DNA from: Frankia alni
Lineage (GTDB): Bacteria; Actinomycetota; Actinomycetes; Frankiales; Frankiaceae
Assembly: GCA_026225295.1 (NCBI GenBank)
Contig: JAMFSN010000139.1
Location: 1-38,936 of the forward strand
DNA: 38,936 nucleotides
Reading direction: 5' to 3'
In this document: positions 1 to 38,936 of the stretch, piece after piece
How the letters are laid out: every line of letters begins with the position of its first letter
Position numbering within the stretch: position 1 is the first letter of the stretch
The notes under the pieces: model-generated
What the model saw: the letters and a program-made list of their open reading frames with translations, nothing else
What the model was told of the DNA's origin: nothing
The model's database searches: none
Made by a program: the position numbers and the translations under genes

Positions 1-4
1 CCGG

Positions 5-10
5 TATGCT
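5..10 (+). promoter_or_regulatory. -10 element of tRNA-Tyr
   Basis: TATGCT lies 12 bases upstream of the mature tRNA-Tyr 5' end and matches the TANNNT sigma-A -10 pattern. The -35 region would lie outside the window. Assigned from position and motif only. Confidence 0.5.
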
Positions 11-22
11 GACCTCGCACGA

Positions 23-107
23 GGCGGGTTGCCCGAGCGGCCAAAGGGAGCGGTCTGTAAAATCGCCGGCATAGCCTACGTTGGTTCGAACCCAACACCC
101 GCCACCA
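23..107 (+). tRNA. tRNA-Tyr (GTA)
   Basis: Type II tRNA with a long variable arm. The acceptor stem GGCGGGT (23-29) pairs with ACCCGCC (97-103). The anticodon stem 50-54/62-66 encloses the loop CTGTAAA with anticodon GTA at 57-59. The T-arm 80-84/92-96 encloses TTCGAAC. The 3' CCA is encoded at 105-107. The long variable arm plus GTA identifies tyrosine. It stands alone here; the next tRNA on this strand is tRNA-Thr about 24 kb downstream. Confidence 0.97.
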
Positions 108-110
108 CCG

Positions 111-148
111 CCTTGTCCCCCGAGAACCGTTCGGGGACAAGGCTTTTT
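111..148 (+). terminator. Rho-independent terminator of tRNA-Tyr
   Basis: CCTTGTCCCC (111-120) pairs perfectly with GGGGACAAGG (133-142) across a 12-base loop, followed by CTTTTT. It begins four bases after the tRNA CCA end, so it is a classic intrinsic terminator for that transcript. Confidence 0.93.
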
Positions 149-293
149 CATGTTTCGGTGCCGGTACCGCAGTGTCAGTTCACGTCCGTTGATCCCCAGT
201 CGCGGTCGTTGATCGTGCCCAAAACGTGACCAAGTTGATCTAGCTGCTTGGCTCCCCTGGATCCGCCAGCGCCGCTCCGGACCGAGCTTCCGC

Positions 294-797
294 CTACGCC
301 GGCTCCCAGCGCCAGCCGTTGTTGTTCGCGCACGTGATCGCCTTGCCGTCGCCGGCTACGCCGCTCGCGCCGTGGTCGACGTTGCGGCAGAACTCGCCCG
401 GCTCGTAGCAGTTGCCGCCATTGGTCAGCGGATGACAGGCCGCCGCCGCGGCATGCGTGGGCGCTGGGGCGGGAGGTGGCGGGGGTGGTGCATAGGTCCG
501 GACCGGCGCCGGGGCGACGGCGCGATGGGTGACGGGAGCGACGTAGGCCGGGGCCGGTGGCGGCGTCGTCGGGTCGACCGTGTGTACGGGTGCCGGCGTC
601 ACCGGTGGCGATGTCGTGGGCGGTGGTGTGGTGGGCGGTGGAGTCGTCGGCGCCAGGGTCGTAGGCGCGACGGTTGGCGTTTCCGACGTGGTGGTCGCTG
701 ACGGTGCCGGATGCGGGCTTGACGCCTCGCAACCAGCGGCCCCGAACACAATGACGGACGCAACAAGTACGGCACCGGCCGTGCGAACGTTCAGCAT
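294..797 (-). CDS. Pro/Thr-rich lipoprotein with C-terminal excalibur-like domain
   Basis: A 167-residue secreted protein. The start ATG at 797 is chosen because it begins a lipoprotein signal peptide (hydrophobic AVLVASVIVFGAAGC, Cys23 the acylation site) and a GGGGGA ribosome site lies just upstream; the frame stays open further up but without signal-like sequence. Residues ~25-120 are a low-complexity linker of TPPPTT and PAPAP units, probably crossing the cell wall. The last ~45 residues contain NGGNCYEPGEFCR and GDGKAITCANNNGWRWEP, the Cys/Asp pattern of the excalibur (calcium-binding-like) domain of actinobacterial surface proteins. Probably an envelope-anchored protein; its ligand is unknown. 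Confidence 0.75.
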   Translation of the reverse strand: MLNVRTAGAVLVASVIVFGAAGCEASSPHPAPSATTTSETPTVAPTTLAPTTPPPTTPPPTTSPPVTPAPVHTVDPTTPPPAPAYVAPVTHRAVAPAPVRTYAPPPPPPAPAPTHAAAAACHPLTNGGNCYEPGEFCRNVDHGASGVAGDGKAITCANNNGWRWEPA

Positions 798-1001
798 GAG
801 ATCCCCCGACTCGTGACCCAGACGGGTCGGTCGGTCACGATACGCATCTGAGAATCTTCGACATAGAGCATGGGTGTGGCGGCGAGCGTGGTAGCGCGCC
901 CGGCGTACGACGTTGCCCCCATCGAAAATCGGCGCGGTCGGCGCCCAGCTACATCCACGTCCACCCGAGTCGGACGGCGGCAAGCTCCGGCCGCGGCCGG
1001 G

Positions 1002-1833
1002 ATGAGTCGCACGGTCGGCTACACCCCTGCCGACTACCTCCTCCAACACGCCACTCACACCCGCCGCACCGCGCGCATGCCCGCCGGCGGATTGGGACGC
1101 CGCCCTCGACCACATCACCAACCTCGATGACCGCCGCCGCCTCGGTGGCAGCGCCGACGTACGTATGATCACCCTCTACGTCATTCATCTGTACCGCCCA
1201 GTCGCTGACGCCGGCGACGACCAGGCCGCCAAGCGGCTCGCCAAACGCGGCGACCTCGACGACGCCCTGCGGATCTTGCAGGCTTGCGCCAACGACGACG
1301 ACCGGGCGGCCGACCGATTGATCTTCCTGCTCGCCCAACGCGGAGCTCTCGACGAACTACGAGCCCGCGCTGACGCCGACGCCGACGGCTGGGTCGCTGA
1401 GCGGCTCGCTGACCTGCTCGCCGAACGCGGCGACCTCGACGACGCCGTCGAGATCCTCCGGGCTCGCGCCGATGCCGGCGACGACCGGGCGGCTGGACGG
1501 TTGATCGTGCTGCTCGCCAAACGAGGGAACCTCGACGAAGCCGCCCGGGTCCTGCAGACTCGCGTCGACGCCGACAACCGGCCCGCCGCCCAGCGGCTCG
1601 CTGACCTACTCGCCGAACGCGGCGACCTCGATAACGCCCTCCGGGTCTTGCAGACTCGCGTCGACGCAGACAATCGGCCCGCCGCCCAGCGGCTCGCTGA
1701 CCTGCTTGCCGAACGCGGCGACCTCGACGAAGCCCTCCAGATCATGCGGACCCTCGCCAACGCCGACGACTCGGCCGCGTACCAGCTGGCCGACCTGCTT
1801 GCCAGAGGCGGGCGGACCCTAGTACGGCAGTGA
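1002..1833 (+). pseudogene. Frameshifted tetratricopeptide-like repeat protein
   Basis: From 1165 to the TGA at 1831-1833 an open frame encodes about six ~32-residue helical repeats of the type LADLLAERGDLDDAL...DADNRPAAQR, as in Frankia/Streptomyces TPR or Sel1-like proteins. The conserved sequence continues upstream of that ATG in the same frame (PPADWDAALDHITNLDD from ~1078) without an ATG or GTG start. The more N-terminal part (MSRTVGYTPADYLLQH, from 1002) is in another frame. One extra base near 1070-1085 explains the break. The DNA of the repeats is nearly identical (96-bp period), favouring slippage or recombination. Either a recently inactivated gene or a sequencing indel; no partner is evident. 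Confidence 0.65.
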
Positions 1834-2320
1834 CAGTGATCCTTCTGTCGCCTCGACTTGCGTGTCGGATCGCCCGGCTGCGTAGAGATGTCGTCCGTGG
1901 TGGTAATGGCGGACGCGGTGCGAGCTGTGCCGCCGCCGGACCCGACAGCCGGCGGACGGTCTCGGGCGCGACGCAGCCTCAGCAAAGAGGCAAATGAGGT
2001 ATCGATCATCCCGGAGTTTCGGGCCGCGTGGGGTGCGAGGGCCACCTGGCGATCGGTTCCGCAAGGCGCCGCGCGGTCTTCCGAGCGAGGATCACACGCC
2101 GGCCACTGTCATTGCCGTGCTAGAGGCGGACCAGTTCCGAAGGTTTGGTCTCAATCCAGACGGTTCGATCGCATCCAGCCCGAACGGTTGATCTGGCCCC
2201 CGAGAATCGATCACTTCCCGACAAGATCAATTAGATCCCTGTCGAGGCACCCTGATACGGGGGTCAGTGTTGGAGAAACGTGTCGGAAAGTCGGCGTGCT
2301 CAACAATCCGAAAGTAGTTT
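1834..2320. other. Intergenic stretch without recognisable gene
   Basis: About 490 bases between the repeat-protein stop and the stop of the convergent gene at 2321. GC is lower than in the flanks. Open frames here (for example 1858-2334 +) show neither family-like sequence nor convincing start sites. I see no RNA gene or insertion-sequence end. It may be degraded accessory DNA. Confidence 0.4.
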
Positions 2321-2911
2321 TTAATCTTCCCTAGAGAAAGACATCGACTGACCGCTCTGATCGACTAGGGTCAGCGTCCGCCTGTCGGTGGAAAGCGTCG
2401 CCGTGAGATTTTCGCACGCGGCTCCGCCGCCGGTTGGGTCAACGGTGAAGTGATCATCGGCCGTCGCGATCGAGCCGGTGCATCGGCTCTGCGGGCCCTG
2501 ACCCAGCTGGGTGGGGCCGCCTCCGAAATTCGTGGAGATCGCGCTGGTCAGGCTGAAGGTGCCGTTGGCGGCGATCATCAAGATCGTCGGATCTTCGTGG
2601 ACAACGAGGGGTCCGTTGGACACGTCACCCCCGCCATGTCGCCAGGTCCCTATCACCTGGCTAGTCGCCGCGGTTCGTGCAGGGGGGACACGGGTGGGGG
2701 TGGGGTGGGACCCAGGTACGACGATTACGGCCGCCGTGCCCACTCCGGTCAGCGACAGCAGTAGCGCCACCCCACCGAGTAGACCTTTCGCTCCGATGTG
2801 AATCGAGCCGATCTGCACCGTCCGCTGCTTGTTTGTGTTCCTCACGGTGCTGCCATCAGCCGCACTGACGGTGTTTACGTTGCTGTCTTCAGCTTTGGTT
2901 TCCTGCTGCAC
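2321..2911 (-). CDS. Single-pass membrane protein with extracytoplasmic domain, unknown function
   Basis: 196 residues from a GTG start at 2911, preceded by AAGGGAG about nine bases upstream. Residues 1-40 are polar and contain NTVSAADGSTV and VQIGSIHI. A transmembrane helix follows at ~44-68 (GLLGGVALLLSLTGVGTAAVIVV), then a Pro/Thr linker. The C-terminal ~120 residues carry a WRHGGGD...FSLTSA...LTLVDQSG pattern suggestive of a small beta-barrel of lipocalin-like or META-like topology. I do not recognise the family. Likely orientation is N-terminus inside, C-terminal domain outside. No operon partner; the neighbouring + strand sequence is decayed. Confidence 0.6.
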   Translation of the reverse strand: MQQETKAEDSNVNTVSAADGSTVRNTNKQRTVQIGSIHIGAKGLLGGVALLLSLTGVGTAAVIVVPGSHPTPTRVPPARTAATSQVIGTWRHGGGDVSNGPLVVHEDPTILMIAANGTFSLTSAISTNFGGGPTQLGQGPQSRCTGSIATADDHFTVDPTGGGAACENLTATLSTDRRTLTLVDQSGQSMSFSRED

Positions 2912-3339
2912 AACCGTTTTCTCCCTTTGGCCGGAACCCTCGGGCTCCGATCTTCACCAACCGACCTGACGCGGAGATCCACCAGCGGGCGCGATACCCC
3001 GATGCGCCATGATCGTCGCAGGCCGCGTTCCGTAATCGTCGGGGGGGGTAGCAAGGGAACCTCACGGACGCCGACCTGGCGGGAGCGAGCCTCCGAACCA
3101 ACCTGTTTCCTCACGGGAGCGGTCAGCGAGATGGGGGAGGCGATGACTCGGGTGAGGTCGTCGTCGCGGCCGGGTGTCGCGGCGACCCGGTAGCGGCTCC
3201 AAGAACGCGGGCGGACGCGGCGGCCCTGACGCCCGACGACAGTCTCGCCGGGCAGGGAGCACCCCTCTGATTGTCTGATTGTTTCCCTTCCAGCGTAGGG
3301 CAGTGTCGTCTTACGAACGGACAACGGGGGTGGGACACC
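2912..3339. other. Intergenic region with pentapeptide-repeat scrap
   Basis: About 430 bases between divergent genes. At 3058-3108 the + strand reads NLTDADLAGASLRTNLF, a match to the A(N/D)LXX pentapeptide-repeat pattern, but a stop codon lies three codons upstream and the pattern does not continue. It is at most a remnant. The promoters of the flanking genes should lie here; no clear -35/-10 pair was found. A G8 run sits at 3041-3048. Confidence 0.35.
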
Positions 3340-4263
3340 GTGGGTGAGTCTGCGCAGCCAGCGTCGTGGCGACGTGTGGTGGAACTCGTGGCGCTCGCGG
3401 CGGTGCCGGTACTTCCCGCGTTGCTATACTATTTCGGGTATGTACGCGCTCAGGTAATTTGTAAGGCGGTCTCGAGGTAAGCCTGCTGGGTTACTCGGTG
3501 CCGGACTTTGTTCTGCGCAGCGCCCGTGTCGTCTTCGATCCCCTCGCCGTGCTGGCGCTGTTGGTCTTGGTGGGATTTGCCGCGCATGTGGCGGTCATGT
3601 GGGGGCTCCGGCGACTGACACCGCACAGCTCTTGTGGTGTCGCGCTGCTGCTCCAGTCGTCGCGGGGTTGGCGGTTGTCCTGCTCGTGGGGGGTCTCGAC
3701 GGGTTGGGTCGGCTACCCGGCGGTTCCGCCGTGGTCGTCGTGTCCGAGCGGGACGCAGCGATCACGCTTGGGTTCGGCGCAGTCCTGATCGAGTACTCCG
3801 TCTACCTGGCGGAGCAGCAACGGCTTCGCCGGTGGCGGCAACTTCGCCACGGGCGGCGACACCGCGGTCGGCCGCCCATCACGCTGATGAGCGAGCCGAT
3901 GGCGACCGGCCGTCGGATGGTGGCCGGCGCGCTGGTTCTAATCGCGCTTTTCTGGGGATTCACCGTCAAAGCTGCCCGGCAAGGCGCCACTCTCACCGAC
4001 AGCATCGCCCGCACGATTCCTGCCAGCCCCGAGGCAATCGTCTACACCAAACAGCGGCTGCAGCTGACGGGTACGGGATCGCGGTTGCCGCGCTGCCCGG
4101 CGGCGTGGGTGACTGGCGGTTTCGCTACATAGGCCTGCACTTCTTGTTCTATGGCGGGAAACGCTGGTTCCTGCTACCGACTGACTGGCGGCAGGACAAC
4201 GGCGCCCCCATCGTCATCCTGAACGACGACCCCGCGACCCTGCGCGTCGACATGCGTCCCTGA
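3340..4263 (+). pseudogene. Integral membrane protein gene broken by three frameshifts
   Basis: A single coherent protein can be read only by changing frame three times. 3340-~3465 gives VGESAQPASWRRVVELVAL...LLYYFGYVRAQ. ~3470-3650 gives LEVSLLGYSVPDFVLRSA and two hydrophobic segments. ~3650-4070 gives AAAPVVAGLAVVLLVGG...LIEYSVYLAEQQ and a further helix. ~4070-4263 gives GIAVAALPGGVGDWRFRYIG to the stop. Each shift equals one missing base, and the total span (924 bases) is again a multiple of three. The start GTG at 3340 follows a GGGGGTGGG stretch. Family of multi-pass actinobacterial membrane proteins of unknown role. Pseudogene or accumulated sequencing indels. Confidence 0.7.
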
Positions 4264-4270
4264 CCCTCCC

Positions 4271-4648
4271 TCATGGCAACGGAGTCGCCGAACTCCAGTG
4301 CCTGATGCTTCCCGGCGGAATTGGGGGAACGGCGGAGGTAGGGGGCGGCGGCCCAGCCGCCGGAGGGACAGGAACGATGGCGGGAGTGGGGGGCTGAGCG
4401 TGGGCAAATCCGTTCAGTGTGGTGTTCCTGACTGGAAGGGGGAGGATGCCGGGATCTCCGGTGGCGGTGCGACGAGGAGTGGGTCGGTCGGTAGGGCGGG
4501 CAGCGACGGTTGAAGTCGGCCGCGATCTTGGTTGTCCTTTGCCTGCGGCTATTCGAGGGTTTGCGCAGGAGGTCAGTAGGGTCACGACAGCCGCCGTCAC
4601 CCACACGGCCCGGGCGATACACATCGACCTGCGTACACCTATGGTCAT
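4271..4648 (-). CDS. Small proline-rich lipoprotein
   Basis: 125 residues from ATG 4648; a second ATG nine codons later (MCIARAV, with AGG upstream) is also possible. The N-terminus is a lipoprotein signal: basic residues, AVWVTAAVVTLLTSC, with the Cys in an LTSC lipobox. The rest is Pro/Thr/Ala-rich without a recognisable fold, probably an extracytoplasmic low-complexity tail. It converges on the frameshifted gene, ending eight bases from its stop. An A+T-richer stretch upstream (4650-4830) could hold its promoter. Function unknown. Confidence 0.5.
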   Translation of the reverse strand: MTIGVRRSMCIARAVWVTAAVVTLLTSCANPRIAAGKGQPRSRPTSTVAARPTDRPTPRRTATGDPGILPLPVRNTTLNGFAHAQPPTPAIVPVPPAAGPPPPTSAVPPIPPGSIRHWSSATPLP

Positions 4649-4860
4649 GACACCATTATTGTCCGATCCCGATCTACAGATCCGTCCGGCTCCCGCACCC
4701 TGTTCGCTGTATGAAACACCGTTCTCGCATTTCTCTTTTCCTGCGCGGACAATTCCGCATTTAACGCCCAAACAGGCGATGCTGTACTGCATTCGACTGT
4801 CCGGTGATCTCCCGTTGGACCGATAGCGACTCGTCAGACTGGGTCATCTGGATCACGCAC

Positions 4861-5045
4861 TGGACCGCTACGCACCCTCACCGACGTCGAAACGATCACC
4901 ATGACCTACGTCGACTGGTACAACCACCGCCTCCACAACCTCCCCGCCCCCCGAAGAAACCGATCAGGCCTACTACGCTCACCAGGCCGGCTCACCAACC
5001 GGTAACGCCGCCATTAAGAAGCCGGCATAGACCCGGGACGGTTCA
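4861..5045 (+). mobile_element. Remnant of IS3-family transposase (orfB 3' end) with right inverted repeat
   Basis: The + strand reads LRTLTDVETITMTYVDWYNH in one frame, then EETDQAYYAHQAGSPTGNAA and a stop at 5028-5030 in another. These are the last part of the IS3-type DDE integrase core and its tail; the family usually reads YVDWYNHRRLH...PPEE..YY. Part is deleted or shifted around 4925-4955. Immediately after the stop, ACCCGGGACGGTTCA (5031-5045) has the form of an IS3 terminal inverted repeat (TGAACCG... on the other strand). The 5' end, orfA and left repeat are missing, so the element is dead. Confidence 0.8.
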
Positions 5046-5334
5046 ACGCGCCTCCGAGTCCGAGCATGAGGCCGATTGTGAAAGTCGCCGCCCCCACCCC
5101 GCGCATGAGGTCGACCGAGAGCCCCAACGTGAGGCCGATCCTGAGGCCGCCCACGAGCGTTATGGAGAGGAACGTCGCGCGCTCCTGGGCAAAAGACCGA
5201 CTGCGGACTGGCCGCCGTGAGGTTGGCCGGCGCCCCAATGAGCCGTCCGCGAGCCCGATCGCGAGGCCGGACGCGAAAGCCGGCCCGAACGTGAGGCCGA
5301 ACGCGCCGGTGTGGAAGTGCCATCGCTGAGCCGG
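5014..5334 (-). pseudogene. 3' fragment of Gly-rich membrane protein truncated by the IS3 remnant
   Basis: The minus strand reads hydrophobic segments with a GLxxGL periodicity: GAFGLTFGPAFASGLAIGLA, then FLSITLVGGLRIGLTLGLSV, then FTIGLMLGLGGAL. Such glycine-zipper tails occur at the C-termini of large actinobacterial NACHT/NTPase-like membrane proteins. The last residues before the stop at 5014 come from the IS3 terminal repeat, so the natural C-terminus was lost to the insertion. No start or NTPase domain is present upstream; the frame opens just after the stop of the next gene at 5359. Confidence 0.5.
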
Positions 5335-5358
5335 ACAGACCGCCTGGCCCCCAATCGA

Positions 5359-5916
5359 TCACCCCACCGCTCCTGCCCGGTCGTGGGCGTCTTCACCCAG
5401 GACGGCCGCGGCCAGGACATCGGCATCCCAGCCGCACGTCCGGGCGCGTGCGGCCAACAGCGGACGCACCGCGGCGGCGGTGATCGGGTCGTCGACCGGC
5501 CGCCCCGGGAACGGCGAGAGACGTCGCAACACGGCCGTATGACGCTTGGGACCCAACGCGGCGGCGAGTGCCGCCAGCGGCGCTTCGTGGCCGTCGCCGG
5601 CCACCCCACCGGCGACCCGAGCCGCCAGCCGGGCACGATCCATCGGACGGCGCGGCTCGCACTGCCGCGATTGCACCCGGTCGGACGCCGCCGCGTGTCG
5701 CTCGGCCGTCCGGCAACGTGCGGCGACGGCGCGACGGCAGATCCGGCACGGGCAGCCCGCCGGACTGGCAGGCAGCGTCGCCGGATCCAGGCGCCGGCCG
5801 ATTGGCGCCGGCGGGTGGCGGATCGGGAAGGGAAGCTCCTCAAGCAGGTGTTGGCGGAGCGCGTCCGGCGTCCACCCAGCGCTGGCCAGGATCGCGGCGA
5901 CCCGGGTGCGCTGCAA
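5359..5916 (-). CDS. Uncharacterised protein with Cys motif, possible DNA-binding/replication-related remnant
   Basis: 185 residues from TTG 5916. The same frame stays open upstream to ~6135 (TAVAARLEIPAGSLRLQ precedes) but has no ATG or GTG, so the true start is uncertain; a CTG overlapping the upstream stop is possible. GWTPDALRQHLLEELPFPIRHPPAPIGRRL resembles the C-terminal segment of actinobacterial plasmid-type replication or HTH proteins, and CPCRICRRAVAARC could be a metal site. I cannot assign a function. It follows, on the same strand, the frameshifted lipoprotein gene, and may itself be damaged. A long + strand open frame across the same bases looks like a GC-driven shadow. Confidence 0.4.
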   Translation of the reverse strand: MQRTRVAAILASAGWTPDALRQHLLEELPFPIRHPPAPIGRRLDPATLPASPAGCPCRICRRAVAARCRTAERHAAASDRVQSRQCEPRRPMDRARLAARVAGGVAGDGHEAPLAALAAALGPKRHTAVLRRLSPFPGRPVDDPITAAAVRPLLAARARTCGWDADVLAAAVLGEDAHDRAGAVG

Positions 5917-6020
5917 CCGCAGCGAGCCGGCTGGAATTTCCAGCCGCGCGGCGACCGCCGTCAGGACTTCGTCCGCCGAAGCCTCGGCGGTCGGCTGGCC
6001 GGAGCCCGGTTTGCCGACCG

Positions 6021-6891
6021 TCAGTGGCCGTCGCCGCAGGCGGTCAGGCCGACGGCGTCCGCCTGTTGGCTGTAGCGGGCCGAGGCCGTCTTGATCTGGC
6101 CGAGCAGCGAGTCCACCGCGGGGCGGTCACCGGCGGCGGCCGCCGTCCGGGCGCGGCCCAGCAGGCCGATGAGCGCGGTCCGTTCCCGGGCCAGGGTCGC
6201 CGCCGCCCCCTTCAGCGACGGTGGGGGCGTCAGCCCGCCGAGTGCGGTGGCGAGAGCCTGGTCCTGCCGGTCGGCGGTGCCCAGGTAGGTGGCCAGGTCG
6301 GCCAGCGTCGTCGGCGGGGACTGGCCGGAGATGGCGTCGCCGGTCGTCGCGCACAGGGAGTTGGCCGCGGCCAGGTAGGTCGCCGTGGGGTCGGCCGCGC
6401 TGGTCGGGCCGGCCGACGGGGACCCGGGTCCCGTGGTGGGCGGTCAGGCCCTGGCCGGCGGCCAGCTCGTCGGCACGGCTCCTGGCCGCCGCAGCTCGAC
6501 GAGTTCGAAGCCGGTGGCCAGGCTGTCGCCGGCGTGGGCGGCCCAGGCCAGGCTCTGGGTGATCTCTCGGCGACGCTCCACCTGGGTCAGCCAGTGCACC
6601 AGAGCGGCGTTCGTGCCCGGGGGGCGTTTGACGGCCGACAGACGACCCTGCTCGCGCCCGAGAATCGCCAGCGTCTGGTCGGAGTAGCGCGCCACCGCCG
6701 GCAGGTTGGTGTAACTGGCCGGCTCGATCAGCCCCGCGCTCCGCCGGTTCGCGTCGGCGCACACCTGGTCCAGCGCCCTCTTGTAGTCAGTGGGCGTCCG
6801 GGGGGCCGGGGGACGACTTCGAACAGGCCGCCGCCACCCCGAGCGTCAGGACCAGGGCGGCGGCGACCGGTAACTCACGACGACCGCGCAC
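6021..6891 (-). pseudogene. Two-domain lipoprotein gene with frameshifts
   Basis: GTG 6891 begins a lipoprotein signal (RELPVAAALVLTLGVAAAC). The frame then meets a stop after SKSSPGPPDAH; one extra G in the run of six at 6800-6805 shifts out of TDYKRALDQVCADANRRSAG. The domain continues to LATGFELVELRR, shifts once near 6495 to read SRADELAAGQGLTA, and shifts back near 6440 to PGSPSAGPTSAADPTATYLA. A second copy of the same ~120-residue domain follows and ends SQQADAVGLTACGDGH at the stop 6021-6023. So it is an extracytoplasmic helical protein with an internal duplication, each half ending in GLTA. It overlaps the upstream gene's end by 17 bases. Confidence 0.65.
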
Positions 6892-7432
6892 GGCGCTCCC
6901 TCATCAGGCCGTCGGCCTCCAGCATCGTGGGGATGATCTCGCGCAGGGCGGCGCGGGCGGCCGTCGGCACGGGTCCGGCCGCGGCTGGCCCGCGGGCGTT
7001 GCCGGCGGCCCAGTCGTCCAGCTGGCCGAATGTCAGCTCGAACCGGTCGCCGACCGGGCGGACGTCGAGCGGCCGGGCGAGACGGCGCAGGTGCCCCGGG
7101 CCGAGCAGCAGCCAGGGGAACGACCTCGTCGGCCAACCCGGCGATCTGGCGGGCGCTGGCGGCGGGCGGATTCGCCGACCCGGCCTCGATGGAGGCGAAC
7201 GCCCGCAGACTGAAGTCCGGGGCGGAGGGGCCGCTGGCGGACGGGGCGCTGGCGGACGGGGCGCTGGCGGACGGGGCGCTGGCGGACGGGGCGGCGGTGG
7301 GCGTGGCGCTCAGCGCCGCCGACGGGCCGGATCGGTTGTGCCACGGGGACAACGCCAGGGCCGAGAGGGTCGCGCGGCGCGGGTGAGTCGGCGGCCGGCA
7401 TCACCTTCGGGACCGCCGGCCGGCGACATCAT
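6875..7432 (-). pseudogene. Frameshifted gene of unknown function with SAP repeats
   Basis: Sense appears only with frame changes. A possible start is the ATGATG at 7432-7427 (MMSPAGGPEGDAGRRLTRAA). Then RATLSALALSPWHNRSGPS and a SASAP repeat lead to FASIEAG...ARQIAGLADEV. One extra base in the GGGG run at 7115-7118 breaks the join to VVPWLLLGPGHLRRL, followed by ARPLDVRPVGDRFELTFGQL and the C-terminus MLEADGLMRERRARSS, stop 6875-6877. It overlaps the start of the lipoprotein gene, so the two formed an operon. I do not recognise the domain. Confidence 0.5.
7233..7292. repeat. 15-bp tandem repeat, four copies
   Basis: GCTGGCGGACGGGGC occurs four times in a row with no mismatches. On the minus strand it encodes the SASAP linker of the frameshifted gene. 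The unit is a multiple of three, so copy-number changes keep frame. Confidence 0.9.
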
Positions 7433-7439
7433 CCGCTCG

Positions 7440-7474
7440 TTGACGTATCTCAATTCGCTGTTGATATTGGAATC
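7440..7474 (+). promoter_or_regulatory. Sigma-A-like promoter for a leaderless transcript
   Basis: TTGACG (7440-7445) and GATATT (7463-7468) are separated by 17 bases in a short A+T-rich island. The predicted transcription start seven bases after the -10 coincides with the GTG start codon at 7475, and no Shine-Dalgarno sequence precedes it. This fits leaderless translation, which is common in actinobacteria. Confidence 0.55.
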
Positions 7475-8098
7475 GTGCCGGACGACATCGCCGGGCCGCC
7501 CCCGGCCTCCCAGAACAGCCCGTCCGCGACCGCACCCTCAACCGTCGCGGACCGCCGCCCAACGATCACCGCCGAAGCCGACCGGCAGACGACGGAAGCC
7601 GCGCTGCGTCTGCAGGCCCGCTTCGGCGACGCCGACCAGCGGCGCCAGGCCGCCGACCCGGACGGCGCCCGCCTGCCCGCCGCCCAGCTGATGGCCCTGG
7701 TCGTCAGCGCCGGATCCGATCACCGGGCGTCCGACGCCGACCCGCCCCGGCCGGAGACCGGCGATGTCCTCGACGCGCTGAGGCAGATCAGTCGGGCCCG
7801 GCAGGAGCTGGAGCAGCAGGAGCGACAGGTGTTCCGGCTGGCCAGCAGCAAGGCCGGGCGCCTGCGCGGTCTGAGCTGGGACGAGATCGCCGAGGCGCTC
7901 GGGCTCGACGCGGCGCCGTCGGCGAACCAGCGCCACCGCCCCTCCATCGAGTCGCTCGTGCGCAACGCCCGGGCCGACGAGGTTCTGCACGAGAAGTGGA
8001 AGGCGATGTCCTTTCCCCCGCACGATGCGCGCGCCGCCGAATGGGGCGAATGCCTGTGCGAGCGATGCCAGGAAGCGGACAACCGCGACCCCGGCTGA
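7475..8098 (+). CDS. Uncharacterised protein with sigma-like helix-turn-helix region
   Basis: 207 residues from GTG 7475. Residues ~1-35 are a polar, Pro/Ser-rich tail. ~40-85 contain TEAALRLQARFGDADQRRQA and LPAAQLMALVVSAG. A helical segment follows (DALRQISRARQELEQQE), then a probable DNA-binding unit LRGLSWDEIAEALGLDA of the kind in sigma region 4/HTH proteins, with an altered recognition helix (APSANQRHR). The C-terminus has CLCERC, a possible metal pair. It is probably a soluble regulator that stands divergent from the decayed operon. I do not recognise a named family. Confidence 0.65.
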   Translation: MPDDIAGPPPASQNSPSATAPSTVADRRPTITAEADRQTTEAALRLQARFGDADQRRQAADPDGARLPAAQLMALVVSAGSDHRASDADPPRPETGDVLDALRQISRARQELEQQERQVFRLASSKAGRLRGLSWDEIAEALGLDAAPSANQRHRPSIESLVRNARADEVLHEKWKAMSFPPHDARAAEWGECLCERCQEADNRDPG

Positions 8099-8193
8099 CC
8101 TCACGTCACCGGGCAGCGGGCGACGGGCAGCGCAAATCGTTAACCTGATTTTCGCCGTTTGCCCATCTCCGGGCCGGCCGTCAGGAGTGGCAG

Positions 8194-9753
8194 ATGCGTC
8201 GACGTCGTCGGGTTCACCTTTTCCTGGCCTCCGTCGTCACCGGGGCGGTCGCGCTGTCGGCCTGCGGAGGAGGTTCGTCGGGCGGGATGGCGGCGCAGCC
8301 CCGCGCGGGCGTCGCCCCGGCGGTGGCCGGCACCGGGCCGTTGGCGGTCGAGCGGTCGACCCGGGTCCGGTCTTTCGACGGCACGCAGATCGTCACGCAC
8401 TTCTTCCCGGCCGAAGGCCTGCGCGGCGGTGGTCGCGCGCCGACGCTGCTCGACGGCCCGGGCTGGAGCGCGCCCGGCGAGACCGACGGGTCGGGAGGGT
8501 CCGTCGGCCCGCTGCGGGCCGCCGGCTACAACGTCGTGACCTGGGACCCGCGTGGCTTCGGCGGCTCGGGCGGCGTGGCTGACGTCGACTACGCGCCGTT
8601 CGAGGGCCGGGATGTCTCGGCCCTGCTGAGCTGGCTGGCCGGCCAGCCCGAGGCCCAGCTCGACGCGACCGGCGACCCCCGCGTCGGGATGGTCGGGGCC
8701 AGCTACGGCGGCGGCATCCAGTTCGTCGCGGCGGCGAACGACCCGCGGGTCGACGTCATCGTCCCGACGATCGCCTGGCACTCGCTCGTCGACAGCCTCT
8801 ACCCGCTGGGCGCCGACAAGGCCGGCTGGGGCAACCTGCTGTGCGGCCTGGCGACCGCCGGGCACAACCGCGTCGATGCCCACGTCGCCGCGGCCTGCGC
8901 CTCCGCCCGCACCGGCGCCCAACCGGCCGCGGCCGACCTCACCTGGTATGCCGACCACACGCCGGCCTCCCTGCTGCGGAACGTCCACGTCCCGACGCTC
9001 ATCTTCCAAGGCACCGTCGACACCTTGTTCCCGCTCCAGCAGGGCATCGAGAACTACGAAGGGCTGGACGGGCGGGTACCGGTGAAGATGGTCTGGTTCT
9101 GCGGCGGCCACGGCGAATGCCTGACCAACCCGGGCCCGGCCGACCACACCCAGCAGCTCACCCTCGCGTGGCTGGCCCGCTACCTCAAGGGCGAGACCGG
9201 CACCGCGACGGGTCCGGCCTTCGAGTACGTCGATGACACCGGCACCTGGCGCGGCGGCGACGGGTACCCGCTGGCCGGGGGCGGATCGCTGGCGGCGAAG
9301 GGCCAGGGCACCCTGGCCGTCGACCCGCGGGCCACGTCGGGCTCGGCGACGGCCGCCGCCCCGGCCGCGGCCCGCTCGGCGTTCCAGGTCACCCTGCCGG
9401 GGCCGTCGGCGGCGAGCGAGATCGTCGGCGCCCCCCACCTGACGCTCAGCTACCAGGGTTCCGCGTCGCCGGCCGCCACCGTCCTCTACGCGCAGGTGGT
9501 CGACACCGGCCGCCACCTCGTCCTCGGCAACCAGGCGTCCCCGATCCCGGTCACGCTCGACGGGAAGCGGCACACGACCACCCTGGATCTGGCCGCCGTC
9601 GCCTGGCACGTGACCCCGAGCAGCCGCCTCGTCTTCCAGGTGGTCGGCGGCACGGCCCTCTACGCGGCGCAGCACTCGCGGGGCCGGGTGTCGCTATCGG
9701 CGTCGCTGACGCTTCCGCTCGTCAAGGCGGGCACCCCCGTCCCGGCCACCTGA
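8194..9753 (+). CDS. Secreted S15/CocE-type alpha/beta hydrolase lipoprotein
   Basis: 519 residues from ATG 8194 with AGGAG seven bases upstream. A basic start, hydrophobic VVTGAVALSAC and Cys24 form a lipoprotein signal. The alpha/beta-hydrolase core shows the oxyanion segment DPRGFGGSGG, nucleophile elbow GASYGG (Ser170), an acid in QGTVDTLFPL (Asp276) and the catalytic His in CGGHGEC (His306). The last ~180 residues form the beta-rich jelly-roll domain typical of X-Pro dipeptidyl-peptidase/CocE/NonD proteins. The substrate could be a peptide or an ester; it cannot be read from sequence. Transcribed alone, with a 96-base gap upstream. Confidence 0.85.
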   Translation: MRRRRRVHLFLASVVTGAVALSACGGGSSGGMAAQPRAGVAPAVAGTGPLAVERSTRVRSFDGTQIVTHFFPAEGLRGGGRAPTLLDGPGWSAPGETDGSGGSVGPLRAAGYNVVTWDPRGFGGSGGVADVDYAPFEGRDVSALLSWLAGQPEAQLDATGDPRVGMVGASYGGGIQFVAAANDPRVDVIVPTIAWHSLVDSLYPLGADKAGWGNLLCGLATAGHNRVDAHVAAACASARTGAQPAAADLTWYADHTPASLLRNVHVPTLIFQGTVDTLFPLQQGIENYEGLDGRVPVKMVWFCGGHGECLTNPGPADHTQQLTLAWLARYLKGETGTATGPAFEYVDDTGTWRGGDGYPLAGGGSLAAKGQGTLAVDPRATSGSATAAAPAAARSAFQVTLPGPSAASEIVGAPHLTLSYQGSASPAATVLYAQVVDTGRHLVLGNQASPIPVTLDGKRHTTTLDLAAVAWHVTPSSRLVFQVVGGTALYAAQHSRGRVSLSASLTLPLVKAGTPVPAT

Positions 9754-9864
9754 GCAGGGTCGGGGTCCGGATCTTCGAGACGCTGTGGAGGTATTTGCGG
9801 GGGTGTGTCCTCCGGATCGGGTGATCTCGGCGTCTTAGGGGTGTAGGCAGCTGAGGGAGTGCAC

Positions 9865-10377
9865 ATGCCGCAGGGGTCGGGCCGGTCGTTCGAGCGGTTC
9901 CTGGTCGACCGGGAGGGGTCGCTGCTGCGCACGGCCGTGTTCCTGGTCGGCGACCGGGACCTGGGCGAGGACCTCTTACAGGACGTGCTCCTGCGGGCCT
10001 ACCGGCACTGGCGGGGGATCGAGGACCCGGACGCCTACGTGCGGCGGGCGTTGGTGAACGCCGCGAGCGGTCGTTGGCGGCGCCGACGGATCCGGGAAGA
10101 GCCGTTGGAAAAATGGCGGGAGCCGGCTGTCGACGGCGACGTCGAGCGGATACCGGTGCGGGACGGCCTGCTGGGCGCTCTGCGCGCGTTGCCGCCCCGA
10201 CAACGGGCGGTCCTGGTCCTTCGCTATTTCGACGATCTTTCCGAGGCCCAGATCGCTGGCATTCTCGGCTGCAGCACCGGCACGGTGAAGACCCATGCGG
10301 CGCGTGGGCTGCGACGGATGCGCGTGGTCATCGCTGCCCACGAGGCGGCGCCGCGGGGCGAGGGAGGTACCCGATGA
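9865..10377 (+). CDS. SigE-family ECF RNA polymerase sigma factor
   Basis: 170 residues from ATG 9865, chosen because GAGGGAG lies five bases upstream; a GTG two codons earlier is too close to it. Region 2 is visible in FVLVGDRDLGEDLLQDVLLRAYRHW-type sequence (residues ~20-55). Region 4 is LRALPPRQRAVLVLRYFDDL followed by the HTH EAQIAGILGCSTGTVKTHAA (~100-150). This fits the actinobacterial SigE-family group of ECF factors that direct RNA polymerase to envelope or stress promoters. Its stop overlaps the start of the next gene (ATGATGA), so the two are translationally coupled. Confidence 0.9.
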   Translation: MPQGSGRSFERFLVDREGSLLRTAVFLVGDRDLGEDLLQDVLLRAYRHWRGIEDPDAYVRRALVNAASGRWRRRRIREEPLEKWREPAVDGDVERIPVRDGLLGALRALPPRQRAVLVLRYFDDLSEAQIAGILGCSTGTVKTHAARGLRRMRVVIAAHEAAPRGEGGTR

Positions 10378-11498
10378 TGTCTGCGAGGGAGCCGGACCGG
10401 GCGGGAGAGGCACTTCGGGTGGCGTTCCACGAAGCCGCCCGAGGGGTCCGTCCGTCGGCGGAGACCGCGCGGGTGATCGCGGCGCGCCATCGTCGGCGAC
10501 GTCGCCGGCAAGCCGTCGTCGCCTCGGTACTGGCCGTCGCGGTCGTCGTGGCGGGCGTGGTGACGTTGCCCCGAGTCGTCACCAACGCGAGTCCGGCCGT
10601 CCTGCAACCTTCGCCGCCGGACGCGCCGGTTCTCGATGCCGTCGACGGGGTGACGGTCACCTGGCTGCCGCCCGGCATCCACCGCGTCCAGCTGCTGGCG
10701 CAGTTTCTCAACTCCCGGCCGAGCTCCAACTCCCGGGTGCCACCCGCGGTCGAACTGCGCTACGGAACGGGCCGAACAAGGTCCCCTGCTCCGGGGGATC
10801 CGCAGGACGATGCGCCGCCGCTTTACACGATCGGGTTTTCGCGGGACAAGACTCTTCTCAACCTGACCCAGGAAAGAGGTCGGATCGAAAGTGGCTTTGC
10901 CGACGAGAAGTACGGTCCGCACTCGGTTGGGTCGATGAAAGTGCGCGGCTTGCCGGCCCTGCGGGTAGTTGACGCGCCCTCGTACGGTGCCTCGACCCCC
11001 ACGTACGGGATCGTCTGGAACGAAAACGGGGTGGCATTGTCGGTCTCGACCATGGGTGGCTCGCCGGCGCAGCTCGCGCATTTCGCTGCCGGCCTCGAGG
11101 TCGGTACGGCGGCCGACCCCGCTGACGCACCCGCCGCCCGGCGGTCGGTGGAGGCCGCGATGCGTCAGGCCCTCACCGGTACGTCACCGGACGCGGCGCT
11201 CGCGGCGGTCGACGGTGACGACACGTTGCGGACCTTGATGAACAAGGCGCTCACGACCAGCCCCGAACAGGTCCACAGTGTCCGGCTCGAGAAAATCGAC
11301 AGTCTGTCCTTCCTGGGCCCCATCGACGCGGTCGCCCAGGTCGAAATCCTGCAGCTGCAGAATGAAGCCGGGCGCCTTCGCTACTCGACTTTTGAGACGT
11401 CGGTCGACGTGACCCTCACCTCCACCGGCTGGAAGGTCCAACGGAAGTCGTTCTGCGACGTGATGTTCAGTGTCAATCTCAAGTGCGCCCAGCTGTGA
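10374..11498 (+). CDS. Membrane-anchored protein coupled to the sigma factor (candidate anti-sigma/sensor)
   Basis: 374 residues; ATG 10374 overlaps the sigma stop by four bases, with GGGAGG nearby. Residues 1-40 are cytoplasmic and Arg-rich (ARHRRRRRRQ), ~43-65 are one transmembrane helix (AVVASVLAVAVVVAGVVTL), and ~300 residues lie outside. The outer part has no motif I recognise; its end resembles a secreted beta/alpha domain (STGWKVQRKSFCDVMFSVN with two Cys). Single TM topology and coupling to an ECF gene suggest it controls the sigma factor, but no zinc anti-sigma HxxxCxxC motif is present, so this is inference. Confidence 0.75.
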   Translation: MMSAREPDRAGEALRVAFHEAARGVRPSAETARVIAARHRRRRRRQAVVASVLAVAVVVAGVVTLPRVVTNASPAVLQPSPPDAPVLDAVDGVTVTWLPPGIHRVQLLAQFLNSRPSSNSRVPPAVELRYGTGRTRSPAPGDPQDDAPPLYTIGFSRDKTLLNLTQERGRIESGFADEKYGPHSVGSMKVRGLPALRVVDAPSYGASTPTYGIVWNENGVALSVSTMGGSPAQLAHFAAGLEVGTAADPADAPAARRSVEAAMRQALTGTSPDAALAAVDGDDTLRTLMNKALTTSPEQVHSVRLEKIDSLSFLGPIDAVAQVEILQLQNEAGRLRYSTFETSVDVTLTSTGWKVQRKSFCDVMFSVNLKCAQL

Positions 11499-11521
11499 AC
11501 GGGTCGACCGTCGTCGCCTCG

Positions 11522-13264
11522 TCAATCGGCGCCGACCGCTCTGGCGATTCGCCACTGGGGGACGGTGGCGTACGACAGGCGGGCGCCGATCGCGGCCAGG
11601 CTCAGCAGCCCGACGGCCAACGTGGTCAGTAGCACGCCGAGGACGGTGGCCGGATGCCCGATGTGGTTGTCGGTCATCGCCGTCCGGATCCGGGCCAGCG
11701 TGCCCAGGTGCCGTAGGGCCGGGTTGGCGCGGGCGATGTCCCGGCCCATGATCACCAGGTCGCACCAGGCCAGCGTGCCGAGCGCGGCCGCCGTGGGCAG
11801 GCCGAGCCGGGCGGCGGGGAACGCCGCCAGCGCGGTGGCGAACACCAGCGCCGCCTCCGGCAGCACCGGGAACAGATACCGGGTGAAGGCGGCGCCGCCG
11901 TCGTTGACGTACCAGAGGAACGTGACCACGACGAGCGCGACGTGGGCTCCGATCAGGGTCCAGACGACGATCCGACCCCCGACGGGCGGGCCGCCCGGCC
12001 CGGCCACGACGGCCCCATCACCCGGCCGTTCCCGGGCTGCACGCGCCCGGGTGGCGCGGCGGGTTCCGACCCGCGCGGCGGCCAGGACCAGCCCGGTCGG
12101 CACGGCCAGCAGGACGGCCCGCGCGGCCAGCCGGGCGTTGCCGGTGACCAGCGACAGGCGGCCGAAGCAGCCCCGGTAGACCGCCGACCAGAACGGTCCG
12201 GAGACCAAGGCGGTCGCCCACGGAACCGGCCGGACGGTGAACATCCGGCTGACCACGTCGGCGCCGGTCAGGTCCCCGTACAGCGAGAGGTTGCGCAGGT
12301 AGAACCAGCCGATCCCGGCCGCGACCGTCCCGACGACCAGCAACGCGGCGCCGGCCCCGGCCGCGGCGGCGGCGACCGGCGCGCGCCGGGCGGCCCGGTG
12401 CCAGCCGACCGTCAGACCCACGGCCGGCGCGATCAGCCCGGCGACCTCCAGCCCCGAGGCCCGGCTGGCGGCGGCGGTCAGGGTCGCCGCGCAGACCAGG
12501 ACCAGCCGGCCCGGCGACGGTCCCCGGATGGCGATGGCCACGGCGGCGGCCAGCGCGGCGGTGATCGTGGCCACCGCCAGCACGTCGTTGTAGACCTGAC
12601 CGGCCAGGTCGGCGTAGAGACCGCACAGGCCGACGAGACCCGCGGTCGCGACCGCGAGGTCCGCTCGCCGGGGGGCGAGCAGGAGCACCAGACCGGCTGC
12701 GGCGGCGAGACCCAGCGCCCCGACGGCGATGTTCACCACCCGGGCCGCGATCAGGCCGCCGATCGGTGCCCCGACCGCCTCGCCGAGCCGCAGCGGCGCC
12801 GCCTCCAGGACATAGAACAGCGGCGGGTGGTTGGCGGTGTAAATGACCAGGCTGGCCGCCAGCTGGCGTGGGCATCCGGTCGGCGGTCGACGGGGCGGCG
12901 GGCGGACGCGGGCCGCCCGCGACCCACCGACGGCGCCCGGGCCAGCGCGGCTGGTGGTGCCCCGGGTGTCGGCAACCGTGCGGGCCAACGGCGGAGCCAC
13001 GCTCGGCCGGGGTTGCGGGCTCAGGTCGGGCGCCGGGGTCGGGCAGCGGACGGCGAGGCCGGCCATGCCCGGCAGGTCGGGCCGGACCGGCGTCGACAAC
13101 GTGGGTAGGTGGCCGCGGGCGACCTCGAGGGCGTACGCGACGTGCTGACGTTCATCGACACTGTGGAACGGCCGGTTCGTGAACGTGGTCAGCAGGGCCA
13201 GCGACGCGAACGCCACGCCCGCGGCAGCCACGCCCGCGGCCGTCCACCGCCGGATGCCGACCAC
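11522..13264 (-). CDS. Multi-pass membrane glycosyltransferase-like (GT-C) protein
   Basis: 580 residues. The start GTG 13264 is chosen for its GGAGGC seven bases upstream and because a TM helix begins at once (WTAAGVAAAGVAFASLALLT); an ATG at 13345 would add a basic tail with no ribosome site. About ten hydrophobic helices follow. The first loop carries SVDERQHVAYALEVARGHLP, with the Asp-Glu motif typical of GT-C polyprenyl-phosphate-sugar transferases, and NHPPLFYVLEA resembles their second loop. Likely it moves a sugar from a lipid carrier on the outer face of the membrane. Donor and acceptor are unknown. A ~55-residue Pro/Arg-rich insertion in loop 1 is unusual. Confidence 0.7.
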   Translation of the reverse strand: MVGIRRWTAAGVAAAGVAFASLALLTTFTNRPFHSVDERQHVAYALEVARGHLPTLSTPVRPDLPGMAGLAVRCPTPAPDLSPQPRPSVAPPLARTVADTRGTTSRAGPGAVGGSRAARVRPPPRRPPTGCPRQLAASLVIYTANHPPLFYVLEAAPLRLGEAVGAPIGGLIAARVVNIAVGALGLAAAAGLVLLLAPRRADLAVATAGLVGLCGLYADLAGQVYNDVLAVATITAALAAAVAIAIRGPSPGRLVLVCAATLTAAASRASGLEVAGLIAPAVGLTVGWHRAARRAPVAAAAAGAGAALLVVGTVAAGIGWFYLRNLSLYGDLTGADVVSRMFTVRPVPWATALVSGPFWSAVYRGCFGRLSLVTGNARLAARAVLLAVPTGLVLAAARVGTRRATRARAARERPGDGAVVAGPGGPPVGGRIVVWTLIGAHVALVVVTFLWYVNDGGAAFTRYLFPVLPEAALVFATALAAFPAARLGLPTAAALGTLAWCDLVIMGRDIARANPALRHLGTLARIRTAMTDNHIGHPATVLGVLLTTLAVGLLSLAAIGARLSYATVPQWRIARAVGAD

Positions 13265-13428
13265 CTGTCGCGCCTCCGCCCGGTCCGTCCCATGTCCCGG
13301 GCCCCGGCCCGGACGTCGTGGGGAGCATCGTGGCCCACGGTTCATGTGAAAATGCCGAGAATCCGCTTCGCCTCGACTCTCGGTCCGGCGACGCCGCCAG
13401 GCCGGCCCCGGCCGGTCGGCCGGAAGAT

Positions 13429-14817
13429 TCAAGCCACCACCCGTTCCAACCAGCCGGCGGTCGCGAGCAGTTCACCGTCGGTGTGGCCGGTCACGTGCAG
13501 CCCGACCGGCAGCCGGCCGGCCGGGCCGGGCAGCGGCAGCGACAGCGCGGGCCGTCCGGTCAGATCATCCAGCCGCGTGACCCGCAGCAGGGCCGGCCCG
13601 ACGCCGGGCCGCGTGACCGCGTCGAAGGGCGGTGCGGTGATCCCGGTGGTCGGCGCGATGACCCCGGCCAGACCGGCGGTCAGGGCATCGAACCGGGACG
13701 ACAAGCGGTCACCGAGTCGGCGCGCGGCCAGGTAGGCGCGGGCCGATACGGTCATCCCCTGACGCAGCCGGTCGGCGACGTCCGGGCCGTACGGCAGGTC
13801 CGGTCCACCGAATTCGAGCGCGGCTTCCGCGAACATGATCGTGGTCGTGACTGCGGTAACCAGGTCGAGGTGGGGCCAGTCGAGCACGACGAGCTCGGCG
13901 CCGGCCGCGGCGGCGGCCGCGACGGCCCGGTCGAACGGGGCGCGGACGCCGGGTTCGGCGACGTCGCGGGCGGCGGCCAGCACCCCGAGCCGCGGGGGAC
14001 GCCCAGCCGCGCCGGGTTTGGTCGCGCCGGGTTTGGTCGCACCGGCCGCCGGGCCGGCGTCCCCGGTCAGGCCGAGGGCCGCCGCGACCCGGACCGCGGT
14101 CGCGACATCGCGGGTGCACCAGCCGAGATGGTCCAGCGTGGGGGCGAGCGGCAGCACCCCGTCGACCGGCAGGGCCCGACTGGCCTTGAATCCGACCACC
14201 CCGACCAGCGCGGCCGGGATCCGGGCCGACCCACCGGTGTCGGTGGCCAGGGCGACGTCGGCGAGGTCGGTGGCCACCGCCACCGCGGAACCGGAGCTCG
14301 ATCCGCCCGGGATCCGGCCGGGATCCACCGGATGGGCGACCGTACCGGCGCCGGCGTTCAGCCCGGTCACCCCGAACGCGAGCTCGTGCATGCGGGTGGT
14401 TCCGACCAGGCGCGCACCGGCCGCGAGCAGCGCCGCGACGATCGGCGCGTCCGTCGCCTCGGGCGCGACGCCGTCCCGGGCGGCCGCGCCGGCCCGCAAG
14501 GGGAGGCCCGCGACCGCCACGTTCTCCTTGGCCGCGAGCCGCAGTCCGGCCAGCGGTCCCCGAGCGGCCCCGGACCGATCGAGTGCGACCGAGATCGGGC
14601 CGACCAGCCGGACACTCGGGCCGGCCGAAAGCGGGCCCGGCGGAGCGGCCGACTCGGTGCTGTTCGACTCGGTGCTGTTCGACGTGGTGCTGTTCGACGT
14701 GGTGGTGGCGGGTGCGGCGCCGCCCGGACCCGGCGCCGGCCAGGCCCAGGCGGGCAGGAGCACGGCCAGTTCCACCGCCCCGGTGCCCAACGCCCCGATG
14801 CCTGTCATTCCGGTCAT
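13429..14817 (-). CDS. Amidase signature family hydrolase
   Basis: 462 residues from ATG 14817, with GGGAGG five bases upstream. The Ser-Ser-Lys triad is visible: Lys97 in LAAKENVAVAG, Ser173 in IPGGSSSGSAVAV and nucleophile Ser197 in TDTGGSARIPA; the 24-residue Ser-Ser spacing is the family's. An N-terminal ~65 residues hold the low-complexity TTSNSTTSNSTESNST, which the family does not need. A TKPGATKPGA duplication lies in a surface region. Reaction: hydrolysis of a carboxamide; substrate unknown. It precedes the GT-C gene on the same strand with a 164-base gap and diverges from the YccF gene. Confidence 0.88.
   Translation of the reverse strand: MTGMTGIGALGTGAVELAVLLPAWAWPAPGPGGAAPATTTSNSTTSNSTESNSTESAAPPGPLSAGPSVRLVGPISVALDRSGAARGPLAGLRLAAKENVAVAGLPLRAGAAARDGVAPEATDAPIVAALLAAGARLVGTTRMHELAFGVTGLNAGAGTVAHPVDPGRIPGGSSSGSAVAVATDLADVALATDTGGSARIPAALVGVVGFKASRALPVDGVLPLAPTLDHLGWCTRDVATAVRVAAALGLTGDAGPAAGATKPGATKPGAAGRPPRLGVLAAARDVAEPGVRAPFDRAVAAAAAAGAELVVLDWPHLDLVTAVTTTIMFAEAALEFGGPDLPYGPDVADRLRQGMTVSARAYLAARRLGDRLSSRFDALTAGLAGVIAPTTGITAPPFDAVTRPGVGPALLRVTRLDDLTGRPALSLPLPGPAGRLPVGLHVTGHTDGELLATAGWLERVVA
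14651..14707. repeat. 15-bp tandem repeat within the amidase gene
   Basis: Two identical units GACTCGGTGCTGTTC are followed by GACGTGGTGCTGTTC and a partial unit. On the minus strand they encode the SNST(T/E) linker. The period is in frame. Confidence 0.85.
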
Positions 14818-15001
14818 CCGCACCTCCCGCCCGAGCCTCCCGCCCGCACCTGGGTCGGCTGCGCCGGGGCCGACCGCCCCTCCAGTATTCGCCGTCCCGG
14901 GCGAGCCGGAGCGGCGACCGGCGGGTGACCGGCCCGGCCGGGTTCGTTTCACGGCGAGCCGGATCGGGCACGCCCGGTCGCGAGGCGAAGGGACGTGGCC
15001 G

Positions 15002-15412
15002 ATGCGGGTGCTACTCAACATCATCTGGCTGGTGCTGTGCGGGCTGTGGCTCGCCATCGCCTACGCCGTGGTCGCGTTGATCTGCTTCATCCTGATCATC
15101 ACGATCCCGTTCGGCATCGCGGCCCTGCGAATGGCGAACTTCACGCTCTGGCCGTTCGGCCGCACGTTGATCGACCGGCCCGGCGCGGGCGCGGCCTCGC
15201 TGGTCGGGAACGTGCTGTGGCTCATCCTGTTCGGATGGTGGCTGGCGCTCGGTCACCTGACCACCGGCGTCGCGCTCTGCCTGACGATCATCGGGATCCC
15301 GCTCGGCCTCGCGAACTTCAAGTTGATCCCGGTCTCGCTGATGCCGCTGGGTCGCGAGATCGTCGACTCCGACGACGTGGCGTACGTCGCGGGCCGCCGG
15401 CACGCGTTCTGA
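15002..15412 (+). CDS. YccF-type inner membrane protein
   Basis: 136 residues from ATG 15002, with AAGGGA nine bases upstream. Two similar halves each carry a hydrophobic helix pair and a short motif: ITIPFGIAALRMANFTLWPF, then TIIGIPLGLANFKLIPVSLM followed by PLGREIV. This internal repeat is the YccF domain. The role of YccF proteins is unclear. It stands alone, divergent from the amidase, and ends ~175 bases before the ABC exporter. Confidence 0.88.
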   Translation: MRVLLNIIWLVLCGLWLAIAYAVVALICFILIITIPFGIAALRMANFTLWPFGRTLIDRPGAGAASLVGNVLWLILFGWWLALGHLTTGVALCLTIIGIPLGLANFKLIPVSLMPLGREIVDSDDVAYVAGRRHAF

Positions 15413-15543
15413 TCCTCCCGCCGGCGGGAGGCTCCGCTGGCGGGGCTCCGCCGGTCGCGGCCACCCGGTACCGGGCGGGCCGGGTTCGGCCGGACGAAAC
15501 GTCGGGTGACCAGTGGTGCGCCCGGCGTGGCCGCGCGGCGCGG

Positions 15544-15573
15544 TACAGTCTCTCCTTAACGGTGTTCAATAAG
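15544..15573 (+). promoter_or_regulatory. Candidate promoter -10 and operator upstream of the ABC exporter
   Basis: TACAGT (15544-15549) is a candidate -10, though no clear -35 precedes it. CTTAAC (15555-15560), a GGT centre and GTTCAA (15564-15569) form an imperfect inverted repeat about 20 bases before the start codon. TTAAC/GTTAA-type dyads are frequent TetR-family operators beside DrrAB-like exporters. No TetR gene is seen next to it, so a regulator would act in trans. Confidence 0.35.
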
Positions 15574-15590
15574 CCTGGGAGGGCTGTTTG

Positions 15591-16628
15591 GTGGCGGTGG
15601 AGACAAGCGAAGTGAGCCCCCACGACCCGGGCGGTCCCCGGCCCGGAAGCCCCCCGGACCGCGACGCCGCGGTCTCGCTGCGGGGCCTGCGCAAGCGGTA
15701 CGGGAACCTCGACGCGGTGGCCGGCATCGACCTGGACGTCCAGATGGGCGAGACGTTCGGCTTCCTCGGCCCCAACGGGGCCGGCAAATCCACGACGATC
15801 AAGATTCTCTGCACGATCGTCGAGCCGACCGGCGGCGCGGCCGTCGTCGCCGGCCATGACGTGCTGCGGGAGCGGAACGCCGTCCGCCGGTCGATCGGTC
15901 TGGTCTTCCAGGAGACGACGCTCGACGACTACCTGACCGCCGCGCAGAACCTGCGCTTCCACGCCGACCTGTACGGCGTCCCGAAGCGCGATGCGGTCGC
16001 CCGGGCGCAGGGCCTGCTGGAGATGGTCGGCCTCGCGGACCGGCGCGACTCCAAGGTCGGCACGTTCTCCGGCGGGATGAAGCGGCGCCTGGAGATCGCC
16101 CGGGGCCTGCTGCACTCACCGCGGGTCCTCTTCCTGGACGAACCGACCGTGGGGCTCGATCCGGTGTCCCGGGCCACCGTCTGGAAGTACGTCGACGAGC
16201 TGCGCCGGGCGGAAGGCATCACCGTCTTCCTCACCACCCACTACCTCGACGAGGCCGAGCGCTGCGACCGGATCGCGATCATGGCGCAGGGCCGCATCGT
16301 CGCCCTCGACACCCCGGACGCGCTGAAGGCCGCGGTCGGGGCCGACCGGGTACGACTCACGGCCACCGACCCGGTCGCCGCGGCGACCGCCCTGAGCACC
16401 CGGTTCGACGTCGAGGCGACCACCGGCGCCGACGGTGCGCTGACGTTCCACGTGGTCGACGGCGAACGGTTCCTGCCCCGGCTCCTCGTGGAGCTCGGCG
16501 TACCGATCACCTCGGTCAGCGTCACGCGACCCACCTTGGACGACGTCTTCTTCGCGCGGACCGGGTCGACGATCTCCGATGCCGACTCCGTCCCCGCCGG
16601 GCCGCCCCGGATGCGACGCCCACGATGA
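15591..16628 (+). CDS. DrrA-type ABC transporter ATP-binding protein
   Basis: 345 residues. GTG 15591 is preferred because GGGAGG is eight bases upstream; TTG 15588 and GTG 15597 are alternatives. After a ~25-residue Pro-rich tail the ATPase has Walker A GPNGAGKST (60-68), Q-loop FQETTLDDYLTA, signature FSGGMKRRLEIARG, Walker B VLFLDEPTVGLDP and the H-loop His in LTTHYLDEAERCDR. A C-terminal domain like that of DrrA (VTRPTLDDVFFARTG) completes it. It powers export of a hydrophobic compound with the permease encoded next, which starts four bases before this gene's stop (ATGA overlap). Confidence 0.93.
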   Translation: MAVETSEVSPHDPGGPRPGSPPDRDAAVSLRGLRKRYGNLDAVAGIDLDVQMGETFGFLGPNGAGKSTTIKILCTIVEPTGGAAVVAGHDVLRERNAVRRSIGLVFQETTLDDYLTAAQNLRFHADLYGVPKRDAVARAQGLLEMVGLADRRDSKVGTFSGGMKRRLEIARGLLHSPRVLFLDEPTVGLDPVSRATVWKYVDELRRAEGITVFLTTHYLDEAERCDRIAIMAQGRIVALDTPDALKAAVGADRVRLTATDPVAAATALSTRFDVEATTGADGALTFHVVDGERFLPRLLVELGVPITSVSVTRPTLDDVFFARTGSTISDADSVPAGPPRMRRPR

Positions 16629-17623
16629 CCGCGACCGAGGGAACGACCACCGACGGAACGACCACCGACGGAACGGCGGCTACCGATATGACCATCGAAG
16701 GCACGACCACCGATTCCGGGGCACCGACAACCGGGGCGTCGGCGGCACGGCCTTCCCTCGAGCCCCGGTCGGACCGGGTGACGGTCGCGCCGGTCCGGCT
16801 CGCCGGCGGCGGCCCGGCCCACTACGTGCGGGCCGTCCGGGTGATCTGGCTGCGCGAGGTGTTGAGGTTCGCGGGCGACCGGACCCGGATCGTGTCCGGC
16901 CTGATCCAGCCGTTTCTGTTCCTGTTCGTGCTGGGGACCGGGTTGTCGCGGGTGGTGGCCCACACCAACGGGGTGGACTACCGGACCTTCCTGTTCCCGG
17001 GCGTGGTGGCCCTGTCGGTGCTGTTCACGGCGGTCTTCTCGGGCATCTCGATCGTCTGGGACCGCGAGTTCGGCTTCCTGCGGGAAATGCTGGTCGCGCC
17101 GGTCCGGCGCAGCGCGATCGTCGTCGGCAAGTGCCTGGGCGGCGCGACCACGGCGAGCCTGCAGGGCATCGTGCTCCTGGCCATCGGCGGTCTGGTCGGG
17201 GTGCCCTACCAGCCGGTGCTGCTGCTCGGCCTGTTCGGGCTGATGCTGCTGACCTCGTTCGCGATCACCGCGCTCGGGCTGGTGCTCGCGGCGCGGGTCA
17301 AGACGATCCAGGCCGCCATGCCGCTCGTGCAGATGGCCCTGGCCCCGATGATGTTCCTGTCCGGAGCGCTGTACCCGATCGGCAACCTCCCGACCTGGCT
17401 GCAGATCCTGACCCGGATCAACCCGGTCACCTACGCCGTCGAGGCGATGCGGGCGCTGGTCTTCTCGTATCTGACGATCGATTCCGCGACCCGGGCGACC
17501 CTCGACCCGGGCGTGACCTGGGACGGCTGGCGGGTACCGGGCGGCCTGGACGTGGTGCTGGTCGTCGTCCTGAGCCTGGTCATGCTCACCGGGGCCTGCC
17601 TGCTGTTCCGCAAGGCGGAGTAG
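16625..17623 (+). CDS. DrrB-type ABC-2 permease
   Basis: 332 residues, starting in the stop of the ATPase gene. Residues 1-~55 are an unusual Thr/Gly/Asp-rich tail. Then six hydrophobic segments of the ABC-2 membrane fold follow, with FAGDRTRIVSGLIQPFLFLF, FGFLREMLVAPVRRSAIVVG (the family's conserved cytoplasmic loop) and INPVTYAVEAMRALVF. Together with the ATPase it should form a drug or lipid exporter of the daunorubicin-resistance type. Nothing tells its substrate. It converges on the phosphatase gene with a 31-base gap. Confidence 0.92.
   Translation: MTATEGTTTDGTTTDGTAATDMTIEGTTTDSGAPTTGASAARPSLEPRSDRVTVAPVRLAGGGPAHYVRAVRVIWLREVLRFAGDRTRIVSGLIQPFLFLFVLGTGLSRVVAHTNGVDYRTFLFPGVVALSVLFTAVFSGISIVWDREFGFLREMLVAPVRRSAIVVGKCLGGATTASLQGIVLLAIGGLVGVPYQPVLLLGLFGLMLLTSFAITALGLVLAARVKTIQAAMPLVQMALAPMMFLSGALYPIGNLPTWLQILTRINPVTYAVEAMRALVFSYLTIDSATRATLDPGVTWDGWRVPGGLDVVLVVVLSLVMLTGACLLFRKAE
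16641..16670. repeat. 15-bp tandem repeat at the permease 5' end
   Basis: GAACGACCACCGACG occurs twice in a row and a third degenerate copy follows. It encodes the GTTTDGTTTDGT start of the permease. Confidence 0.85.
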
Positions 17624-17654
17624 GACGCCGACCCGGTCGCGCCCCGCGAAAGGC

Positions 17655-18863
17655 TCAGCTGCTGGCCGGCAACGAGGCCGATCGCGGGTCGCGTCCGGAG
17701 CTGGACGCCTCGCGACCGTCGCCCGCCGCGCCGTCCGAGTCGGCGCCGGGGTCGCCCTCGTCCCGGCCCGGAGCGACGGCCGCGGGCCCGCCGCCGGCCC
17801 GGCGCGCCCGCGGCACCCGGTCGCTGAGCCGCTCGGCGGCCAGCAGCGCCAGATCGTCCTTGAGCTCCCCGCCGACGTGGGCCCGCAGCTGGGTGGTGAG
17901 GTGGTCGAGGGCCTCGTCCAGGCTGCCCCGGGCCAGCTCTTCGACGTGGTCGTCGAACGGGAAGAACTGACCGTCGCGGTCGCGGGCTTCGATCAGCCCG
18001 TCGGTGAACATCATCAGGCGGTCCCCCGGCTCCCAACGGTCCGACCCGGCCGCGTACGACTCGGCGATGCCCAGTGGCGGGCTCGACAGGGGCATCGAGA
18101 GTCTTCGTACCCCGCCGTTCGGGGTGACCAGCACGGGCGACGGGTGGCCGGCGTTGAGCAGGCGCAGCGTGCCGTCGGAGTGCATGTCGACGAGCAGCGC
18201 GGTGACGAAGTCCTCGGTGTCGGCCTCCCGCGCGACCGCGCGGCCGCAGGCCGCGGCCACCTGTTCCAGATCGAGCCAGGTCACCGCGGCTTCGCGGAAG
18301 GCGCCCAGCACCACGGCGGTCAGCCGGACCGCCGGCAGGCCCTTGCCCCGGACGTCGCCGATGATCACCCGCAGGGTCTGCGGCGTGGCTACGACCTCGT
18401 AGAGGTCGCCCCCGATCAGTGCCTCGTGGGCGGCGGAGAGGTACCGGGTCGCGAAGCCGACCCCGGCCAGCCGCCCGGGGACGGCCGGCAGCAGCGCGTG
18501 CTGCGCGACGTAGGCGACGTTGCGCACGTGCCCCAGTTCCTGCTCCCGCCGCCGCCGGGCCACCGCGACACCGACCGCGAACCCGGCCACCGCGAGCACC
18601 AGCAGGCAGGCCACCAGGTGTTGAGCGCTTCCGAACCGCTGGTCCCAGGTGCCGCTCAGCACCGCGGCGACCACCGCCGCCGAGCCGATCCCGGCCACGG
18701 TGCGCGGGCCACAGGTCGCCGCGGCGGCGAGCGGCGCGAGTCCGAAAAATCCGGTGAGCGTGACATCCGGAAGGGCGATGTCCGCGATGATGGCGAGCAC
18801 CAGCAGCAGGGCGGCCCGTGCCGCCCCACCCGGGACCATGCGACTGTGCATTGTGGCCATCAT
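17655..18863 (-). CDS. Membrane SpoIIE-type PP2C serine/threonine phosphatase
   Basis: About 402 residues from ATG 18863; starts at 18902 (TTG) and ATG codons at 18860 and further in are also possible. Residues ~10-110 form three or four TM helices. From ~120 the PP2C/SpoIIE catalytic domain shows FATRYLSAAHEALIGGDLYE, IIGDVRGKGLPAVRL, LLNAGHPSPVLV, RLMMFTDGLIEARD and KDDLALLAAE, with the Asp residues that bind Mn/Mg. A Ser/Gly/Asp-rich tail of ~60 residues ends it. It dephosphorylates Ser/Thr proteins, often anti-sigma factor antagonists; the target is unknown. It follows the SCP2 gene on the same strand. Confidence 0.88.
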   Translation of the reverse strand: MMATMHSRMVPGGAARAALLLVLAIIADIALPDVTLTGFFGLAPLAAAATCGPRTVAGIGSAAVVAAVLSGTWDQRFGSAQHLVACLLVLAVAGFAVGVAVARRRREQELGHVRNVAYVAQHALLPAVPGRLAGVGFATRYLSAAHEALIGGDLYEVVATPQTLRVIIGDVRGKGLPAVRLTAVVLGAFREAAVTWLDLEQVAAACGRAVAREADTEDFVTALLVDMHSDGTLRLLNAGHPSPVLVTPNGGVRRLSMPLSSPPLGIAESYAAGSDRWEPGDRLMMFTDGLIEARDRDGQFFPFDDHVEELARGSLDEALDHLTTQLRAHVGGELKDDLALLAAERLSDRVPRARRAGGGPAAVAPGRDEGDPGADSDGAAGDGREASSSGRDPRSASLPASS

Positions 18864-18893
18864 GCCTGCCCGGGGCGGGCATCGCCGGGGCAA

Positions 18894-18902
18894 TGTGGAC
18901 AA
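18894..18902 (-). promoter_or_regulatory. Single DnaA-box-like sequence
   Basis: TTGTCCACA on the minus strand, identical to the actinobacterial DnaA box, lies upstream of the phosphatase ATG; its TTG could even be used as a start codon. One copy may be chance. Confidence 0.3.
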
Positions 18903-18969
18903 AGTGCGGCCCGGGCATCGGTCGACCCTTACTTGGTGACCATGAGTGTCTGGTCGGGATCCGTACGTG

Positions 18970-19458
18970 TCAACTTTCGTGCAGGTTGAACAGGCTGGCC
19001 AGATTCACGGCCAGTCCGATGTCGCCGTCCACCTTCACCTTGCGACTCACGAACAGCTTGGGCACCGAGACGTTCCCGGTCACCAGCTTGAGGAAGGTCA
19101 GCGCGCTCATGGCGAACGTCACCCGGGGCCGGTGGGTCAGCTGGGAGCTGACGGTGCAGACGCCGTCCCGGATGACCGTCTCGTAGGTGTCGTCGCCGCC
19201 TCCTGGTCGACCCCCGATCCGCCAGTGGATCGTCGCCTCGGTGTCCGGCGTCCGCTCCGGTCGGATCTGCCGACGCATCCCGCGGAACACCTCGTCGAGC
19301 ACGGCGTCCCGGACCCGCGTGGCCATCAGGTCGTCGAGCTGCCGATCCGGCAGTTCGCGGACCAGCCGGGCGATGTCCACCGCGGCCCGGTCGTCGAGGC
19401 GGCGGGCCCGGTCGCCCGGATCGTCAAGATTGCCGCCCGGATCGTCCAGAGTGTTCAC
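18970..19458 (-). CDS. SCP2 sterol-binding-domain protein
   Basis: 162 residues from GTG 19458, chosen for GGAAGGG nine bases upstream. After a variable Asp/Arg-rich N-terminus, the SCP2 fold is seen in ATIHWRIGG, TYETVIRDGVCTVSSQL, RVTFAMSALTFLKLVTGNV and KVKVDGDIGLAVNLASLFNL, the last being the diagnostic end of the domain. Such proteins bind lipids or fatty acyl chains in the cytosol, but no partner is known here. It lies 106 bases upstream of the phosphatase gene and may share its transcript. Confidence 0.8.
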   Translation of the reverse strand: MNTLDDPGGNLDDPGDRARRLDDRAAVDIARLVRELPDRQLDDLMATRVRDAVLDEVFRGMRRQIRPERTPDTEATIHWRIGGRPGGGDDTYETVIRDGVCTVSSQLTHRPRVTFAMSALTFLKLVTGNVSVPKLFVSRKVKVDGDIGLAVNLASLFNLHES

Positions 19459-19631
19459 GTGTACGTACCCTTCCGTCGGACCTTCCGAAAACGGGCCGTT
19501 GACGACGGTAGGGAGGTCGGGCACGGGGCGCAACGAGACGGTCCTTTTCCGTCACTATCGTCACGTTCCCGGCCGGGGGCCGCTGCCCGGCCCGACCTCC
19601 GGACGGCGGCCCGCCGGGGTAGCGTGCGGGG

Positions 19632-20168
19632 GTGGCGGAGGGCGTGGGAGTCCTGCTCGATCTGGTGCTCGACGTCAGCTTCGCCCCGGCCCCGAACACC
19701 CTGGCCCTGCTGGACGGCGCGGCGGCGCCGGATCCGGCCCAGGTCGGGTTGACCGCGGTCGCCGGGATGATTTTCGACGGGGCGGGGCGGCTGCTGCTCA
19801 CCGACGTGGTCGCCCGCGGCTTCGACCTGCCGGGCGGGCACGTCGAACCGGGGGAGCGGGCGTTGGCCACGCTGCGCCGCGAGGTTCACGAGGAGACCGG
19901 ACTGCGGCTTCCGGCCGGCACTCGGCCCCGGCTCGCCGCCGCGGCCGTGCTCTCGATCGCGGGTCCGCGACCGGCCGGGTACCGCTATCCCTACCCGTTG
20001 TCCCAGATGTGGATCTATCTGGCCCACCTGGACGGACCGGGGCCGCCGGTCGCGCCGCCAGCCGGGAGCGAGTGCCGGGCCGCGCGGTGGGTGGATCCGG
20101 CCGCCGTCCGGTCGTTGACCGGGCCGCGGATGTGGCAGGCGGCGCAGGTGCGTCCCGGCCCGGCCTGA
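19632..20168 (+). CDS. Nudix hydrolase
   Basis: 178 residues from GTG 19632 (the ribosome site, GCGGGG, is poor). The complete Nudix box GX5EX7REUXEEXGU spans residues 69-91: Gly69, Glu75, then REVHEETGL from 83, with Glu84, Glu87 and Glu88 as metal ligands. It should hydrolyse a nucleoside diphosphate linked to another moiety; the substrate cannot be told. Residues 1-40 include an extra DVSFAPAPNTLALLDG before the fold. Its stop touches the LysR stop on the other strand (adjacent, convergent). Confidence 0.9.
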   Translation: MAEGVGVLLDLVLDVSFAPAPNTLALLDGAAAPDPAQVGLTAVAGMIFDGAGRLLLTDVVARGFDLPGGHVEPGERALATLRREVHEETGLRLPAGTRPRLAAAAVLSIAGPRPAGYRYPYPLSQMWIYLAHLDGPGPPVAPPAGSECRAARWVDPAAVRSLTGPRMWQAAQVRPGPA

Positions 20169-21095
20169 TCAGCTGGCCGTGGCCAGCACCGGCCGGGACA
20201 GTCGCCGACCCACCTCGGTGATCGCGTTCACGACCGCGGCGAGGTGCGGGGCCGTCTGGGAGCCCTCCCGGACGGTCGCGTACAGCCGCCGGATCGGTGG
20301 GACGGCATCGGCGAGCGGACGGACGATCGCCTCGTCCGTCGAGGACAGGCCCGAGAGACGGGGGATGAGACCCACCCCGCAGCCCGCGCCGACCAGGCCG
20401 AGCAGAGCCCCGTAGTCGTCGCTGCGGTGCCGGACCCGGGGCGCGAAGCCGGCCGCGGCGCACGCCGTGACCACGATCTGGTGGCAGGGCGTCTCGTCGA
20501 AACCGCCGACGAAGGTCTCGGTCGCCAGGGCGTCCAGAGTGACCGACGGGCTGGCCGCCAGCGGGTGATCGCGGGGGAGGACCAGATCGAGCGGGTCGTC
20601 GAGCAGGTGGACCCGGCTGAACCGGGGCGGCACGGCCGTCCGGGAGTCGTGGACCGTCGCGACCAGATCCAGCTCGCCCGAGCCGAGCTGGTCGTAGCAC
20701 TCGGGAACCAGGGCGTCGATGATCGTCAGCTCGAGTCGCGGGTGGGTCCCGCGCAGCGCCCGCAGGGCCGGCACGACGATGCCGAGCGTGGCGGTCGGGA
20801 AGGCCGCGAGGCGCACGGTGCCGACCTCGCCCCGGGCGAAGGCGTCCAGGTCGGCCTGGGCCCGCTCGAGCTGGGCGAACACCTCGTCGGCGTGGCCGAG
20901 CAGGACCCGCGCCGCCGCGGTGAGCCGCAGGCGGCGGCCGTCCGGGTCGAGCAGGGTGACGCCGGTTTCGCGGGCCAGGGTCGCGAGCTGCTGACTGACC
21001 GCCGACGGAGTCAGGTGCAGCGCGCCGGCCGTCGCGGCGACCGTGCCTCGCTGGTCGAGTTCCCGCAGGATGCGCAGCCGTCGCACGTCGATCAT
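20169..21095 (-). CDS. LysR-family transcriptional regulator
   Basis: 308 residues from ATG 21095. The N-terminal winged HTH (residues ~1-60) reads LRILRELDQRGTVAATAGAL, then HLTPSAVSQQLATLARETGV; the rest is the two-lobed effector domain (VRLAAFPTATLGIVVPALRA, LLGLVGAGCGVGLIPRLSG). Typical length. The start is favoured because the HTH begins at once; upstream sequence in frame is low-complexity and overlaps the small + gene. It may control itself or the divergent 69-residue membrane gene from the 72-base gap between them. Confidence 0.92.
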   Translation of the reverse strand: MIDVRRLRILRELDQRGTVAATAGALHLTPSAVSQQLATLARETGVTLLDPDGRRLRLTAAARVLLGHADEVFAQLERAQADLDAFARGEVGTVRLAAFPTATLGIVVPALRALRGTHPRLELTIIDALVPECYDQLGSGELDLVATVHDSRTAVPPRFSRVHLLDDPLDLVLPRDHPLAASPSVTLDALATETFVGGFDETPCHQIVVTACAAAGFAPRVRHRSDDYGALLGLVGAGCGVGLIPRLSGLSSTDEAIVRPLADAVPPIRRLYATVREGSQTAPHLAAVVNAITEVGRRLSRPVLATAS

Positions 21096-21167
21096 GTAGG
21101 AAATCTTACGGGTAGGGAGTGGAAAATGTAGCTGGACTGAAGAAGGTCCGGGACGGATCGTTGATCC

Positions 21168-21377
21168 ATGATTCTCATCGTTGTTCTGTTCGTCCTGGCC
21201 CTGCTGGTCGGGTCCGCGCTCGTCTGGGGAACCGACAGTCGCGACGGGCACGACTGGACGTCCGGGCGGGGCGGGGCGTCCGATCCGTATCCCGCCGGTG
21301 CCGGTGCCGGTGCCGGTACCGCCCGGGCCGGGCGGTACCGGGCGGCCTCCGCGCTGTGGGCCCACCACGAGGGCTGA
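21168..21377 (+). CDS. Small single-pass membrane protein
   Basis: 69 residues from ATG 21168. Residues 1-20 are one hydrophobic helix (MILIVVLFVLALLVGSALVW); the rest is Gly/Arg-rich and soluble, with an AGAGAGAG stretch from a GGTGCC tandem repeat. The ribosome site is weak. Coding status rests on the helix and the position divergent from the LysR gene. Function unknown. Confidence 0.45.
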   Translation: MILIVVLFVLALLVGSALVWGTDSRDGHDWTSGRGGASDPYPAGAGAGAGTARAGRYRAASALWAHHEG

Positions 21378-21446
21378 CCGATGGCCCGCGGACGCCGAAG
21401 CGCGCCCACGGATGTCTCCTCCGTGAGCGCGTTCCGGACTCTGCGC

Positions 21447-21471
21447 GGATCGGATCGGATCGGATCGGATC
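21447..21471. repeat. Five tandem GGATC units
   Basis: GGATC is repeated five times without error just beyond and into the 3' end of the DUF7144-like gene; the last unit overlaps its stop codon. The period of five is out of frame, so length change can alter the C-terminus. Confidence 0.85.
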
Positions 21472-22051
21472 AGGTCAGCGTCGAGCCGTCCGCATCCCCG
21501 CTTCCGGCCGTCCCCGGGTCGCGGCGGATCCCGGTGCCGCTCGGCATCCCCGCGCCCATCGACTCGGTTCCGTCGCGCCGTCCCCGGTCCGCGCCGGCGC
21601 CGGCGGTGGTCCGGGTCGAGCCCGAAACGCTGTCCCCGCGCGGGTACGGGTCGTCATAGCCGGTCCGCCCCATCGGGTAGTCGTAGGTCACCAGGCCGTA
21701 GATGATCAGAACATCGAAGGCAATGATGATCAAGGACCAGAACGGCGAGGCGTTGAGAAAGGCGAGCTGCCCGATCGCATTGAACGTCGCCATCGCCACG
21801 CCGAACCATCGCGCGTACTGGTTCCTGGTCACGATACCGCCGGCCGCGAAGACCTCGACAATCCCGACGCAGAGCCACAACCATCCCCAGAACGTCAGAT
21901 CCTGGAACAGTAGATGATTGGTGAGATATCCGTCCTTGGCGATGGCGGATATCCCGTAGATAATGTTCAGAAAACCGGCAATAAACAGCATTACGGCGGC
22001 GAACATCAGCCAACCCAGCCCGCTTTCGCGGCGTTCCCTTACCTCAGCCAT
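21470..22051 (-). CDS. DUF7144-like four-helix membrane protein
   Basis: 193 residues from ATG 22051 with GGGGAGG four bases upstream. Four TM helices: WLMFAAVMLFIAGFLNIIYG, LTFWGWLWLCVGIVEVFAAG, RWFGVAMATFNAIGQLAFLN and FWSLIIIAFDVLIIYGLV. This order and the FWSLIIIA.DVL.IYGL end are those of the DUF7144 family of actinobacterial membrane proteins, role unknown. A ~55-residue Gly/Asp/Thr-rich cytosolic tail follows. The gene is single and its stop lies in a GGATC tandem repeat. Confidence 0.8.
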   Translation of the reverse strand: MAEVRERRESGLGWLMFAAVMLFIAGFLNIIYGISAIAKDGYLTNHLLFQDLTFWGWLWLCVGIVEVFAAGGIVTRNQYARWFGVAMATFNAIGQLAFLNASPFWSLIIIAFDVLIIYGLVTYDYPMGRTGYDDPYPRGDSVSGSTRTTAGAGADRGRRDGTESMGAGMPSGTGIRRDPGTAGSGDADGSTLT

Positions 22052-22277
22052 GAGACCTCCCCAGCTGCGCGGCGACACCACCGGAGTGTTGTCCCGACCG
22101 GTGATGCCGCCGCGAGCGTGCGATTCGCGGCGTACTGTGCGCTTCATCGCGCGGGTGCACGGACTCAGGTCGCCCTGCCCCCGTCTCGAGGTTTTCCACC
22201 ATCGGGGGTGGCGCAACCCCGGTCCACCCCGGGGAAATCGGATGATCTTCCGCGAGTCGTCACGGAAGAAACCCTGT

Positions 22278-23927
22278 TCAGGTCCGCGGAATGAGTGTCA
22301 CGACGTTGGTGACGGCGTCCCACCGCAGATATCCGCGCTGGAACGCGCTCTCGCGGCCGCCCGCGACCTGATATTCGTCGCTGAGTGGGGCGCCGAGATC
22401 GGATGCCGTGTCGCCGCGGCCCAGATAGGCGGCCAGGATCGCGCCGCGAACGGAGAACGCCCCCGTCGAGCGGCTCCAGAAGATGCGGCCGCCCTGGAAG
22501 ATCGACTGTCGGGTTCCGGCGGCCCGGGCGTTCGTCTCGTCGGTCAACGGCTTGGCCAGGAAGCCGTTGGTGCCGTTCAGGGCCAGGTACTTGGTGGCGA
22601 TTCCGCCCTGGACCTCCAGCGCGCCCGTCGCGACGGACCAGTACATGAGGCCGCGCACGAAGGGCTGCCAGCGACCGCCGCGGCCGGCCGGGGCCTCGTT
22701 GGCGGTCGCCGGACCAAGGATCGCGCGCAACCAGGCGGTGGTTGCGTACCGCTTCCACAGTTCGCTGCGCCGGCCGTCACTGACCCCGCCAAAGGAGCCG
22801 AAGGTGCAGCAGTAGGCGTCGAGATCGACCGCGCCGGAGATGCCGGGAATGCGACCACTGTCGGCGTACTGCCAGAACCGCCAGCCCGACCAGCCGCCGG
22901 GCAGGGTGCCCGGGCTGCTCGCCCCGTTCCAGATGGAGAACCAGAGCGGATATTTCGTGAAGGCGGTGCTGTTGTCGAGATCGTCGAGCCAGAAGGCGCG
23001 GTAGGTGTAGAGCGTCGGCGTCCGCCCGGTGAGGGTCTCGATCGTCTGCAGATAGGTCGACGTCCACGCCTGAAGCTGCGATGCGCTCAGACCGCCGGTC
23101 GCCTCGAGATCGAGTATGGGAGCCATCTGCCCGAGGCCCCGCGCCGGGCCGGCGTGCTGGACGAAATAGGCGGCCTGGCTGGCCGCGGTCGAGACAGGCA
23201 GCGCCGGGCGCGCGTAGTGGTAAGCGCCCACCACGATGCCGGCCGAAAACGCGTCCCGGTAGTCGGCCGCGAAGTAGGGGTTGGTGTAGGTCGCCCCCTC
23301 GGTTGCTTTCACGAAGGCGAATCGGATACCGGAGTTGTGGACCGCCGGCCAATTGATCGCGGTGCCGTCGGGGTGTTGGAAGGAAGCCACATCGATGCCG
23401 CGTGGCCAGGTGGAGGGAATGACTGCGGCGCTCCGGGCGCCTCCGGTGGAATTGGGCAGCGCTCCGGAATTCCGGGGGGTCGCGCCGGCGGTGCCGGCTG
23501 GTCCGGCGCCGCCCCGGCCCGCGCCCGGCTGGCCCGAGCCGAGCGGAACCAGGTCGCCCGGGGCGCGGGCCGCCCCCGGCACCCCCATTGTCGTCGGGTT
23601 GGGGGCGAGCGCGGTCGCGCTCGTGGCCGCCGCGGCCAGGGCCGCGACCGTGACGGTGGCCACGATCAGGCGATGGACACCGTGGCCCGAGGCGAAACGA
23701 CGGCCGGCGGCGAGAGGGTGGCGGGCGGCGAGAGGGTGGCGGGCGACGGAACCAGGGCGGTGGCGGAGGTCGACCGGATAGGGCGGGAAGCTCGAAAGCA
23801 CCGGCCGGACCGGGGTCACCGGCCGGATCGGCGGGCCGTCCGGAATGCTGCGGTGCGGCCGGATCGGGGGGCGGTCGGTGTTCGGGTCCGTGGATGAAGG
23901 CCGTGGGTGTCCGTCGACGATGTCCAT
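22278..23927 (-). CDS. Secreted GH25 muramidase with LGFP repeats
   Basis: 549 residues from ATG 23927 (GGGGA six bases upstream). The GH25 domain (~175-370) shows GIDVASFQHPDG (catalytic-site Asp), RFAFVKATEGATY, GAYHYARPALPVS, the acid pair in MAPILDLEATGG and FWQYADSG. The C-terminal ~170 residues hold three or more LGFP-type repeats (ILAAYLGRGDTASDLGAPLS, SIFQGGRIFWSRSTGAF), which bind the envelope. It cleaves the beta-1,4 MurNAc-GlcNAc bond of peptidoglycan. The signal helix (VATVTVAALAAAATSATA) comes only after ~85 Pro/Arg-rich residues, unusually late. Confidence 0.92.
   Translation of the reverse strand: MDIVDGHPRPSSTDPNTDRPPIRPHRSIPDGPPIRPVTPVRPVLSSFPPYPVDLRHRPGSVARHPLAARHPLAAGRRFASGHGVHRLIVATVTVAALAAAATSATALAPNPTTMGVPGAARAPGDLVPLGSGQPGAGRGGAGPAGTAGATPRNSGALPNSTGGARSAAVIPSTWPRGIDVASFQHPDGTAINWPAVHNSGIRFAFVKATEGATYTNPYFAADYRDAFSAGIVVGAYHYARPALPVSTAASQAAYFVQHAGPARGLGQMAPILDLEATGGLSASQLQAWTSTYLQTIETLTGRTPTLYTYRAFWLDDLDNSTAFTKYPLWFSIWNGASSPGTLPGGWSGWRFWQYADSGRIPGISGAVDLDAYCCTFGSFGGVSDGRRSELWKRYATTAWLRAILGPATANEAPAGRGGRWQPFVRGLMYWSVATGALEVQGGIATKYLALNGTNGFLAKPLTDETNARAAGTRQSIFQGGRIFWSRSTGAFSVRGAILAAYLGRGDTASDLGAPLSDEYQVAGGRESAFQRGYLRWDAVTNVVTLIPRT
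23709..23744. repeat. 18-bp tandem duplication in the muramidase N-terminal region
   Basis: GGCGAGAGGGTGGCGGGC is present twice in a row and encodes ARHPLAARHPLA on the minus strand, just ahead of the signal helix. Confidence 0.85.
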
Positions 23928-24289
23928 GGGCAATCCCCGTTGAGAGACCGCGCGGCCCGGCCGGCGCTGGTCCGCGCGAAGGGCTGGGGGTACGCCGGTA
24001 GTGGCACGCTAAGCAATATATCCACTACCTAAGGCAACCGATCCGGCGTGGCGCGCGTCTTTCTGGTTGCACTCCGTAACGAAATGCCACTTTGAAGCGG
24101 TGAATCGTGACGCTCGGTCACCGTCGCGGTCAGCGGTGATCGCGGGACGAGAGGCAGTCGCGCCGAGGCCGATCGGGGCCGTAAGCGGGCAGCGGGGTGG
24201 GTCGACGGTGTCGACGATCAAGACCGCGGGGGTGTCGGCCCGGGCGTTTCGCCGACCCCCCGGGGTCGTGTACGCTGTCGAAGTCGCCG
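23928..24289. other. Intergenic region between muramidase and tRNA-Thr
   Basis: About 360 bases. An A+T-rich part (24005-24035, AAGCAATATATCC) probably holds the muramidase promoter reading left. I looked for a ydaO/c-di-AMP riboswitch, common ahead of actinobacterial cell-wall hydrolases, and could not support one. The right end (CGGGGTCGTGTACGCTGTCG) is the tRNA-Thr promoter. Confidence 0.45.
24271..24276 (+). promoter_or_regulatory. -10 element of tRNA-Thr
   Basis: TACGCT, 13 bases before the tRNA 5' end. No clear -35 precedes it. Confidence 0.4.
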
Positions 24290-24365
24290 GCCCCTTTAGC
24301 TCAGTCGGCAGAGCGTCTCCATGGTAAGGAGAAGGTCTACGGTTCGATTCCGTAAAGGGGCTCCA
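24290..24365 (+). tRNA. tRNA-Thr (GGT)
   Basis: Acceptor GCCCCTT (24290-24296) pairs with AAGGGGC (24355-24361). The anticodon loop ATGGTAA has anticodon GGT; the T-arm TACGG/CCGTA encloses TTCGATT. The discriminator T is at 24362 and an encoded CCA follows at 24363-24365. It starts the conserved tRNA-Thr, tRNA-Met, rpmG order. Confidence 0.97.
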
Positions 24366-24643
24366 TCGTTTTACCGCCTAACGGCACATCGTCACCGATC
24401 GCTGCTTCCTCGCCTTTGTCGGGTGGGGAATTGCATTCACGCCCTTTTATCTTGGCGTTGCGGTTCGGAGTGCGGCATTTCCCCGGGGCCGGCGGTTTTC
24501 GGTGAGTCGTCACTTCCCGATCACGCTGTTCGTCGAGCGGTGAGCCCGCCGCACTCATTTTTTCGCGCCGGCCGTTGTCCACAGCCGCGCCGTTGTCCAC
24601 AGGTCTGGATTCTTTCCGGTCGCGCTGTCGCCCGGCGTCCAGC
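24366..24643. other. Spacer between tRNA-Thr and the next gene
   Basis: About 280 bases, relatively A+T-rich near 24440-24570 (CTTTTATCTTGG, CATTTTTTCG). No gene is seen apart from the DnaA boxes and the probable promoter of the gene at 24644. The T-rich run near 24555-24564 lacks a convincing hairpin. Confidence 0.35.
24575..24601 (+). promoter_or_regulatory. Two direct DnaA boxes
   Basis: TTGTCCACA is at 24575-24583 and again at 24593-24601, same strand, 18 bases apart start to start. This is the preferred actinobacterial DnaA box (as in Streptomyces oriC). The pair lies 43-69 bases before the next start codon, where DnaA could affect transcription. oriC itself is not suggested: there is no large box cluster, dnaA or dnaN. 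Confidence 0.55.
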
Positions 24644-25606
24644 ATGGATTCCATGACGACCCTGACCTTGTCCGTTCCCAGAACGCTGGCCGCGATCTAC
24701 CTCGTTCCGGTGGCCGCCCCGCTGCGCGATCCCGCGACCCTGGTCCGCCGCGAAATCGAACGACGCGTGGGGGAGCCGTTGCGGCACCTCATCCTGGACG
24801 CCCTCGGGCGCGGCCAGGCGCGGGTCGAAGTGTGGTGGGCCCACGATGTGGCTTTGCCCTCGCCTGACATCTTCGCCGCGATGGGCGCCCCGGCGTCCCT
24901 CCTCCCCGCTGTGCGGCACGCTCTGCGATTCGTCGTGGTGAGCGTGGTCGGAGTCCCCGGTGCTCCGCCGCTGCACGAATGGGCCGGCCGGGCCATCGCC
25001 GCCACCGTCGCCGGCGCCATCGGGGGCCCGGTGGTCGACGTGTTCACGCCCCGGTTGATGGGGGCGGACGAGGCGGCCGGCTCACTGCCGACCGGCGACC
25101 GGTCACCACCCCTCGCCGGGTGGCTGTTCGTGCCCTACTCACCCACCGGGGGCGGCTACCGGGCGACCACCCGCGGGCTCGGTCGGTTCGGCCTCCCCGA
25201 GTTGCAGACCCGGGTCGTGCCCGGGGAACTGATGGTGCCGTGGTGTCGGGTCCTCACCGGTATCGCGTCCCGGCTGCTGGACGCCTGGCACGAGCGGTTG
25301 CGGACCTGGGACGACGCTCCGGCCGCTTTCCTCGAGCTGCCGGCCGAGCTGGACGTGACCGCTGCCGCGGTCGCCGAGGCCTACGGCGGGACGCCCACCG
25401 CCGAGGTCGAGCCCGGCCGGGCGGATCCGGGCCGGGCCGCCGGGGGCATCGGGCTCGTGCTCGACCCGATCGGTCCGGACCGCGAAACATTCCTCACCGT
25501 CGTGCCCCCCGAGGGCTTCGCCGGGACACCGGACGAGCATCTCGCGGCAGTGTGCGCGGCGACCGGCACGACCGCGGTTGCCGCTGGTCCGAGGGGCGTC
25601 CCGTGA
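24644..25606 (+). CDS. Hypothetical protein between tRNA-Thr and tRNA-Met
   Basis: 320 residues from ATG 24644; ATG 24653 (MTTLTLSVPRT) is equally possible and neither has a good ribosome site. Segments: LAAIYLVPVAAPLRDPATLV, VWWAHDVALPSPD, a helical ALRFVVVSVVGVPGAPPLHE, a Gly-rich AATVAGAIGGPVVDVFTPRL, GWLFVPYSPTGGGYRATTRG, RLLDAWHERLRTW. It looks soluble and single-domain, with no signal or TM helix. I do not recognise the family. Codon use is normal for the neighbourhood and the long frame with strong third-position GC argues for a real gene. Likely lone. Confidence 0.6.
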   Translation: MDSMTTLTLSVPRTLAAIYLVPVAAPLRDPATLVRREIERRVGEPLRHLILDALGRGQARVEVWWAHDVALPSPDIFAAMGAPASLLPAVRHALRFVVVSVVGVPGAPPLHEWAGRAIAATVAGAIGGPVVDVFTPRLMGADEAAGSLPTGDRSPPLAGWLFVPYSPTGGGYRATTRGLGRFGLPELQTRVVPGELMVPWCRVLTGIASRLLDAWHERLRTWDDAPAAFLELPAELDVTAAAVAEAYGGTPTAEVEPGRADPGRAAGGIGLVLDPIGPDRETFLTVVPPEGFAGTPDEHLAAVCAATGTTAVAAGPRGVP

Positions 25607-25794
25607 CGGACCCGTGAGTGGTCACGGTGCCGTCAGCGTTCGCGTCGGGACGCGACGGGCGGGTGGCGAAGGGCGCCCGGCGAGCAGTGCGGGGGCCCTC
25701 CCGACCCCCGGACGGCAACCCGGCCGGGACGCGCGCGCCGCGCCCGGCCCAAGTCCCGGTACTCTTATTGCGGTCCCGGCTGCGTCGGGCGCTA

Positions 25795-25868
25795 GGCGGT
25801 GTAGCTCAGTTAGGCAGAGCAAGCGGCTCATAATCGCTGTGTCGCCGGTTCAAATCCGGCCACCGCTA
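25795..25868 (+). tRNA. tRNA-Met (CAT), elongator type
   Basis: Acceptor GGCGGTG (25795-25801) pairs with CACCGCT (25861-25867) with one G-U. The anticodon loop CTCATAA has CAT. The T-arm GCCGG/CCGGC encloses TTCAAAT. The discriminator A is at 25868; CCA is not fully encoded. A full first acceptor pair and no three-GC anticodon stem favour the elongator type. TACTCT at 25760-25765 could be the -10. Confidence 0.93.
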
Positions 25869-25956
25869 CCGACCAGGATCGTCCCGGTCGACATGGCTCA
25901 GGTTGGTCCCATACCCTGAACTGTCGACACCCGTCCATAGCAGGAGGCTTGGCACA

Positions 25957-26121
25957 GTGGCCGCCACCGATGTCCGTCCGAAGATCACCATGGCGTGCCA
26001 GGTGTGTAAGCACCGGAACTACATCACGCGCAAGAACCGCCGCAACGACCCGGATCGCCTGGAACTGAAGAAGTTCTGCCCGAATTGCCGTTGCCACCAG
26101 GAGCACCGCGAGACCCGCTAG
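25957..26121 (+). CDS. rpmG: 50S ribosomal protein L33
   Basis: 54 residues from GTG 25957 with AGGAGG nine bases upstream. [20 protein letters not shown] and [17 protein letters not shown] give the two Cys pairs (CxxC...CxxC) of the zinc-ribbon type of L33. It joins the large subunit near the E site. Position after tRNA-Met and before the HadAB genes is the usual actinobacterial order. Confidence 0.96.
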
Positions 26122-26469
26122 ACCATGGCCGTCCGGTCGTCGGTGGGCGCGACGGCTGGCCGTCCCCGCCGGCTCGCCCGTTGTGCGCCTCCGGCCGTGA
26201 TCAGTGGGCGCACCCGGCTGTCTCCACGGCTCTGCCGCGTTGCCCGCGTCGGCGGCCGCTCGGGTCGACCCCACCGCGGCTCGGACAGCGGCGCGCGGCG
26301 CGAGCCGTAGTCACTGGCCACCCAGCACCTGACATCCAGCACCCAACATCCACAAGCCCGCGCTCCGGTGGTCGGGGCCGGGATGACCGCGCAGCTGAGC
26401 GGGCGCCCGGTCCGACCCGTCCATCGGCGGCCGGGTCAGCGTCGCGACGCGGCGGATCGGAGGCGGCTT
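26122..26469. other. Intergenic region between rpmG and hadA
   Basis: About 350 bases with several short repeats (CCAGCACC, CAGTGGGCGC) but no gene or terminator I can support. Any open frame here reads as low-complexity shadow. The hadA promoter should lie at its right end. Confidence 0.35.
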
Positions 26470-26928
26470 ATGGCGATCAACCCGGACTTCCTCGGCCGGA
26501 CGTTCACGGGCGAGAGTCCGTTTGTCGTCGGCCGGGAGCACATCCGCCAGTTCGCCGAGGCGATCGGCGATTCCAACCCGCTCTACCACGACGTCGACGC
26601 GGCCAAGGCGGCCGGCTACTCCGACCTCGTGGCTCCGCCGACCTTCCTCACCGCGGTGGCGCTGCGGCGCCGGACGGTCGACGTGCACGACCCCGACCTG
26701 AATCTGAACTACGAACAGGTGGTGCACGGCGAGCAGCGTTACCGGCTCGAGCGCCCGGTGGTCGCCGGGGACGAGCTGATCGTGACCGGGACCATCACCG
26801 AGATCCGGGTCGCCGGCCGGAATGAGCTCATCGGCACCACGTACGAATTCCGGACGACCGCCGGCGAGGTCGTCGCCACCGCTGTGTCCACGCTCGTGTC
26901 GCGCGGCACCGCTCCCGGGAAGGACTGA
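26470..26928 (+). CDS. hadA: HadA-type (3R)-hydroxyacyl-ACP dehydratase subunit, hotdog fold
   Basis: 152 residues from ATG 26470, with GGAGGCGG six bases upstream. FAS1-like/MaoC N-terminal hotdog: RTFTGESPFVVGREHIRQF, EAIGDSNPLYHDVDAAKAAG, VAPPTFLTAVALRR. As in mycobacterial HadA it lacks its own catalytic HxxD-like set and should stabilise HadB and hold the acyl chain. Dehydrates 3-hydroxyacyl-ACP in fatty acid elongation. Stop is one base from the hadB start. Confidence 0.85.
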   Translation: MAINPDFLGRTFTGESPFVVGREHIRQFAEAIGDSNPLYHDVDAAKAAGYSDLVAPPTFLTAVALRRRTVDVHDPDLNLNYEQVVHGEQRYRLERPVVAGDELIVTGTITEIRVAGRNELIGTTYEFRTTAGEVVATAVSTLVSRGTAPGKD

Positions 26929-26929
26929 C

Positions 26930-27364
26930 ATGACCGCCACCGTCGCCTACGACGACGTCGAGGTGGGCACCCAGCTTCCGGAGCAGGCCTTTCCGATCCG
27001 GCGGGTCGATCTCGTCCGCTACTGCGGCGCATCGGGCGACTTCAACGTCATCCACTGGAACGAACGGCTCGCGACCGCGGTCGGACTGCCGAACGTCATC
27101 GCCCACGGCATGTTCACGATGGCCGCCGCGGCCCGGCTGGTCACCGACTGGGCGGGCGACCCCGGAGCGGTCGTCGAGTACGGGGTCCGGTTCTCCTCGC
27201 CCGTCCCCGTCCCCGACGATTCCGAAGGCGCCACGATCCGGGTCACCGGCGTGGTGGAGAAGAAGCTCGACGGGGATCGGGTGGTGGTGAACCTGACGGT
27301 CCGCGCCGACAGCGTCGAATCGAAGGTCCTGACCGCCGCCCGGGCCACCGTCCAGCTGGCCTGA
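26930..27364 (+). CDS. hadB: HadB-type MaoC dehydratase, catalytic subunit
   Basis: 144 residues from ATG 26930, one base after the hadA stop (TGACATG). It carries the MaoC hydratase-2 motif: SGDFNVIHWNE (Asp and His of the active site) followed by VIAHGMFTMAAAARLV, and the hotdog helix. It removes water from 3-hydroxyacyl-ACP, with HadA as partner. A strong hairpin follows at 27413. Confidence 0.9.
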   Translation: MTATVAYDDVEVGTQLPEQAFPIRRVDLVRYCGASGDFNVIHWNERLATAVGLPNVIAHGMFTMAAAARLVTDWAGDPGAVVEYGVRFSSPVPVPDDSEGATIRVTGVVEKKLDGDRVVVNLTVRADSVESKVLTAARATVQLA

Positions 27365-27412
27365 GCGCCGCCGACGTGACCGGCGTTCCGGCCCGGGTCC
27401 ATCGAAGGCGGC

Positions 27413-27446
27413 GGGGACAGCGGACCGCGGGCGGTCCGCTGTCCCC
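27413..27446. terminator. Bidirectional hairpin between hadB and aminotransferase
   Basis: GGGGACAGCGGACC (27413-27426) pairs perfectly with GGTCCGCTGTCCCC (27433-27446) over a six-base loop. It sits between convergent genes, so it can end both transcripts. There is no T tract, as is usual in high-GC actinobacteria. Confidence 0.75.
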
Positions 27447-27500
27447 TACCGACCTTCGGGGCGCCGACCTTCGCGGCGCCCCCGTCGGGCCAGCCCCGAC

Positions 27501-28700
27501 TCAGTCGGCTTCGGCCAGCAGGTCCACGATGCGGCGCACGCCTTCGGCCAGATCGTCGTCACCCAGCGCATAGGACAACCGGGCGAAGCCCGGCGTGCCG
27601 AACGCCTCGCCCGGTACGACCGCCACGCCGACCTCTTCGAGAATGAGCTGCGCGAGCTCGGCGGAACTGCCCGGAGTCTTCCCGCGCAGCGTGCGGCCCA
27701 CCGCGTCGACCAGCGACGGGTAGCAGTAGAACGCGCCCTCCGGCAGCGGGCAGACGACGCCCGGCGCTTCGGACAGCATCCGGTGCATGGTCAGCCGCCG
27801 CCGGTCGAACGCCACCCGCATTTCCGCGACCGCGTCGAGCGAACCGCCGACCGCCGCGTAGGCCGCCGCCTGGGCCACGTTCGAGACGTTGGAGGTGGCG
27901 TGGGACTGCAGGTTGGTCGCCGCCGTGACCACGTCCTTCGGGCCGATCAACCAGCCCACCCGCCAGCCGGTCATCGCGTACGTCTTGGCGACGCCGTTGA
28001 CGATGATGCAGCGATCGGCGATCTCCGGAACCTCGACCGGCATGGATGCGAACGACGCATCCCCGTAGACGAGGTGTTCGTAGATCTCGTCGGCGATCAC
28101 CCACAGGTCGTTGGCCGCCGCCCAGCGGCCGATCTCGGCCACCTCCGCCGGAGTGTGCACGGCGCCCGTCGGGTTGGACGGCGAGCAGAACAACAGCACC
28201 TTGGTGCGCGGCGTCCGCGCCGCCTCCAACTGCTCGACAGTGACCCGGTAGCCCTGCTCAGGCCCGGTCGGGACCTCGACGACGAGCCCGCCCGCGAGCC
28301 GGATGGACTCCGGGTAGGTGGTCCAGTAGGGAGCCGGCAGGAGCACCTCGTCGCCCGGGTCGAGCAGCGTGGCGAACGCCTGGTAAACCGCCTGCTTGCC
28401 GCCGTTCGTCACCAGTACCTGGCCGGCCGGGACCGAGAAACCGGAGTCGCGCCGGGTCTTCTCGGCGATCGCCTCCTTGAGTTCGGGCAGGCCACCGGCC
28501 GGGGTGTAGTGGTGCATGCGGGGATCGCGGCACGCCTTCTCGGCCGCCGCGACGACGTGCTCCGGCGTCGGGAAGTCCGGTTCACCGGCCCCGAAGCCGA
28601 TGACGTCGCGCCCCGCGGCGCGCATGGCCTTGGCGGTCGCGTCGACAGCCAGGGTTGCGGAAGGTGCGATGCCGCCCACGCGGCGTGAGATCCGAGCCAT
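27501..28700 (-). CDS. aspC: PLP-dependent aspartate aminotransferase (class I)
   Basis: 399 residues from ATG 28700. Family residues: [35 protein letters not shown] (Asn176), [10 protein letters not shown] (Asp204, Tyr207), [16 protein letters not shown] with the PLP-Schiff-base Lys239 and Arg247. It moves the amino group from aspartate to 2-oxoglutarate (subgroup I-gamma type). Same position as in other actinobacteria, upstream of tRNA-Trp and secE, but on the opposite strand. In many relatives murB also lies in this interval; it is absent here. Confidence 0.9.
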
Positions 28701-28965
28701 AGGTACATGGTCCCACGTCCGTCCGGCATCCCGCCGCCGGGTTTCTGGCCGCTCGCCCGACCGTCGACCGGCGGCGCGGCGACCCGCGCGGCCGGGGCGC
28801 CACTTCGACCCGACGACCTTCGGGCCGGCGGTGATGTCCGAGTGGCGTGGGGAACAGGTATGCTCATCGCGTCCGGGGTTGACCGCCCTCGTTCAGGCAC
28901 GCCACCAGCAATGCCCTGTCGTGGTAGGTCCCGTCGTGGTAGGTCGTCCCCGGGTGGCGGACCCT

Positions 28966-29038
28966 AGGGGCGTGGCTCAATTGGTAGAGCACCGGTCTCC
29001 AAAACCGGCGGTTGCAGGTTCGAGTCCTGTCGCCCCTG
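28966..29038 (+). tRNA. tRNA-Trp (CCA)
   Basis: Acceptor AGGGGCG (28966-28972) pairs with CGCCCCT (29031-29037). The anticodon loop CTCCAAA has CCA; the T-arm GCAGG/CCTGT encloses TTCGAGT. The discriminator G is at 29038; the CCA tail is not encoded. Ahead of it, GTCGTGGTAGGTC is duplicated at 28917-28946. Conserved neighbour of secE. Confidence 0.96.
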
Positions 29039-29225
29039 CAGTTCCGGACGGCCAACGGCGGCGCGGCCGACTTCCTCACCGCGCCGTGGTGGCCGCCGGG
29101 CGGTGTTCGGGCAGCACGGATGAGACGCAGCACGCATGACCAGCCCCACGACGGTCGACGACAGACAGGCGACAGACAACAGTCAGCGACACACGCTGCT
29201 CAGCGATGACGGACAGGTGACGTAA

Positions 29226-29480
29226 GTGGCGACAGACACGCGTGACGCGGCCCCGCGGTCCGGCACGCCCGCGCGCCCGGCGCGGTCCACCCGCCGCCGT
29301 ATCACCCCGCTCCAGTTCTATCGGGAGATCATCGCCGAGCTGCGGAAGGTCATCTATCCCAGCCGCACGGAGCTGGTGACCTACGTGGCGGTCGTCCTGG
29401 TCTTCGTGTCGGCAATGGTGGCGGTCGTCGCCTCGCTCGACTTCGGGCTGACGAAGGCGGTACTCGCGATCTTCGGTTAG
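29226..29480 (+). CDS. secE: Preprotein translocase subunit SecE
   Basis: 84 residues from GTG 29226. A 27-residue basic tail is followed by the amphipathic LQFYREIIAELRKVIYPSRT and one TM helix (VTYVAVVLVFVSAMVAVVAS), the standard short SecE. It is an essential part of the SecYEG membrane channel. nusG follows 57 bases downstream, and the pair is a conserved operon. Confidence 0.95.
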   Translation: MATDTRDAAPRSGTPARPARSTRRRITPLQFYREIIAELRKVIYPSRTELVTYVAVVLVFVSAMVAVVASLDFGLTKAVLAIFG

Positions 29481-29537
29481 CGCCGGGATCAGCGTCCCGC
29501 ACCACATACGAGCACGACAACCCAAAGGATTTCCCGC

Positions 29538-30380
29538 GTGTCCCAGTATTCCGACCAACCCACCTCCGAGCAGGAGGAGGCGGTCGACGCCCTCGACCCG
29601 GTCGCCGAGTACGAGCGCGACGAGGTGGCGAGCACCGCGGCCGGAGCCACGGCCGACGAGGGCGAGCTCGGCGCCGGTGTGACCGGCGTCGACGAGGGTC
29701 CCGGCTATCTCGACGAGAACGGCTACGCGGCGAAGAACGGTGCCGCCGCGGACGGCGCGACCCCCACCCCGGCCGCCGAGGCCCCGGTCGAGGACGAGGA
29801 GCCGCTGGACCCGGCCGAGGAGATCCGTCGGGCCCTGGAAGAGGCGCCCGGCGACTGGTACGTCGTGCACTCCTACGCCGGCTACGAGAACAAGGTCAAA
29901 ACCAACCTTGAGACCCGCATCTCCAGCCTCAACATGGAGGATTTCATCTTCCAGATCGAGGTGCCCACCGAAGAGGTGCCGGTCATCAAGAACGGCAAGC
30001 GCCAGATGGTCATGCAGAAGAAGTATCCGGGGTACATCTACGTCCGGATGGAGCTGACCGACCAGTCCTGGTCGGCGGTTCGCAACACGCCGGGCGTGAC
30101 CGGCTTCGTCGGCCTCACCAACCGGCCGTCGCCGTTGCGCCGCGAAGAGGTCGTCTCGATTCTCGTTCCCGAGGTCGAGAAGGAGAAGAAGGTCGAGACG
30201 GTCCGGGCCCAGGAGTTCGAGGTCGGCGAGTCGGTGACCGTCATGGACGGTCCGTTCGCCACTCTGCCCGCGACGATCAGCGAGATCAACACCGATGCCC
30301 AGCGCCTCAAGGTGCTGGTCTCGATCTTCGGCCGCGAGACGCCGGTCGAGCTGCAGTTCAACCAGGTCGCGAAGATCTAG
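29538..30380 (+). CDS. nusG: Transcription elongation factor NusG
   Basis: 280 residues from GTG 29538. A ~105-residue acidic N-terminal extension (as in Streptomyces NusG) is followed by the NGN domain from [20 protein letters not shown] to [17 protein letters not shown] and the KOW domain at [20 protein letters not shown] to the end. It binds the RNA polymerase clamp and links to Rho or ribosomal S10. Downstream, GGCGGCG...CGCCGCC (30391-30424) around a TTTTTT forms a possible hairpin before rplK. Confidence 0.96.
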
Positions 30381-30518
30381 AGGGCCAAAGGCGGCGGGAT
30401 CATGGTCTTTTTTCGCGCCGCCGGAGGCCGCGGTCCCCGGATCACCGGCCCGGTTACGTACCCTCGAGATCGCTGACGGCGGTCCCGTTGTCACCCACCC
30501 GCTCGTAGGAAGACGCAG

Positions 30519-30950
30519 ATGCCTCCCAAGAAGAAGGTCTCAGCGGTCATCAAGCTGCAGATCAACGCTGGTGCCGCCAACCCGGCGCCGCCCGTCGGGC
30601 CCGCGCTCGGCCAGCACGGTGTGAACATCATGGAGTTCTGCCGGCAGTACAACGCCGCGACCGAGTCGCAGCGCGGCAACGTCGTGCCGGTGGAGATCAC
30701 GGTTTACGAAGACCGTTCCTTCACGTTCGTCACCAAGACCCCGCCCGCCGCGAAGCTCATCCTCAAGGCGGCCGGCGTCGACAAGGGCAGCGGCGTTCCG
30801 CAACGCGACAAGGTCGGCTCGCTCAATGCCGCCCAGGTCCGTGAGATCGCCCAGACGAAGCTCCAGGACCTCAACGCCAACTCGATCGAGGCGGCCGAGA
30901 AGATCATCGCTGGCACCGCCCGGTCGATGGGCATTGTCGTCCGCGACTAG
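30519..30950 (+). CDS. rplK: 50S ribosomal protein L11
   Basis: 143 residues from ATG 30519. The N-terminal domain has [20 protein letters not shown] and the C-terminal one [13 protein letters not shown] and [10 protein letters not shown]. It binds 23S rRNA at the GTPase-associated centre, the thiostrepton site; the Pro-rich [10 protein letters not shown] is intact. rplA follows after a 122-base gap. Confidence 0.97.
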
Positions 30951-31072
30951 CGGACCGGTCCGGGCCGTACCGGAACTACGCGGCCCACCGCGGTAAAGCC
31001 ACACAGACCCACCGCCACCTGTGGGAGGACGCCGGCCTGGCCCGGTGCCCGCCTGAACCACGAGGAGAGATC

Positions 31073-31786
31073 ATGAAGCGCAGCAAGGCGTACCGCGCCG
31101 CCGCCGAGAAGATCGACTACGAGCGGGTCTACAGCCCGCTCGAGGCCGTCCGGCTGGCCCGCGACACCTCCACCACCAAGTACGACGCGACCGTCGAGGT
31201 CGCCATCCGGCTCGGGGTCGACCCCCGCAAGGCCGACCAGATGGTCCGCGGCACGGTCAACCTGCCCCACGGCACGGGCCGTTCGCCCCGGGTCGCTGTG
31301 TTCGCCGCCGGCGAGAAGGCCACCGAGGCCGAGGCGGCCGGCGCGGACATCATCGGCAGCGACGACCTGGTCGCGCGCATCCAGGGCGGGTTCCTGGACT
31401 TCGACGCGACCGTCGCGACGCCCGACCAGATGGCCAAGGTCGGGAGGATCGCCCGCATCCTCGGCCCGCGCGGTCTCATGCCGAACCCGAAGACCGGCAC
31501 GGTCACGCTCGACATCGCCAAGGCGGTCGGCGACATCAAGGGCGGCAAGATCTCGTTCCGCGTCGACAAGCAGGGCAACCTGCACCTGGTGATCGGCAAG
31601 GCCGGTTTCACCGAGGAGCAGCTCGTCGAGAACTACACCGCCGCGCTGGACGAGGTCGTCCGGGTCAAGCCGTCGGCGGCCAAGGGCCGGTACCTACGCA
31701 AGATCACCTTCACCACCACCATGGGCCCCGGCATCCCGGTGGACCCGAACCGGACCCGGAACCTCAGCGAGGACGTGAACGCCTAG
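31073..31786 (+). CDS. rplA: 50S ribosomal protein L1
   Basis: 237 residues from ATG 31073 with CGAGGAGAG seven bases upstream. Core motifs [39 protein letters not shown] and [20 protein letters not shown] are present and length is normal. It forms the L1 stalk and may repress its own operon by binding mRNA. Confidence 0.97.
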
Positions 31787-31898
31787 TCCGCGTCCGCACG
31801 TTCTCGTCCGCGGGCTGGTTGGCCGGAAGCGGCCGGCCGCCCCGCGGCGGCTGAGCAGACTGGCCGCCCCGGCGGCGTTCGGGGCCTGTTACAGCCTG

Positions 31899-31904
31899 TA
31901 TAGT
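31899..31904 (+). promoter_or_regulatory. rplJ: -10 element of the rplJL promoter
   Basis: TATAGT, in a short A+T-rich interval 246 bases before rplJ. The -35 site is poor (CGTTCG, 17 bases upstream), so confidence is moderate. Confidence 0.45.
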
Positions 31905-31910
31905 TGACCA

Positions 31911-32145
31911 CGTACCAAGCCGAAGACCGTTGGTTGCCGCACCTCTTCCGGGTGGGGCCGAAGGTTCCGGGAATCGTCGGGACGGCCCGCGCAGGTGAGG
32001 GTGCGAACGCTGGGTTCCTCAGCCGCTCGGGTCTCCCGGGTTGGCGGGCGGTGCACCCGGTGTCCCGCTCCCGGCGCCCGCGCCGGGGGCGTTCGTCGTT
32101 TCGGAGCTCTTCGGGTGGCCGACGTGTCGCACGAAGCAGAAGGAG
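31911..32145 (+). ncRNA. L10 leader (rplJL autoregulatory mRNA leader)
   Basis: About 240 nucleotides between the promoter and rplJ without a gene. It begins CGTACCAAGCCGAAGACCGT and includes GCGCAGGTGAGGGTGCGAAC, which resemble the actinobacterial L10 leader where the L10(L7/L12)4 complex binds to repress rplJL. The 3' part (GCGCCCGCGCCGGGGGCG, 32076-32093) can form a hairpin. Assigned from synteny and partial motif memory. Confidence 0.6.
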
Positions 32146-32149
32146 CCCG

Positions 32150-32728
32150 ATGGCGAATCCCGAGAAGCTCGCCGCCGTGGCGGAGATCGTCGAGTCGTTC
32201 CGCGGTTCGTCCGCCGCGCTACTGACCGAGTACCGCGGCCTCACGGTGAGCCAGCTCACCGAGCTGCGCCGCTCGCTCGGCGAAGGCGCCCAGTACGCGG
32301 TGGTCAAGAACACCCTGACGAAGATCGCGGCCCAGCAGGCCGGCGTCGACGGACTGGAGAGCCTGCTCTCCGGGCCGACGGCGGTGGCCTTCGTTTCCGG
32401 TGACCCGGTCGAGGCGGCCAAGGGTCTGCGCGACTTTGCCAAGAACAACCCGGCCCTGATCGTCAAGGGCGGGTACGTCGAGGGCAAGGCGATGTCGGCG
32501 GACGAGATCCGTCGACTGGCCGACCTGGAGTCCCGCGAAGTCCTGCTGGCCAAGCTGGCCGGCGCGATGAACGGCTCCCTGTCCCAGGCGGTCAGCCTGT
32601 TCGCGGCACCGCTGGCGCAGGCGGCCCGACTGGCCGAGGCGTTGCGGGCCAAGCGCGAAGCCGAGGAGGGCGCCAGCGCCCCCGAGGCAGCCCCCGAGGC
32701 CGCGTCCGAAGCGGCCGCCGCCGAATAA
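32150..32728 (+). CDS. rplJ: 50S ribosomal protein L10
   Basis: 192 residues from ATG 32150, with AAGGAG six bases upstream. [35 protein letters not shown] and [20 protein letters not shown] are the L10 signature. The C-terminal helix binds the L7/L12 dimers of the stalk; a 20-residue Ala/Glu-rich tail ends it. rplL follows by 96 bases in one operon. Confidence 0.97.
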
Positions 32729-32824
32729 CAGCCCCGTCACCCGAGCGTCACCGCACCGCCCCACCCAGTGCCGCACCCACCCGTCCCATTCGGGACGACA
32801 TCCGTTACGGAAGGACCCGCCACC

Positions 32825-33208
32825 ATGGCGAAGCTCAGCACCGTTGACCTGCTCGACGCCTTCAAGGAGATGACTCTCCTGGAGCTGTCGGAGTTCGTGA
32901 AGCAGTTCGAGGACACCTTCGGCGTCACCGCCGCCGCTCCGGTGGCCGTCGCCGCCGTCGCCGGCCCGGCCGCCCCGGCCGAGGAAGTTGCCGAGCAGGA
33001 CGAGTTCGACGTCGTCCTCGAGGCCGCCGGCGACAAGAAGATCCAGGTCATCAAGGAGGTTCGCTCCCTGACCAGCCTGGGCCTCAAGGAGGCCAAGGAC
33101 CTCGTCGAGGCGGCCCCCAAGGCCGTCCTGGAGAAGGTCACCAAGGAGGACGCCGCCAAGGCCAAGGCGGCCCTCGAAGGTGCCGGCGCCAGCGTCACCG
33201 TCAAGTAG
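32825..33208 (+). CDS. rplL: 50S ribosomal protein L7/L12
   Basis: 127 residues from ATG 32825 (GGAAGG upstream). N-terminal dimer helix [20 protein letters not shown], an Ala/Pro hinge ([16 protein letters not shown]), then the C-terminal factor-binding domain [20 protein letters not shown] and [15 protein letters not shown]. Complete and typical. Confidence 0.98.
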
Positions 33209-33328
33209 ACAGCGCGACTCGGTTCGACACCCGGAGCACCACTTCGGAGCCCCCGATCGGGCGACCCGTCACGGCAATTTCTGTGACGTCGCCCACCGGA
33301 TCCGAGTGATGGATCCCCCCGCGCGTCC

Positions 33329-33373
33329 CCCGACGGGGGCTTTCCCGGGCACTTCCGGGAGGCCCCCGTCGGG
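33329..33373 (+). terminator. Terminator of the rplJL operon
   Basis: CCCGACGGGGGC (33329-33340) pairs with GCCCCCGTCGGG (33362-33373). The 21 bases between contain a second inverted repeat (TCCCGG/CCGGGA). No T tract. It lies 120 bases past rplL and separates it from rpoB. Confidence 0.8.
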
Positions 33374-33705
33374 CGTCTGCGGGGGAGCCGGGGGGAACCC
33401 GGCGGAGTCCGGCCGCCCGGTCGGGCCGCCGCCCCGGGCGGCCGGTCCGGTCCCCGCGCGGGAGCCTCGTCGCCGCTGGCGCGGGGGTTCCCGTGCTGGT
33501 CAGACCAGTCCGGCCGGCCGGGGCGCCGGGCCGCGCGGATCCGGGTCGATCACCCGTCGGACGAGCACCGCGCAGCCGGGGAAGACCCGGGCCGCCGCCC
33601 TCGTTCGACCACCGCACAGCCGGCCAGATCGAAGTTGGGCTTGACGTGACCCGCTGTTACGGAGTTCCATCGTCAGCAACGGTGAGACGATCCAGAAGTG
33701 TGCCC

Positions 33706-33734
33706 TTGAAAGCAGTGCAGCCTTCGGCTACACT
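33706..33734 (+). promoter_or_regulatory. rpoB: rpoBC promoter (sigma-A type)
   Basis: TTGAAA (33706-33711), 17-base spacer, TACACT (33729-33734): a near-consensus housekeeping promoter ~410 bases before rpoB. Expected start near 33741. Confidence 0.75.
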
Positions 33735-33737
33735 GCT
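33711..33737 (+). promoter_or_regulatory. 27-bp dyad covering the rpoB promoter spacer and -10
   Basis: AGCAGTG (33711-33717) and AGCC (33719-33722) are mirrored by GGCT (33726-33729) and CACTGCT (33731-33737) around TTC, with one mismatch pair. It spans from the last base of the -35 to beyond the -10, so a bound dimer would block RNA polymerase; as single-stranded DNA or RNA it would form a hairpin. Confidence 0.5.
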
Positions 33738-34153
33738 TGTTTGCGCTGCAAATGCAGTCGCGGGGGCTCGCCAGGTGTGCCGCTGTCGACTGCTGACGCG
33801 GTGTCCCTCGCACCCTCGGGCGCGAACCTGCACGTGAAGACCGTACGAGACCCGACCGCCGTCCGCAGCAGAATCCGCGAGGTTCCTCAAACACATATGT
33901 GTCGCTCCGGCGGAAGCTTCCGCGCCGCGTCCGTTGACCGTGCGCGTCTGGCTCTCGCGCGCCCGGACGCCCCGCGTCCTCGCGTGTCACACCACCGCGG
34001 CACCCACGGTGAGAGTGCCCGTCCTGGAGGGCATGCCCCCGACCGACCGCCTCCTAAACCGTAGCGAGACACTGATCACCTGACCACCCCCGCCGGACCG
34101 TCGCCGCCCACGCGTTTCGCCAGACCGACGATCAGGCCACCGGAAGGACCACC

Positions 34154-37100
34154 TTGGCCGCCTCGCCCACCGCGCCCCGCATTTCCTTCGCCAAGATCAT
34201 TGAGCCTCTTGAGGTCCCCGACCTCCTCGCCCTCCAGACCCAGTCGTTCGACTGGCTGGTCGGCAACGAGTCGTGGGAGACCCGGGTCCAGGACGCTGTC
34301 GACGCGGGCCGCAACGACGTTCCCATCACCTCGGGCCTGGAAGAGGTTTTCGAGGAAATCTCCCCGATCGAGGACTTCTCCGGTTCCATGTCCCTGTCGT
34401 TCCGGGACCACCGGTTCGAGCCGCCCAAGTACTCCGTCGAGGAGTGCAAGGACAAGGACATGACCTACTCGGCGCCGCTCTTCGTGACGGCCGAGTTCAC
34501 CAACAACACCACCGGCGAGATCAAGAGCCAGACGGTCTTCATGGGCGACTTCCCGCTCATGACCCCGAAGGGCACCTTCGTCATCAACGGCACCGAGCGG
34601 GTCGTGGTCAGCCAGCTCGTCCGCTCGCCGGGCGTCTACTTCGAGCGTTCGCTCGACAAGGCGTCCGACAAGTACGTGTTCTCCTGCAAGGTGATCCCGT
34701 CGCGCGGCGCGTGGCTGGAGTTCGAGGTCGACAAGCGCGACACCGTGGGCGTGCGGATCGACCGTAAGCGGCGCCAGTCGGTCACCGTCCTGCTCAAGGC
34801 GCTGGGCTGGGACGAGGCGCGGATCCTGGAGAAGTTCGGCGACTACCCGTCGATGCGCACCACCCTGGAGAAGGACCACACGGCCACCCAGGACGACGCG
34901 CTGCTCGACATCTACCGCAAGCTGCGGCCGGGCGAGCCGCCGACCCGGGAATCCGCGCAGACGCTGCTGGAGAACCTCTTCTTCAACCACAAGCGCTACG
35001 ACCTGGCCAAGGTCGGCCGCTACAAGGTGAACAAGAAGCTCAAGGTGGACGTCGCCCACGACGTCGGTGTGCTCACCGAGGACGACATCGTCGCCACGAT
35101 CGAGTACGTGGTCAAGCTGCACGACGGCCACGACCCCGACGTCGAGACCGACGACATCGACCACTTCGGCAACCGGCGCCTGCGTACGGTCGGCGAGCTG
35201 ATCCAGAACCAGGTCCGGCTGGGCCTGGCCCGGATGGAGCGCGTCGTCCGCGAGCGGATGACGACCCAGGACGTCGAGGCGATCACGCCCCAGACGCTCA
35301 TCAACATCCGGCCGGTCGTCGCCTCCATCAAGGAGTTCTTCGGCACCAGCCAGCTGTCCCAGTTCATGGACCAGACGAACCCGCTGGCCGGGCTCACCCA
35401 CAAGCGCCGGCTGTCGGCGCTCGGTCCCGGTGGGCTGTCGCGGGAGCGGGCCGGTTTCGAGGTCCGCGACGTGCACCCCAGCCACTACGGCCGGATGTGC
35501 CCGATCGAGACCCCGGAAGGCCCGAACATCGGCCTGATCGGGTCGCTGTCCACGTTCGCCCGGGTCAACCCGTTCGGGTTCGTCGAGACGCCGTACCGGA
35601 AGGTCACCGCCGGCCGGGTCACCGCGCAGATCGACTACCTGACCGCGGACGAGGAGGACCGGCACGTCATCGCGCAGGCCAACGCGCCCCTGACCGGCGA
35701 CGGCACCTTCGCGGAGGACCGCGTCCTGGTCCGCCGCAAGGGCGGCGAGGTCGAGTTCATCCCGCCGGACGAGGTCGACTACATGGACGTCTCGCCGCGG
35801 CAGATGGTCTCGGTGGCGACCGCGATGATCCCGTTCCTCGAGCACGACGACGCCAACCGGGCCCTGATGGGCTCGAACATGCAGCGCCAGTCCGTCCCGC
35901 TGCTGCGCAGCGAGGCGCCGCTGGTGGGTACCGGCATGGAGGCCCGCGCGGCCAAGGACGCCGGCGACGTCGTGGTGGCCGAGGCGGCCGGGGTGGTCGA
36001 GGACCTGTCCGCCGACTACATCACCGTCATGCACGACGACGGCTCGCGGCGCACCTACCGACTGGCCAAGTTCCGCCGGTCGAACCAGGGCACCTGCATC
36101 AACCAGAAGCCGATCGTCGACGAGGGCGCGCGGATCGAGGCCGGTCAGGTCATCGCCGACGGTCCCTGCACCCAGAACGGCGAGATGGCGCTGGGCAAGA
36201 ACCTGCTCGTCGCCTTCATGCCCTGGGAAGGGCACAACTACGAAGACGCGATCATCCTGTCGCAGCGGCTGGTCCAGGACGACGTCCTTTCCTCGATCCA
36301 CATCGAGGAGCACGAGGTCGACGCCCGGGACACCAAGCTGGGGCCGGAGGAGATCACCCGGGACATCCCGAACGTGGCCGAGGAGGTGCTGGCCGACCTC
36401 GACGAGCGGGGCATCATCCGGATCGGTGCCGAGGTCGCGCCCGGCGACGTCCTGGTCGGCAAGGTCACGCCCAAGGGCGAGACCGAGCTGACCCCGGAGG
36501 AGCGCCTGCTGCGCGCGATCTTCGGTGAGAAGGCCCGCGAGGTCCGCGACACCTCCCTGAAGGTGCCGCACGGCGTGCCCCGCCGGATGAACATCGGTCA
36601 GATCCTCGAGACCCACCTCGGGTGGGTCGCGAAGACCGGTTGGCAGATCGACGGCGGCGAGCAGGAGTGGAAGGAGCGGTTGCGCTCCATCGGGGCCGAC
36701 GCGGCTCCGAAGGGCACCAACGTGTCCACTCCGGTGTTCGACGGCGCCCGCGAGGAGGAGATCACCGGCCTGCTCGGCTCGACGCTGGCCAACCGGGACG
36801 GCACCCAGCTGATCGGCGAGAGCGGTAAGGCGAAGCTGTTCGACGGTCGGACCGGCGAGCCCTACCCGTACCCGGTGGCGGTCGGCTACATCTACATCCT
36901 CAAGCTGCTGCACCTGGTCGACGACAAGATCCACGCTCGGTCGACCGGCCCGTACTCGATGATCACCCAGCAGCCGCTGGGTGGTAAGGCGCAGTTCGGT
37001 GGTCAGCGGTTCGGTGAGATGGAGGTGTGGGCGCTGGAGGCCTACGGCGCGGCTTACGCGCTGCAGGAGCTGCTCACCATCAAGTCCGACGACGTCCTCG

Positions 37101-37339
37101 GTCGGGTCAAGGTCTACGAGGCGATCGTCAAGGGTGAAAACATTCCGGAGCCCGGCATTCCGGAATCATTCAAGGTGCTCATCAAGGAGATGCAGTCCCT
37201 CTGCCTGAACGTTGAGGTCCTGTCGTCCGACGGCGTGCAGATCGAAATGCGCGACACGGACGAGGACGTCTTCCGGGCGGCGGAGGAACTTGGAATCGAC
37301 CTGTCCCGGCGGGAGCCGAGCAGCGTCGAAGAGGTTTGA
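34154..37339 (+). CDS. rpoB: RNA polymerase beta subunit with internal deletion in the catalytic region
   Basis: 1061 residues from TTG 34154 (GGAAGG six bases upstream), stop 37337-37339; relatives have ~1140-1170. Normal order: [49 protein letters not shown], the rifampicin region ([20 protein letters not shown]), [40 protein letters not shown]. At residues 806-808 (near 36569) VPHG runs straight into [17 protein letters not shown]. In all known RpoB ~80 residues lie between, including GDKLAGRHGNKG with the lysines of the active centre. Frame is kept. The C-terminus ([20 protein letters not shown]) is intact. Sequence error or assembly collapse is likely; otherwise the subunit could hardly function. 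Confidence 0.9.
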
Positions 37340-37437
37340 CGGTCGGGCCGGGGGCGCGCGCACTGACGCGGCCCCCGGCCCGCCCGCCCGGCCACTCGAC
37401 CAGCATCACCACGGAACAAAGAGAGCAGGCGAACGTC

Positions 37438-38936
37438 TTGCTGGACGTGAACTTCTTCGACGAGCTGCGCATTGGTCTGGCCACTGCGGACGACATCCGC
37501 CAGTGGTCGCACGGCGAGGTCAAGAAGCCCGAGACGATCAACTACCGCACGCTCAAGCCCGAGAAGGACGGACTCTTCTGCGAGAAGATCTTCGGTCCGA
37601 CCCGGGACTGGGAGTGCTACTGCGGTAAGTACAAGCGGGTTCGGTTCAAGGGCATCATCTGCGAGCGCTGCGGCGTCGAAGTGACGCGCGCCAAGGTGCG
37701 CCGCGAGCGGATGGGGCACATTGAGCTGGCCGCCCCGGTCACCCACATCTGGTACTTCAAGGGTGTGCCGAGTCGCCTCGGCTACCTGCTCGACCTGGCC
37801 CCGAAGGATCTCGAGAAGATCATCTACTTCGCGGCCTACATGATCACCAAGGTCGACATCGACGGTCGCCACCGTGACCTTCCCACCCTCGAGGCGCAGA
37901 TCTCGGTCGAGCGCGGCCAGCTCGAGGACAAGAAGAACGCCGACGTTGAAACCCGCCAGAAGAAGCTCGAGGGCGACCTCGCGCAGCTCGAGGCCGAGGG
38001 CGCCAAGGGCGACGCGCGCCGCAAGGTGCGCGAGGCGGCCGACCGCGAAATGCGGCAGATCCGCGACCGCGCGCAGCGCAAGATCGACGACCTCGACAAG
38101 GTCTTCGACCGCTTCAAGAGCATGAAGGTGCAGGAGCTCGAGCCCGACGAGCTGCTCTACCGGGAGCTTCGCGACCGGTTCGGCATCTACTTCGAGGGCG
38201 GCATGGGCGCCGAGGCGCTGCAGCGTCGGCTCGAGGACTTCGACCTCGACGCCGAGGCCGAGTCCCTGCGCGAGACGATCCGCAGCGGCAAGGGGCAGAA
38301 GAAGGCCCGCGCGCTCAAGCGGCTCAAGGTCGTGTCGGCCTTCCGTAACACCCGGAACTCCCCGATGGGGATGGTGCTCGACTGCGTCCCGGTCATCCCG
38401 CCGGACCTGCGCCCGATGGTGCAGCTCGACGGGGGCCGGTTCGCGACGAGCGACCTGAACGACCTGTACCGCCGGGTCATCAACCGCAACAACCGGTTGA
38501 AGCGACTGCTGGACCTGGGCGCGCCCGAGATCATCATCAACAACGAGAAGCGGATGCTGCAGGAGGCCGTCGACGCGCTGTTCGACAACGGCCGCCGCGG
38601 TCGGCCGGTCACCGGCCCGGGCAACCGCCCGCTCAAGTCGCTCTCGGACATGTTGAAGGGCAAGCAGGGGCGGTTCCGCCAGAACCTGTTGGGAAAGCGG
38701 GTCGACTACTCGGGCCGTTCGGTCATCGTGATCGGTCCGAACCTCAAGCTGCACCAGTGCGGTCTGCCCAAGCTCATGGCGCTCGAGTTGTTCAAGCCCT
38801 TCGTCATGAAGCGGCTGGTCGACCTCAACCACGCGCAGAACATCAAGTCCGCCAAGCGGATGGTGGAGCGCGCCCGCCCCGTGGTCTGGGACGTGCTGGA
38901 AGAGGTCATCACCGAGCATCCGGTCCTGCTGAACCG
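37438..38936 (+). CDS. rpoC: RNA polymerase beta-prime subunit (5' part, runs off the window)
   Basis: The first ~499 residues of RpoC from TTG 37438 ([20 protein letters not shown]), as in actinobacteria. The zinc site [20 protein letters not shown] (four Cys), the [19 protein letters not shown] coiled coil, [39 protein letters not shown], and the switch-2/lid region [20 protein letters not shown] are normal. The NADFDGD catalytic loop lies outside. It follows rpoB by 98 bases in the usual operon. Confidence 0.97.

Follow-up and report, generated by a model that had tools for sequence, protein, structure and literature searches.

A tandem pair of putative DnaA boxes ahead of an orphan gene in a lineage-specific tRNA spacer of Frankia alni, and recurrent box pairs in its family

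The enlarged tRNA-Thr/tRNA-Met spacer and the orphan gene

The window analysed here, i.e. the whole stretch of 38,936 nucleotides from Frankia alni, carries an enlarged spacer between a tRNA-Thr and a tRNA-Met gene, in which an orphan gene, P0001, is preceded by two boxes of the sequence TTGTCCACA (Table 1). A preliminary description of this DNA had reported the two boxes, on the same strand and with an 18-bp period, and our exact-match check agrees with it. It had also placed them between tRNA genes; both flanking tRNAs are real, and the three tRNAs of the window were the only RNA families found in it at gathering score. The two boxes are enclosed by two perfect copies of a 14-bp direct repeat and lie 42 to 78 bp ahead of the alternative ATG starts of P0001, and no additional box within one mismatch was found in the spacer beyond the pair.

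Table 1. Features at and around the box pair (positions in the window)
Feature	Position	Strand	Basis or remark
tRNA-Thr(ggt), upstream neighbour	24290..24365	+	RNA family scan
Enlarged tRNA-Thr/tRNA-Met spacer of 1,429 bp, specific to the lineage; P0001 and both boxes lie in it	24366..25794		comparison with relatives
Hairpin resembling a terminator (T-rich tail), downstream of tRNA-Thr and upstream of the boxes	24537..24560	+	weak: 2 sites in 24200-26000, 0.9 expected
14-bp direct repeat GCCGTTGTCCACAG, two perfect copies enclosing the boxes	24571-24584 and 24589-24602	+	repeat scan
DnaA box 1, TTGTCCACA	24575..24583	+	exact match; published actinobacterial high-affinity box
DnaA box 2, TTGTCCACA, 18 bp after box 1	24593..24601	+	exact match
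Orphan gene P0001, 320 aa	24644..25606	+	start 24644 or 24653; no Pfam/NCBIfam family
tRNA-Met(cat), downstream neighbour	25795..25870	+	RNA family scan

The size of the spacer sets this genome apart from its relatives. At all 31 family loci in which both tRNAs were seen (33 fetched, two of them too short), the spacer measures 34-140 bp, and in other families it measures 27-180 bp at 21 of the 23 loci with both tRNAs seen (27 fetched). Enlarged spacers were also observed in other families at L077 (1,422 bp) and L078 (739 bp), and P0001 had no match in these two genomes (G044 and G045). The neighbouring MaoC-like protein, P0002, matched two loci, one on a MAG contig without tRNAs and the other in Frankia sp. 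AiPs1 (L098, probably the same record as G034:C548 and counted once), where the spacer is 101 bp long; this named relative is the ground on which the family is called Frankia-type below. A search for mobile-element repeats around the insertion gave nothing convincing, the one direct repeat family being that of the boxes and the seven inverted pairs showing 71-92% complementarity.

None of the family models searched fits the product of the orphan gene. No Pfam hit was obtained for P0001, and no NCBIfam hit for P0001 and two of its homologues. When three homologues were scanned, two matched DUF4026_C, one of them DUF2314 as well, with every score short of the curated cut-offs, and the third matched nothing; these assignments were not adopted. 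For the predicted structure (mean pLDDT 75.5, from 7 sequences), no match in the PDB reached E <= 0.001 (best 0.088), and the sequence profile reached a best E of 0.031. Homologues with 36-40% identity are present in five of 392 other genomes of the class, which belong to two other families, and P0001 had no match in the 57 relatives examined; this patchy spread suggests that the gene was gained horizontally. The six homologue loci in these five genomes (L100-L105) hold no exact box, and no tRNA was found in the stretches examined; at L104, a one-mismatch copy, TCGTCCACA, starts 86 bp before the ATG of the homologue. Alignments with the homologues begin near residue 7 of P0001, from which the two alternative ATG starts follow. 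The P0001 frame is open through the boxes, and a TTG start would be possible at 24575, but given where the homologues begin, the boxes are probably untranslated despite the open frame.

The preliminary description had further put the boxes inside a probable promoter, which is not borne out by our scan: it covered sigma-70-like sites only and gave no promoter-like site in 24200-26000, and the last TA step ahead of the start codon stands at 24448. The interval from tRNA-Thr to the start codon has two more TA dinucleotides, at 24372 and 24379, and the one at 24448 begins its only TANNNT, ~120 bp before box 1. Two kinds of control of P0001 were considered and rejected. The only LexA-like candidates were two 3-mismatch matches (24378 and 24396), well upstream of the boxes, and the only PafBC-like candidates were two bare TGTCG words, with no complete TGTCRG-N10-TANNNT element.

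DnaA boxes in the window, the genome and the family

According to PMC4285127, TTGTCCACA is the high-affinity DnaA box of S. coelicolor and M. tuberculosis; both window boxes are identical to it, but they lie outside oriC. On both strands of the window together, the word has three exact matches, whereas 100 dinucleotide shuffles averaged 0.15 and never reached three. The degenerate motif TTRTCCMCA finds the same three sites (shuffle mean 0.39; one of 100 shuffles reached three), and TTWTNCACA has no match in the window. The third exact match of the window is on the minus strand at 18894-18902, close to where a reading frame of that strand begins (17431-18918). Across the whole genome there are 33 exact copies of TTGTCCACA and 9 of the reversed word. 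Since ~22 single boxes are expected in the genome from composition (the window shuffle mean scaled up), single boxes are at most mildly enriched, and the information lies in their pairing: if the 33 boxes were placed independently, ~0.003 same-strand pairs would be expected in this genome (hand arithmetic).

Conservation of the boxes in relatives, to which the preliminary description had tied its reading, was not found. None of the 60 orthologous stretches from relatives (both tRNAs seen in 54) contains an exact TTGTCCACA or TTATCCACA, in a comparison where the genus is represented by this genome alone. However, the gene itself is absent from the orthologous places, so the missing boxes there point to a young site rather than an idle one.

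Frankia-type genomes repeatedly carry same-strand DnaA-box pairs at a small number of fixed positions, most prominently ahead of recA. The pattern TTGTCCACA-N0..30-TTGTCCACA on the same strand was found 47 times among the 35 family genomes, 28 of which contain it, and two of these pairs are in the genome of the window; no pair was found with the reversed pattern, a control that keeps base composition and not dinucleotide composition. A looser pattern, TTRTCCNCA-N1..30-TTRTCCACA, gave 105 pairs in all 35 family genomes and again none when reversed, the commonest periods being 13 bp (26 pairs), 18 bp (20) and 21 bp (19). When 29 of the places with exact pairs outside the window's own genome (L106-L134) were grouped by DNA similarity, they formed groups of 13, 4, 4, 3 and 2 loci plus three singletons, with the window locus and the own-genome site C173 left ungrouped. 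In the largest group (L106, L109, L113-L115, L118, L120-L122, L124, L125, L133, L134) the pair lies near position 1501 and has a period of 21 bp, and L120 has a third box 12 bp away. At L106, the pair is flanked by the genes for a PadR-type regulator and a myo-inositol-1-phosphate synthase, and the boxes fall within the PadR frame or at its end; pairs of this type lie ~33 kb from a DnaA-domain match in G004 (measured across the start of the record) and ~31 kb in G029. The three-locus group (L107, L108, L111) includes G009, in which 397 bp separate the end of the pair from the DnaA-domain match that follows, and a four-locus group (L123, L129, L130, L131) lies upstream of recA, L123 being placed there by similarity only.

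The recA locus accounts for most of the pairs that share their period with the window pair, as 17 of the 20 looser-pattern pairs with an 18-bp period sit upstream of this gene (16 by coordinates and that of G011 by similarity). Conversely, when the best-fitting pair ahead of recA was taken at each of 30 family loci (L141-L170; 33 genomes had a match), its period came to exactly 18 bp at 26 of them. The own genome is among these, and its pair (L165; G000:C47:10721-10747) reads TTGTCCACA-N9-TCATCCACA. In G008, G009, G012 and G020, one box is left upstream of recA, with its start at -144 from the anchor used. In most of the family recA sequences inspected, the pair stands between two motifs that we take to be a LexA-like operator and a PafBC-like element, the latter of the form TGTCGG-N10-TANNNT, with CGTCGG in the own genome. 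A hand-picked set of 40 recA loci from other families contains no pair: within 400 bp ahead of the gene, a single TTRTCCMCA, always on the + strand, was found at eight loci and none at the other 32. Since a period of 18 bp mainly marks recA, its match with the period of the window pair may be coincidence. No paper on DnaA boxes at actinobacterial recA was among the literature matches listed, and, subscription journals being mostly outside that search, novelty is not implied; a search for DnaA boxes together with Frankia, with subscription journals likewise mostly uncovered, found no paper combining both.

Further tandems are scattered over the own genome. C173 (L036:1678-1720; G000:C173:9177-9219) carries three boxes at a 17-bp period, of which the second has a mismatch; they lie between the gene for a UvrD-type helicase and a divergent gene for a glutaredoxin-like protein. 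Other tandems are found in C19 (period 17, upstream of a DUF2786 gene), C365 (period 17, near a PGA_cap gene) and C260 (period 18, upstream of a SAF-domain gene). An 18-bp tandem in C344 (L179, near 1326-1395) looks like TCATCCACA pairs but was discarded as a DnaA pair, being plainly a coding repeat that falls in a likely coding frame. A divergent arrangement was also seen, in which two exact boxes, 38 bp apart from start to start, lie between two reading frames of C93 (L035:1169-1215). In the putative dnaA-dnaN interval of this genome (L034:3010-3514, its dnaN presumed from visual inspection), TTGTCCACA has no exact match and TTATCCACA a single one, so that the putative oriC is box-poor.

Possible roles of the window pair

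The naming of the boxes as DnaA boxes, as made in the preliminary description, is well supported, given that TTGTCCACA is the published box and that pairs of it recur in the family upstream of dnaA (G009) and of recA. The consensus match, the non-random pairs of the family and the recA-upstream pairs of 18-bp period together make it likely, as judged from sequence, that DnaA binds the two perfect boxes of the window. The interpretation that we lean towards, with a confidence somewhat short of even, is that the pair is a DnaA site outside oriC, lying in an insertion specific to this lineage, and that its most likely effect is to modulate transcription into the orphan gene. It can be envisioned that this insertion placed the orphan gene between tRNA-Thr and tRNA-Met, a spacer that is perhaps a recurrent insertion place. 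DnaA would bind both tandem high-affinity boxes ahead of the gene, and the bound DnaA would modulate, most likely reduce, the transcription entering it, whether this comes from a local start or from readthrough out of tRNA-Thr. Against this reading stand the scan that recognised no promoter near the boxes, the lack of exact boxes in the relatives' stretches and the homologue loci, and the frequency of short tandem duplications in this genome. The two roles suggested in the preliminary description fare differently: a coupling of the P0001 gene to replication initiation is possible, though no promoter was recognised at the boxes, and titration of DnaA is the less likely of the two. A parallel is found in E. 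coli, where DnaA acts with LexA on uvrB and recN (PMC8203912). There, as here, one or more boxes precede the gene, but P0001 has only poor LexA-like matches and no known link to DNA repair.

The pair could also have arisen without any selected role, if a chance box in a young insertion was copied by a short tandem duplication, in which case DnaA might still bind it in vitro. This neutral origin is the main rival reading, if on balance a doubtful one. It is favored by the fact that the 14-bp repeat exceeds the length of the box, and by the lack of boxes in the relatives together with a number of single boxes near background. Moreover, perfect tandem repeats of at least 14 bp with a period of 10-30 are common in this DNA: the 38.9-kb window has 10 rows at nine sites, the box pair included, i.e. 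~1 per 4 kb, and a non-random sample of 57.3 kb from other stretches of the own genome has 13 rows. Nevertheless, tandem duplication alone would be expected to yield ~0.1 exact box pair per genome (a hand estimate from stretches that are not random), which makes such a pair unlikely but not rare, and the pairs found across the family far exceed the reversed control.

Titration would take the form of an element that binds DnaA and limits initiation, with readthrough from tRNA-Thr as a possible modulator. S. coelicolor has DnaA-box clusters outside oriC (D78, H69 and H24), which are of high affinity, lie near oriC and titrate DnaA. The window site shares with them high-affinity boxes clustered outside oriC, but it has two boxes only and lies, by synteny, ~12-15% of the chromosome from dnaA. 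This distance is that of the orthologous place in all six relatives with long contigs (hand arithmetic; the own genome consists of 412 contigs), and it suggests, as does the layout, an element resembling datA of E. coli. According to PMC10950094, datA is located downstream of the glyVXY tRNA operon, which has a terminator/attenuator, and the window likewise has DnaA boxes downstream of a tRNA gene, preceded by a terminator-like hairpin. The window site differs from datA in having just two boxes that are not conserved in relatives, with no other box within one mismatch in the spacer, rather than a cluster of several boxes with a large share of the sites. As the pair makes up two of the 33 exact boxes of the genome, its contribution to DnaA titration is probably small, and we consider a datA-like element improbable. 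We give as little credence to the notion that TTGTCCACA is here the target of another regulator or a coding part of a longer gene product. The frame of P0001, open through the boxes from a possible TTG, would allow the latter, but the homologues start near residue 7, and the word is a known DnaA box that recurs upstream of dnaA.

Returning to the extra-oriC site that modulates transcription into P0001, a bolder version of it can be put forth, in which a recA-type tandem (same strand, 18 bp) before a probably acquired gene would make P0001 an initiator-timed accessory gene, and 17-18-bp tandems would mark a Frankia-type DnaA regulon that includes recA, the UvrD-type helicase gene and others. 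We regard this as unlikely, though worth stating. Taken by itself, the window pair adds another candidate to the DnaA sites outside oriC, at a place that only this genome has among those examined. The pair upstream of recA, a by-product of this analysis, is the more interesting of the two and merits a study of its own: binding of DnaA at that site, if it occurs, would make the recA promoter a point where the actinobacterial DNA-damage response is joined to replication initiation.
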